Shown in pieces: positions 1-64,000 of a stretch of DNA of 64,000 nucleotides. Under the pieces are notes generated by a model, which had not been told where the DNA came from, did not search any database, and saw nothing but the letters and a program-made list of their open reading frames with translations. Location: NCBI GenBank assembly GCA_964034945.1, contig OZ035960.1, forward strand, positions 85,374,148-85,438,147, given 5' to 3'. How positions within the stretch are numbered: the first letter of the stretch is position 1; every line of letters begins with the position of its first letter. This stretch comes from Chrysopilus asiliformis. Lineage: Eukaryota; Arthropoda; Insecta; Diptera; Rhagionidae. A program made the position numbers and the translations under genes.

Positions 1-457
1 CAGCGTCATTTTTCCCCCCTAGTAGTGGTTGGTAGCTGCAAATAACTGTAATCAGTTTGCCTCATGTTAAGCTAATTTTCCTAACAGTACTCGACTTGTG
101 TATACGCACTATCACCTCGCTTCGATAGCAAATAGAAAAGTGATACTTCGAAATTTTTTTTTTCACTTTGTGTTTCGCTTAAATTTAACCACATTTTTCG
201 AGAATCAACTCAAGTAAATATATTGATAATATTCGCGGAGCCTTAAGCATTCGACACTGACAAGAAATTTTGCATGAAGTTTGCATTGTGTTACTAATAG
301 CTGCCATATTGTAAAAAAGAGCATTCGGGGAATTGTGGACCACTTTTGTCGGGGAATTATGGACCACTCAATTCTTGACATTTGACAAGCAAACTTCGTG
401 TATTTGATGCATATAAGTGTTTTTTCATGCAAAAACACAGCATTAGATTTTCGGCAA

Positions 458-1187
458 TCATCATCATACTAATATATAAAAATGAGTTGGTGTCTGTCTG
501 TCTGTCTGCCTGTCTGTCTGTTCCACTTTCACGCAAAAACGACTGAACCGATTGACTTGAAATTTGGCATGAATGTCTGTGGTAGTTCTGGTTCCAACAT
601 AGGCATACGGAAAAGTAGCGCCGGAGGTTGGGGGGAGTAAGGGGAGGGGGTAAAGTGATTTCGAAACTTAGTTTTTGCGCTATGTTACTCTTTCGCGGGG
701 AAACTACTGAACCGATTGGCCTGAAATTTTGCATAGATGTTCATCGGTGGTCCAGCCCCAACATAGATCCATTAAAAAGTAGCCCGACGGGTGGGGTGAG
801 TAAGGGGAGGGGGTAAAGTGATCTCGAAACTTAGCTCTTCCTCTATGTTACTCTTTCGCGCGGAAACTACTGAACCGATTGGCCTGAAATTTGGCATAGA
901 TGTTCGTCGTGGATCCAGCCCCAACATAGACCCATTAAAAAGTAGCCCGATAGGTGGGGGGAGTAAGGGGAGGGGGTAAAGTGATCTCGAGACTTAGCTC
1001 TTCCTCTATGTTACTCTTTCGCGCGGAAACTACTGAACCGATTGGCCTGAAATTTGGCATAGATGTTCGTCGTGGGTCCAGCCCCAACATAGACCCATTA
1101 AAAAGTTTTTAAGTTCTTTCCGGTTTTCTTCGTATTCTAAAATTTAGACAAAAAGCTTAACCCGGCAACGACGGGTATACAAGCTAG
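458..1187 (+). mobile_element. Non-autonomous Helitron, family A, copy 1
   Basis: It begins TC after an A and ends CTAG before a T. About 11 bases upstream of the end lies a hairpin, ACCCG-gcaacga-CGGGT. These are the standard Helitron termini: 5' TC, 3' hairpin, CTRR, and insertion between A and T. The 5' part has (CTGT)n followed by four tandem 163-bp units. The flanking sequence matches the flanks of copy 2 (12332-12728), so the Helitron was already in the pogo element when that element was copied. No RepHel reading frame is present. Confidence 0.8.
537..1107 (+). repeat. 163-bp tandem units inside Helitron copy 1
   Basis: The phrase AACTACTGAACCGATTGGCC recurs at 701, 864 and 1027, with a more diverged form at 537, giving a 163-164 bp period. 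Each unit continues through a GTAAGGGGAGGGGGTAAAG stretch. The two other Helitron copies in this window have about two units, so unit number varies between copies. Confidence 0.9.
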
Positions 1188-1190
1188 TTT

Positions 1191-1530
1191 CTAAATCGGC
1201 CGTTTTGACATCGCCAGAGGATGTAAATGACCTTCGTGAGAAGGCTGATATGAAGCGAAAGAGATTGGTGAGAAAAGGTGATAAACCATAATCGAAAAAG
1301 CAAAAAGATCGTGTCAAATCGAAGACATCACAGAAGAAACAACCATCTTCAACCTATTGTGAGGTGGAAGAATACATCGATTTCTGCATAATTTGTAACA
1401 AAAATATGCCAAAAAAAATGAACCGCCGAAATACCATCCATTGCAACGTGTGCGATCGAGCTGTTCACTTGGGATGCTCCGGAATGACTGCAAGTTACTG
1501 GACTTGCGAACATTGCGTTTCGGACTGATT
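1191..1530 (+). pseudogene. C-terminal PHD-finger exon of a pogo-like transposase
   Basis: The frame read from 1191 has an in-frame stop at about 1289, then stays open to a TGA near 1528. The second half gives a C4HC3 pattern: CIIC at the start, CNVC in the middle, then HLGC and CEHC, which is the spacing of a PHD zinc finger. The stretch before it, containing LTSPEDVNDLREKAD, is charged and resembles the linker of insect pogo/CENP-B-type transposases that end in a PHD-like finger (recalled family knowledge). The DDE domain is missing. The same stop is present in the second copy, so the damage predates their separation. The finger itself is intact here but frameshifted in copy 2. Confidence 0.6.
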
Positions 1531-1864
1531 TTCATTGCAATTTTTCACTTCATTTCACTTTGTCTGTTATATAATAAATATATGAATCAAAAAAAAAAGT
1601 TTGTCTATCACATTTTTCCATTTTTAATCGATTTACAAAGTGGTCCACAATACCCCGAGATTTTTCAAAATCGCAAAAACGCCATTTTTGCGCCAACTGA
1701 TAAAACTTGTATAATTTAATACAATTTGACCGAACTGCTGTGACCCAAAGAGAGGTTATTTATCGTACTACAAATTCAAGCTTTGAAATTTTCAGAAAAA
1801 GTTATTTTTTTGCGAGTTTTTAGCCAAAATGAAAATGCGGTCCAGAACACCCCAGTCTCCCCTA

Positions 1865-2489
1865 TATCTAAAGTTCGGTTAAACTAAGAAATTTATGTAA
1901 CAGATTCCCACCTATGAAAACGTCGTAAGTTTTCTTCGCTACCCCTTATCAAAAACGTTATATGAATACTCTCATGTGGTTATGCTCTGATTATCTCTTA
2001 GCAACCCCATCTCATCTATGTTCTTCTTTGGTTATTTATTGTAGTCAAGTTCATGGGACATTAATTTCAAGTCATGGAAAGTATTTTTCTGATTACAAGG
2101 AAAATTTTGGGTTCCTTCGTATAGTTGTCTTGTTTGCTTTTATAACAGATAAATAAAAAGTTCAACAAAAAAGTCTTGGATTTTGAACATACAGAAATTT
2201 CCTAGAAAATAATTTTCTTAAATTTCACTCACAACAGAATTTAAGAAAATTAATTTAAATATAAACGCAAAACACAAAGCAGGTTGAAGAATTCTCGTAC
2301 AACTGAATATATTTACTTGTATTATGTCACCGACTTTTACTTTATTACATATTTTCCAGTTGGGGATTTAAAATGAAAAACAATTTTAGAACAATTCCAG
2401 TAATATTACAGAGACGTATTTTTTTACATTCAACTTTTCAGCTTTTTGATTATAATCAAACAGTTTCATACAAACATACTAATTATATT
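1865..2489. other. Unassigned A+T-rich sequence
   Basis: I see no gene, TIR pair or repeat shared with the rest of the window. The 64-codon frame at 1962-2156 matches nothing I know and is probably chance. Confidence 0.4.
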
Positions 2490-2800
2490 ACAGGGTTTGT
2501 TTTTAAGAGGTGGTGATATTCCGATAGGGATAATTGTCAAACACCGTTCGATTATTTTCTGGGGGGGTACGTGAAATCGCTTGTTTACGTGGATAAACCA
2601 GCATCGATCGACGGTTTAGAAAACAACAATTGGCGAGTTATTGCGAATATTATTGCGCCAGTCGTAGTGCTCATACTCTCGAAATCATCATTAAATGATA
2701 ATGAATTATTTTCCAAATAAAAGCATTTTTTAGGTCAAAAGTCAATGTCGTGTATTTTTATTTACCTTTATTTTCCGGACACTCTTAAAAAAACACTCTT
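2490..2800 (+). pseudogene. Degenerate mariner-family transposase C-terminus
   Basis: Translation around 2550-2725 gives GGYVKSLVYVDKPAS, a diverged form of WGYVKSLVY..KPTT in the mariner derivatives at 37236 and 62557. Two flanking features, CAGGGTTTG on the left near 2493 and a GGACACTCTT run near 2778, may be remains of termini but do not pair well. It is too decayed to assign further. Confidence 0.45.
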
Positions 2801-3244
2801 TATTAACTACAAATGTCCAGGGGAGATCGTGAAATAAGATTCTTACATAAGATTGTAAAATTATAACATCTGAACTGAGTTTTCAAGTTCTTTTTTTCAC
2901 ATGCGATTTAGCATCATCGTTGAACAAATTGGTATCATGATTTATCAAGTGAAAATGAAGCCAAATCTATTACGAGCCTAATACTTTATTACAGAATATG
3001 AAAAATTTGTTTTGATTCCTATTTTGTAAATTTCAACTTCATTGAGGAAAAATAGTTACATTTTTTGTATTGTAAATAATATTAAATGGATTTTCTATGT
3101 TTGTGAGATGTTTCAACAAACTGTTGCACTTTTAATTGCATTGAAAGCCGAAAACCAGCGCAACATTTTTTCACGAATAAGTTGAAGAAGCCTCAGGGAC
3201 ACAGAGAATCCTTTCGATATACCGGAAAATCAATTCATCGCGCT

Positions 3245-3784
3245 TAGGGCTTCTCAAACGGGATCCCGGGATCCCGTTTTCCCGGGATCCCGGGGGTAAA
3301 ATATCATCCCGTTATCCCGGGACTTCAATTAAATTTCCCGGGAATCCCGCTATTTCTTATTAACATTTTTTTTACTCTTTTTAACGATATTAAAAATATT
3401 GTAACACGAAATTTGCGTAATTTTTACTTCTTTTTCCCTCTAGTAACGAATTTCGTTTTTCCCTCTAGTAACGAATTTCGTTCAAAATTAGGAAAATATA
3501 ATATAGATGGTACTCCAGTTACCAATATTTTAAAATTAGAAAAATTCAAAATAGATCAAGTTACCAATATTTTGTATTTAAGTTTTTGTAATTAAAATAT
3601 TAATAATTGAAAATCAATACCGCATTTTTTTTGTATTGTTTTGATTTTACACATTTTTCTCCCATCTAATTGGATAAATTCTTTCTTGTTAGCGAATCCC
3701 GGGATTTCCCGGGATCCCGGGATTTTGAATATTTTTGTCCCGGAATCCCGGGATTTCAATTTCTACGGGAAATGAGAAGCCCTA
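3245..3784. mobile_element. Non-autonomous hAT element (540 bp)
   Basis: The termini are TAGGGCTTCTCA and its complement TGAGAAGCCCTA. They are flanked by a perfect 8-bp duplication ATCGCGCT at 3237-3244 and 3785-3792. Both subterminal regions are packed with overlapping self-complementary CCCGGGATCCCGGG-type motifs. Internally, a 25-bp stretch containing CCCTCTAGTAACG is tandemly duplicated at about 3433-3482. No transposase sequence remains. Confidence 0.88.
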
Positions 3785-3889
3785 ATCGCGCTGTATCAGT
3801 GAAGTTAAATGGGCCCATTTTGACCATTTAAGATTCCCGCCTCGCGTTCAAACCGCGAATTCACAAAATTGCGATTTTCGCACATAATA

Positions 3890-4281
3890 GTTGCGTTTTT
3901 TTAATGTTTTAGAACACAGAACATTAAAAAAACGATCCAGAGTAAGTGCGAAATTTCATCGAGTTCGAATGGCAACTAACTTCACGTTGGTTACATCAGT
4001 AGGCCGTTACTGCTATATTTTCTTAATATAATCACGATTCGATATCTCCCATGATTAAAACTATTTCGCTGTCGAACAGAACCAACAAACCACCAACACA
4101 AAATCCTCAATTGAGAATAAAATGTCAGATTTATTATGTTGAAGTTAGCAGCATTTCATTACCATACATTACCGTATAAAATTTCCCTTTGTTCCAAGCG
4201 CTGTTCGAGATGAAAAGGTGGTGCAGGATTTTGCATGGAAAGCTTGTTCTGAACTGCTTCAAAACATTAAAAAAACGCAAC
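3890..4281. mobile_element. TIR element with TA duplication (392 bp)
   Basis: The ends GTTGCGTTTTTTTAATG and CATTAAAAAAACGCAAC are inverted repeats flanked by TA on both sides. A second, partial inverted copy of the end motif (AACATTAAAAAAACG) lies just inside the left end near 3921. No coding sequence is evident. Tc1/mariner-type insertion is possible from the TA alone. Confidence 0.55.
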
Positions 4282-4283
4282 TA

Positions 4284-4627
4284 ATATTTACAAGAGCTTG
4301 GTTAGTATTCCCTTTCTTCTAATAATATGTAAAATGCAATTTCAATTAGTCTCGAATAAAGGAAATGACATTAAAACTTACCGCTTCTGTTCCCATTTAT
4401 TTCACTTAAATAAATTCACTTTTCGTTTCCATGTACAAAATAGAGTGTGGATTTTTTGACATTTCAGATGAGAAATTTCACGAGAAATTCTCACATATTT
4501 GTGATCAAAATACCAAGTAATGAGAAAACTCACTTATTCAATTTTCTCACACAGGAATTAAATTAAAGCTGTTGTAAGATGCATTTTGTAGATGTCGTTG
4601 TTTTGCTATTCCACTCATAATAAAATC
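4284..4627. other. Unassigned sequence
   Basis: Nothing recognised between the preceding TA element and the nested cluster. It contains a GAGAAATTTCACGAGAAATTC short direct repeat near 4470 only. Confidence 0.4.
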
Positions 4628-4736
4628 ATTGGGCGCATTCAGTTGTTAAAAAAGCGCTAAGCTGAGCCGTTCAGCATGCCCTGAACGCACTGCGCAGTGC
4701 ATGCTGATCGCAAACCATCAACTGTCTAACTAGGTA

Positions 4737-5135
4737 GGGTAAAGTATCCAGATCTGAGCCCCGGCACCAGTTCTGAGCACCCCTGTTCATTTTCCGGCTA
4801 AAACAAGAATTGTGCGCGATTGAGCCGATTAAACCACATTTCACAACGTGATGAAACCAATTATTCTTCGAATTCAATTCTTATTTCTATAAGTTACTAG
4901 GCGTACTTAATTTAATACGGGGGGCTCAGAAGTGGATTTTGGGATAATTTCCATATTTACACATAATTCTTTTTTTATCCAAATTGTTGAGGAATATGTA
5001 TATGTTAATTTAATTTTAACATTCCATACTTTCGACCAGTAAGTATAAGTTTCTCAGAAAATATACGGAAGACAAAGAAAATATGGTATGAAGTGAAAAA
5101 AGGCTTAAGGGGGCCCAGATCTGGGTATTTTACCC
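4737..5135. mobile_element. TA-flanked MITE (399 bp)
   Basis: The ends GGGTAAAGTATCCAGATCTG and CAGATCTGGGTATTTTACCC are inverted repeats with TA on each side. The subterminal sequence has GGGGCCCAGATCTG/CAGATCTGAGCCCC symmetry. It is nested in the 4631-7421 element. Probably Tc1/mariner or pogo-like; no coding content. Confidence 0.75.
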
Positions 5136-5707
5136 TATGTCTAACACTCACCTGGCGCTTCTACAACTCCTATTACCTCTCCTCCCATCTCCATTAGCAA
5201 TTTTTCCACACTCTCCGTGGAATAAACGATACCATTTATTTCAGTCAGTGTTGTGGCGCGTAGTTTACGTGATGTAGACTACACCATTGTCTACGCGTAG
5301 ACTATTATTATAGACAATGGTCTATTCTCTACGCGTAGACAATCAATAAAATAAAGGATAGCTGATTTAGTTTAAAAATCTCATTTTCTTCAATTAATTT
5401 TAACATAATAAAGCACAATTTGCAGGAAGCAATTGCCAAATGCTGTACATGAGAACTTCGGAGCAAACTTTAATGGCAATTCTAATTCTATGCATGTAAT
5501 CTAAGCGGTTTGTAACCCGTATGGTGATTTTTTTTAATTTTTGCAATTAAAATCACATTGAATTCTAAAACCTTTTTGCTTCACACATTTTTCAATATAA
5601 CGAACCGTTTATTTAAAAAAAAACTGATTCATTTGTATGGGATGGTTTTGCTCATTCAAGAATTAGAAATTTGGTTTTATATTTGTTCTTTAACCTGTGC
5701 CCTCTTA

Positions 5708-6912
5708 TGCCCGAAGTCTTCAGTCCCAGATATACTGCGGATAACACCAATTGGGAGATATACTAAGTATATCTAAAAAAATGGAAATCTTCGTAGCAAA
5801 AAACATCGAGATAAAGATAACTCTCGGGTAAAGTTATCTCTTGGTCTGAGGTCGAGATATCTTGAAATTTTGTGTATATTTTTACCCCAGCGCCACCACT
5901 CCCTTTTTAAAGCAGTTGTTGACAGTTTTAGAATAAAATTAAAATATTAAAATCGGAAAGTTAAAATGTATGAAAAAACCTATGGATTCGTTAATGGAAG
6001 TGAATATTTTGTCTGACTCTGACAGTGATGAACCAGCAATCATTTCAAGACCCTACGTACTGCAAATAAGGGTGAACCATTTTGATACTTGGAGTGAAAG
6101 TGAATTTGTCATGAGATTTCGCTTAACAAAAGCAACATTTCAAGCACTTTTGGCTAGAATTGAAGCTGAAATCTTTGTTAATCATAATAGGTAAAAACGA
6201 AATTTGTTATTTATTGTTATTAAATATTTTCAGAAGCAGAGCAATGCCACCCAGAGATCAACCATTGTTGGCTTTACGGTTTTATGCGACAGGTTGTTTT
6301 TTAAGGGCGTGTGCTGATTTCTCAAAAGTTTCGGCTAGTCTCACTGGTCGTGTGGTAGCTAAGGTTTCAAAAGTTATTGCGGCGCTGGATCATGATATGA
6401 TAAAAATCCCAAACACCATACAAGAAATCCGAAAATCGTTTCCATTTGACAGAAGTGCTTTCAGCGCCACGATCGGACAATAAAACATTCAAAACAATAG
6501 CCTTCGTGATTAGAAACAAGCCGTGATGCTGCTTTTGATTATAAATTTAAGGTCACTATTTCGACCACGATTTCATTGATTTCTTCGGTTCTTTGCTTCG
6601 CGAAACAAGATATAAAGGTGGTGAATTACTCGAAAGCTATAACGGATAATTTGCATCGTACCTTTCACTTCGAAAATCCTTTAATAAGAACACACAATTA
6701 TAGAAAATACCTCTTTATGTGACGTCACGATAGTTTGTATCAAGGTGGTGTTTTATTGTATCCAGTGTGCAGGAGTTGTGGAACCTTATTTCTAGAGTTG
6801 CTATACCGAGTTGGAATTTTCATGAAGATGCCCAAGTTAAAGATATCTTCGATATATCTTTCTCTGCGGTATAGCTATCTGACAGAAAAACTAAATATGA
6901 AGACCTCGGGCA
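5708..6912. mobile_element. PIF/Harbinger element nested in the hAT
   Basis: The termini TGCCCGAAGTCTTCA and TGAAGACCTCGGGCA are inverted repeats (one mismatch) flanked by TTA on both sides, the usual Harbinger duplication. It encodes an N-terminal Harbinger transposase fragment on the plus strand. The remaining 3' half has no DDE core, so it is an internally deleted copy. Longer imperfect complementarity continues inward through AGATATA-rich sequence. Confidence 0.82.
5970..6483 (+). pseudogene. Harbinger (HARBI1-like) transposase, N-terminal part with one intron
   Basis: Two exons (5970-6190 and 6234-6483) join in frame across a 43-bp GT..AG intron. The product has an acidic leader (SDSDSDEP), then FVMRFRLTKATFQALLARIE, then LLALRFYATGCFLRACADF, LTGRVVAKVSKVIAAL and a PNT..EIRKSF block. 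That order and wording is the helix-turn-helix N-terminal half of Harbinger transposases. The frame runs into TAA at about 6481, just where the DDE catalytic domain should begin (a motif like GAIDGTHV is absent). The protein is therefore roughly 155 residues against about 350-400 for a complete transposase. The host element supplies TTA-flanked TIRs, confirming the assignment. Confidence 0.8.
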
Positions 6913-6915
6913 TTA

Positions 6916-7037
6916 GTCGGCTTTCGGCAGTATTTTGCAAAACATTTTTGCACTGCAGGCAAAAAGCGGAGTATTTGTTGTTGGCCTTGATTAAATCAAA
7001 GCCCAGCTTCTTAAATGCTTTGTTTTTTCCTGCCATA
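6916..7037 (-). pseudogene. hAT transposase N-terminal BED-finger remnant
   Basis: Reading the minus strand from an ATG at 7037 gives a basic leader (MAGKNKAFKKLGFDLIK) followed by FCLQCKNVLQNTAESRL. This is the first half of a BED-type zinc finger of the kind found at the start of hAT transposases. It then runs into the TTA at the right edge of the Harbinger. Continuing on the far side of the Harbinger (leftward from 5707), the frame resumes as KRAQVKEQI and stops. This shows that the Harbinger landed inside the finger-coding region. The rest of the transposase is gone. Confidence 0.5.
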
Positions 7038-7424
7038 TTTAAAAAAACAGATCGCCATTTCTTGTAATTGGCCGTTTCCGATATAGTATAGTATTAGATA
7101 TATGACTCACTGATGACTTTGTTTTGATAGATATTAGAAAGTCTACATTGTCTACGCAAAGTCGACATTGTCTACTCTACGCCAATGTCTACCCCAAATC
7201 TATTGTCTACGCGTAGAGGAACAACACTGATTTCAGTCATCTATTATTTCAGTCAGGTTTGAAATTTTTTTTTGACGTTTCGCACCGCTCACTAACTGAG
7301 CGTACTTATATGCCGCTCAGTAAAAAAAGCTGAGCCGCTCAGAAAGAACGCTTGGATTCAGTAACTGAGCAAGTGAGCTACTTAAAAAACTTCTGAGCGG
7401 TTCAGTTCACTGAATGCGCCCATT

Positions 7425-8140
7425 TTTAATGACTTGATCTTTATAATTATCTATTCGAAAACTTCGTATTCTTCGCATTGATTTCATTTTTAAGGTATTT
7501 TGGATTGACGAATACAGGAAAGATCCACCTCAACATATTTTTCGTGTGTGTAAGCGATGAATGTTTACTCAAAATAACAAAATCTTTACTCTGCGTATAA
7601 CATTTTGTCAGCATAAGGAGTAAAGTATTGTATAAGGGATAACAACTCACTTGGTGAGGATTTTTCGCACGTTTATGAAATAAAATATTGTAAGTGAAGG
7701 TAATGTATCTCTTCGACGACGTGAGGAAAATTTCAAGATATGGATAAAAAGTATTTCTATCAGTATCAACGAGAACATCTATGAAAATACTCTCTTGTAT
7801 TAAATGGTTAGTCATATAAGCAGTGAAAGTAAGAAGACACAACATTTTATACTTCGTTAGAAAGGACTACATTCTTACCATCATCTCTATTTTATCTGCA
7901 CTTGTTCATTTCTATCATAAAGGCAATGTTTCATGAACCTTTCTCAAGAAATGGGCTTTTTAAGGGAATTTTAAATACGTTTGTCTTGCTAATATACAAT
8001 CAACTAATAGGATTGAAATTTTACATTGATGTGCTACAGAGATATAATTGAATAATTAGTTATTTATTGTATTAACATATCTTAACATATTTGTCTCCGC
8101 ATAAATTTATTAAGACTTTTTCATGAAATTAAGTTTCTTA
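7425..8140. other. Unassigned A+T-rich sequence
   Basis: A 132-codon minus-strand frame lies at 7447-7845. It has no motif I recognise and composition like the surrounding DNA, so I do not call it a gene. No repeats shared with the rest of the window were seen. Confidence 0.35.
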
Positions 8141-8489
8141 TCATACTAATATACTATATATACTAATATATAAAAATGAGTTGGTGTCTGTCTGTCTGTC
8201 TGTCTGTTCCTTTTTCACGCAAAAACGGCCGAACCGATTAACTTGAAATTTGGCATGAGTGTCTGTGGTAGTTCTGGTTCCAACATAGGCATACGGAGAA
8301 GTAGCGCGATGGGTGGGGGGAGTAAGGGGAGGGGGTAAAGTGATTTCGAAACTTAGTTTTTGCGCTATGTTACTCTTTCGCGGGGAAACTACCGAGCCGT
8401 TTGGCCTGAAGTTTAGCTCCAACATAGACCATCAAAAAAATAAAAATTTGACAAAAACTTAACCCGGCAACGACGGGTATGCAAGCTAG
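8141..8489 (+). mobile_element. Non-autonomous Helitron, family A, copy 3
   Basis: It starts TCATACTAATAT after an A and ends with the ACCCG..CGGGT hairpin and CTAG before a T. The internal (CTGT)n is followed by one full and one shortened 163-bp-type unit. A short direct duplication of the 5' TACTAATATA motif is present. This copy stands alone, outside the pogo-like element. Confidence 0.82.
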
Positions 8490-8490
8490 T

Positions 8491-8994
8491 TTCTTATTAA
8501 AGTTTACAATTTTCGGTAATGTAGATTTAGTATTACAATCGAACATTTTATTAGAAGACCTTCTAGCAATTTAACCAATACATGAATCCCTAATGAAAAG
8601 TAAATATTTGCGGTATCTAGAGAATTATATTCTTGGAAAAACGATTTTGGATTTTTTTCATTAGTCTAGCCAAAATAGATTTTTAAATCTCCATTCAGAA
8701 ACCTGAAGTTTTTCGATGAAATCGTAATTAAGTTGTTTCGTTATTAGATTAAAAAATAAACAGTTCAGAAATTTCGCAAAAAAAAATTAAATCATCTAAA
8801 TCCGATTTTGACGTCATTATTGTTCGAAGTTGAAAAAGAAGCTTTTAAGAAATTTGTTGAGATTATTTATTTTTGCTACCGAAATATTACTCGATAAAAT
8901 GTTATCAGGTGTATATAAAAGATAGCGGGAAAGAAGCTATTGGGTACAAGGGCAAACATTTAAATATATACGATTTGAAGACTTAGCAGTTCTA
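8491..8994. other. Unassigned sequence
   Basis: No coding signal or shared repeat recognised. Confidence 0.35.
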
Positions 8995-9378
8995 AACATA
9001 ACAAAAGCTATAATTGCCTATCTGGCAATCATTGGAGACCCGTATGGTGATATTCGTATCAAAATTTGAACAGTTGTACCGAAATTCCACTTTGAAGTCA
9101 AACTTTCCAATAAGATTTTTTAAAATTTATTCCAATTGGATTTTCATGTATGGGAGTTTTATGTAGAATTATATTCTAAATAACTTTTGTTCTTGCACTT
9201 TTTTGATAAGATGCACCGTTTTCGAGATATTCACAAAAAACGATTTCGTTCGTATGGAGGGTACCCCCCCTAATGGTCCATTTTTGCCCATTAACGAACT
9301 TAGCCTCGCATTTTACGAAAAACGGATCCACGCAAAATTTCAAGTCTCTAGCTCAATCCGTGCGCCCGCAATCCGCGC

Positions 9379-9409
<31 letters not shown>

Positions 9410-9558
9410 GGACGGACGGACGGACATGCAAAATTCAATTTTTTTTATCATTCTAAACACACTGGTGTAATTTATTTTTTTGTGCGATGACGGGATCTTG
9501 GCGTTACAAACGGTAAGGCAAAGTTAATATACCCTTTGGTTTCACCATACGGGTATAA
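8995..9558 (-). mobile_element. Helentron-associated element (HINE), DINE-1-like, copy 1
   Basis: In element orientation (minus strand) it begins TATACCCGTATGGTGA with a short TACCC..GGGTA hairpin. It then has a GTCY tetranucleotide tract, an inverted copy of the 5' repeat (TCACCATACGGG) near the 3' end, and a final palindrome ATTGCCAGATAGGCAAT before the end GCTTTTGTTATG. That order matches the structure described for DINE-1/INE-1 and other non-autonomous Helentrons: 5' terminal repeat, microsatellite, 3' subterminal inverted repeat, 3' hairpin. Six copies occur in the window. Confidence 0.78.
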
Positions 9559-9670
9559 AAAGATTTTGTTGTTACCGCGTTAATTTTATTCAGATAAATA
9601 TCTAAATATTTACCTTATACAAGATGTTGTTTTAAACCAACACTATAGAAAATGAATTGAAAATTACTCT

Positions 9671-9938
9671 AAAAAAATAAAAAAAAATTTTTTTTAAAAA
9701 AGCTTTTATTTAAAAAAATGCACTAAAAAGAAAATAATAATTTTCTGGACGCTGTGTATCACAAATATAAAAGCTTTTAAAAAGCGAGATAAATGTTTAT
9801 TTTATTGTTTTATGCTTTATCTCGCCTTTTAAAAGCTTTTATATTTGTGATACACAGCGTCCAGAAAATTATTTTTTTCTTTTTAGTGCATTTTTTTAAT
9901 AAAAGCTTTTTTTAAAAAAAAAATTTTATTTTTTTTAT
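9671..9938. repeat. Long near-perfect hairpin (123-bp arms, 22-bp loop)
   Basis: 9671-9793 and 9816-9938 are inverted complements with only small differences in A/T runs. The arms contain GTGATACACAGCGTCCAG on one strand and its complement on the other, so the match is not just low complexity. The outer arms are long A and T runs. Confidence 0.9.
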
Positions 9939-10396
9939 TTTGTTCTTTTTAGTCTTCGAATATATAGCTTTACATTTGAGATGTCCTTGCGGCCTTTTTA
10001 ACTTGAGAATCGTGTTCAGCGAACCCCAAAACCCGCAAAATATATTTTTTCCCGGAACAATTGAGAAAAAGGATAATCACGTTATCCTGACAGGACCTTC
10101 CGTTATCCTTACAGACTTTTTAATGACAGATTCGGATTCAGCGACCCCAAAAACCCCCAGGATAGATTTTTTTCCGGAAAATTTGGAGAAAAGGATAATC
10201 ACGTTATCCTTACAGGACCTTCTCTTATACTTACAAGGACGAAGTAGAGAAAATATTGTATTGTCATCGGACCTATATAAGTGTACAAAATTTCAAGTGA
10301 ATCGGATGAGTGGAAGTAGGTCAAAATTTGATTGCAAGATTTGACCCCGACAAACAAACAAACAAGATAGCGAGCTAAATAAAAGCTTTTAATTAA
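9897..10396 (+). mobile_element. Dispersed repeat with AAAGCTTTTA ends
   Basis: The segment between two AAAAGCTTTT motifs contains repeated CGTTATCCT.ACAGGACCTTC phrases (two direct copies, near 10080 and 10200). It also has the phrase AATTTCAAGTGAATCGGATG and an (AAAC)n tract before GAGCTAAATAAAAGC. The same components appear in reverse at 55440-55735 and in part at 15245-15430. The layout (microsatellite next to one end, repeated terminal motif) is Helentron/DINE-like, but I cannot fix exact ends. Confidence 0.5.
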
Positions 10397-10435
10397 AATG
10401 AATTAATTCATTGTAAAATTACGTTTCAGTTAGTA

Positions 10436-11020
10436 AACATAACAAAAGCTATAATTGCCAATCTGGCAATTATTGAAAACCCGTATGGTGATATGGTGAT
10501 ATCCGAACAGTTGTACCAAAATTCCACTTTGAAGTCAAACTTTCCAATAAGATTTTTTAAAACTTATTCCAATCGGATTTTGATGTATGGGAGTTTTATG
10601 TAGAATGATATCCTAAACAACTTTTGTTCTTGCACTTTTTTGATAAGATGAACCGTTTTTGAGATATTCGCAAAAAACATTTTCGTTCGTATCGGGGGTA
10701 CCCCCCCTAATGGTCCATTTTTGCCCATTAACGAACTTAGCCTCGCATTTTACGAAAAACGGACCTGTGCAAAATTTCAAGTCTCTAGCTCAATCCGTGC
10801 GCCCGCAATCCGCGCCACAGACAGACAGACGGACAGACGGACAGACGGACAGACAGACGGACAGACAGACGGACAGACGGACGGACATGCAGAAATTAAT
10901 TATTTTTATCATTCTAAACACACTGGTGTAATTCATTTTTGTGTGTGATGACGGGATCATGGCGTTACAAACGGTAAGGCAAAGTTAGTATACCCTTTGG
11001 TTTCACCATACGGGTATAAA
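10436..11020 (-). mobile_element. HINE, DINE-1-like, copy 2
   Basis: It has the same termini, subterminal repeat and GTCY tract as the copy at 8995. A TGGTGATATGGTGATAT duplication lies beside the 3' subterminal repeat. Only the two HINEs and the hairpin/AAAGCTTTTA repeat occupy 8995-11020. Confidence 0.78.
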
Positions 11021-11251
11021 AATATGCCAAAAAGTCGCAAAATTTGGTTTTCCGCATTTCTGTCGTAAGTTTACTCAAAAAAGGCGGAATTCCACGCCAA
11101 AAAATCGTAAAGTTTAGTTTTCCGCATTCTTGTTGTGAGTTTACGTAAACTACTACGCACTCTAAAAACGTTTACACTTCAACGGGGAAGACTATTTACG
11201 TTTAGAGATACCTCATTGAATTGACCGAGTGGTGCATTTGGATAACTATTA

Positions 11252-11388
11252 AGCCTATACCACAATACCGCGTTCGTGCGTGCGGCACGGTGACATTAAG
11301 ACGCGATGAAGGTAAAAACCACGCGTTTATATGAGTAAATGTATAATTGCGCGTTGCTCCGACGCGTCTGTGCCGCGTATAGTAGGCT
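11252..11388. mobile_element. Very small TIR element (137 bp)
   Basis: The ends AGCCTATACCACAATACCGC and GCCGCGTATAGTAGGCT are imperfect inverted repeats. TA flanks both sides. It is unusually rich in CpG (GCGTGCGGCACGG, CCGACGCG) compared with its surroundings. No coding sequence. Confidence 0.5.
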
Positions 11389-11990
11389 TACATTGGTTTT
11401 CTTCTTGACGACTTTTCCAGTCTGACTTCTATCAATGCCATTAATAAATCGAATGTTTCAGATTTCATTCTCGTCATTTTAAAAAAGTGGTCGGGATCAT
11501 TTTTTTTTTTCATGGCACGCAAAAAATCCATCTTCATCTCTTTTTATGTTAAGTTTGCGCACCCACCAACATTTTTCATTATTTTCGTTTAATTGTTTAT
11601 ATGCCTTATAAACCACTCCTGCTAATAATGAAATAAATGCAACTTTTCTAAAGTAGGGGAGACTGGGGTGTTCTGGACCGCATTTTCATTTTGGCTAAAA
11701 ACTCGCAAAAAAATAACTTTTTCTGAAAATTTCAAAGCTTGAATTTGTAGTACGATAAATAACCTTTCTTTGGGTCACAGCAGTTCGGTCAAATTGTATT
11801 AAATTATACAAGTTTTATCAGTTGGTGCAAAAATGGCATTTTTGCGATTTTGAAAAATCTCGGGGTATTGTGGACCACTTTGTAAATCGATTAAAAATGT
11901 AAAAATGTGATAGACAAACTTTTTTTTTTGATTCATATATTTATTATATAACAGACAAAGTGAAATGAAGTGAAAAATTGCAATGAAAAT

Positions 11991-12330
11991 CAGTCCGAAA
12001 CGCAATGTTCGCAAGTCCCGTAACTTGCAGTCATTCCGGAGCATCCCAAGTGAACAGCTAGATCGCACACGTTGCAATGGATGGTATTTCGGCGGTTCAT
12101 TTTTTTTTGGCATATTTTTCTTACAAATTATGCAGAAATCGATGTATTCTTCCACCTCACAATAGGTTGAAGATTGTTGTTTCTTCTGTGATGTCTTCGA
12201 TTTGACACGATCTTTTTGCTTTTTCGATTATGGTTTATCACCTTTTCTCTCCAATCTCTTTCGCTTCATATCAGCCTTCTCACGAAGGTCATTTACATCC
12301 TCTGGCGATGTCAAAACGGCCGATTTAGAA
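11991..12330 (-). pseudogene. PHD-finger exon of copy 2, frameshifted
   Basis: It matches the exon at 1191-1530. The run of A after codons for NMP is nine bases here and eight in copy 1, so the zinc-finger frame breaks after the first CIIC pair. The upstream stop (GATAAACCATAA) is shared with copy 1. The catalytic domain is absent in both. Confidence 0.6.
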
Positions 12331-12331
12331 A

Positions 12332-12728
12332 CTAGCTTGTATACCCGTCGTTGCCGGGTTAAGCTTTTTGTCTAAATTTTAGAATACGAAGAAAACCGGA
12401 AAGAACTTAAAAACTTTTTAATGGGTCTATGTTGGGGCTGTACCCACGACGAACATCTATGCCAAATTTTAGGCCAATCGGTTCAGTAGTTTCCCCGCGA
12501 AAGAGTAACATAGAGGGAAAACTAAGTTTCGAAATCACTTTACCCTCTCCCCTTACTCCCCGCACCCCTCGCGCTACTTTTCCGTACGCCTATGTTGGAA
12601 CCAGAACTACCACAGACACTCATGCCAAATTTCAACTCAATCGGTTCAGCCGTTTTCGCGTGAAAGAGGAACAGACAGACAGACAGACAGGCAGACATAC
12701 ACCAACTCATTTTTATATATTAGTGTGA
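12332..12728 (-). mobile_element. Non-autonomous Helitron, family A, copy 2
   Basis: On the minus strand it begins TCACACTAATATAT and ends with the ACCCG..CGGGT hairpin and CTAG. It has about two of the 163-bp units against four in copy 1. Flanks on both sides equal those of copy 1 (CATTAGATTTTCGGCAA and TTTCTAAATCGGCCG), so both share one ancestral insertion. Confidence 0.8.
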
Positions 12729-13226
12729 TTGCCGAAAATCTAATGCTGTGTTTTTGCATGAAAAAACACTTATATGCATCAAATACACGAAGTTTGCTTG
12801 TCAAATGTCAAGAATTGAGTGGTCCATAATTCCCCGACAAAAGTGGTCCACAATTCCCCGAATGCTCTTTTTTACAATATGGCAGCTATTAGTAACACAA
12901 TGCAAACTTCATGCAAAATTTCTTGTCAGTATCAAATGCTTAAGGCTCCGCGAATGTTATCAATATATTTACTTGAGTTGATTCTCGAAAAATATGGTTA
13001 AATTTAAGCGAAACACAAAGTGAAAAAAAAAATTCGTAGTATCCCTTTTCTATTTGCTATCGAAGCGAGGTGATAGTGGGTATACACAAGTCGAATACTG
13101 TTAGAAAAATTAACTTAACATGAGGCAAACTGATTACAGCTATTTGCAGCTACCAACCACTACTAGGGGAAAAAATTGACGCTGGTCCGCAATTCCCCGT
13201 GGTCCAGAAAACCCCAGTCTCCCCTA

Positions 13227-14272
13227 CATTTTCACTTTTTAAAGATAATAATTATTAACAAACAAAACTAAACTTCAATCTACCGCAACGCTTTATTGTG
13301 GGATAACTACAATGCGTAGTTATCAAACTACACCACTTAGGCAGAAGATTTTAAAGCATTCATAAGCCTAATAAAATCAATAAGTAAAAATCCATTATTT
13401 ATAAAAAAAAATTAAAAAATTCTTGAAACATGGAAAATAGCTTTGGCAAGAAAAAAATACCACTCCAAAAACTCTCATATAATTTTTAAAAACTGAAACA
13501 TTTGAACGATAACAATAAATTACACTTCGATTTGTAATTTTATTTCATTTAATGAACTGAAATTAAACGCAAGGTTTTTAGAGGGCTCGTTAAGGCCTTA
13601 ACTTCATGATCATGTCGTTTTAAATTCGCCCTTAAATCTACGAAAACTTACTCTAAAAAGTTAGTAAAAATTAGACTACTTTTAACGCATTTTGTTGACG
13701 CGTATATTTACCCTAACTATACAAAGAAACGTATATGTAAAATAGCAATAAAATGTTGTACGGTGAACACAACGGTTGCCGACGAATCCGATTCGAATAT
13801 TCATAGCACAATCAATTATTTGGCAAAACAATCCTTCGATGTCTAGCATTTTTTGTCAACTAAGCATCACAGACCGCTTTGCTATCCAACCTTTTACCTC
13901 TCCAACATCGTTGGTTTTCGGCGTAAACGGTAGGGAGGTGGTTGGATAGATTTTAGAACAGGATTTTTATAATAGCCAAAAATCATTCGAAATACCTTCA
14001 GCGGTCCATGAGATACAAGCAGTCCATGAAATACAATTTCGTTTTTCTCCCAAGGAGGAATTGAAATCAACGGAAAATAAAAATCACTCTCTAGGGAACG
14101 AAATTCGGCATTTCAGAACGAGAATGAAAAGAACGAAATAATAAAATAAAATTTTGAACGCTGGATACAAGTCAGGCAGTTACGGGAATGAAATGATGTG
14201 GATTTTAGTGCGCAACAAAATTGTAAATATGAGCGACGATCAATTAAATAGTGAAAACTGTATCGAAATTAA
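13227..14272. other. Unassigned sequence
   Basis: No TIR pair, coding motif or shared repeat recognised. A GAACGAAA.. repeated phrase occurs near 14095-14150. Confidence 0.35.
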
Positions 14273-14455
14273 TTTAGTAAAATCCATGCGTTTCAAAGGA
14301 AAGTAGCTTTTTTACATAGAGACGGTTTTTATTATGGTTGTACATTATATCAATTAGGTATTCCTGGCGAACTTTTCAGCCATATCGAACCAGCTGTAAT
14401 TCCGCCAAATCTTCCAGAAATCGGGAAACCAAGTTATAGTGATTCTGTGGGCTAA
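14273..14455 (+). other. Possible exon or gene fragment, unrecognised
   Basis: An open frame without its own ATG at the start ends at TAA 14453-14455. It reads FLHRDGFYYGCTLYQLGIPG, then IEPAVIPPNLPEIGKPSY. The proline-rich, non-repetitive wording looks like real protein rather than chance A+T-rich translation. I do not recognise the family. There is no clear splice donor at the stop, and the next candidate acceptor (TTTTTAG, near 14487) leads into sequence soon interrupted by a HINE. It may be a broken gene or a captured exon. Confidence 0.25.
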
Positions 14456-14625
14456 GTCAATTTTTCTAACACTAAATATGTTTTTAGGTTGTCACGACCA
14501 TTATTAGAATTTTACATTTTAAGTGTTTCCTTTCTAGATCACGTTTTAAAACTGTTAGTTTGTACTTACTTTACTCTACGAGGCGTGTCCAACAGGGAGT
14601 GCTGTCCATGTTCGCTCTCAAAATT

Positions 14626-15236
14626 AAACATAACAAAAGCTATAATTGCCAATCTGGCAATTATTGAAAACCCGTATGGTGATTTAAGTGAACAGCGAAC
14701 AGTTGTATCAAAATTCCACTTTGAAGTCAGACTTTCCAATAAGATTTTTTAAAATTTATTCCAATCGGATTTTGATGTATGGGACTTTTATGTAGAATCA
14801 TATCCTAAATAACTTTTGTTCTTGTACTTTTTTGATAAAATTCTCCGTTTTTGAGATATTCATAAAAAAAGTTTTCGTTCGTATGGGGGGTACCCCCCCC
14901 CCCCCCCCCCTAATAGTCCATTTTTGCCCATTAACGCACTTAGCCTCGCATTTTACGAAAAACGAATCTGCGCAAAATTTCAAGTCTCTAGCTCAATCCG
15001 TGCGCCCGCAATCCGCGCCACAGACAGACAGACGGACAGACAGACGGACAGACAGACGGACAGACGGACAGACAGACGGACAGACAGACAGACGGACGGA
15101 CATGCAAAATTCAACTTTTTTTATCATTCTAAACACACTGGTGTAATTCATTTTTGTGTGTGATGACGGGATCTTGGCGTGACAAACGGTAAGGCAAAGT
15201 TAATATACCCTTTGGTTTCACCATACGGGTATAAAA
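14626..15236 (-). mobile_element. HINE, DINE-1-like, copy 3
   Basis: All family landmarks are present. The short C run found in the other copies is expanded here to 18 C (14893-14910). The GTCY tract (15024-15099) is longer than in most copies. Confidence 0.78.
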
Positions 15237-15244
15237 ATAGGGGT

Positions 15245-15430
15245 GCGAGGTCGTTCTAAAAGAGCCCCATCGGATTCAGCGACCCCAAAAACGTCAACGT
15301 GAATTTTTTTTCGGAAAATCTGAGGAAAAGAATAATCACGTTATCCTTCCAGGACATTACGTTATCTTTCGAGGACAAAGTATTAAAAATAATGTATTGT
15401 CACTGGTTTGCGGACCCTTTTTTAAAAATG
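15245..15430 (+). repeat. Partial copy of the AAAGCTTTTA repeat
   Basis: It contains GGATTCAGCGACCCCAAAAA and CACGTTATCCTTCCAGGAC, matching the interior of 9897-10396. The ends are missing. Confidence 0.5.
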
Positions 15431-16149
15431 TTTAGTCCGTGATTCATAGAAATCTTCATAACTTCCGTTAGAGACAAGGCAGTGCAGCAAACCACAAAAA
15501 ACGTTAATAATTTTTAAACTAATTTAGATATCAATTTAAACTTTTTTTTGTTTGTAAGGTCTTTGAATAGTGCGCTTTTTTGCATGAAAAAGTCATATCC
15601 ATATTACCCAAATTTTTTACTGCGTATAAAAGTTTTGGGATTTTGGCATTCTTTTTTCTTAAAATCTGTTGTAGCATCCGCCTGGAACAGAAAATTTCGG
15701 GATTTTTAATGAGAAATTTTTAAGAATTAGCTTGAAAAGATCTGTCCGAGGTTCATTGGGGTGCGTCCGTTGAATTTCGTACCTATTAAATTCTTCTCCA
15801 TCTTGCCGTCTGAATCTCGGTGTCGAAATTGCCTTTATCCGGCTGTTTTACATCGGTGGGCCATACCCCGATGATGTCGGACGATTTTCTGGGCCAGGTC
15901 TTAATTTTCTTCCGTCGTCAACCAGTTTATAGAAACAAAAATCTGAAATACATAATTCATTGCATTAGAATCGTCGTCAAATGTAGCAATTCTAATTGGA
16001 GAGTTGTTTACCTTTTTGTTTTGGTTTGATTTTTTATATCCGCAAACTCCATTCATTCGATGTCGGCGTCGGTTATAACGTCTTCTGCGAGAGAGAACCA
16101 ATCCTTTTAATAGCAGCTAGAAAAAGACACCAAGGGATTAAAGCAGCGA
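15431..16149. other. Unassigned sequence
   Basis: Short frames at 15820-16029 and on the opposite strand at 15901-16101 overlap each other and match nothing recognised. No repeats seen. Confidence 0.35.
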
Positions 16150-17125
16150 TAGGAAACTAATGTAATGGAATAACGAAACGAAATAACAATTTTCCGGTTT
16201 TTTTTCACAAAATTGCGTTATACCGTTATAGAAATTTAATTCCGTTACAATAACGAACAACGTAACGATAACCAATAAACAAATTATTCCGTTTTTTCGT
16301 TATTTATTTATTTTTGCTTTGTTTCATTTTTTATTACTTTTTTGTGAAAAGTATAACGCCACAGACCTGCCACCTGCATAAAATATAATTAAAAATATTG
16401 GGCTAGTATTTTTAATCAGATTTTGGTTCTAAATCGGACTTTGAAATAGAGTGATTTCTGGAGATACGAAATAGAAAATCTTTTAAGCAACTTTTTGGGG
16501 CTCGAAAATATTTTCTCCAAAAGTAAAGTGAATCGGGCGAAAGCAAAGTTCAACTCAGAATCAGCGACGTCAAAATATGTAGCCTAAAGCCTAGTATGCA
16601 GTTCGAGTAAAATGAAATTTTAACGCGGTCTCCAAATTGGCACATTAAAACCGAAGTAAAAACTGTTTGTGGAGAAAAAACATTGACAGCCGAGCACACA
16701 CAATTAAAAAACCACACTCGTTAAGAAAACTGGAAACAGAACCTCTATTATTTTCATCTGTCAAATTTTTACCTCGAATTTAATGTACCGAACAGTTAAA
16801 ATGCTGGTAAAATCAAGTGGAGACTTTCTACACCATCTAGTGAGGCAACATTGCAACATGAGTTTTTCACATCATTTTACCAGCGAACTGCGTACCGCTT
16901 GGTAAAATTTCTGAGGTTAAATTTAAGCGCAGTGTTAAATTTGTATGGAAAATTTGATTTTACTCGAACTGCGTACTACGCTTAAAATTCAATATCTTTG
17001 ATATTGACGCAAAAAATGTCGTTTTGTTGGTCAATTTTTTTTAATGAACAAAAAAAAAATAGCGTTATAACGTAACGAAATTAATTTTATTGTCATTACA
17101 AAACGAAATAACGTAACGATCTACA
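16150..17125. repeat. Cluster of AACGAAATAACG / CGTTATTTCGTT motifs
   Basis: Many copies of TAACG-type motifs in both orientations lie at 16170-16310 and 17050-17125, with the MITE below in between. Such arrays are common near hAT ends, but I could not match a terminal pair or duplication. This may be a decayed element. Confidence 0.4.
16588..16982. mobile_element. TIR element with TAA duplication (395 bp)
   Basis: The ends AGCCTAGTATGCAGTTCGAG and CTCGAACTGCGTACTACGCT are inverted repeats, continuing through TAAAAT. They are flanked by TAA at 16585-16587 and 16983-16985. A second inverted pair, GCTGGTAAAAT and ATTTTACCAGC, lies inside at 16803-16883. A three-base TWA duplication suits PIF/Harbinger. 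No coding sequence. Confidence 0.75.
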
Positions 17126-17807
17126 TATACATAGCAAGACTCAAGATTTTCATACCCTTTAGAAGGGTTAAGGTTTGCGTGAGTCTTTTTGATTTGGGGC
17201 AGGTGCGAAGCTATAAAACATGAAGGAAGAAAAGGGAAGCCCTAACCGCTCCGCATGGTCCTGCGATTATTGAAAGGTTTCCTTCCTCTTTCAATAATCT
17301 TTCCCCTCCCATTCAAAATTTGCATGAAAATGAGCTATGGGCCCTTTTGGCACGAATTTATTTGTGACAGCTAGTGGTGATTTGAAGGATAGCAAAAACA
17401 GACCCCGCCCGGCAAGCTAAGCCGATGAACTTTCAGCGTGCCACCCTGCCTCCCATTCAGTCACAACTAGGGCCTGCAAAATTACCGAGTTTCGGATTTA
17501 CCGGTAAACGGTAAATATTTTTAGTAAAACCCGATTTACCTGTATTCACCGGTAAATCGCTATTTAGATAAAACAAATCATGTATAGCATATTAGTGACA
17601 GTGAGAGGAAAAAAAACGTACGAAGAAATAAGTAACAATAATTTTATAATATTTATAGTGTAAATCATAAAATCAAGAAAACAAGAACACATAATTATAA
17701 CAATTCAATAATAAAACCAAAATACATTAAGTACGGCTACAAATGCCAAATATGGTTGTTTTTTCTTTTCTGTTTTGTTTTGATTTTTTTTTTCTCTAAT
17801 GTAATAT

Positions 17808-18063
17808 CGTCGGCTAAAAGTGAAATTGTGCTAAGTCCATTTGGTATAATTTTCCAGAAGAGCAATGAAAACCTTGTTAAATCGTTTTAATGCTCTTTCA
17901 ATAATACTGAGTTTTCTTTAAATGAGAAAAATTGGGCTCAGTTTTCTTTAAATGAGACTCTGTTTTCTTTAAATGAAAATTAAAATGATTTAACAAGGGT
18001 TTTTATTGCTCTTCTGTCAAATTTGGTATAATGGACTTAGCACAATTTCACTTTTAGCCGACG
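17808..18063. mobile_element. MITE with 4-bp duplication ATAT (family X, copy 1)
   Basis: TIRs of 50 bp or more start CGTCGGCTAAAAGTGAAATT. They are flanked by ATAT at 17804-17807 and 18064-18067. The interior has three repeats of GTTTTCTTTAAATGA. The second copy is at 26650-26883. Confidence 0.85.
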
Positions 18064-18266
18064 ATATGTATATTGCATATTACATATTTTATCATTTACT
18101 TATGTACATGTACTAGAAGTATACTTCAGTTTGCTCTTAAATTCGGAAAGCTTGTAAATATTGGGCTTTTTCGATAATTAAGGTTTTTACAAAAAAAAAA
18201 TACGATTTTGACATTTTTGAATTATCAGAAAAGCCAATTATCATAAGTTATTTTATTAAAACATTT

Positions 18267-18833
18267 GAAGACCTCGGTGCAAAAAGCGGTCACCTCCACT
18301 TTTTGACGAAAATGAGTTATTGCAGTTGGCGCAAGAATAAAAGAATGCGCATATTTGGCTGCAAACTCCGGACTCGTTGGAGGACTGTGTAAAAAGTTAT
18401 TAAAGAAAAGGAGACGACTGAAAGCATTGTTTCATATAATTTGACGCAGAATTTTTTTTTCAAAAAATCTTTAATTTTTTCTGAGAGTTTTGTTTTGTGA
18501 AATTGAATATTTTTTTTTTATTTTTTTTTTAAACTTTTAAACGCTATTGAAAATTTTTTTGACTGTATTTTGTAGTCAATAATGCATTTTGAAAACCGCT
18601 AATATCCTCTTGGGTGCCAGAAACAGCTATCTCCATTTAAAATGTCTATAACTTTTTCGAAAAAAAAAATATATAGATTTATCTCAAATTAAAACGATGT
18701 AAGAATACATGTTTGATTTAAATTGTAATTTCTTAACTCTGTCCCAGAGCAAAAACTTCACGCTAATATCTTTTTTGTCTCTCCTGAAAAATTTGAAAAA
18801 GTGGGGATGACCGCTTTTTGCACCGAGGTCTTC
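18267..18833. mobile_element. TIR element with 4-bp duplication ATTT (567 bp)
   Basis: The ends GAAGACCTCGGTGCAAAAAG and CTTTTTGCACCGAGGTCTTC are perfect inverted repeats that continue through GCGGTCA and CCACTTTTT. ATTT flanks both sides. No coding sequence recognised. Confidence 0.8.
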
Positions 18834-18855
18834 ATTTAGAAAAAAAAAATACCAG

Positions 18856-19048
18856 AAGTTGTGTTTTAATTTTCAGCCTGACGTTGCGAGCCTTGTTTTG
18901 GCTCATTTTTAATGTAACATTTCCACAAAGTTTTTACGGCTAAATATTAACAGTTATAACATATTGCATTTAAATGATCGTTTAACGCCTTTGAAGATGA
19001 ACCAAAACAAGGCTCGAAACGTCAGGCTGGAAAATTAAAACACAACTT
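18856..19048. mobile_element. Inverted-repeat module (193 bp)
   Basis: AAGTTGTGTTTTAATTTTC and its complement are separated by about 100 bp. The pairing continues through AGCCTGACGTT.CGAGCC and TTGTTTTGG, giving arms of about 48 bp. No duplication is evident outside the arms, so boundaries are approximate. Confidence 0.65.
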
Positions 19049-19221
19049 TTGCTTTTATTTCTTAAAATTGGACCGCTAAGCCCACCAAACTAATACAAAA
19101 AAACTACCGAAATTACCGGCATTTTTTAAAAAAATTTACCGGTAATTTCGGTAGTAAAATTGGCCGGTAAAACCGGTAAACCGGTAAACCGGTTACCGGT
19201 ATTGCAGCCCCTAGTCACAAC

Positions 19222-19683
19222 AAACAAACGTAACGAAGAACTCGTCACTTTTGTTGTTACAAATTTCATATTTAAAATCCCACTACTTACTTATTTGTTA
19301 ACGGATTTGGAGATCACCGAAGTTAGTGAGATTTCAGTGAATCATGGACTAACAATTTGTAACCTGAACAAGGGGGTGAAAGAGTAATTTGAGGGATATA
19401 TTGCAAGCATCATGCAAGGTCTAAATTAAGGTCCCTTCTTCATTTGCAAGAATATTCCTTGTGTAGTTTCGAATACTTATGAATTGAGCCCCGTGAATAT
19501 ATTTCTCCATTAAGACTGTTCTCATAAATTTTTTACTAGGCTCCTTTTTCGTTTATGATCAATAAAAAATGTTTTGTCATCGAAGTCATCAAGGATGTTT
19601 TTTTTAACGAAATTAAATATTATATATTAACATATCAAAATGTTTAGTGCGCTAGGAGATAAATCGCTTTCATAAAAATGTGT
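19222..19683. other. Unassigned sequence
   Basis: The frame at 19160-19387 starts inside the hAT end and is not a gene. Nothing else recognised. Confidence 0.35.
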
Positions 19684-19687
19684 TTAA

Positions 19688-19776
19688 CCTTTACACTACC
19701 GGCATTGAAATCATACGTTTTTACGAGTATTTGGGTCTCCATATTGTATGTCGGGGCCACTCCAGCAGTCTAAAGG
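19688..19776. mobile_element. Tiny TTAA-flanked inverted-repeat element (89 bp)
   Basis: The ends CCTTTACACT and AGTCTAAAGG are inverted repeats with one mismatch. TTAA lies at 19684-19687 and 19777-19780. TTAA duplication plus CC(C)T-type ends suggests piggyBac mobilisation. The short length makes chance harder to exclude. Confidence 0.5.
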
Positions 19777-19780
19777 TTAA

Positions 19781-20557
19781 CAAAATCGAGTGTTTAACAA
19801 AGTCGAAGATTTTCTTATGCGGAGTTAAGCTTTATTTTTCCTTCTTTTTGTTCTTTCTTTGCGACAAACCATTAGGTTTGATTTTAAGGATTTACGTGTG
19901 TCGCCGACTATTCCCAATGTTGTGCATCCATTAATTCATGTTTAAGAAATAACCCAATTCAAATTTTCTTATAAAATTCCGTCAATCATTAAAATGATTG
20001 ATGAAATGATTTTTTATATAGTTTTGTTAATTTTCAATGTAATATAAGAATTTGGTAAAATACTTGACATCTGCATGTTGCATAATTTATTTTTTTATAA
20101 CATAAAAATCGTATGCTATTGCAAAAAAGAAAGCTAAAGGTGTATCTTGATTCAACCCTTAGTCAAGATGAATAAATTTGCAGAAAATGTAAAAAAAATA
20201 CACAGAGAAAAATTCCCTAGTACCTTTTGTTCAGTTTTCATTTCTGCTGCTAAGTCATAAATTTTTGTCTTGTCTTGACTGCATTATGCAAAAATTGTGG
20301 TTTTTGTAAGTTCTTATCTAGAAATTATGCAAAATGGAAAATATTCTGGGTGAGATGAACATAAAGGGCGGCGAATTATATGCGAGCATAGATAATGCTC
20401 TCGGTCTGACCCTGACATTTTTATGTTTTATGCAGTTTAAAGGACAAAGACAATTAAATTTCCTGGCAGCTAACGATTGTGCAACAGGATGGTAATATGT
20501 ATTGTAATGTAAGAAATTTTAGATTAAAGAAATGGCTAATGACATTTACAAAAAAAG
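19781..20557. other. Unassigned sequence
   Basis: No gene or repeat recognised. Confidence 0.35.
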
Positions 20558-21300
20558 ATCTGAAGTGAACAGCACCTGACTTTCTTATACAAAATCTACG
20601 TTCCTACGTAATTTACAGTATAATCCGACAAGTAAAATATTAGCTTATAAATATAAAAACATGATTCTTTTTACAATATCAATATCGATTTACGCTAAAA
20701 GGCAATAATGTGGAAATTTTTAATATCCTTAATTCTTCTCTTACAAGTTTTTTTTTCTTCGCAAAAATCTATTTTTTGAAATTTGAATAAAAATATCTCA
20801 ATAACGGTAAAAGATAGCAGATAACAGTGAAAGACAAAAATGTGCTAAAAATTATTATCATTTCATACATTGAACCACAGAACAAAACTTAGTTTTCAAG
20901 ACAATCGCAAAAAACGGATTTTTTTAAATAACGGTCTATCACGATACCGGTTGGAGATATATTTAGTAAAAGCCCAAAGTGTAAACAATTTTACTGTGTC
21001 CAATTATTGCCATACTCAAGACTACGTAGTTTCAGAAAAACAGCAAAAAAGCGAAAAAAGAAATTGTGATTTTTAAAAAGCCACCATTTTGATTATTTCT
21101 GGTTAACGGATTTTCACCAAAAATTGACATTCCAGGACTAAACATGCCTATAAAATTTTATGGCGTTAGCTCTATTAGTTTTTGAGAAATCTTGTACATA
21201 GACTGAAAGACATTTTTGTAATAATTCTCGAATCGACTCAGGAGTACTCGGGAAATGTCTTTTAGGTAAAATTAAGATGTCGAAATTTTTCATGAATACA
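20558..21300 (+). repeat. Old dispersed repeat (family Y), copy 1
   Basis: It aligns loosely with 42588-44262. Shared landmarks in order are GTGAACAGCAC, TATAATCCGAC, AAGCC.CCATTTTG, AGTTTTTGAGAAATC and CGAAATTTTTCATGAATA. A degenerate CAGACTGACAGACAG tract in the second copy suggests a decayed HINE-like element. Confidence 0.6.
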
Positions 21301-21489
21301 ATACTTTTCGCATGGGACTGTGCACCACTTAATAAAAATCTTTTCGCCGCATTCTATTTAAAAAATTTCGGGTGCGTCGCACGTTTTTTTTCCTTGGTTC
21401 TTGTCCAAATAAAGATCTATTTCCAACACAATTTTGTTGTTTTTCAGTCGATATTAGAGAGAATTTTTAACTTTTTAATATAAGATTGT

Positions 21490-21690
21490 CAAAAAACCGC
21501 TTTGTGGTGTCAGATTTTTTCTGGACAAGACTGCAACGAAGACATTGAAAAAATTTTAGAAAATAGTGAAAATGATTTGCTAGATTATGGCGACTATGAG
21601 CAAGAAGAAGAAACAAGATCTTCTGAAAGTCGTGACGAGCCAGAAAGTAAATTCGGCGGTGATCCATTGTTGCACTACACGGTTTAAAAG
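21490..21690 (+). pseudogene. Acidic protein fragment, possibly piggyBac-type N-terminus
   Basis: Translation gives DCNEDIEKILENSENDLLDY followed by EQEEETRSS.SRDEPES, an acidic leader ending soon after. Leaders of this kind (with ILE.SE.DL wording) are seen in piggyBac-family transposases. Nothing downstream supports a catalytic domain. This is a weak call based on composition and wording only. Confidence 0.2.
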
Positions 21691-21999
21691 TGGTCGTTTA
21701 CACAAATCGAACGTGATTACTTTGCGTCCAGGTAGATCGAAAATCATATTCAATGAATTTCACGCAGATTATAGTGTGTTTTTATTGTTACCCCTTACCC
21801 CTTTTTACCTCCTGTTCATTTATTTCCAGACGTTCCCCTACTAATTGAACATTTGGCGACGGCACGCATAAACGGATGGTTCGAATCGGCTAAAAATTGG
21901 TACAGGATTATTTCCGGAACAACTGGAGGGATCTTCGCGGAAAAGTTTTGCTTCAAACAGATTTCTCTCCTACTAAATTACTTTGACCGGGTTACCATA

Positions 22000-22056
22000 T
22001 TAGATAGCTCGATTCTTATTAGACAGCTCGATTCTCATCAGATAGCTCGATTCTCA
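22000..22056 (+). repeat. Three tandem 19-bp units
   Basis: TTAGATAGCTCGATTCTTA is followed by two variants of the same 19-mer. It is a short minisatellite. Confidence 0.9.
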
Positions 22057-22471
22057 AACAATTTTGTTCTCAATAAAATCTACACCAGCCATTTCCTCTG
22101 TTATAGTCAGCTGTAGGAGTTTTGGTGAAATGTATTCAATATAGGAGTGCGTACGCCACGTAATAAATAATACAATTTGATGTATTTCGAAAAAAAGTAA
22201 ATACAATTAATAGTTCCAATAAAAACGAATATCTCTACAACTCTTTGGAGTATGAAGTTCTAATAAAATACGAAAGTAATCCATATTATTATTAGTAAAA
22301 TTTGATTGATTGAAAAAGGGAAATATTAAAATAGTTCTCTTCAAAAACCTCCGTTATTCGGATGTTGCAGACCATATGCGAATTATAACGGAAGGAAACA
22401 TATAAAAAATATCGAAAAATACTAAAAATTTTATTAAAAAATATCGAATTCCAGAACTTAGTTTTAATCAA

Positions 22472-23164
22472 TCCTATAATATAATACGGGGAATGTCTGT
22501 CTGTCTGCACAAACGATCTCGAAAACCCGCCTAACGATTTTCACGAAACTTGGAGGTTAGGGATTTTTGGGGACAAGAAATCGATCTAGATAAGTCTCAC
22601 CCCTGAGAAAATTCCCCTTCGAAACTTTACAGTATTACTGAGGAGGCTGAGGGCTTTCGATTTTTCCACTACAAACCTGACTTTTCCCTCCCCTCGATAC
22701 CCCTCGCCTGGTATCTTTGAATTGAGTGGTCCGATCTTAATGAAACTTTACAGTATTACTAAGGGGGCTAAGGGCTTTCGATTTGTTCACTACACACCTG
22801 ACTTTTCCCTCCCCTCGATACCCCTCGCCTGGTATCAACGAATTGTGTGATCCGATCTTAATGAAACTTTACAGTATTACTAAGGGTGCTAAGGGCTTTC
22901 GATTTTATACTACACACCTGACTTTTCGCTCCCCTCGATAACCCTCACCTGGTGTCTCAAAAGGTTTCAAAAATCGATGACAGCGATTACTCAATAACCA
23001 CTCAACCGATTTCTATGAAATTTTGTTATCGCGCGTTAGTTTTAGTTCTAGCTTTCTAGGTCGGGAATTTAAAAACTCTGGAAAAGCTCTGTGAATTTAG
23101 TTTTTCCCCAAAAATCAGTAAAAGTAGGATTTTGAGCTCGCCGAGCATGGCTCGGTCTTCCTGG
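22472..23164 (+). mobile_element. Non-autonomous Helitron, family B
   Basis: It starts TCCTATAATATAATACGGGG after an A, followed by a short GTCTGTCTGTC. It ends with hairpin CCGAGCATGGCTCGG, then TCTTC and CTGG before a T. This fits 5' TC, 3' hairpin plus CTRR, and A/T insertion. It shares its layout but not its sequence with family A. No coding sequence. Confidence 0.75.
22622..22985 (+). repeat. Three tandem 121-bp units inside Helitron B
   Basis: GAAACTTTACAGTATTACT recurs at 22622, 22743 and 22864. Each unit carries CTTTTCCCTCCCCTCGATA. The period is 121 bp. Confidence 0.9.
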
Positions 23165-23165
23165 T

Positions 23166-24675
23166 ACTTAAATAAAAAGGAATAAAAAAAGCATTAAAAA
23201 TATACCCATTTTATGCTGTTGGCATTAAATGTAATACATTTTTTATTACAATCTAGAAAAGTATTGAAAAATAATACAAGTTTGATTAAAAATGTAGTTG
23301 ATCATTTGAGAAGATTGAAATTTAATAGAAAAAATATTAAAAATTGTCGAATTCCAGAAATGGGCTTAAAAGTTAGTCCAACAATTGTTAGAGGGGGTGA
23401 GGCGAGCGAAACTGGAACCATACTATAATAGACCGGAAACATAACGAGTGTATAGGAAATCTTAACCGTGCAGAAGAGTTGAACCACATCCTGTTAGCGC
23501 TCATAGACCTCATCATTGTAGTCTCTGGCATCGTCTCCCCTCTCAAACGTGACTGAGAAAGAAAAAATCAGACTTCAAATTCTAATGTGAAAATCATACA
23601 TTCCGTCACATCAATTCTCCTCATGCGAATTTGGCGTTACAAATGGCATCAGCAAATCAGTATAGCTCATCAATTAAAAAAAAGGCCTAAACTTTCTAAA
23701 CTTTTTTTTTAAAGATTTAAGTCAACACAAAATTGAAGGCAAAAACCATGAAATAAATCAGGGGAAAACAATTTATGATGGCAAACGATGCGGTAATATC
23801 CTTGCATAAATACAAACAACAAAAGGCAAAGCAAAAATGTGTTTAATTATTTTATAATTTGAGACATTTGAGCGGCTAAAGAGCACTCCTAACCAACACA
23901 TTTCCCTGTCGTTTTGCGATATTTTAATTATTCTGTTTTAAAAATCCCTTTTCGGCTTTTGTTATATGCCTTTCAAGCATTGGTATATGCGAGCTAAATA
24001 ACAAAAGGAGAGGACGCTTGAAATGTGATTTTTTTCTTTTTTTTCATTTTTCACTTTCCTTTTTTGATCTAGCGGCAAAAAGGAAGAAAAATAAGAGTCC
24101 TTGAAAAATTTTCCTCCGGCTAGTGGAACATTTTTCTCATGTTCACTCTCTTCCTTTTTCGTTTTCGAAGAAAAAATACATAAGGGGCGGCTTGTTAATT
24201 AAATTGCAAGTAAAACACAAAAGTATAGAATAAAACAGCAAAAAAGATTTCGTTTTTCATCTAGAAACTGACTGGTGAAAAATTGCTATGATATCACCCC
24301 AAGGGGTTCTTTCCTGTTTTTTTAAACCGAGCTGGCAGTTCTCAAGAAAAAGTCGATTTTGTGTAAAACATTTTGAAAACAAAAGGCTGGATTTTCCCTT
24401 CAAGCGCAAATTATAAAGACAAAAACCATAAATATACGAAAAATTAAAAAAACAACTATCAGAAGAAAATTAAGGCAAGAGTTTAATTTCTCTATTCTAA
24501 AGTGAGTGAGAAAACGTTGATTTATATCGTAACTTTTGTGTAACTTTTCTCAGATTGTTTAAACAGTTATTGTTGTCTTTGAAACTAAATTAATTTTTTT
24601 TATCGGACTGATCGTTCAATGCTTAATGTAACTTTTTTTAATCAAATATTTTGAAATTTAACTTATGGCTGCACG

Positions 24676-24676
<1 letters not shown>
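23166..24676. other. Unassigned A+T-rich sequence
   Basis: A short phrase ATATCGAATTCCAGAA near 22440 reappears, changed, near 23345, so both Helitron flanks share a diverged repeat. No gene recognised through 24676. Confidence 0.35.
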
Positions 24677-24744
<68 letters not shown>

Positions 24745-24771
24745 ATCTCTCTCTCTCTCGCCCTCTCTCTC
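24677..24771 (+). repeat. (CT)n microsatellite
   Basis: A run of CT with a few A and GC interruptions. Confidence 0.97.
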
Positions 24772-25628
24772 GGCGTTACAACCGGTTTCCGGTCTTGGCC
24801 TGTCGCAATGTCTCTCGCATCCCAATTCTCTTCGTCAACGCCCTCCGGCCATCTGAGGTTCGGTCTTCCTCGTCGCCTTGTTGTTAATAACCTACCGCAG
24901 AAGACTTTTCGAGCCGGACCACTTTCACTTATTCGAGTGACATGACCACTTTTGAATATCTAAAAAAAAATAAAAAATCTTAGAAGCTACTTTTTTGTAT
25001 CCTCGTAGGATCCACTTGGCTATTGTTTGTGTCCGTGTTGTCGTTTTGTGTTCTTTGTGGGATCGATGCAGGTAAGTAAAAATTCTAAATTTGATTTTTG
25101 CAATGTTCGCGGAATTAGGGAAAACCATCTTTCTGTTTACATTTGCGTGAGACCAAAGTTGACCATGACTGCGACACTTTGCTGATAGCCCCGGAGCCGT
25201 AGAACAAAAAATAACAACGAATAGTTGACGGGATGAAATATGTTTGAATACCTGGGTCTTGATCTAACTAAGAAAAAATTCTTCTACGGCGACCTTCCAA
25301 AGTGGTGCTAAATGGGTGACAGATCGCGTTTTATACCGCGGTTTCGTTGTTAAAAAAAACGACGAGTTAACGGGACAAAATTTATTGGAGGATCTAGATC
25401 TTGGTCCAACTAAGAAAAAAATGTTCTGCGGCAACCTTGTCAGGTGGTGACAGATCGCGATAAATGACATACGTTTTAGTATTTTGGCAAGAGTTCAGTT
25501 TAGCGACAATGACGCTACAGATTTTTGGTGTATAGGGAGGGATAGAGGGAGGCATCCCCTATCCAAAATGGGTATTTTTATCCGTCGCTCGCCCCCCTTG
25601 ACCCCTTCAGGGGTCCTCAAACTTTGTA
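24772..25628. other. Unassigned sequence with local direct repeats
   Basis: A phrase containing TCCTCGTAGGATCCACTTGG occurs near 25006 and again at about 25740. A second pair (ACTAAGAAAAAA.TTCT.CGGC.ACCTT) occurs near 25270 and 25410. 24778-24935 resembles the 3' part of an insect non-LTR element, but I cannot place it. Confidence 0.4.
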
Positions 25629-25886
25629 TGAAACTTTTTTCTAGGGGGTGGTAGGGGGGTGTGTGGTACCTCAAATGAAAGGTAATGAAGAGTACATTCC
25701 AAAAATATATAGCATAAATCTTAGAAGCTACTTTTTTGTATCCTCGTAGGATCCACTTGGATATTGTTTGTGTCCGTGAGGGGGGAAATCCCATCATGCT
25801 ATATATTTTTGGAATGTACTCTTCATTACCTTTCAGTTGAGGTACCACACACACCCCTACCACCCCCCAGAAAAAAGTTTCATACA
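25629..25886. repeat. Inverted repeat with ~85-bp arms
   Basis: About 25629-25714 and 25796-25886 are complementary. They share GGTACCACACA on one strand and TGTGTGGTACC on the other, plus TTTTTGGAATGTACTCTTC. The spacer (25715-25795) carries the TCCTCGTAGGATCC phrase also found at 25006. Confidence 0.85.
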
Positions 25887-25919
25887 AAATTGACAAAGAT
25901 ACCTGTGATCGGTCTAAAT

Positions 25920-26142
25920 CAGGGTTGTCCAACCTGCGAGCCGCATCCGGCCCAGGACGTGTTTGAATGTGGCCCAACAAAAACTGATATGAATTAATGA
26001 AGTTTAAATTACTTAAATTTGTATATATTCTACGTCTTTTACTAATCAGCTATCTTTAGGGTTAGTATATTTTATTAATGGCCCAATATAACTCGCCTTC
26101 TCTCAATATGGCCCAGGAAAACCAAAAGGTTGGACACCCGTG
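25920..26142. mobile_element. hAT MITE (family Z), copy 1
   Basis: The ends CAGGGTTGTCCAACCT and AGGTTGGACACCCGTG are near-perfect inverted repeats. They are flanked by GTCTAAAT and GTTTAAAT, a 7-of-8 duplication. The interior keeps GGCCCAGGACGTG and GGCCCAGGAAA. It abuts the CR1-like LINE fragment. The second copy is at 45972-46186. Confidence 0.8.
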
Positions 26143-26921
26143 GTTTAAATACTGCTATTTCCAGTCTGATTTCTTCAAAATTAACTATGGTGTCCCTCAA
26201 GGCTCAGTGCTAGCTCCTACACTCTTAATATTTATCAATGATCTGCTGTCTCCCACTCTTAATCCGCTTTTCTGTTTCGCTGATGACAGCTCCCTTGACG
26301 CCTATTACCATTTCAGCTCACCTGCAGAATCGAATGCCATTGCAGTTTGATAAAAACGCAGTGAGCAAATTAGATCTTTGAATTCTGATTTAAACACAAT
26401 TCTGGCTTGGGGCAGAATCAACCGTGTGAAATTCAGCGCATCTAAAACTCAATCAATGCTGTTGTCGATAAAATGCGAAAAATCCCCCGAAACGGTCGAT
26501 ATTATGAATGAGTCCATTAATGACTATAAAAACATCATAATGCTGGACATCGAAATAAATGAGAAGCTCCAATGGAGCGACCATATTTTTAAAATAGCAA
26601 AGGAAGCGTCGCAATGCCTAGGCTTTCTGGAACGTTACAAAAAATATTTCGTCGGCTAAAAGTGAAATTGTGCTAAGTCCATTTGGTATAATTTTCCAGA
26701 AGAGCAATGAAAACCTTGTTAAATCGTTTTAATTCTCTTTCAATAACACTGAGTTTTCTTTAAATCTTTAAATGAGACTCTGTTTTCTCTAAATGAAAAT
26801 TAAAATGATTTAACAAGGTTTTTTATTGCTCTTCTGTCAAATTTGGTATAATGGACTTAGCACAATTTCACTTTTAGCCGACGATTTCACACCAATCGAC
26901 GTGCTCAGCATTTCCTAGACC
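26143..26921 (+). pseudogene. CR1-like LINE reverse transcriptase fragment
   Basis: The frame reads YGVPQGSVLAPTL, then INDLLS and CFADDSSLD, which are reverse-transcriptase motifs B and C. After a frameshift near 26348 it continues ILAWGRINRVKFSASKTQ and LQWSDHIFKIAKEASQCLGF. This wording and order are those of CR1/jockey-type insect LINEs. A MITE at 26650-26883 splits it. Dropping the MITE and one ATTT restores the reading YKKYFTP.DVLSI, as expected for this family. The fragment stops at TAG near 26919 and lacks both the endonuclease half and the 3' end. Confidence 0.75.
26650..26883. mobile_element. MITE with 4-bp duplication ATTT (family X, copy 2)
   Basis: It has the same long TIRs as 17808-18063, starting CGTCGGCTAAAAGTG. 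It is flanked by ATTT at 26646-26649 and 26884-26887. It lies inside the CR1-like reading frame. It is slightly shorter than copy 1, with one fewer internal GTTTTCTTTAAATGA unit. Confidence 0.88.
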
Positions 26922-27080
26922 GTCAGTGGAAGTATGAATCCTTCCATGCTTGTCGAATCAGTGAAATCAGAAATCCTTCCGGTGAAACTTTTCAAAATCC
27001 GGACAAATTTGCCAGATATCTTGTAAAAATGGCAGCACTGGCCATAACACCCAAAGTGTGACTCATATAAAAAAAGTTAA

Positions 27081-27767
27081 GGTTAGGTAAGGTTAAGAAG
27101 ACCGCGCGCGCCCAGTCGTGAGCACAGCGCTACACTCGGAGGCCTACGGGCCCATTGTGATGTCTTCAGTACTCATAAGACCTTTCATCAAACTAGCTGA
27201 TCCTATTTGAACCAGCCCGACTTGTTGACGAAGCTCAGCATATCCTCGAGTGGTGAGTGATTGCCAAGCTCCGTCAAGCTACTATAAAATCTCGCCCAAG
27301 CGTCCCATATCGGCGTGCTTGTAGGGCTGGACACTCACAGAGTAAGTGTTTCACGGTCTCCGGCTCCTCCTCGTCACCACAACTGCGGCAAAAATCATTT
27401 GCGGCCGCGCCCCACCTTCTGGCCATAGCGCCAAGGGGACAGTGCCCCGTGATTAAGCCTGTGAGTAGCCTTACGGAGGTCCTGCTTAGTCTAAGAAGGG
27501 TGTCGGTTCTGTTCCTATTAAATCTAGGCCAGAGCGACCTTGTGATTACACAATCGCTCCTTGTTTGCCAACGGATATTTATGTTGTTCACCCCTTTCCT
27601 ATCAATAATACTTTTTGCGCATTCGATCGGCATTTCGACCGAGCGGTCCGCGCTCTCCATAGCCATTTCGATCCCAAATTTTGCCAGTTCGTCGACTCTC
27701 TCATTGCCATATATGTTGCTGTGCCCGGGGACCCAGCAAAGTCTAACGGCATGTCGGAGGCCGAGTG
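27081..27767 (-). pseudogene. LOA-clade LINE 3' end: RNase H and C-terminal domain
   Basis: On the minus strand the frame opens with LCWVPGHSNIYGNERVDELA, the final motif of a LINE-encoded RNase H. It continues through LLTGLITGHCPLGAMARRW and a zinc-knuckle-like CRSCG..EETV.HLLCECPAL. The order matches LOA/I-type elements. After a frameshift near 27274 another frame gives LGNHSPLEDMLSFVNKSGWF and a stop. The 5' end is truncated. A 12-bp duplication, AAAAAAAGTTAA, flanks it at 27069-27080 and 27773-27784. The 3' tail is a TTAACC-like repeat rather than poly-A. Confidence 0.75.
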
Positions 27768-27784
27768 AAAAAAAAAAAAGTTAA

Positions 27785-28986
27785 TTGTTTAAAAGTAATA
27801 AAATACAGAAATTAGCAAAAACTTTCGCTAATAAAAATTCAGGAAATTTTAAATTCGAATGTAAAAATTTGCTTAGTTTTTACAAATTAATCCTTAAATC
27901 TAATAAAAGAGCCGGCTACATTCTAAAAAAATGAATAATGATTTTTCATACATATATTTTTGTCTTTATCGATTGTAAATACAAATATAAAATTTGAAGC
28001 TGAAGTGGATGAATATATTTTTAAACAATGCCATTATGACAATATTTACGTAATTGCACCATGGGAAAATATATTTATTAACATTAATTACTGTCAAAAA
28101 TTAACAAAACTTCTATACAAAATACATAAAAAGAATATAGCGTTGCCCAACAAATAAATTTTCATACGATGCAGTAGAGCTGCAATTTTACGTTTAATCG
28201 CACAGGGAAAACCACGGCATAAAACACTGAATTGCTAATCTTGATAAAAAGGGCGTAAAATACAAAACTTTAAAAGCTTTGCCCCGGACAAGCCATTTCT
28301 CTTATCTTTTTGACTACAGTGTAAAACATATTCCACGTGCTTGCTACTTGCTACTTAACTCTGTGGCTAATTGCTTATGCCCTTCTGCCTGGTGACCAGT
28401 TGGACTCCATACACATATGGCTGCCTATAAAAGCATAAATGCTTGTGTACGTATAAATACTTTGAGATACACATGTACAGAATTTAAATGCATAATAGTT
28501 GCAATGATTTATTGCTTTAATTATTTTCTTCAGCATAAAATTGTGTACGGATAACCGAACAACACTTTTTGCAAACACGGTTAATATTATCATAATAAAG
28601 TAAGTCTTACTAGAGGAATTTAACACGCTTGAAAGTACAACTAATAGGTTGCGCAATTAACAACAAATTAAATATGAAACCAAATTAGATTCGACGAGAA
28701 TAATTTACAAGTTTAGGTAACCGATTTGAAATACATGCCAAATATTTTGTCAGTCATAAAAATTATCCAAATTTCAGCGAAAAATTTTGATACACAATTG
28801 TGCTCAGGATATTCAGATCCCGATTTAATTAAAATTTGTTTAATATTAAAACTAATTTAAATTCTGATCTTAGGGACTTTTTACACTCGTGATTTTTTCT
28901 GGAATTCCTACGCGGATTCTATTCACAATCTACTATCCGAATTTTATTCATCTATCGCAGAATAAGTTCATTCAGAAAAATGATCT
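27785..28986. other. Unassigned A+T-rich sequence
   Basis: A 65-codon plus-strand frame (27960-28157) and a 93-codon minus-strand frame (28375-28656) match nothing I recognise. They have A+T-driven composition. No repeats seen. Confidence 0.3.
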
Positions 28987-28989
28987 TTA

Positions 28990-29497
28990 CCCCCGTTGCA
29001 CACTTGAGCTAAGCGAGCTGAACTACGTGAGCTAAGTTTCTCACTGAAAGTAAAATCCTTAGCATTTGCATTGGCGACCGCACACTTCAGCGAAACTATG
29101 AAACTACAGCGCGTAGTCATGGGCGACGCGGACTAAGCTCGCTTGCGTAGTTCAGACCTCAACTACGCGAACGACTTCGCTGGCATCGCTGACACTCACA
29201 TATACATACTTTCGGCATTTTACAGTGTAGAATCGGTGTTTTCAAAAGTGTAGTATTTTGTGGACATAAAAGTGTAAGGAAAACGTGAAAATTGAATTCT
29301 TTTGCGGAATATTTTCAATCGCATTAAATAATTTATATCTAAAAATGGCTGCAGATAAAGTGGAAAAATGCATATATTTACCGAAAATATCGCCGCGTAG
29401 CTTAGCTCAAGTGTGCAACGGTGTCAGCTAACCCAGCTAAGCTATGTAACTATAGCTAGCCTCGCTCACATAGCTTAGCTGAAGTGTGCGACGGGGG
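28990..29497. mobile_element. TIR element with TTA duplication (508 bp)
   Basis: The ends CCCCCGTTGCACACTTGAGC and GCTGAAGTGTGCGACGGGGG are inverted repeats, continuing through TAAGC. TTA flanks at 28987-28989 and 29498-29500. A further internal copy, AGCTCAAGTGTGCAACGG, lies near 29402. Many GCTAAGC/GCTTAGC and AACTACG motifs pair across the element. PIF/Harbinger-type duplication; no coding sequence. Confidence 0.8.
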
Positions 29498-29500
29498 TTA

Positions 29501-30675
29501 ATCCCAGAAAATGTAAAAATTCTTCCTTAGTTTTATCTACAAAAATTACAATGGATAAATTAAAGTTTCCAGATATAAGTAAATGAAGGATTCCGGGGTC
29601 TCTTAAGAATACCAGAAAAAAGTTTAGATTTTATCTTTGTGGTTTAGGGTTGAAATAATAATTTTTTCCCTCCGAAAAAAGTTGAGAGTTTAGAATGCAA
29701 TTTTCCCGTTTGTCGATAATTCTCATAAAATTAAAGTTTACCGACGAAAGCTATGAGCAGAACTTAAAAACTTTTATAAAAGCTTACAAGAATAAGAAAA
29801 AAAAATCAAATTGCTTAAGTACGTAATAAAATCTTCTTTTCATAATGGACGATAGTCAATGAACATAAAGTTTACTCCATAGAAGAATGAAATGAGTCTT
29901 TTCGTTATTATGCTTCTATTATTATTGATACGATATTTTCCTTAAAATATAACATATATCTATCTACATGATATAGACATTTATAAATTATTTTCTCCAT
30001 TTTTCCTATTGCTAAAGAAAATCAATTTAAGAACTTTGGTAATTGCCACTGCTGTTGTGAAAGTCGTTAGAAATAATCTATCGAACAAACAATTTATCAA
30101 CTGATTTATTTATAGAGAAAGCCATTATTGCCAGAGAAAAGTCAGCACGTCTTTACGATACATGTGTATTAAAGGCACTGTAAATCCATTCGAAAAGACA
30201 ACAAAAATAACCCATAGCAGAGTTTTTATTGCAGCTGCGTTAATTTTATAAAAAAAAATCCCAATATGTCCAGTTCTTTTTGACTAAGAACTCTTGATAG
30301 ATTGAAAGACTTTTATATTTTCATGTTAATCATATCTTTTATATTTGATAATTTACGAATTAGATTAGAAATAATCGAGAATTTCTTCCTCCATGGACCA
30401 TAAGTTTAATTTTTGTACAGAAACATGTACAATTTTTGACGAGTTAGAATGACCGAGTCAGGACTCGTTAAACTTTTCTTTTCATCCAAAACGGTGTGTA
30501 TTAATACTAACAACAAACAGTCACAAATATAAAGGTATTCTACAAGCTATTTTGTAGAATTGCAGAAAACTTTTTTTCCTACAACAAAAGTTAGTTTCGC
30601 TACTCAAAAAACGAAATCTTAACAAAACTTAACAAAAGCTATACAATTGATGACAGACCAAATTTTTATTTAAAA
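29501..30675. other. Unassigned A+T-rich sequence
   Basis: No coding or repeat signal recognised. Confidence 0.35.
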
Positions 30676-31291
30676 ACATAACAAAAGCTATAATTGCCAA
30701 TCTGGCAATTATTGAAAACCCGTATGATGATATTCATATCATAATTCGAGCAGTTGTACCAAAATTCCACTTTGAAGTCAAACTTTCCAATAAGATTTTT
30801 AAAAATTTATTCCAATCGGATTTTGATGTATGAGAGTTTTATGTAGAATCATATCCTAAATAACTTTTGTTCTTGGACTTTTTTGATAAGATGCACCGTT
30901 TTTGAGATATTCGCAAAAATCGTTTTCGTTCGTATGGAGGGTACTACCCCCCTAATGGTCCATTTTTGCCCATTAACGAACTTAGCCTTGCATTTTACAA
31001 AAGACGAATCTGCCTAAAATTTCAAGTCTCTAGCTCAATCCCTGCGCCCACAATCCGCGCCACAGACGGACAGACAAACAGACGAACAGACGGATGGACA
31101 GATGGACGGACGGATGGACAGATGGACTGACGGACGGACGGACGGACTGACGGACATGCTAAATTCAATTTTTTTGATCATTCTAAACACACTGGTGTAA
31201 TTCATTTTTGTGTGTGATAACGGGATCTTGGCGTTACAAACGGTAAGGCAAAGTTAGTATACCCTTTGGTTTCACCATACGGGTATAAAAA
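30676..31291 (-). mobile_element. HINE, DINE-1-like, copy 4
   Basis: All landmarks are present. The tetranucleotide tract has drifted to a mixture of GACG, GATG and GACT units (31068-31154), so this copy looks older than the others. Confidence 0.75.
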
Positions 31292-31294
31292 TCC

Positions 31295-31650
31295 TTTTGT
31301 ATAGTAGAGGGGCAAAGGAGTGGCCGATAATATTTTGATGTTTGGAACGGTTATATAAAATCATATGTTAAACCGATTTTACCTTAACAAATTTTTCAAA
31401 AAGACTCACCGTTTTCGAGAAAACAGAAAAAAAAATATTCAATTTAAAAAATCCATTTGTATAGGAAGGGGGAAGGAGTGGTCCAGCTGCAATTTGATGT
31501 ATAAATAATTTATGGAAAATCGTATTCTAAACACATTCTACGTTCGTAAATTTTTCAATTTGACTCAACATTTTCGAGGAAATGGCAAAAAACTGTTTTG
31601 TTTGTATAGGGGATGAGGGAAGGAATGATCCAACTTTGCTCCTTCAAGAA
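31295..31650 (+). repeat. Tandem units related to the HINE core
   Basis: TTGTATAG..AGGGG..AAGGAGTGG recurs at about 31297, 31456 and 31603. Each copy is followed by an AATCATAT..TAAAC phrase and ACCGTTTTCGAGAAAA-type sequence. The same sentence structure forms the core of the adjoining HINE. This looks like a degenerate tandem expansion of that core. Confidence 0.55.
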
Positions 31651-31969
31651 CTCAGCCTATTGATTTTTAAATCACTTTTCTTAATCATTTTATAGTTTGT
31701 ATGGTAACCGAATAAACAATATTTTTTTCATAACACATGCATCGAAAATATGCCTTTCGATGCCTCCGTAGCGGGTCGAAAGTTTCGTTTTCGGCCCTAG
31801 GGGGAAAGTACGATCAGCAGACCGAAAATGTGTTTTCGCGACGTGTTTCTCGTACCACAGAATACAGAAGACAAACTTCATACGCAGAAAACACTAGAGT
31901 AAGCAGTACAGCCATATATGCTTCTAACCGAAAATTTGTGAATAAAACTGAACTGCAGCTGCACGAGCG

Positions 31970-32165
31970 AAGTGTGATTTAGTTGAGCATTGCCGATTTC
32001 CATTTTCTGTTATGTTGATTTTCTATTTCAGAGGTGAGAAAAACTGAAACAGCTGATCAGCATTTTTGGATTTCACATTGTATTTTGCGTGTGATTTGGT
32101 TGAGCATTGCCGATTTCCATTTTTTGTGATGTTTGTTTTTTATTTCAGAGGAGAGAAATTTAAAA
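31970..32165 (+). repeat. Direct repeat of ~70 bp
   Basis: GTTGAGCATTGCCGATTTCC occurs at about 31982 and 32099. Each copy is followed by CATTTT.TGT and CTATTTCAGAGG-like sequence. A GGGGGCTTCGCCCCC hairpin follows at 32263-32277. Confidence 0.75.
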
Positions 32166-32655
32166 ATTAAAATCTGTTTTGACCAACATTTCTTAGTAAT
32201 AAAACGAATTTATAGAATATAGTTGTTTTGTTTCTTTTAAAAATTTACTTCTGCTGAAGTCAGGGGGCTTCGCCCCCCGAATACCCTGACCAGGGCTCCG
32301 CTTCGCTCGTGCAGCTAACTTCACACTCGTGAAATCATTGACTTTCGCCCCTTTTTGCGTAATATACTAATGCTTCCATACGACGAGCAAACACAAGCTT
32401 GTGCGGGCGAAATACGGTACAAGATTGCTTGAACTGGGCCAGTACGATACGAAATATCCGCTAGTGTGTGGAGTCCTAGTTTCGCAGAATGCATCATAAT
32501 TTAAATATTACTCAAACTCTGCAGCACGCATTTTTGCTGCAAAGATGCTGATGCGTTGTTTCTGTTATTCTTAGAGCACAATGTACGCAACCATAGACGC
32601 AACTGTCACGCATTCAAATGTCACTTACGAGTTTGTTTCACAGAAATGTCTTTAA

Positions 32656-32893
32656 CACTAGATTGCCCAAGGAAGTCAAGCAGTCAAAATGACTGCTTTT
32701 GGCAATATAGGTATAACACATATATATATACCGGAAATGAAGGAGGGGGGAGGTAACTACAATTATTAATAAACGCATTGATATGTTGTACAAAAAGTCA
32801 CAAAATTCTAACAAATTGTGTCATTATATACATAATTGTTTTTCTGATTGAAATTAAAAAGCAGTCAAAATGACTTGCTTGGGCAATCTAGTG
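32656..32893. mobile_element. piggyBac-type MITE (238 bp)
   Basis: The ends CACTAGATTGCCCAAG and CTTGGGCAATCTAGTG are perfect inverted repeats flanked by TTAA (32652-32655, 32894-32897). Both ends also carry GCAGTCAAAATGACT, itself part-palindromic. Confidence 0.85.
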
Positions 32894-33003
32894 TTAAGTG
32901 CTCAGAATTAACGCATTGAACGCAACCATTGAAGCAAATGTTGGCAAACTTGGACATTTGACGCAGCAAGTCTGCGTTGACAGTTCATACAGTGCCAATC
33001 TAA

Positions 33004-33140
33004 ATGTCGTTCGAGGAAAAATTAATTGAAGAAGTGCGGAAAAATACGATTTTTTACACGAAATGCAGTCGCGGATACAAAAATGTATCTTCAAAAATGA
33101 AAATATGGGGAAAGATTGCTGCGGAACTGTTAAATTCACT
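33004..33140 (+). pseudogene. MADF (Myb/SANT-like) domain fragment
   Basis: From ATG 33004 the frame reads MSFEEKLIEEVRKNTIFYTK, then GYKNVSSKMKIWGKIAAEL. The LIEEV+K..I.Y.K...YKN...K...W..IA.EL pattern is the MADF DNA-binding domain (helix 1 and 2 regions). After about 45 residues the match ends, although the frame stays open to 33273. It lies inside the TIRs of the 32573-33301 element, so I read it as the accessory DNA-binding gene of a deleted transposon rather than a host transcription factor. Confidence 0.6.
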
Positions 33141-33745
33141 GGCCGCATCCAATATTATCTTGTTTTCTTTTTATTTATTCGCATCACATTTGCCTCACTA
33201 CGCAACAGACGACGCTTCTATTGTGCTCAACCGCTCCGGAGCTGCGTTACGTGACAGTTCACTGCGTTCTTAGTTGCGGGATGGTTGCGTTCATTGTGCT
33301 TCAAGGTAATTTCCATATATTTATATGGTGTTCAAATTCTAGCTGTGGCCTCACGATGCAAACTCCGTTCGTTCTATATTGACCTTTATGCGCTGAACGC
33401 GTTTTTATACTCTCAGAAAAGAGTTTCTTCGCGCTTTTTTTTTTAGCAATTTCACTCACTTCGTTTATTTTTCTTTAGACTAAATTTTTCAAGAGTTTTT
33501 GGTTTAATGAAATTTTTTTTCAAGAGGGAAATACTTTCTTATCTTAATTCGATAATTGCGGGAAAATTCAGGCTTTCGTATTCTCAAAAGCAACAAGTAA
33601 TGTTCAACGGAGTATCATAATCGAGCTACATAATAACAAAATGCTAATCTGACGTTTTTTTTATAAATAATAATAGCAAAGTAGTAGCATATTTCCTGTC
33701 ACTACGTCACGTTGGATGCATATGATATTAATCCCCAGCTGAGTA

Positions 33746-34975
33746 CACGGTAAAAACCGAAGTCTAATTTTAAGACATTTTCCTTCTATTTTTTAAACTT
33801 TTGAAAGTTTAGTGGAATTTTAAACTATTTTCTCTATTTTTAAAACTTTTTGAAAGTTTAGAGTATATTTTAGTCGAAAAGTTTAATATTTAGTGAGTTT
33901 CGGTTTATTTTTAAGACTATAGTTTAAAAAGTAAACTTTTTCTTTCTTAAAAATTTGTTTTAAACCTCTCCGCCTTATTTCTAGACTTTTAATCGAAATA
34001 TTAGACCTATAAGTTTGAGAACTAAACCTTGTAAGTTTTACTTCAATTCGGATAAAATTGAATTAAACTTTTTGTCTAATATTTAGTCTTTTCAGTTTAT
34101 TTTTCTTTTTCAAATTCATCAGTCGGTCGGTCAATTTTTAGAAAAGTCGCGAGGCTCGAATTCGACTTTTCGGTCTAAAAACAAAACTTCAAAGTCTACA
34201 ATTTATTCAGTTTTAGAAAATTGTGACTACTTTTTAATCGTTTCAGCCTATAATTAAAACTCATTATTCTAAAATTTAGAAAGTAAAGTCTGGAATTGGT
34301 TTATTTTAGAAGTCTGAGTATATTTTCTATACATATTAATCTAAAATTAAGAATTTAATTCGCGGGCGTGGATGGCTCAGTTAGCTAAGTGCTTGCCTTG
34401 TGATCCAAAGAGCAGTGGTTCAAATCCCACTCAGGGCAAAAATAATTCGGCTTGAATTTGAATTTGGAAGTTTTCTGCTCATGGACCTAAACACTTCGGC
34501 ATTAGAGGCAATTTGCCTAAGCTCCTGGCATAAACATAAAAAAAAGGTTTGAAATTTAAACTTCGAAGTCTAAATTTGAGTCAGTTTTAGAAAATTGTAA
34601 CTACTTTTTAGTAATTTCAGTTTGAAATTAAAACTTTTAAGTCTTAAATTTAGACCGGATAGTCTTATTTACCCGGATAATTCACGAATTTTAGAAGTTT
34701 ATGACTATTTTTTAACCATTCCAGTCTAAATTTAAGACTCATGCATCTTAAACTTAAACCGTAAGGTTTTAATTTGAGAATTTTTAGAAATTTGGAACTA
34801 ATTTTTAGATTTTTTAGACTAAAATTTAAATTTTAATACCTTAAATTTAGACCGGATAATACTATTTAAAAGGAAAATAATTTCAAACTTTTAAAGTTTG
34901 ATTTTTAGGCTCAAAAAGGTGTTGACCTATATGTAGGAAAAAAAGTCTTAAAATTAGACTCCAGTTTTTACCGTG
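33746..34975. mobile_element. CACGGT-terminal element made of degenerate repeats (1230 bp)
   Basis: TIRs of about 31 bp begin CACGGTAAAAAC and continue GAGTCTAATTTTAAGAC with a few mismatches. TA flanks at 33744-33745 and 34976-34977. Almost the whole interior is a patchwork of short variants of GTCTAAAATTTAGACT and AAACTTTTGAAAGTTT. A tRNA-derived SINE interrupts it at 34363. It shares its outermost bases and TA flanks with the gene-bearing element at 48330-53742. Confidence 0.75.
34363..34545 (+). mobile_element. tRNA-derived SINE
   Basis: A tRNA-like head starts CGCGGGCGTGGATGG and has an A-box-like GGCTCAGTTAGC. A B box GGTTCAAATCCC sits in a paired T arm. The head is followed by about 105 bp of unrelated body ending in an A-rich tail (CATAAAAAAAA). 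The acceptor stem does not pair, so this is not a functional tRNA. No clear target duplication. Confidence 0.6.
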
Positions 34976-34977
34976 TA

Positions 34978-36789
34978 GGAGTTATTTAGCGTAACTGTTT
35001 GACTCACGTGGTATTTATCGTTTACACATTTCATTCATTGTTAATTTTCTTACAAAGCATGAAAAGTACGACATTGTATATCATAAATACTTGTAATCCT
35101 TAATATCTTAGATGAAAAACTCCATAACAAGGAGTCTCTATATATAAGAAAAAACTGGCAAGTGGTAAAAATATAAAATATAAAATGGAATTCCGTAAAA
35201 TAGCAAAAAAAAAAAAAGGAAAGTAATTCCACTGGCAATGGAACACTGGTGAGAATCAACCTCGTTGTTACAAAGTCATCATCTCGTCATCGGAAAGGCA
35301 TTGAGTCATGTTCTTTTGGCTTTAGTATTTTTCTCATCACCGATAGGGAGCACAAAGCCAACACACAAATACATTTCTCCTTAATTTTAAAGGGAAAAAG
35401 GATCGTATACGCCTTTACTTGTACATGACAAGGGTGTGGTTACTGACATTTGAATTCATTCATGTCTTAATTCAAATCTTCTTTCGCTTTAACGGACCAG
35501 CATCCGGTTTTATGGCTTTTGAGGGTTTGCCACGTCAGCTACTGTAGAAGAATCGTTACTTGACGAAAATTTATCTGACAATAGAGGGAGTTTAACTATG
35601 AAATGTGCTATTTGCCATGATTTATATCTAATGGTGTCCATTGGACTGTTCACTACCGAGTACTGTAAAGACATATCTCCTCATATGAACAGCACAATAG
35701 TGGAAAATATTCAGACATGTTGGACAAACTTTTTTTTTCCAAACGACAAAATAAAAATTTAAAGAACATTTGGTCAACCGCAGAATATTGGTATCCATTC
35801 CATTAATAGAAAGTACAGTATGAATATATAAAATTCCATTATCACAATTTTTACAAGCGTTTTTTACAGCGTTTTTACGTACATGTATATAAAATGTGAG
35901 TATAAAAGTTGGCATGAAACACCATAGCAGTTCCTAGTTCATGTGAGTTCTTAGTAATTGAAACACAACGAGCGAGTCAGGAAGTCATATGAACTTCATA
36001 TCCCGGCACGGATCTCAACTTCCCAAATATGTGCCGTTGTTTCAACATGTTCCCGCAGGACTTGATCGTTACGTGTGCTTCTGCTGACAACTTTAATATT
36101 ATAACGTAAGCTTCAAGAGATGAACCATTATTCCGACGAAGCAAAAAAAAAACATAAAAAGATTCTCTAATGCTAGAAAAACTATGTTAACTAATATCCA
36201 ATAGATTGACTAAAATTTATTAGTAATGAATAACGTTACTTTAATTTTAAGTACTAATACATAATTGCGTCTATTGGTATTTAATTGGATCGTGTCTACG
36301 AAAATTCAAAAAAGAAATAAATTTGGTATTTGACCCGAGTTAAAGTATTTTTCACATAAGTGTTATTGCACGAATCTACTCTCTAAATTATAGGCTCTAA
36401 TTCTATATACATCAGAGTGTATCAGACATAGAGGCCAATCGTGAAAGGGGTAATTCTATGGAGAATTTGATGGAAAAAATTGTGTGGGAAAGAAATGTGC
36501 ATTTACCAAAGAAAAAATAAATAAATGTGCATTTACATATTAAATCGAAACTCTCAAACTAGTGAACCGATTTTCTTCAAGTTAGGAAGAAGTTATGCAG
36601 ACTTTTTTGAAAGGTAATTGTATGACCCTTATTTTATTTTTTGAAGTCTCATATGCCAGAGTCGCCAGTCCGAAGATATTGGTCACTAAAGTTAACTTTA
36701 CAATTTTATTTTTTGTTAAATGTAATTTTTTTCGAAAACCGCTCATATTTCTTTATCATTTTTATGCATATTTTAATTCGCTATATTCT
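34978..36789. other. Unassigned sequence
   Basis: No gene is recognised. The frame at 35628-35915 (minus) and those at 36595-36918 match nothing I know. A GAACCGATTTTCTTCAAGTT phrase near 36556 is the module discussed in the findings. Confidence 0.35.
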
Positions 36790-36804
36790 TACCTACAAAT
36801 CATC

Positions 36805-37120
36805 ATCATTCTCGGCGCTACAACTCTCGAAGAGCCTGGGCCTACTCAATTGAGGTTTCATAACTATTTCTTCCTGCTTCACACCTACAGTTTTACATGG
36901 ATTCCGAACCATGGATGAATTACAACATTTGTAAGGTTTTTATGTTGCAACCCATTAACAGCAGAGGCCGTGATAGCAATCTAGACCGATGATGTCGTTA
37001 GCACCCAGCAGCAACTATCAAAAACTCATTTCGTAAAGCAAGTTGGGAATTGAACCTCCAGAACCGACCTCCAGAATACGGGCCAAGTACTTTATCACTT
37101 GGACTACGCTCTGGACCTAT
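36805..37120 (-). mobile_element. tRNA-derived SINE with perfect 14-bp duplication
   Basis: On the minus strand it starts with a tRNA-like head containing an A-box-like TAGTCCAAGTG and a B box GGTTCAATTCC. It ends with CGAGAATGATGATG. The duplication ACCTACAAATCATC lies at 36791-36804 and 37121-37134. A second, head-less copy lies at 54855-55070. Confidence 0.8.
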
Positions 37121-37235
37121 ACCTACAAATCATCCATAGAAAAAAGTCTGTGCCATTAACGGTTTTCTACTTAAACGACATTTACAATGCTTACAAACAC
37201 TCAATTTAGTCAATTTCAATTGAAATTTTCATATA

Positions 37236-37745
37236 TCGGGTCTTTCAACAAGGACATAATAATTTTGTATTTTAATAAAAACGCACCCTACAACTTTTTT
37301 TATGATCTGGCAATGCTAAAACGTCAGTCAAGGTTTACATTTTTATCATAGTGAAGTTCACGAACGAGCACGTTTGGAAATTATTAAAACTTAATACCGA
37401 AATTCTGAGTCGGTGGTCGCAATCGTGTAATCTCGAGAAATGGTCCGGTCGAATGGCCACCTCGCTCATGCGATTTAACGCCGTTGGATTCCTTTTTATG
37501 GGGTTATGTTAAGTCGTTGGTTTATACCAACAAGCCAACAACGTTAGAGGAGCTCAGGAACAATATCGAACGAGAAATTGCCAACGTTCCGGCCGATATG
37601 TGTGGAAGAGTGGTGGAAAATTGGCTCCAAAGAATCAATCAGTGCAAACGTGCCACTACACCTGAAATAAATTTCAGCCCGATATCTCAATTATTCTGTG
37701 TTTTATTTAAATACAAAAATGTTATGTCCTTGTTGAAAGACCCTC
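37236..37745 (+). mobile_element. mariner-family deletion derivative, copy 1
   Basis: The ends GGGTCTTTCAACAAGGACAT and ATGTCCTTGTTGAAAGACCC are inverted repeats, flanked by TA. The interior fuses the first few codons of a transposase (KFTNE) to its C-terminus, PPRSCDLTPLDSFLWGYVKS onward. The CDLTPLD segment holds what should be the third catalytic Asp. The middle, with the first two, is deleted. Compared with copy 2 it lacks the last dozen codons and stop. Confidence 0.82.
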
Positions 37746-37959
37746 TATTTATATTATTTTTTTCAGTTTAAATTATGGGAGTACACAAAAATTATATTAG
37801 ATTTGTGAAGTGCCCTCCCCCTGTCTGAATACAAACTCGTGCCCGATTTTGAATAGCTGTATTTACGTTAATATTTGGTAACGCTGCCTTTATTTTTTGC
37901 CCGTATAACTTTGCCATGTTCAATACTCTATTTGAGGTCAGACAAAATTTTTATGAAAA

Positions 37960-38290
37960 AAATTCATTTGAATGGGAGAGTAAGAAAGAATTGGGCCGAT
38001 TGGATTTTTATGTGTGGTAGGTTATGTAAAATCATACTTTAAACACATAAACTTTTTCGGTTCTGTGCCCCGTTTTCGAGAAAATAGAAAAAAGTATTCA
38101 GTTTGTATGGGGGAGGGGGTAACAACGGGCCAATTTTGCCAGTTCCAGAACTTAGCTTAGCCATTTCCGAGAACCGTAACTATACAAACTTTCAAGTGTC
38201 TAGCTCAATCCTTTCGAAAGTTGTGGTGTTTACAGACAGACAGACAAACAGACGGATGGACAAGGTTTTGGATATTTATCATTTACAAAT
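37960..38290 (-). repeat. Diverged HINE-like core
   Basis: It shares the order of the HINE core: GGATTTTTATGTGTGG, AATCATACTTTAAAC, CCGTTTTCGAGAAAA, GGGCCAATTTTGCC, CAAGTGTCTAGCTCAATCC, then a short CAGACAGACAAACAGACGG tract. The termini are not recognisable. Confidence 0.55.
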
Positions 38291-40146
38291 TTTGAAATGT
38301 ATTTAAATGTTGCAGCTTAATTGGTCTCCAAACGTATTTCTCGAGTGGCATCAATGTCAAATCGGATGAAACATGTGTCCAATGAAGGGTTATTTTTCGA
38401 AACTGATTCAGAGCTATATGTATTTGATTTTTATTTTTTCTTTTATTTTGATTATAACTTATGTTAATGTCACATTTTACTTTATAGTTTTATATAAGAA
38501 GTGTTTGGCAATGAGGGTCGGACTGTAAATTTGGTTTAGGTGAATAAAAAGTTTATTTGTACCAAAAATTATCTTCATGCAAGTCAACTTCTTTTCTTAT
38601 TGTGTTCTTCCATATTGTGCATTTGGCAACAGTTTTGTCTATTTCATTCAAGTTAAGCTAAATTTTGTGAAGAATTCTATCATCGTAAATGTTCTCTCAG
38701 TTCCGAACCGAAACCCACTTCTCGTCATTATACTAGTTGAGTTACCGAAAACTTCGGAGAAATTTTCCAGATTAAAAATAACAAGATTGTTTTAGGTGAA
38801 AACAGCTTGACAGTGCATCTTTAAAAATATATATCCTGCTAAAAAATTACTAAATTTATTTAAGCGTATAAATTGTTATTAAAGAAAACCATTTAAAAAA
38901 AAATTTGTTCTTCCGAACTACTATAATATCTAACTTATTTGATGTGAAGAAATTATTAGATTTCCTTTGGGAAATTAATACTTTGAAATCAACGTTGCAA
39001 GATATTATTCATTAAATGAATGAAACCGTGTAGAAATGCATCGCGATGGTCTCATATCCAAGCGAGAGCCGTCAAGAATTTTCTTTGCAGAGGTTAAACA
39101 TATATTTCCACGACCATAATACACTATATTTTAAAAATAAAAATCCGACTTTAAAGCAAAATAAAATATTTGCCTCAGTATGTAAAAAAATATATTATTC
39201 GAAATTTTTGTAAACATCGTTATCGCCACAACAATAATATAACGACGAAATGATATTTTTTGTGAAATCTTCTGAGACAAGAAAAATATGGTTTATACAT
39301 ATATTGTAGTTATCCATGTTTATTAAGTAATATGGCAAGTAAAGAAGTTTTTGATATTTATATGAATTTCTAAAGTGAATGAAAATATTTTAAATGTTAT
39401 TCTAGAATTTGAATTAAATATTTCCATCCTGTATACTATACCACCTCTAGAGAAATAATTGTTTGAAATTGTTGTTTGTTAACTTTTCGCCAGGAACTTT
39501 CGACAGTTTGTAAATTCAAAGTTTAACTTTGCATTCCGATTACAGCTTTTGTGGATGACATTTTAAATTTGTTAGCATAAACTGTCCAAATATAGAAACA
39601 CATTCTTGTAAGTTTTGAGTCAAAGAGTCAAGATTCTACACAAATAAAGATTTCTTAGCCTGTTCCATAGATACAACGCTAAGATATCGCACGTCTAACG
39701 AAGAAAATGGAATTTTTTTTTTAAAAAAAAGCTTCCAGCAGAAACCAAGATAGCTTTTAAAAACGTTTCTTTCTGTGCACTTCAAATAAATATCGAATGC
39801 ACTTCATGTTCGTATGTGTGCATCCGCCACCGATCAATGTTGAACAGATAAACGACAGAATTTTGCATTAATTTTAAATTTTTCTAAAAATAACATCATA
39901 TACAGATATCTCACGGACCAATATCATAATGCACCCAAGTGGGTATCAAATTAAGGTAGCCAACATAAGACTTAATCTTAGAATTAGTTCAGTTCAATTG
40001 TTAGCATCGAAGTGTAAAGATCACAAGATCAACGAAAGTTAATAAAAATAAATAATAAAATTAAATTGTTTTTTTTTAATAATTTAACAGATAAATCTTT
40101 TAACTTATATAATGGAAGATCTTCCCAGAGCCCTGTGGAACATTCT
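38291..40146. other. Unassigned A+T-rich sequence
   Basis: This is the longest stretch of the window in which I see neither coding signal nor repeats. It may be unique host intergenic DNA. Confidence 0.35.
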
Positions 40147-40150
40147 TTAA

Positions 40151-40717
40151 CCCTAATCAGCTCAGGCTAATTTTGTCCTTAATCCAAAAAAAAAAATTTT
40201 TTTTGAGTTTGCATTTTTTAATTCATTTAATAATATTTATTTATTTGTATATACATTATTTGTACTTTTTATAATTGTAGCATAAAATTGATTTTTAAGA
40301 ATTTTCGTTACAAACATTTTTCTTGGATTTGCACTTATCTGCTTCAAAGCGCGACCTTAGAAATGGGGACACAGGAAGCAACGTTTTCTCTTTTGGGAAG
40401 TGCTACAGTTATTATCGCCTACTACAGTCCGATATTTTGCGAAATAGAAGCAAAGTGATACCAAAATAACCTTTCTTTGCTGGTAAAACCGTTACGGTGT
40501 CTTTGAGACACCGCCTGCGTGGATTAAGGGTAAATTTCATAAAAGCGAAATATTATTGTTGTAGTAAAAAAAATTAATTTTTTTTTTCGTTTTTAAATAG
40601 TATTGGCTTAAAAAAACAAAGTCAAGGAGCATAAATGCAACAACTTTTTTAACATTCGTAACAATCACTCTCAAAACTGCATCGGTGTCTCAAAGACACC
40701 GCGAATGCGGATTAGGG
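40151..40717. mobile_element. piggyBac-type MITE with internal palindromes (567 bp)
   Basis: The ends CCCTAATC and GATTAGGG are inverted repeats flanked by TTAA (40147-40150, 40718-40721). Two perfect 19-bp palindromes, CGGTGTCTTTGAGACACCG (about 40495) and CGGTGTCTCAAAGACACCG (about 40684), each precede a GGATTA.GGGT motif. This suggests subterminal binding sites. Confidence 0.75.
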
Positions 40718-40923
40718 TTAATATCGCTAACGGATGGTTCAAATGTAGTTTCATCAATGTTTTGGCAACCAGGGTAATTGAAGAAGTTCGTATCTCAACA
40801 CTTGGAAATTAAATCATTTTTTCGAAATGAGTAAAAAAGACATTTTTTAAGGAGAAACAAGGATCTACCTCCCATGTATAAAGTTCTGTTAGTTGTATCA
40901 AAAAAATAATGTCAAATAAAATT

Positions 40924-41167
40924 GAGGCGTTAAAAGCTAGAGTGGACCAACCCACATGTCGAAATCGTGATTTTTTTGTGTTTGAATCACTATTGCGAGT
41001 GAGTATTTAGATAAAAATGTTTGGATGCACAAAAGAACATTTCAGCATTGAGTAATAAAGTCCACAGAATTTTTTTTCCAAAAATTTACTGTCAATAATA
41101 GTACAAAAGTGGAAAAGCTTCAAAAACTCGATTATGTGGCTGGGTCCACTCTAGCTTTTAACGCCTC
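40924..41167. mobile_element. MITE with 4-bp duplication AATT (244 bp)
   Basis: The ends GAGGCGTTAAAAGCTAGAGT and ACTCTAGCTTTTAACGCCTC are perfect inverted repeats, continuing through GGACC. AATT flanks at 40920-40923 and 41168-41171. Confidence 0.82.
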
Positions 41168-41280
41168 AATTATCATTCTATTTATACAAAACAAAAATTT
41201 GGACATTGTGTATCGGAAGAAAAAGCTACATAGCAGCGAAATATATTTTTCAAACAACGCACAAAAAAGATTTTTTCAGT

Positions 41281-41400
41281 TCTTTTCAGTTCTTTTCAGT
41301 TCTTTTCAGTTCTTTTCAGTTCTTTTCAGTTCTTTTCAGTTCTTTTCAGTTCTTTTCAGTTCTTTTCAGTTCTTTTCAGTTCTTTTCAGTTCTTTCCAGT
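41281..41400 (+). repeat. Twelve tandem copies of a 10-mer
   Basis: TCTTTTCAGT is repeated exactly twelve times; only the last unit has a single T-to-C change. Confidence 0.98.
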
Positions 41401-41775
41401 TAAAAAACACCTTGTGTTTTTGATACTAGACTTTGATTTAAAATTCAAAAATCCTCATCTCGTCGCAAATCTAGAAAAACATTTAAAATTTATTTTGATC
41501 ATTTCCGGGTTATAGGGCATATTTTTTTCTTCTAATAGATTTCTTATGACTACAATTGAATAATGCAATGAAATTAAAGAAACAATGAGGAATTGAAAAA
41601 TTTTTTGAAAGAAAACATCAAGTTTCGATCCCAAGTCACGATGACTGGATCTCATCAGAGTGACGCTATGACCTCTCCCTCAATAGATTAACGGCATAAC
41701 CACATTAATTCTCGGGATCAAAACTTCAAAAGTTTTCCTAATCGCTCATTGCTTCCATTTAAATTTAATTTAGTA

Positions 41776-42409
41776 CAGTGTGACCTCGGTAATCGTAACT
41801 ATATAAGACAGAGCCTGTTGCAATAACCGAGTCAGTTGCGTTAACCAACTCACAACATTATCTGTCAAAAAGGGAAACATAAGTTCTTTAACAATATAAC
41901 AGCTCCAAAAATAGGATAAAATCTCTACCATTTGTAACGTACATAGTTAGCATTTGTAACGTACTAAAAAAATAGTAAATACTGCAAAACTATTTACGTT
42001 TCTCATACATAAAAGTTCAATTGGATTAGCCTCAAAAAATTCAACTGGAATATTATGATCCAATTCAAAGATTCCACTTTGAGAGTTTATAATCTCGCCA
42101 TACACAAATTGTACGATTGCCTGCCAATTTTAGTTTTCGTGTGTTTTTTTGTTGGCATAGACTTGTTTTGTAAGAGCCATTCTTTAATAAATAAAAACAA
42201 GGAACAGAGAATAAAGTCAATAAAAGATTTCCTGTAACTATTTTTTATCTTTTTTTGGTCGAAACAGTATCAGATTATAAAAAAGTTGCGTTAATCGAGT
42301 CAACCTTATTTGGAAGTTGCGTTTATTGAGTCAACAGTGTAAAATTTTAGGTGTTGCGTTAACCGAGGAGTTGCGTTCTTCGAGGGTTGCGTTTAACGAG
42401 GTCACACTG
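41776..42409. mobile_element. Tigger/pogo-like MITE (634 bp)
   Basis: The ends CAGTGTGACCTCG and CGAGGTCACACTG are inverted repeats flanked by TA. Several copies of a GTTGCGTTAACCGAG-type motif lie inside both ends. CAG..GACCTCG termini with this kind of repeat are typical of Tigger elements. No transposase sequence. Confidence 0.8.
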
Positions 42410-42587
42410 TATTCTATTTCAAATCTGGCACTTGAATAGAACTCGATTCGATAGAAGCAAAAATATTCCAATACGACCAGAGCCCGAAAATTATCAAAAT
42501 AAATAACATTAAATTATCAGACGTTGAAAAATTCAAAAATTTGAAATTTATATTTTAATATGTATTATATTTAAAAGCAAAATAAAT

Positions 42588-44262
42588 GTGAACAGCACAT
42601 GATTTTCTTTTACTAAATCTTTGTTCTTGCGCAATTTACTAGTAACCTATAATCCGACGAAAAAAAATTAGTTTTTATAAAAATATAAATTTTAATTTCA
42701 AAAAATGTGAAATATTTCGAAAACGGTAAAAGATATCGATTTATGTAGGAAGGAAAAAATATAGAGAATTTTAATATCTTTAGTTCTTCCTTCAAATATT
42801 TTTACGGGGAACCGTTAGTTTGCGAGCAATCCACAAAAATCTTTTTTTTTACATTTAAATGAAAATATCTCAATAGCGGGCAAAAAATAACGAATGACGG
42901 TAAAAGTCAAAATTGTGGAAAATATCATTCTCATTAATTCATATTATTTATAAACTACATACGACACTTATAGCCCTATTATGAAAGTCACGCGACTCGT
43001 CGTACTGCGGCAAATCTGCCACTGCGGACTGTTTTGGTATTATATAAGTCCGCACGACCTGCGTTTCAAGCAATTTCAAGTCCGCATCTATTTGGCTGCG
43101 GACTCACCTTTTCCAGCGACATTTCGAGGTTATGAGAAAGAGACTGTGTTTGATTTTCTTATCATTGATTTTCTTATAATATTCATATCAGTGTTGTTAT
43201 TATCATTAAAGATAATGTGCAACACTTGGAAACATACAGAGTATTCACAGTCCTCTTTTAAATTGCGAGTAAATTTACCGCTCGGTAATTCAGTCAAATT
43301 TAACAGATTTTTACCAAGACGCTAACTTGGTTCATGTAAAAATGAATTTCCGGATTCGGTAATTGTATACATGCCTTGAGTCGTGTTTTCCGGCCCGGTT
43401 ATTCGGTATCAAGAATCAACCGCGAGTGGCGCTAGTAATGTTTTTAGTTGACAAATTTTCTCGCTGGTTTTTTGTTAATCTCATCGGACTGATGCAAGTT
43501 TTTTCAATTTTGATAGCCATTGCCACAATAGAAATTCAAAAGAATACATCAAACCTGGATTTAAAGGTATGTGACATATTTTACAATTAAATTCGCATTT
43601 CATGATTTGGTCACGTATCCAATAAAAGCGCTGTTCTCAAATCTGTGCTGTGGGATGTTCACAGCAGAATATTTTCAGTCTTTTAATATTACCGAATACC
43701 GAAAATTAAAAGAGTACTGTGAATACCCTGATAGTTTCAGTGACGACTGAAACGAATCTTTCTCACATTTGACAGTTCAACGCGAACCAACGCATATGAT
43801 CGCAAAGAGTCTAGTCCGCAAACGGAATGCGGACTTACATAATACCAAATCACTGCGGAATGGACTTGACGGTCGCTGCGGACTGACGAGTCCGCACGAC
43901 CTACATAATAGGGCTATTAAATTCTCAGGCGACGATACGCAGTTTTAGTGAAAGAGTTGTCTCCAACTCTTACCATACATAAGACGACTGAAAAATGTGT
44001 AGTTTCGTAGTAAATCGCGAAAAACGAAATTGCAATTTTCAAAAAGCCGCCATTTTGTTTACTTCAGGTTAAAGGTTTTCCACCAAAAGTTGATAGAATT
44101 GACCAAACATGCATGCAAAATTTCATCTATTAGTTTTTGAGAAATCCTGTACACAGACTGACAGACAGAAAGATATTTTTATAATAATGCTCCAATCGCC
44201 TCAGAAGTCCTCGGGAAATGTGTTTAGACAAAATTAAAAGGACGAAATTTTTCATGAATAGA
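42588..44262 (+). repeat. Old dispersed repeat (family Y), copy 2, interrupted
   Basis: It matches 20558-21300 in outline, beginning GTGAACAGCACATGATTTTC and ending CGAAATTTTTCATGAATA. A 946-bp TIR element (42971-43916) splits it. A CAGACTGACAGACAG tract lies near 44154. Confidence 0.6.
42971..43916. mobile_element. TIR element with TTA duplication (946 bp)
   Basis: The outermost TAGCCCTATTATG and CATAATAGGGCTA are perfect inverted repeats. Looser pairing runs about 90 bp inward and includes CTGCGGACT and TTGGTATTAT. TTA flanks at 42968-42970 and 43917-43919. Repeated GTCCGCA/TGCGGAC motifs fill both ends. Frames of 114 and 75 codons inside match nothing recognised. Confidence 0.82.
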
Positions 44263-44264
44263 TA

Positions 44265-45008
44265 AATTTATTATACTTCGTATAAGGGAGTAAAAATAGC
44301 CGAATAAACTAAAACATCGTCAATTTTTTCCTGTATTTTGAAAACGTAATTACACATGTTGAATTTTACCTTCAGGAAAAAATGAATAAGCCAAATAATT
44401 TTATAGGCTTAAAATAATTACATTTTAATGCAATTAAAATCCAATTACTTCGTATATAAATAACTTAAAACGGCAATGAATAAAAAAGTTTGGTTTCTAA
44501 CAAAAACATTTTTCACGGTAATTTTTTTCTCCATTTTCGTGAAATGAAGAGCGGAAAGATATACCTGTTCACTAATTTAAAAGCAATCATCGAGCTTATA
44601 AAACTTTTTCAATTTGAGAAAGATGAAGAGAAAATTATATTTTGCGCAAAAATTACTTTTTTTAAAATCATGCTGGACACATGGAAATAACGAATTTTTG
44701 AAACAGTAAGTAGATTTGAAAATTTCTAGAAACAAAAAGTGTGTGTAGTTAAAAAGTGATTTTCCTCTTTGATTAGAAAATGTTTTGAACAGTTTTTTAA
44801 TCCTTGTAATATTTGTGATGTTGGTCAAAGTATTGAAGAAATATAAAAATTACAAAACGTGAAATGAACGTTTACGTATATTTCATACGCAGGGCAAGTT
44901 TTGTCATGCTACTTGCATGTCAATAAGAAGCAGTGGGTTTTGATGAAAAAATATGAAACCCATTGGCCTACTATGTCTAACATTAATAGTTTTTGAAATA
45001 TTGTAAAA
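44265..45008. other. Unassigned sequence
   Basis: The phrase TTTCATACGCAGGGCAAG near 44880 recurs inside the next element (45118, and inverted near 45660). No gene recognised. Confidence 0.4.
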
Positions 45009-45775
45009 CTATGTGAGGTATTGTGTACATATATACGAGTTTGTTTGTAACACAGCGTAACTGACTAAATTTAAGATTTTTTTTTGAAAAAAAATAATAA
45101 AAAAATGTTTGACGTCTATTTCATACGCAGAGCAATACATACTTTCCCTGCTTTTCTTAAGCAGGATAAAATCAACTGCTAAAATTATTCTTTGTTTAAT
45201 CAAATTATTTTTTGTTTAATCAAATTATTCAGAATAATAATTTAAAAATTTATTTATTAACTTTTGTTATATGAATTATTAATTTATTAAGAATAGTAGT
45301 TTTTAAGTAATATTCAAATAGCTTATAATTCGAGTATAACACTGAATATGTAGAATGGCACCGAAAATGTAAACTTGACAGTAAGATTTTTGTTTAAATC
45401 TATCAATATCTGACGTGCGTATGAAATATTTTTACGAAGGGAAACTGAATCGATATGTTCGGGAGGGTGGAACTCGGAAATTAGGAGTTTTTGAAGTAGC
45501 ATTGTAATGAAATTAGCGAATTTCGCTATCAATTTGACATTTCCGTTGCTATTTTAATGTTAGCCGGTGATTTTATTTTGCAAGAAACATTTCCTATGAC
45601 TTTTTACAATTTTACTAATTTTAGAAAAAGCAGGACAACGAGTTTCTTATTTTTTAAAACTTGCCCTGCGTGTAAAATAGACGTCAAACTCAAAAAAAAA
45701 AATCTTTGATTAAGTTAGTGCGCTATGTTACAAACAAATCGTATATATATGTACAACAATACCTCACATAGTCCG
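45009..45775. repeat. Inverted repeat with ~125-bp arms
   Basis: About 45009-45135 pairs imperfectly with 45650-45775. The outer ends CTATGTGAGGTATTGT and ACAATACCTCACATAG match exactly, and pairing continues through GTTTGTTTGTAAC and TTTGACGTCTATTT. No flanking duplication found, so it is not classified as a transposon. Confidence 0.7.
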
Positions 45776-45971
45776 GATAATCGGTTCTACCCATTTTCTA
45801 AATTGTTTGAAACCTAATCGAGATACGTCGAAAACTAATAGATCATAGAATTTATTAAAGTTCACAAACTTCCAATGCTTAATCTTACATGTATTTCACA
45901 GCTTCCACATTAAGTCGTTGAAGGGGGGGAACTCCACAAAAATTGAAATATCGTATCGCATAACTTTAAAT

Positions 45972-46186
45972 CAGGCTTGTCCAACCTGCGGTCGCGGGGC
46001 CCAGGACGTGTTTGAATGTGACCCAACCAAAACTGATATATTTACAAACTTTATGAAAATGCGACTCAAAAAACCTTACTAAATTGAGCACGCTTTTTAG
46101 CAATGAGAGTATATTTCATTTGTGGCTCAATATAACTCGTCTTCTCTCAATGTGGCCCAGGAAAGCTAAACGCTTCGACACCCCTG
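45972..46186. mobile_element. hAT MITE (family Z), copy 2
   Basis: The ends CAGGCTTGTCCAACCT and a decayed CGACACCCCTG are inverted repeats. CTTTAAAT and TTTTAAAT flank it (7 of 8). The interior shares GGCCCAGGACGTGTTTGAAT with copy 1. Confidence 0.75.
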
Positions 46187-46194
46187 TTTTAAAT

Positions 46195-46782
46195 TGTTTT
46201 AGATTTAAAACCGAACCATAGTGAATTCGAACTCTTCCAGCGCGACTATGTGACGCACTCCTCTATATAATTAAAAAAATACTAGTGAAGTAGGTAATTG
46301 ATTTTTGCATTTTTACTGTTTCTCGAAACTTCTAAAAAGAACACCCCTTTTTAAGGCAAATGTTTCAATTTCTTCTACAACTACGAACATATCAATAAGG
46401 TATTAAAAAATTTCATATGAAAAAATTGGGAATGAAAGAAACATAATAGGAATCCCTATCGCCACAACAGAAATTCGAACTTTTGTCACAGATTGCATAC
46501 CAAACTGGCAGCATAAAAGGAGAAAAATATGTGTCTTATGAAATTTTCGTTCCTTTATGGTGGGAAGGTTTATTGAACAATAAAATATTTTTGTTGTCGA
46601 ATATACCGAATTCCATCATAACATCCTATAAATTATTGTATATAATAAAAATATTAGACAATTTTTTTACGCATTTTCAAGGCAAAAATCTTCCCAGAAA
46701 ATATCTTTATGGTGCTTTTTGATAACAAATGTATATTATTTGATGATAAATGTAGTATTGTTTACGTTAAATCATGTGCATG
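46195..46782. other. Unassigned sequence
   Basis: A 79-codon frame (46483-46722) matches nothing recognised. No repeats seen. Confidence 0.3.
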
Positions 46783-47824
46783 CAGTGGAACCTCTAGGAG
46801 TCGAACCTCGATAATTCGAATTCCTCAATAACTCGAAGATTTTCGATTTTCCTTGAACTTCCCTATCTTACAGCATGTTATGTTACCTCCATAACCCGAA
46901 ATTAACCCTTGATAAGTTGAATTTTTGGAATTTTCTGAACAAGCTTTAGGACATAAAAAAGCTCATGTTTCTACCCAGAAATTACAGTGACTCACAAAAA
47001 CTTCGATTAATTGAATAAACATAACAAAAGCTATAATTGCCAATCTGGCAATCATTGGAGACCCGTATGGTGATATTCGTATCAAAATTCGAACAGTTAT
47101 ACCAAAATTCCACTTTGAAGTCAAACTTTCCAATAAGATTTTTTAAAATTTATTCCAATCGGATTTTGATGTATGGGAGTTTTATGTAGAATCATATCCT
47201 AAATAACTTTTGTTCTTGCACTTTTTTGATAAGGTGCACCGTTTTTGAGATATTCACAAAAACCGTTTTCGTTCGTATGGGGGGTACCCCCCCTAATGGT
47301 CCATTTTTGCCCATTAACGAACTTAGCCTCGCATTTTACAAAAAACGGATCTGTGCAAACTTTCAAGTCTCTAGCTCAATCCGTGCGCCCGCAATCCGCG
47401 CCACAGACAGACGGACGGACGGACAGACAGACAGACGGACGGACAGACAGACAGACAGACGGACCGGACATGCAAAATTCAACTTTTTTTATCATTCTAA
47501 ACACACTGGTGTAATTCATTTTTTTGTGCGATGACGGGATCTTGGCGTTACAAACGGTAAGGCAAAGTTAATATACCCTTTGGTTTCACCATACGGGTAT
47601 AAAAAAGTAGGTTGAGATAAGAGCGCATGCTCAGGTGTCCACGGCACTTCACCCAGAGTCCTACGCACTGTTTTACAATAATTAGTGTAAAACTTCATCT
47701 TGGATCAAGACTCATCATCAGACTCGATAACTCGAAATTTTTTGCCATTAGACTCGATAAGTTGAACCTCGATTACTCGAATTTCGTATGTCTCCGTCAA
47801 CTTCGACTGGTCGAGGTTCCTCTG
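46783..47824. mobile_element. Old Tigger-like element, split by a HINE
   Basis: The left end CAGTGGAACCTC and right end GAGGTTCCTCTG are inverted repeats. TA follows on the right, but the left flank is TG, probably mutated. Many TCGAACCTCGATAA-like motifs fill both ends. A HINE (47017-47605) separates the halves. Confidence 0.65.
47017..47605 (-). mobile_element. HINE, DINE-1-like, copy 5
   Basis: All landmarks are present: the TATACCCGTATGGTGA 5' end on the right, a GTCY tract (47405-47465) and the 3' palindrome on the left. It is inserted in the Tigger-like element. Confidence 0.78.
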
Positions 47825-49011
47825 TATTACTTTGTATTTTTGCACAAAAACATTTATTTGTTGGAAAACACGTAAAAAGATTTATCTGTTTGCGGGCCAG
47901 GATATTCAATTATATGTTGGACCACTAATTTTGTATGTTTAGCTAGGAAAGTCTGTAAAAAATTTAATTATTTTCTATAAGAAACTAGAATGTGGACTCG
48001 TCGTTGCCGGCTCAGAGTATTTCCTATTCATTTTAGGAAAGCCAAAAAAAATTGGTGAATCGTCCTCTTAACACCTTTTGAGAAAATGCTATTATTTTTA
48101 ATAAATCGGAAAATTTTTGGGCTCATTTTTCAATGGCAGAGTAGGTTCTGAAATTATTAATGTGTGTAGATTTTTGTATATATATATAAATTCATACAAA
48201 ATACTCTACTTTTGCAATTTCGGAATTTTCGGCACTTTTGGATACAACTCTGCATTTTTTATATTAAAAGGATCGGAAAATATGTCTTCTGGAGTGTGTT
48301 TTAAACAGTTGCGTGAAAGTTCACCTCTACACGGTCGAAAATTTTGGTACAAATTTTCAACTTCTCTCAACTTTTTCAAGTTTAAACCGAAACTTTCAAC
48401 AAAATAGTTAGAAATCCTGTACCTCAAGCGGATAAAAAGTTCATGTACAACCAATTTTCAACAAAAAAGTTGAGATAATGTACAAAATGGTATAGATTAT
48501 TTATGTACAACAAAACGTTTAAACTGAAATAGTATATTTTATCATCATTTGAGGTTTAAAAATTTGTTTTCGTCCTGATTGTAAAAAAACTGACTCTTTT
48601 ATTGGTGAAATTACAAACTCGTTAGATGAATTTTTCACTTGCAAAAGTAAAATATTTTCGTTCAAGTCACAACCCAATCATTAAGATTAAAAATTGAGCC
48701 TCTCTTTGTATGGAATTTCAACTCTAAGTTTGATTTTTCAACTTTAAAGTTTAAAAGAAATTTTCAAAAATCAAATTTTTTTCTAAACTAATTAGTAGAA
48801 AAAATCAACCAACTGTAGTTTAAAATATTTACCCAATATTGTGATTTTTTTTACCCGAAGTTAAAAATTTACAAAAAACAGTTGAAAAATTCAACTATTA
48901 TAGATGAATTTCAACGAGAACTCGCAGTTCTGTTTCTCTTTTGTAGAACAATTCTCAGTTCGTTGTTGCGCGTCGTTGTGGAAACAGCTCAGTTCACGTC
49001 GGTTTTTTGTG

Positions 49012-52000
49012 ATGACAAGTATAGTGGGAAAGTATTTGCGGGTGTTGTTTGTTACAGAAAACGTAACAAAATACGTTTTAACCCATTTAGACCCAAACGG
49101 TCGAAAACGAACTTTCAGTTTATTATCCCAAATGGTCGAAAACGAACTTTGTTTGTTTTTCTACGTCCCCCGATTAGCTGTGCCTAGAACACGTTCATGC
49201 TTGGTAATATTTCCGAGAAGATATTGAAAAATAGAAATGCATTTGTTTTGACGCGACAAATTTAGTTTTTGTTTTAATTCAGAGAGGAAGAAGTGTTACG
49301 ATCTTTAGAGGTGACAATGAGCACAACTAATTATTACCGGTACGTAGAATCTTTTACAAATAACATTGAAATATTATTACAAGTTGTTGTTAAGCTATGA
49401 GTGATGGTTATCAAAGGTTCTGTTTCTAAATTATTAAATTAATTAAGACACAGGCACCTATTAAACTACTTCAGTTCGTTTTCGACCGTTTGGGATAAAA
49501 GGTATCCTTTTTTTACAGGAGAAGTTTATCCGTAGCACAAATTCTTGAAGAATTGGAGAACATAGAAATCTCAAATGTTCCGGATTGTGTATTTATCGAA
49601 CCTCCTGATGTTGGAGAAGGGGAAACAGAAGAGGATTCAGGTGACGACAATGAAGCAGACCCAAACTGTTTAAATAGGAATCAGCTGACTGCTATATGTG
49701 AGGTAGTGTTCGAAGACGAAACTATACAGGATGATGAAGATGTTGGAGAAGACAGTGATGATAATAGGCCACTGAGTGACTTTAGACAGACGTTGGAAAG
49801 ACCGCAATGGGAATGTGGTGATATTGCCGACATTGAAAGTGTAAATGCGCCATGGGAAGGAGTTCTTATCCCACCCTGTTCCTTATCGGTGGACTCAGAG
49901 CCAATCGACTTCTTCAAATGTTTCATCACCGAAGAAATTATAACTGCAATTGTCAATTATACTTCACTATACGCACTACAGAAGAATGTTGATATTTCTA
50001 TCAAAAATGATGAAATGTATGCCTTCATCGGAATCCTATTTTTAACTGGCTATAATATATGTCCCCGTAGACGAATGTATTGGGAAAATAGACCAGACTC
50101 GCAAAATAATTTAGTAATAGAGACGTTGAGAAGAAACCGCCTCGATGATAGTTTTCATTACTTACACGTAACAATCACTTGGACAAGTCTGACAAAAATT
50201 CGAAAGTAAGACCCCTTGTCACATTATTAAACAAGCAGTTTATAAAGTATGCACCTATTGAGAGCCGATTGGCTATAGATGAATCAATGATTAAATATTT
50301 TGGGAAACATTCTTGTAAACAATTCATAAAAGGAAAACCAATAAGATTCGAATACAAGGCATGGTCAATGGCATTCTCTGCAGTTTACTTACAAATTAAA
50401 ACGTCTCGACTGCTTTTTTATTCTTTTTATTTTTATATATCAATAATGAGTTGTATTTGTTTTACTTTGTTACAATAGTTTGTTATTAAATATGAAAAAA
50501 ATGAATTGAAATTGAAAATTTTTACTGTTTACAAAAGTATACTTATTATCCCAAACGGTCGTTTTCGAACACCCCCCTAATTTCATCCCTATTGACCCGT
50601 TTTCGCAAAACGAATTTTTTTCTCGTTTCTTGTCATGCTGTAACTAACATATGAGGTTTATAACAAAATATTCGAAAAAAAAAGTTCCGGGAAGATAAGG
50701 GGTCTAAAGTTTACCGAGTTAAGGATCTAAATGGGTTAATACAACAGTTTTCTGAAGCAAATTTGAACTTTGACGACGTTTTGGAATCAGGTAAGGAAAT
50801 ATTATTCAAGTGAAATTCCTAAAAGTCGTGTTGGCGCGGTTAGTGTACGTTTACCTATTTTATTTATTTATTTTTCTATCTCAGTTCAGAGAACGCATTC
50901 CTGTCAGAGTTTTTTGATTTATTTTGTTGGTATTAAAGTGATTTTGTTAAAATTTGTAATTAATAATAATTATTCGGTAAATTGTTTCCGAATGGCACCC
51001 TCTTTCATTAAATTACCGCTTAATTACCGCTTAATTGTTACTATCTCACGGCCACGATGAAACAAGAATTTTAGTCATGGCCGAATTATTTTAGTGTCGA
51101 TTTTTTTCGGAGTTTAAGATATATTTTTCATTGCAGTGAAATTATATTCTACGGATCGAGACTTTTGGAAATTTGAAGATCAGGACGGAGTTGTAATCCC
51201 GGACGAATTGATTGTCCCTATCATTTCCCAATATATTTATTCGTCGTCGTTTTTTATTAAATATTTCACATTCAACACGACCTTGAGGCGCTCAAACGCG
51301 GAAATCGGTCCAGTTCTTGCAATTTCAAAAGAGGTAATCATTGATATAGACGTCATTATGCCAGAATTCACTAAACTACATTTTATTCTCTTTATGTGAG
51401 GACAATATTTTGCATTAAATTAACTTCAGTGAATTTTGACATGACGACTGTCATATTTTAAGCGAGTTGTAATTTTTAAAAACAGAATTATTTTTGTTGT
51501 AATTTTCAAATTCAGGATAAAAAACGAAATTAATTTTGAACATATTTAGGTTGTCAGAAAATATTTAGAAGAAGATGAGGAAGGCGCACTTGTTTTGAAG
51601 CAATACAACAGTTCTAATGCGTTAACTGACAAATCCAGAAGACTTTTGGTCAGATTGCTGGTTCAATTTATGAACAAAAAATTTGGCGATTATCCAGGAA
51701 AGCAAGAAAAGCTTAAAATCGCACAAATTACAATCGAACTTTTTCCCTGTTTCCGCTCTAGGAGCAAATATTTTGGAGCTGTAAGTATCTTATTACTCAT
51801 TTATTTTCCTTCGAAATCTTATAGTTTTTTAGGAACTATTTTTCAATCCGGAGAACAACACAGGATACTTCGTAAACCAGCTTAAATTCAAAAACGCCAA
51901 AAAAAGAACATTCTCTGGTGGAACCAAAAAGTCTCGCGAGGAAGAAGAAGAAGTAGCAGTTCAAGAAGTTCCAAAATTAAGCAAAGAGCAATTAACTTTT

Positions 52001-52862
52001 TTCAAAAATGTTACTTTGCCCAATGCAAAATCCGAACTAATAGAACATCTAAAAGCCACTGCGAAAGCAAGAAAAGAGTTTTTGAAAAACCCGTGCGACA
52101 TAAAATCTACATTTCCGTTTTACTTTTATGATCCAGAATTGGTAAAATAAATATTACTCCTCAAGTATCAGTTAATTGAAAAAATATATTTTTTTTAAAG
52201 ATTCTCATAGACTTCAACATCCAGCACCCGAATGTAAATTGCAATTTCAGCCTAGAGTGGGCAATTTTGCAGCCACATGTTTTTAGTGTGGTAACCTCAA
52301 AAGGATCTAACATAGATTCAACAATAGGTAATTCTTCGGTTGAAATTCTACTTACCTTTTGATAATTTTAATTTTTGTTACAGATTGGCCTGAAAATCTA
52401 AGGCATTTTTTTGGTCTGCTGAAATTGTTGCCGTCCCCACCTGGTACCAAGCAGAGATCTCGAGCAAATTTTGAACAGAGCGTGAATAAATTAATCAGGT
52501 TTTTTGATGAAAATATTCCAATAGAAGACTACTCTACCGACATCTACCCCATAATACTAGCCAACGGGGCGCAAAAAAATAAGATTAAGCAATTTTTTAT
52601 TTCCATTGATAAGAATTTAATTCCAATTCCGAATCACTATAGCATCTCCCAAATTTTCGATATTTATTTTAAAAGCTTTCATATATTCAATATTGAATAC
52701 ACACCGGATTTAAAACTGTTTTTAAAATTTTTTGAAACATTTGTGTATAAATTTAGTAATTCTATTTCAACTCCCAGACTAATAGAAATTTGGAACAGTT
52801 TCGAAATTTTTTGCAACAAAGAAAATTTGAATTATTCTTTGGACATTTTCTCGTCACAATGA
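49012..52862 (+). CDS. Six-exon gene carried by the CACGGTCG element (487 codons)
   Basis: Exons are 49012-49081 plus 50740-50790 (one exon split by a piggyBac element), 51137-51333, 51550-51780, 51833-52141, 52201-52327 and 52384-52862. All five introns are GT..AG (346, 216, 52, 59 and 56 bp). The exons total 1464 bases, a multiple of three, with no internal stop. The start at 49012 was preferred to an in-frame ATG at 48904 because the extra 36 residues look non-coding. Landmarks include YSTDRDFWKFEDQDG in exon 2. Exon 3 has LTDKSRRLLVRLLVQFM and ITIELFPCF, exon 4 has NPENNTGYFVNQLKF and an EEEEE tract, and exon 6 has FFISIDKNLIPIP and FDIYFKSFHIFNIEY. From memory this order resembles an uncharacterised multicopy family in fish (LFP.L...GTGY; late IP..FK..FVF). 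Function unknown; no database check was possible. Confidence 0.72.
49082..50735 (+). mobile_element. piggyBac-like transposon (1654 bp) inside exon 1
   Basis: The ends CCCATTTAGA and TCTAAATGGG are inverted repeats flanked by TTAA at 49078-49081 and 50736-50739. Subterminal copies of ATCCCAAA.GGTCG.AAACG occur on both sides (about 49105 and 49125; 49475 and 50550 inverted or shifted). It encodes a truncated piggyBac-family transposase in the same direction as the interrupted gene. Confidence 0.9.
49317..50390 (+). pseudogene. piggyBac-family transposase, truncated and frameshifted
   Basis: A short first exon (49317-49339, MSTTNYYR) joins across a GT..AG intron to 49519 onward. The product reads SLSVAQILEELENIEISNVP, then acidic stretches (EEDSGDDNEAD, DDEDVGEDSDD). 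The DDE_Tnp_1_7-type core follows (FFKCFITEEIITAIVNYTSL, DEMYAFIGILFLTGY, YW). Near 50170 one base is lost and the frame shifts. The other frame continues DKNSKVRPLVTLLNKQF and LAIDESMIKYFGKHSCKQF, which contains the first catalytic Asp, to about 50383. The remaining half, with the other catalytic residues and the Cys-rich tail, is deleted. Expected length is about 550-600 residues; about 290 remain. It cannot be functional. Confidence 0.85.
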
Positions 52863-53067
52863 GTTTTCAATTTTTTTGCTTTATATGTAAAAAAAACATT
52901 CATTAACATTTGTTTTACAGTGAAACATTTAAAATATTGCTTCTACGAAATAACTGAAACAAACGAATTTGTTTTAATTCATTACGATAATTTGAAATTC
53001 AAATGTCCGTATGACGCATTAAATATTTTTGAAAAGAAATTTATAATTTCAAAGATAAAGATTTAAC
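52859..53067 (+). CDS. Short coding-like exon(s) after the main gene
   Basis: An ATG at 52859 overlaps the main gene's TGA as ATGA and opens MSFQFFCFICKKNIH. After an acceptor-like TGTTTTACAG ending at 52920, a 48-codon frame runs VKHLKYCFYEIT, then FVLIHYDNLKFKCPYDALNI, to TAA at 53065-53067. The CFIC start and the KHLKYC continuation together recall a C2H2 zinc finger split by an intron. The only in-frame join I find uses a 34-bp intron (52887-52920), which is shorter than insect introns usually are. It may be an alternative last exon, a second small gene, or a decayed one. Confidence 0.35.
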
Positions 53068-53149
53068 TTGTTTATCTCAAACATAACTTTGTTGATGTCC
53101 TTGGAAAAGGTATTTTTATTTTTTTTTATGTGTACAAAGTACAAATGTG

Positions 53150-53155
53150 AATAAA
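53150..53155 (+). terminator. Polyadenylation signal AATAAA
   Basis: AATAAA lies 288 bases after the main stop and 83 after the short downstream frame. It is followed by T-rich sequence, all inside the right arm of the TIR element. Confidence 0.5.
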
Positions 53156-53863
53156 ATATATATTTTTTTTTAAATATCAAAATACGTGTTTTTTTCTTAT
53201 TTTACTACACAAAATTTCAGGTAAATTGTATATCTGGAGGATGAAATTTTCATCCTACACTGGGCTAAAAATCAATCCATTAGGTGTACTTTTTAAACTA
53301 TTTCGGTATATCAATTAATCTGACTATTATAAATTTTCAACCTATTAGGAGTAAATTTTACTCCGAATGAGTGAAGATTTCATCTAAAGAGTTGAAATTC
53401 TTAACTTAAAGGTTGAGAGCCGGGAAAATTTTTTCGAGTTTTTCAACTTGAGGTGAAAAATTTCATCAAACAAAGTTTAAAATTCTTACTTTGAGGGCTT
53501 TTTTTATACTTGGGCGTTTAAAACGATCGTGAAATTAAACTAAAAAGATCAAAACTTCATCGAATTTGTTTAAAGTTGTACATAATATTTCAACTCAAAA
53601 GACTAAAGTTTCATCTTTTTAGATGAAACAAGCGTTATGTATTTCTAATTAAACTTAAAAGTTGGAATGTTAAACCGTATTTGGTAAGGATTTATATGCA
53701 CACCTTAAAAGTTAGAAATTTGTACTAAAATTTTCGACCGTGTAGCTACTACCTCGATGCTAAAAAAAATCGTGCCGGACTAAACAAGGTTGTTTGTCTT
53801 CCTAATTTAAAAAAAATGGGGGACGAGAAAGAAAAACAAAATAAGTGCGGAAAGCGAACCAAC

Positions 53864-54418
53864 CAGTGTTGCCATTTTCAGCGACTTGTCTCATTTCTAG
53901 CGACTTTCATGCCTTAAAAAGCACGTGTTGAGATTTGAGATTTTAGTGGTCTTTTGGGGACTTTTCGGAGATTTTCAGCGATTTTCAAAAGTTTCTTAAG
54001 AAAAAAAAACTTTGTTGAAATTTTTGCTAAAAAATATCATATTTTTCACAATTTTTTACATTTAAGCTTATTGGGTCAACAACCTACCAAATGTATATAA
54101 ATAAGTACCACAGAATCCCCCTATAAGAAAATACATGAATCACTCAACTTAAGTAAACATCAAATTTATTTTAAATTTTGTTTGCTTTGCTGAAGGTGCA
54201 GTGTTTTTTTTTAAGAAGACAAAGTTTTTATTTTTTATTATTATATTTTATTATTGTTAAAAACAAAGAATAAAACCGACTTGAAATCAAGATATATGTT
54301 TAAATATGCATTAAAAAAAAGTCTCAAAACTAGCGATTTTTGTCTATAATTTCGGAGACTTTTGAGATTTTTTTTCCTCATTTCAGCGATTTTGGGCTTG
54401 AGGTCTCCGGCAACACTG
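53864..54418. mobile_element. Non-autonomous hAT element (555 bp)
   Basis: The ends CAGTGTTGCC and GGCAACACTG are perfect inverted repeats flanked by GAACCAAC at 53856-53863 and 54419-54426. Both ends hold repeated GCGACTT/AGCGATTTT motifs. It has the same first eight bases as the hAT at 5246 but a different interior. Confidence 0.88.
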
Positions 54419-54519
54419 GAACCAACATACATTCCCTCTTTCTTTTTTTACATATTTTATTAATCCAATCCTTTTTGTTTTCCAGGCGGATGCTACATTT
54501 TTTTATAACAGTCAGAATA

Positions 54520-54700
54520 CGGAAAAATTCGATTCGCGAATCGAAAATAAAATTATTTTGCATTTAAATCGTTCGCGAATAGAATTTTATAAAATTAAGT
54601 TCGCGAATAATTCTTTTCAGAGAATTTTATTTTTTCGATTCGCTCGCAAATGAATTGAAACAGATTCTTAGCTCTTTAATTCGTTCGCGATTTTTTTAAA
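54520..54700. repeat. Cluster of TTCGCGAA palindromes
   Basis: Five or more copies of ATTCGCGAAT or GTTCGCGAA occur within 180 bp. Such clusters occur near hAT ends, but no TIR pair was found here. Confidence 0.6.
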
Positions 54701-54854
54701 ATTCTTTTTCCGTTTCCTTTTTGGTAGAGCTAAATTGGAGTATTAATTTATCCGCGTATTATTTTACCCCAACTATCAATTTACAACGCGTTACCACTCC
54801 CCCTTTCCGCTTCTTCCTTCCATGACTATCATAATACAAGTTCCACATTTTTTT

Positions 54855-55070
54855 CATCATCATCCTCGGCGCTACAGCTCTCGAAGAGCCTGGACCTCCT
54901 CAATTGAGGTTACATAACAATTTCTTCCCTGCTTCGCACCTACATTTTTACATGGATTGTGAAACATGGATGAATTACAATATTTGTAAAGTTTTCTTTA
55001 TGTTGCAACGCATCAACAGCAGAGGCCATGATAGCAATCTAGACCGATGATGTCGTTACACCAAGCGGCA
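54855..55070 (-). mobile_element. tRNA-derived SINE, head-less copy
   Basis: It matches the body of the SINE at 36805-37120: GCTCTCGAAGAGCCTGG, CAATTGAGGTT, ACATGGATT, GATAGCAATCTAGACCGATG. It stops before the tRNA-like head; a T run follows on the plus strand. Confidence 0.75.
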
Positions 55071-55439
55071 ACATTTTTTTTTTTTTTTTGGCAAATCAAA
55101 TACTTTTAAGCAAACTATATACGCACACGACACACGGTACAGTTTCTTTGATTCCTTCCGTGGACTCGCGTTACATGGAGCCATTCGGCCAAAAAAAATA
55201 TAATGAAATAAACGGGAATGGCAGGGGAACTTTTTTGAATCTGAAAAGTATAAAACGCTTTTCAGATCTTGTCCGTGATTTCAAGGATTTCTAATTTTTT
55301 TTTCTTTTTTGCACTTTTTTGTATCATTCTTTAAAAAGCATAACTTTTTTCAACATCATTTCGCGTTGCATTTTCGGTGCTTCCTTAATTTGGTTTAAAA
55401 GCTCTTCAAGTATGTATATGTATACATACGTATATGAAA

Positions 55440-55735
55440 GTTTTCATTATTTGAAAGCTTTTATTTAGCTTGCATTCGTTTCTGTCTGCCTGTGTATTTG
55501 TTTGTTTGCTTGTTTGCTTGTTTGTTTGTTTTTTGTCAGCATCTAATTTTTCTAATTTTCATCCGATCTAATTTTCATCCGATCTAATTTTCATCCGATT
55601 GACTTGAAATTTTGCACACACACGTAAGTTTGGAGTCTGTAAGGATAACGGAAGGTCCTGTTAAGATAATGTGATTATCCTTTACATTTTGGATTTTTAG
55701 GGACTTCTTGCATTCGAAAGCTTTTATGGATCCAT
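55440..55735 (-). mobile_element. Dispersed repeat with AAAGCTTTTA ends, reverse copy
   Basis: It lies between GAAAGCTTTTATTTAGC at the left and CGAAAGCTTTTATGG at the right. It has a (TTTG/CTTG)n tract, then a 17-bp unit AATTTTCATCCGATCT repeated three times, then CGATTGACTTGAAATTTTGC and AACGGAAGGTCCTG. The order is the reverse of 9897-10396. Confidence 0.6.
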
Positions 55736-55959
55736 TGAAAGTTATCAAGAAAACGCTTTTGTTACAAAATCCTGCTGGGCTCAAAAATGTGCAAGCCACT
55801 TTCATATCGATTATCTTTCAAAATACCTTAAAATTGAGTTAAAGTTGACTGATTTTCATAAAATTTGTTTATACATAAAAAAACGTTGGAATCGGTCTAA
55901 TTTTTTATTGAAGTTTTTGTAACTGGAGTCTATTACACCCCAGTACATGGTTGGTGTTA

Positions 55960-56276
55960 GGCCTATGTTACACACGGCATCTTTGAACCGATACACGATA
56001 CAAAAAGTTGCTCGTTTGTGCTACACGCGGAGACAAGTTGCCGGAAACTTCTGTATATTACACAGTGAGTGTTTCATGTGTGTGTGAAGTTGGACGAACT
56101 GTCAAATCGCAAAAAAACTTTCACGAACCCATTCTTTGTGATTTTGTGCTTGTGTGCGTATTTTGTCGCCTTGTTTCTACTTTCGGAACTGGCGACATTA
56201 GCCACCGCTTCCCTCACTTCTCGCGCCTATAATTAAGAAAAGTCGCCGCTTAAAGTTGCCCCGTGTAACAGGGGCC
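55960..56276. mobile_element. TIR element with TTA duplication (317 bp)
   Basis: GGCCTATGTTACACACGGCA and GTTGCCCCGTGTAACAGGGGCC pair imperfectly as TIRs. TTA flanks at 55957-55959 and 56277-56279. PIF/Harbinger-type duplication. The 74-codon frame inside is not recognised. Confidence 0.7.
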
Positions 56277-56279
56277 TTA

Positions 56280-57590
56280 ATTTTTTAATACACAAAGTGA
56301 AGAGTAAAGAAGAAAACATTTCTTTGTTGTTTCTATGCTATTCAGTGTTCTTCAAAAAAAAAAAACTCCAAGCGAAGTTCATAATCTATTGCCATCATTA
56401 TAAATGACATTTTGATTTTTAAACAAAATTAAAAGAAGCCTTGGTTATTTTGTGATTCCGTTCAAGAATTACGTGAATAATACAAGGTAGTAATACTGTC
56501 ATTTAATAAATATAAACGTAATTAAAAGTAAAATCATTTTTTAGCTCTTTGTTCTGTTTTAGTTTACGTGATGGTGGAACTTGCCGAACGAAACCAAAAA
56601 TAATATATATATATATATAATTTTACTGTTGGCAATTGTGAAATATATTTGTTTAATATTTCATTTGAATGAAGCAATTAACGTTCATTACCAATTGCTA
56701 TCAACATTCATTTCAAATAATTTGAAATAAATAAAAGCAATAATTTCAGAGAGCATAAAAAATATTCAAATAAACAGAAATATAATCGCCTAAATTGAAA
56801 ATAGAGCTATAAAATAAATTTATTGATACATAAATGGTATCTTTAATCTATTTATTTGTAAATTGGCAACACGGTGAACATGAAATCAAATAATTTAACG
56901 ATTTCCTCCATAATTTCATTATATATACAACAAAGTTATGGCATTTAATTACAGTCTAAAAAGCCAAACATTTTCGCTAAACAAACAAAAGCCATTAGGC
57001 ATTGTTTTTTTATAAAAGAATTTAATTTGCTATAAGACTAAAATAAATATAAGTATAAGACACTTTGAATAAGATGAACTTGCTTGTAATTACAAACCTT
57101 TGTTTTTAAAAAAAACACAGTATAAGTATTACTTTACATGCTTTTTAGAATAAATTTAAAATATTTTATCGGAATTCAAATATTGAGAAGATTTTTTTAC
57201 TGATAAAGGATTTGTGCCGAAGCATATCGGATTTATTCGAAATTCAGGTTAAAGAGAAATCCCCGTGCGCCGGACACCTAACGTTTTAGCCAAAATAAAA
57301 TCAAAAAATATGTTTTTCCTATTACAAAGCTTCTTCGAAATTTGGTGAATAATTTTACGGACTGTTAAACGGAGCTAATGAAAAATGCAACCGTTCTATT
57401 TGAAATTCTAATGAAGAGAGATTTATTCAAGTCCAATTCTATTAACAAAGGATGACAATACAGTCATAGAAATATTAAACAGTGGGATACAAAATTCTTG
57501 TATTCTCGATATAATTCTAACACGGACACCTATAAAACATTAGAAATAACTGTAAGAGAAATAGATCTTTAATATATCAAAGTTTTTCGG
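56280..57590. other. Unassigned A+T-rich sequence
   Basis: No gene or repeat recognised; an (AT)n run lies near 56600. Confidence 0.35.
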
Positions 57591-57874
57591 GTGTTACCTA
57601 TAGCATTCAGCACCGAGACAATTTTAAGGAACCGGGTTTCGGTGCTAGAATCTTCGAGAACCGGGTACCCGGTTCTGGAACCGGTGCTGAAAATGTAAAT
57701 AAAAAATAAGAAATTACCAATAAGAAATTACCAATAAAAAATTGCACCGTTTTTATTATGAATAATTAAGAAGATACAAAACAAAAAAATTAAACAACTT
57801 CAATATAAATAAATAAAAGCTTTTAAAAAAAATTAATAAAATTCAATTCCATAAATAAAAATTTCTTATATTCT

Positions 57875-59812
57875 TTAATGGTTAGTGGCGGCTTCCTTTT
57901 TGAAATGAGACCTTAAGAAACATAATATGTCCAAACTTTCATCATTTAGTGATGATCTAATTTTTGTACATATTTTTCCAGAACTGGAAAACACGCGCTC
58001 TGATTCTACGCTCGTAGGTGGAATTGATAAAAGGTTTTCGTAACATGCCTGAAGATTCTTTCCACGATTGCCCTCAAGTTCGAAAATGGCCAACTCTCTT
58101 TTTATAACATTAGTAATATTATTCATAGTTTTTGATAGTGGGGTAATCTTGGAATCTACATCTTTGGTAATGGCACGGTTAAGCTTTTCTTTCATAGATA
58201 ATTCAATTTCAATGCCAATTTCAGCATTATTTTCTGGGTTCGATTCAGAGGACTGCTGGCTTTCTCTGTCGAGTGGATTTGATAGGCCAATTATCATGTT
58301 TACCATCGCTGTCTTTGTTAAATGTTCAAAGTTTAAAATGGAGTCTGGATCCTGTTCCGCATAATCTTGTTTGCTTTTATGTAAGTATTGCAGCAAACTC
58401 GCCACTTTTGTTCGTCGTTCATTTATACGACAACACAGCGAGTCCTTCATTTTCAAAGCAATTTCACTGGACCCCAAGTTGTTTATCATAAACAAAATCG
58501 TTGTGTCAGCTGTTAATAATGTAGCATCTCGACGGCATAAAGCTTCTGCCGCTAATTTTATTGGTTCAAGTATTGTCACTAAATCATTAATCATATTCCA
58601 CTCTTCGTCTTCGAATGAAATAGTTGAATTCAGATCGATTAAACATTTTCGAATGTTGTTTTTTAGTTTAAGAAATCGTTCAAGCATATTATAAAGGCTA
58701 TTCCACCTTGTCTTTACATCTATTACCAATTGCATTTCTTTTTCAAATTCTTCTTTGATGTATTTTTGAAGAATTTCGTTTTTAAGTGATGATTTACGAA
58801 ATAGCTTGACTACAGTTCTAACTTTGCGGATAAGGTCATCCAGATTCTCGAACAGTTTTGGTTCAGTAGCTTCCAATTCAAGTTTAAATCCCTCGTCTTG
58901 ATCATCAACACCATCACTATCACCATCTGAAATACCGTCACTGTCATTGTTGTCTGCTGCAGCTGCTTTTGGTTTCTGATATAGGATATCTAATACTGCT
59001 AAATGAATAGCGTGAGCGAAACATAGTTGCTGCTTACAGGTCAATATTTTCCCAATCTTTTGCATTACAGATGCACCGTCCGTTGTGATGCAAATGATGT
59101 CTTCATGCAAATTCAAGTCAAACATTTGCAGCCTTTCTTCAATGAGTTTGATGCAGCGTTCTGCAGGCAACGATCCACGCACTCGTACTAGTCCTAAATT
59201 CCAAAATTTACATTTAAGGTGCGCATTTATATTTAAATAGCGCCGGCTCTTACACGAAGTCCACTCGTCGAAAGTGAGGCTAAATAGCGTTCCTTGGGAT
59301 TTCAATCCTCGTAGTTCAATCTTATACTTTTCCCGAATAGTTTTTCCATATTTCATCACCATGTCCCGAATTGTTGCAGCTGATTTTGGAACTTCAAACC
59401 CACGCGCTATTAGCGACTTGCGTATCTCAATTGAACTAATGAAAATTCTGAATGGCAAACCATCGCCGGCTGTCATACGAGATAATACCGCTTCAAGAGT
59501 GTTGTCACGAACGATTAGGTAGTTTGTGAGTGTAGAATTTTGTACATTACTGCGCTTTTCTGGTGGTGCAGTTGATATTGCTGATGTACTTACAGAAGCA
59601 TATCTCTTCACAGGTCTTACTACAATCTTGTGAATACCTGTAATATGTTTATGGAGGGAACTTGTTGAACCACCTGTTGTCTTCAATTGTGTATTACATC
59701 GTATACATTTCGCAAATTCACCAGAATTGTCACGGAGAAAATGCTCCCATACTGGAGTTTTTTCAATCAGCCGCTCGCTGCATTCCTCAAATTTGATTTT
59801 TTTTGTAAACAT
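57875..59812 (-). CDS. hAT-family transposase (645 aa)
   Basis: It cuts and pastes its own element by binding the termini and using a DDE RNase-H-fold core. A BED-type zinc finger covers residues about 19-62, with Cys36, Cys39, His56 and His61. The first catalytic Asp is in FSLTFDEWTS (Asp182) and the second in CITTDGASVM (Asp245), followed by CFAHAIHL (Cys264, His267). The Trp of KTRWNSLYNM (370) is conserved in hATs. The catalytic Glu lies in PTSVESERVFSSSGK, most likely Glu605 of SER. The C-terminal dimerisation block runs on through LDILCFLRSHF. An acidic insert (residues about 288-308) separates Asp245 from the rest. Length is within the family range and no stop or frameshift is visible. 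A complete TIR-bounded element surrounds it. Activity is inferred, not shown. Confidence 0.93.
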   Translation of the reverse strand: MFTKKIKFEECSERLIEKTPVWEHFLRDNSGEFAKCIRCNTQLKTTGGSTSSLHKHITGIHKIVVRPVKRYASVSTSAISTAPPEKRSNVQNSTLTNYLIVRDNTLEAVLSRMTAGDGLPFRIFISSIEIRKSLIARGFEVPKSAATIRDMVMKYGKTIREKYKIELRGLKSQGTLFSLTFDEWTSCKSRRYLNINAHLKCKFWNLGLVRVRGSLPAERCIKLIEERLQMFDLNLHEDIICITTDGASVMQKIGKILTCKQQLCFAHAIHLAVLDILYQKPKAAAADNNDSDGISDGDSDGVDDQDEGFKLELEATEPKLFENLDDLIRKVRTVVKLFRKSSLKNEILQKYIKEEFEKEMQLVIDVKTRWNSLYNMLERFLKLKNNIRKCLIDLNSTISFEDEEWNMINDLVTILEPIKLAAEALCRRDATLLTADTTILFMINNLGSSEIALKMKDSLCCRINERRTKVASLLQYLHKSKQDYAEQDPDSILNFEHLTKTAMVNMIIGLSNPLDRESQQSSESNPENNAEIGIEIELSMKEKLNRAITKDVDSKITPLSKTMNNITNVIKRELAIFELEGNRGKNLQACYENLLSIPPTSVESERVFSSSGKICTKIRSSLNDESLDILCFLRSHFKKEAATNH

Positions 59813-60109
59813 GTCTAATATGGGGTTGCAGAAAAATTTGCGATGATTTTATGTTTTTTATAATAATGAAAATTTTACTTGCCTTCACCTAAGATTAAAA
59901 AGGACACTTGTGATTTATTTACTTCAAGTAACCGACCGGTGAAAAATACCAATTATGTTTACTCCGAACCGAACTGCCTACAAAAAACACAATATAACCT
60001 ACATATATAATAACATACTTATATAAAAAACACAACCTTACATTAAATAGAAAGGAAAGCTCTAACAAATTTTTTTGCGTTAGAAGCGTACATCCGAAAA
60101 TTACATCCG

Positions 60110-60221
60110 AAAAAAACCTAGCCACATTTTCATACACCACCAACACATGCAATCTTCCGACAGCGGAAGATTGTCGGAAGATTGCATGTGTTGGTGGTGT
60201 ATGAAAATGTGGCTAGGTTTT
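60110..60221. repeat. 50-bp-arm hairpin in the hAT 5' region
   Basis: AACCTAGCCACATTTTCATA and its continuation CACCACCAACACATGC pair with the inverted copy at about 60170-60221, across a spacer of roughly 9 bases. Pairing appears perfect through CTTCCGACA. It lies between the transposase ATG and the right TIR. Confidence 0.9.
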
Positions 60222-60850
60222 ACATGTGTTGTGTTTTGTTGGTAATTTACGCATAGGAAAGAAAGAAAAACCGCGTCCACGAATATATCGGTTATCTTTA
60301 CTCCAACGTAGGTACACGGAAAAAACCCTAGGTTTCCTAACTAGTTAAACTATGGTATGACAGCAGAAAGAGGAAGTAAGACAACAAAACCAATTTCTAT
60401 AGTGTAGTGCTTACTCTAGTGGAAGTTAATGAGGAAAGGTCTTATTTTCCATTCTATATAATAGTTGTTCCCTGCCTATACATAAAAAAACCATTTTAAC
60501 TTTACAGGAAATTTAATACTTTCTGTGAGCGCATATAAATCTATTATATTGTCGTTGTTTTAAAGAGACTTTGTAAAGAAAATGTAATCGGATGGCTTAA
60601 TTTTGCATTAATCTTTTAATTTACAGTTATTATTAACAGAAATATGTACTTACAAATATGTATTTCGTATATATTCAGCAGCGAACGAACAGTATTTTGA
60701 TATTTTAGCATGTAAGAAATTGCTTGCTTTCAGCACCGAAAACCGGGTAATTTTACCCAATTCAAACCCGGTTTTCGGTTCCAGAAAAAAGGCCGGGATT
60801 CCCGGGTACCCGGGTTTCGGGTACCCGGGATTGAATGCTCTAGTGTTACC

Positions 60851-61385
60851 TCTTGTAGATTTTCTGTTTTTGTCGATTTTACTCAAGTGTCAATTACTGG
60901 GCATATCACCCTATCTGTGTTAGCGCCACACTTTACAAATGATCTCGCTCCCTGATAGCACGTACAATAGGCTAGGACGGAGCGAAAAACCCTTCTTCAA
61001 GTTTCAAACAGCAAAGCGCTTTTGGATTACAACGTAATCGGAAAATGCATTAAAAAAATGCGGTTGCATTACATTTTAATAAAAAAAAGTACAATATTAA
61101 AATCAATAACTTATTTGGATTACGTTTTAATAAAAAAATATTTAAGAAATAATAATCTTTCGCGTGATTAAATTTTAATCTTTTTTCGATCTGGAATTGT
61201 ATACAATACCAAAAAGATTAAAACTTAGCCCAAAAAATTTTACCGTGTAGTATGGCCATGTCACTGGGTTTCAACATCCTGATATCTAGCAAATGTCCGT
61301 GTTTAGGAACCGTCCGGCGCTAGGGGACTAGCCCCTATTCTCTCTTAGTTTTTCGCGGCAAATTGAGATACAGAAGAAATTACTA
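60851..61385. other. Unassigned sequence with a lone CACGGT end
   Basis: AAAATTTTACCGTG followed by TA (about 61235-61250) looks like the right end of a CACGGT-type element, preceded by repeated GATTAAAACTTAG-like motifs. No left partner was found nearby outside the hAT. Confidence 0.4.
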
Positions 61386-61940
61386 TTTATACCCGTATGG
61401 TGAAACCAAAGGGTATATTAGATTTGCCTTACCGTTTGTAGCGCCAAGACCCCTTCATCACACACAAAAATGAATTACACCAATGTGTTTCGAATGATCA
61501 AAATCATTAATTTTTGCATGTCCGTCCGTCCGTCCGTCCGTCTGTCCGTCCGTCCGTCTGTCTGTCTGTCCGTCTGTGGCGCGGATTGCGGGCGCACGTA
61601 TGGAGCTAGAGACTTGAAATATGACGAAGATTCGTTTTTCGTAAAATGCAAGGCTAAGTTCGTTAATGGGCAAAAATGGACCATTAGAACGAAAAAGTTT
61701 TCTGCGAATATCTCAAAAACGGTGCATCTTATCAAAAAAGTTCAAGAACAAAAGTTATTTAGGATATGATTCTACAAAAAACTTCCATACATAAAAATCC
61801 GATTGGAAAAAGTTTTTAAAAATTTTATTGAAAAGTTTGACTTTAAAGTGGAATTTTGATACAACTGTTCGCCGTTCACTTAAATCACCATACGGGTTTT
61901 CAATAATTGCCAAATTGGCAATTATAGCTTTTGTTATGTT
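61386..61940 (+). mobile_element. HINE, DINE-1-like, copy 6 (plus orientation)
   Basis: It is the only copy in this direction: 5' TATACCCGTATGGTGAAACC, GTCC/GTCT tract (61520-61572), subterminal TCACCATACGGG, then palindrome ATTGCCAAATTGGCAAT and end GCTTTTGTTATG. The part beside the GTCY tract lacks the GGTACCCC run of the other copies. Confidence 0.78.
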
Positions 61941-62554
61941 TTTAATGTAGGCTTCCATATTAGAAATATTCTCTTGATAATCTAAAAACATTCATAAAAA
62001 ATATTAAATGGTTGTATGAATTAGTTACGCGCTCTATAAAGTGGAAAATAGTGCCGTTAAGTTACTCTGTTTAGAATTTCATATAAATCGGTTGAGCCGT
62101 TTTTACATAATGCCGAAACAGACTTTCATATACACCAAAATAAATCTTAAAAGTGTAATCTTCGAGACAAATACATGGAAGTATATCTAACTTTTTTAAA
62201 ACACGAATTAAAAGTATTACCACCTTACATTTTTATTATAATAAAATGACCATACGCCCCGAAGTCAGGCATGTGTCACGGGATTCCGGTAATCCTAGAT
62301 TATTCTATTTAGGATTATCCTTTATTAAACACTAGAAAAACAATTACCAAATAAAGAATGTTCAATTCTTCACAGCATAATCAAATTTACCACGACGTTT
62401 TCAATGCCACATTCACATCAGTCGTCTATTTATGTACGACGTAACCCACTGGTAAAAATATGAGTCCTCTTTTTATGTGCTATGTGGACCCAGGAGCAAA
62501 AAGAACGATGCACGAATATTGCCCTTGACTACCTTTTGGGTTTCACATTCGTTG
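61941..62554. other. Unassigned sequence
   Basis: Nothing recognised except a reversed AAATCGGTTGAGCCGTTTTT phrase near 62085. Confidence 0.35.
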
Positions 62555-62556
62555 TA

Positions 62557-63126
62557 TAGGGTCTTTCAACAAGGACATAACAATTTTGTAGTTTAATAAA
62601 AACGCACCCTAAAACTTTTTTTATGATCTGGCAATGCTAAAACGTCAGTCAAGGTTTACATTTTCATCATGGTGAAGTTCACGAACGAGCAACGTTTGGA
62701 AATTATTAAATTATTAAAACTTACTACCGAAATTCTGGGTCGGTGGTCGCAATCGTGTAATCTCGAGAAATGGTCCGGTCGAATAGCCACCTCGCTCATG
62801 CGATTTAACGCCGTTGGATTTCTTTTTATGGGGTTATGTTAAGTCGTTGGTTTATGCCAACAAGCCAACAACGTTAGAGAAGCTCAGGAACAATATCGAA
62901 CGCGAAATTGCCAACGTTCCGGCCGATATGTGTGGAAGAGTGATGGAAAATTGGCTCCAAAGAATCAATCAGTGCAAACGTGCTCGCGGTGGCCATATGA
63001 ACGACATCGAATTTCATACTTAATGTAACATCTCTACTACACCTGGAATAAATTTCAGCCCGATATCTCAATTATTCTGTGTTTTATTTAAATACAAAAT
63101 TGTTATGTCCTTGTTGAAAGACCCGA
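62557..63126 (+). mobile_element. mariner-family deletion derivative, copy 2
   Basis: It has the same TIRs as 37236-37745 (GGGTCTTTCAACAAGGACAT) and TA on both sides. It is about 60 bp longer because it keeps two short segments lost in copy 1. Confidence 0.82.
62669..63022 (+). pseudogene. mariner-family transposase, N-terminus fused to C-terminus
   Basis: The start MVKFTNEQRLEIIKLL matches the DUF4817-type helix-turn-helix leader seen in insect mariner-like transposases. After about 30 residues the frame shifts. From about 62786 it continues PRSCDLTPLDFFLWGYVKSL, then NNIEREIANVPADMCGRV and a stop after HMNDIEFHT. The Asp of CDLTPLD is the expected third catalytic residue; the region with the first two is deleted. 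Copy 1 has the same fusion point, so both come from one deleted parent. Confidence 0.75.
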
Positions 63127-63135
63127 TACTTGCAT

Positions 63136-63360
63136 TGGAAAGGTAATTTGCTCTAGTTTCATGGACTCGGGCTCTTTTTTAGCCGAGAACTTCAGGGGGA
63201 TAGGCAGCTGTCTCCTTAGACGCAATGATTTTTCCACACAGTTTTCGACGATTTTTATGCCACGGGCTAACTTTTGAACCAGTTGAGCAAATTACCTTTC
63301 CAAAGCAGGTACAAAGAATGTGAAACCCCAACTGGCTCAAAAGTTAGCCCGGGGGCATAA
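63136..63360. repeat. Two inverted-repeat pairs
   Basis: TTGGAAAGGTAATTTGCTC (63136) pairs with GAGCAAATTACCTTTCCAA (63283). GGGCTAACTTTTGAACCAG (63263) pairs with CTGGCTCAAAAGTTAGCCC (63332). The pairs interlock rather than nest, so this is probably a rearranged element. Confidence 0.7.
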
Positions 63361-64000
63361 AAAACGTCGAATCCTGCATCTTCTTTGTGTCATTTGGTTT
63401 TGTATGACGTGGTTCTTAATATGACAAGCAAATCGACGCATTTTTTTAATGGTTTAACGAGAGCGTATACGTCTCAAAGAATTTTCACTGCGGCGCATTT
63501 CTGTTTGTTAGTATTTTCAAATCTGATTCCAAGATTTTTACATTACCTCAACGCGGGCGCAAAGCCATCCAGAAATATGAAATCACCACATAATTCATTT
63601 ACCTATTCTGAACTAATACTAAGTATATTTCTAACAAACCAATCTCGAAGAATCGCCTTTCGACAATTGCACAAAAAAAGTGATTAAATGCTTAAGTTAA
63701 AGTTGTATGGAATTCCAAACGGAAAAGTCAAATGAAAATTGTACAGTAAAATTAGTAAACCAAGACATTATCAAAGCTAAAAAATCAGAAAGCCGAAACC
63801 CAAAATTATTCCATTAGCGTGCGCTTTATCACCATAAAAAGGCAAACGGTATGGCAATAAACTTAAGGAAAGGTAATCAGGTAAATCCCGGGTTTCCTGT
63901 CATGGCATGTGCTAGTTACAGGGATCCCCATAAACATAGTCACATATATAAACAAACACATTTTATTCATTCATTCGTTCATTCATATAACAAAAGATCC
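63361..64000. other. Unassigned sequence
   Basis: A 100-codon frame (63385-63687) matches nothing I recognise. A short CATTCATTCGTTCATTCAT tract ends the window. Confidence 0.35.

Follow-up and report, generated by a model that had tools for sequence, protein, structure and literature searches.

The 64,000-nt window analyzed here, a stretch of the genome of the fly Chrysopilus asiliformis, contains a spliced gene enclosed by inverted repeats, and it raises the question of what such a gene does inside a mobile element. A preliminary description had left two answers open, a novel transposase or a captured gene, in what might be a new transposon group. Most probably, the gene, called here the companion gene, does not encode a transposase and is not a host gene that was captured. 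The explanation that we favor, with a probability of roughly 0.8, is that the element is an internally deleted member of the CMCT clade (CACTA/EnSpm-like) that carries a companion gene and would be mobilized in trans, the companion protein perhaps acting as a TNPA-like helper. The features of the element are collected in Table 1.

The proposed boundaries of the element held. Its termini, CACGGTCG..CGACCGTG, are of the CACGGT..ACCGTG type and belong to inverted repeats of 37 nt (48327-48363 and 53709-53745) that are 92% complementary; TA was found on both sides, and the ends are common to other copies. The 19-nt end pattern matched twice in the window, compared with a mean of 0.02 in shuffled sequences, and two matches were reached in none of 100 shuffles. 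A BLAST alignment to an independent copy ended precisely at positions 48330 and 53742, and a search of the genome for further loci with the same ends returned 8 ends with zero mismatches, corresponding to 4 elements. Since independent copies share both ends, the possibility that these derive from two separate insertions fails. A 2-bp target site duplication (TSD) was present in all nine elements with both ends, TA itself in seven of them, and CG and TG in the other two. The flanks of the element at C3:72.96 Mb are compatible with a 6-bp duplication too. Over 3755 bp, the two longest copies differed by 9 substitutions and by two gaps, of 63 bp and 1 bp, and a copy elsewhere that lacks the nested insertion was 99.8% identical to the window element, gaps aside. 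As for the arms, GTTGAAA, a motif picked post hoc, occurred 11 times in the two arms together with the terminal repeats, versus a shuffle mean of 0.92. The commonest 7-mer was AAAATTT (13 copies); in 3 of 200 shuffles, some 7-mer was at least as frequent, and the counts of the commonest 8-mer and 9-mer were reached in 21 and 79 of 200 shuffles, respectively.

The gene described between the arms, with five GT..AG introns and six exons that total 1464 nt and are open to the stop codon, was recovered with the nested insertion left out, and the AATAAA downstream was also present. The gene had been called intact. However, a 1.65-kb piggyBac-like insertion, absent from the preliminary description, splits exon 1, and the 1464-nt frame is obtained only when it is left out; thus, the window gene is not intact. 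The insertion shows a TTAA duplication (copies at 49078-49081 and 50736-50739), CCC.. ends and DDE_Tnp_1_7, as piggyBac elements do, and the PF13843 match of its second fragment (50152..50475) ends at position 162 of 349. The empty site for this insertion is the copy at G000:C2:43441146-43444838 (C2:43.44 Mb), in which exon 1 is unbroken, no coding differences from the window copy were found, and the splice acceptor ahead of exon 6 is altered. The whole gene is held by these two copies, and, judging from the sequence, neither looks fully functional in this assembly, because exon 1 is split in one and the exon 6 acceptor is altered in the other. The companion gene is present at multiple loci in this genome, and its dN/dS values against three older copies were 0.55, 0.58, and 0.17. 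Related CACGGT..ACCGTG elements carry the same gene or parts of it, with encoded proteins that are only about 32 to 44% identical, in agreement with the earlier view that the gene belongs to the element.

Table 1. Features of the element and of the insertion nested in it (positions in the window)
Feature	Position	Strand	Basis or remark
Whole element	48330..53742	+	5413 bp; 3755 bp minus nested piggyBac and one TTAA
Left target site duplication TA	48328..48329	.	Sequence read
Right target site duplication TA	53743..53744	.	Sequence read
Left terminal inverted repeat, CACGGTCGAAAATTTTGGTACAAATTT..	48330..48363	+	Inverted-repeat comparison
Right terminal inverted repeat	53709..53742	-	Inverted-repeat comparison
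Left noncoding arm	48364..49011	.	GTTGAAA/TTTCAAC-rich, as is the right arm
Companion gene exon 1, first part, beginning with ATG	49012..49077	+	Aligns with start of Condylostylus P0001
Nested piggyBac-like insertion with its 5' TTAA	49078..50735	+	TTAA on both sides, mirrored CCCATTTAGA ends
piggyBac transposase fragment (DDE_Tnp_1_7)	49499..50207	+	PF13843, E 1.5e-18
piggyBac transposase fragment, other frame	50152..50475	+	PF13843, E 3.8e-13
Companion gene exon 1, second part	50736..50790	+	Exon reading
Companion gene exon 2	51137..51333	+	Exon reading
Companion gene exon 3	51550..51780	+	Exon reading
Companion gene exon 4	51833..52141	+	Exon reading
Companion gene exon 5	52201..52327	+	Exon reading
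Companion gene exon 6 with stop	52384..52862	+	Exon reading
Left-over last exon of the element's CACTA-like transposase, ending in stop	52921..53066	+	Alignment to C2:105.6 Mb transposase
AATAAA poly(A)-like signal	53150..53155	+	Sequence read

Downstream of the companion gene, 43 residues encoded by the exon at 52921..53066 align without gaps to the C-terminal end of the transposase of a two-gene relative at C2:105600884-105606765, which has the same kind of ends and carries a companion gene and a DDE transposase on one strand. The alignment score of 74 was reached in none of 2000 shuffles (30.9 ± 5.1). A copy of the window subfamily at C2:76.0 Mb contains exon 6 of the companion gene and pieces of the transposase, joined to the terminal exon and right arm that the window element also has; among the gene-bearing relatives read, only those at C2:105.6 and C2:76.0 Mb matched the C2:105.6 Mb transposase at an E value of ≤1e-3. 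The retention of the last transposase exon marks the window element as an internal-deletion derivative. The fuller relative has a multi-exon companion gene plus a DDE transposase, and the window copy has retained the former and the last exon of the latter. Since relatives carry a separate DDE transposase beside the companion gene, the suggestion that this gene is itself a novel transposase goes unsupported.

The pairing of the two genes extends to other loci in this genome. A member of the companion family was found within 5 kb of 16 of the 30 transposase loci, compared with about 0.11 pairings expected under uniform placement, and in all 16 both genes share the strand. At the remaining 14 loci no family member was found within that distance, and thus the pairing either is not general or escapes detection in some cases. 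It covers about 11 apparent lineages, and this count, together with the relatives present in many fish, argues against a gene long carried by CACTA-like elements as a passenger with no role in transposition, acting, for example, to counter host silencing, since a passenger would be expected to come and go. Such a passenger is nevertheless conceivable, if unlikely: TET/JBP genes travel as passengers in fungal CMCT-clade elements and in others, according to PMC12730594, the companion gene was kept in the window element though the transposase was lost, and the gene order is variable, with the companion gene upstream of the transposase in 12 of the 16 paired loci and downstream in 4.

The classification of the element was based on three traits of the CMCT clade, namely, CA..TG termini, a TSD of 2 to 5 bp, and a DDE transposase in which C(2)C and H(3-4)H precede the last E. 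Termini of the form CACGGT..ACCGTG were found in nine elements, and CACTC..GCGTG (CACTC/CACGC) in another two-gene relative; the TSD was 2 bp in 9 of 9. The residue order D, D, C(2)C, H(3)H, E was read by eye in the transposases at C2:105.6 Mb and C2:41.5 Mb, the window holding the last exon only. EnSpm/CACTA elements proper, of the plant type, have ends that begin with CACTA and a 3-bp TSD; with CACGGT ends and a 2-bp TSD, mostly TA, the element is therefore filed at the CMCT level only. The residue order matches the CMCT signature given in PMC12730594. The likeness to the clade consists of this signature in the relatives plus the presence, as in maize En/Spm, of a second gene. SmTRC1 and other animal TRC elements, described as CACTA relatives in PMC1636069, also have 2-bp direct repeats at their ends, but those ends start with CCC. 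No convincing Pfam match was obtained with the transposase; Transposase_21 (PF02992) gave no match to it at an E value of ≤10 and none in the genome, where the control was likewise silent. The possible new transposon group reduces to a CACTA/EnSpm-like element from which most of the transposase is gone: the window element would be a non-autonomous CMCT-clade member arising by internal deletion.

A direct database search with the companion protein yielded a single relative, Condylostylus LOC129609252. When both proteins were compared by hhalign with 47 fish-derived proteins, a probability of 100 was obtained (E 6e-39, 431 columns), which places the companion in a multicopy animal family, homologous over most of the protein, consisting mostly of fish "uncharacterized LOC" proteins and including Pfam DUF4769 in one branch. 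A second branch, found beside another transposase, matched DUF4769 (PF15992) with an E value of 7.2e-31, whereas exons 2 to 6 of the window protein had no Pfam match at an E value of ≤1; the family profile matched the DUF4769-type protein of this second branch with a probability of 97 over the C-terminal 111 columns only. Since the family is old and widespread, a recent capture is unlikely. The window protein gave only two chance-level matches in the PDB (best E, 0.72). For a fish relative, the AF2 model was mainly helical and had no match at an E value of ≤0.001 in a fold search, and therefore the structure gives no support to DNA binding. Among the matches listed in a literature search, at the level of titles and the beginnings of abstracts and with Repbase outside its scope, none linked this family to CACTA/EnSpm elements.

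That the companion gene could itself be the transposase of a new superfamily, the neighboring DDE gene being incidental, appears very improbable. The recent movement of gene-bearing elements devoid of transposase, attested by the two longest copies, would fit such a reading, as would the four elements with zero-mismatch ends, all without a transposase, no transposase-bearing copy with exactly these ends having been found, and the results with Pfam and the PDB. Against it stand the related transposase, which shares the strand of the companion gene at 16 of its 30 loci, the CMCT signature in both transposases read, the last transposase exon persisting in the window element, and the mainly helical fish model. 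A host gene captured a single time by an element with terminal inverted repeats has a very low probability, despite its introns and the lone Condylostylus relative, given the diverged copies inside such elements and the pairing with a transposase.

Within the favored explanation, an internally deleted element with a companion gene, the window element would have been moved by cut and paste in trans, its ends serving as the substrate of a related transposase. Weighing against this explanation are the 14 transposase loci with no family member within 5 kb, the four elements with zero-mismatch ends, in none of which a transposase was found, the restriction of matches to the C2:105.6 Mb transposase to two gene-bearing relatives, and the results for the transposase with Pfam and for the fish model in the fold search. 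EnSpm/CACTA elements proper have sub-terminal repeats, and TNPA binds such repeats. By analogy with TNPA, the helper of TNPD in maize En/Spm, the companion might assist its transposase: it would bind the sub-terminal arms, which are rich in GTTGAAA, and draw the ends together, and it might also regulate the promoter. In the maize element, according to PMC1636069, both proteins are required for transposition, and TNPD interacts with TNPA, stabilizing its DNA binding. There, both derive from one spliced transcription unit, whereas here the genes are apparently separate and in tandem, in variable order. The same source describes several products of SmTRC1, one of them proposed to act like TNPA.

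Taken more broadly, the chances seem evenly balanced that CACTA-like transposons of animals have a conserved second gene, represented by the hundreds of mostly fish "uncharacterized LOC" proteins and the insect DUF4769 proteins, and that its product is a TNPA-like helper required by a RAG1-related transposase, many such annotated "genes" then being transposon parts. A large unnamed multicopy family of animal proteins gains a genomic home, at least in this genome, and a testable role, and an orphan family of fish and insects is tied to the CACTA group of transposons. Caution is warranted with fish and insect annotations, where genes of the companion type may represent the cargo of transposons and not families of host genes. 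The findings suggest that a conserved two-protein design like that of maize En/Spm can be retained by the CACTA-like elements of animals, which are related to the RAG1/Transib lineage.

The ends of the window element are mobile. Counted with three flanking bases, they pair as an inverted repeat of 37 nt (92% complementary), and the match between them is far above chance. A pattern of 27 places, one of them left free, was searched for in the whole 429-Mb assembly (42 contigs; window at C1:85374148-85438147) and gave 21 matches with up to three mismatches, versus 1 with the reversed control. The size of this assembly and the introns point to a eukaryote. Eight ends showed no mismatch, and these delimit four complete elements (see the table). 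Alignment of the window with the near-identical copy at C2:43.44 Mb placed the borders exactly at 48330 and 53742. The C3 and C4 copies share an internal deletion joining ∼51708 to ∼52996 and lack ∼205 bp of intron 1.

Coordinates of the elements and features described (positions without a contig name are those of the window; C1 to C5 are contigs of the same assembly)
Feature	Position	Description
Window element	48330-53742	Inverted-repeat ends; zero mismatches
Zero-mismatch element	C2:43441146-43444838	
Zero-mismatch element	C3:72964415-72966739	
Zero-mismatch element	C4:4941903-4944225	
piggyBac-like insertion	49082-50735	TTAA on both sides; mirrored CCCATTTAGA ends; two piggyBac transposase fragments
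Left-over transposase exon	52921-53066	Downstream of the companion gene in the window element
Two-gene element	C2:105600884-105606765	5882 bp; ends CACGGTAAGAAATAAAG; TA
Dispersed elements, 98% identical	C2:41.47 Mb and C3:36.15 Mb	∼7.5 kb; ends CACTCAGAG/CACGCAGAG; each copy flanked by TA left and right
Empty site	C1:36.99 Mb	Joined flanks match a repeat unit over 31 nt, 7 right of the duplication
Empty site	C3:76.54 Mb	Joined flanks match a repeat unit over 22 nt, 6 up to and including the left TA

Insertion duplicates 2 bp of the target. In addition to the window, 15 relative loci, taken from the 30 top-ranking matches, were examined for CACGGT ends, some of them with extra flank: 7 loci (8 elements) had both, 4 had one, and 4 had none usable. 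The 2-bp flanks match in all nine two-ended elements, window copy included (TA in seven, CG in one, and TG in one); at C3:72.96 Mb a 6-bp repeat would fit the flanks as well, TA being the shortest of the possible readings. The equivalent of an empty site was read by eye in two elements, whose joined flanks reproduce an uninterrupted unit of the neighboring repeat. At C1:45389346-45395110 (L029, L030, L039, and L040), two 2774-bp elements of the family lie in opposite orientation only 217 bp apart, one with TA and the other with TG duplications.

The gene within the window element, here the companion gene, had been described preliminarily as an intact spliced gene. The six-exon model with GT..AG introns (1464 nt, 487 residues) is right, and the window copy is not intact, as indicated by the exon/intron reading, the piggyBac-like insertion in exon 1, the C2 copy, and alignment with a protein of the fly Condylostylus longicornis. 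The 1464-nt reading requires exon 1 to be joined across the insertion, whose DDE_Tnp_1_7 fragments are broken and which carries inner inverted repeats (CCCAAACGGTCG). The C2:43.44 Mb copy lacks the insertion and has an undivided exon 1; 9 substitutions and two gaps (63 bp and 1 bp) separate it from the window copy, none of them in coding sequence, and its splice acceptor ahead of exon 6 is altered. Across 97% of joined exons 2 to 6, the Condylostylus protein is 38% identical to the window protein; its N-terminal end pairs with the first part of exon 1, in an alignment that misplaced other short pieces.

A direct database search with the companion gene retrieved this protein as its sole relative. 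The assembly that contains the window, queried with the companion protein, yielded at least 78 matches among the best candidates, many of them 30 to 44% identical. No Pfam match was obtained for exons 2 to 6 of the window protein at an E value of ≤1, nor for the Condylostylus protein at ≤10. Fish have multicopy proteins similar in pattern to the companion protein. With a typed approximate consensus as the query, 816 proteins were retrieved at an E value of ≤0.001, nearly all the named ones among the best 120 of the 816 being from fish; a profile of the window and Condylostylus proteins, compared with a set of 47 taken from those 120, gave a probability of 100 (E value, 6e-39; 431 columns). Weak matches among these 47 were to CIDE-N (9/47) and PB1 (3/47). 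A second branch of the family in the same assembly as the window, adjoining another transposase, matches DUF4769 (E value, 7.2e-31) and, over its C-terminal 111 columns, the window-based profile (probability, 97). The 8.5 kb read around one companion-gene relative, at C2:109247386-109248768 (L028, L032, L043, and L044), contained no CACGGT end; this relative could be decayed or lie outside any element.

In the C2:105.6 Mb element, the companion gene is followed directly downstream, on the same strand, by a long transposase gene. Its translation contains, in order, the acidic residue of YDDLEV, THDN, a CRNC pair, HFLTH, and RYES. These follow the order D, D, C(2)C, H(3-4)H, E described for the CMCT clade (PMC12730594), the assignment of single residues being our own reading. 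The C2:41.47 and C3:36.15 Mb elements contain an 831-residue open frame with the same residue order and, just upstream, companion-gene pieces. At C2:110249047-110253535 and C5:7936746-7941234 (L047), a CACTA-like transposase has a companion of the DUF4769 type downstream, not upstream.

The window element descends from such a two-gene element by internal deletion, and has lost the transposase body. Forty-three residues of its left-over exon align without gaps to the tail of the C2:105.6 Mb transposase, stopping two residues early; the score of 74 was reached by none of 2000 shuffles (30.9 ± 5.1). The older C2:76.0 Mb copy, whose right arm places it in the same subfamily, contains in succession companion exon 6, degenerate remnants of the transposase in at least two frames (HFMAH, RYESYH), and the same terminal exon. 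It is this order, together with the left-over exon, that establishes the descent. The window element is a CACTA/EnSpm-like transposon of the CMCT clade, assigned at clade level only; the plant-type CACTA features (CACTA, a 3-bp TSD, and Transposase_21) were absent or left in doubt here.

The pairing of both genes is recurrent. Searching the assembly with the transposase produced 31 matches at 30 loci, and companion-gene queries of two types gave 128 loci after merging. A companion locus lay within 5 kb of 16 of the 30 transposase loci, always on the same strand (16/16); the companion precedes the transposase in 12 pairs and follows it in 4. None was found within 5 kb of the other 14. Uniform placement would predict ∼0.11 pairings, a figure that ignores transposon clustering; clustering would raise the expectation but leave the shared strand unaccounted for. 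Grouped by identical spacing or match score, the 16 pairs represent ∼11 lineages, a grouping checked by alignment in one case only (C2:41.47 and C3:36.15 Mb).

The window element would owe its movement to a related transposase acting in trans. The assembly yielded no transposase source bounded by these exact ends, and neither gene was matched in ∼6 kb at five loci with near-matching ends. Elements of a related family with CACGGTTGAAAATTTTAGTAC ends, preceded by TG or TA (C1:20062061, C1:88567723, C2:77503779, and C4:68119825; L053 to L056), are apparently nonautonomous, neither gene being matched within ∼6 kb. Among the literature matches listed, the pairing of this protein family with CACTA-like transposases seems unreported; a 2006 study of animal CACTA elements reported a TNPA-like product for which it could detect no relatives in elements of other animals or of fungi (PMC1636069).

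More tentatively than movement in trans, the companion protein might be a helper like TNPA of maize En/Spm. The variable gene order and the relatives without a partner count against such a role, as does the result that no structural sign of DNA binding was found. The lasting companion-transposase pairing, moderate constraint, and GTTGAAA-rich arms speak for it: dN/dS values were 0.55 (215 codons), 0.58 (215), and 0.17 (44), by a rough Nei-Gojobori estimate from tblastn matches that may in some cases extend into introns, and GTTGAAA, a motif picked after looking, occurs 11 times in the arms versus a shuffle mean of 0.92.
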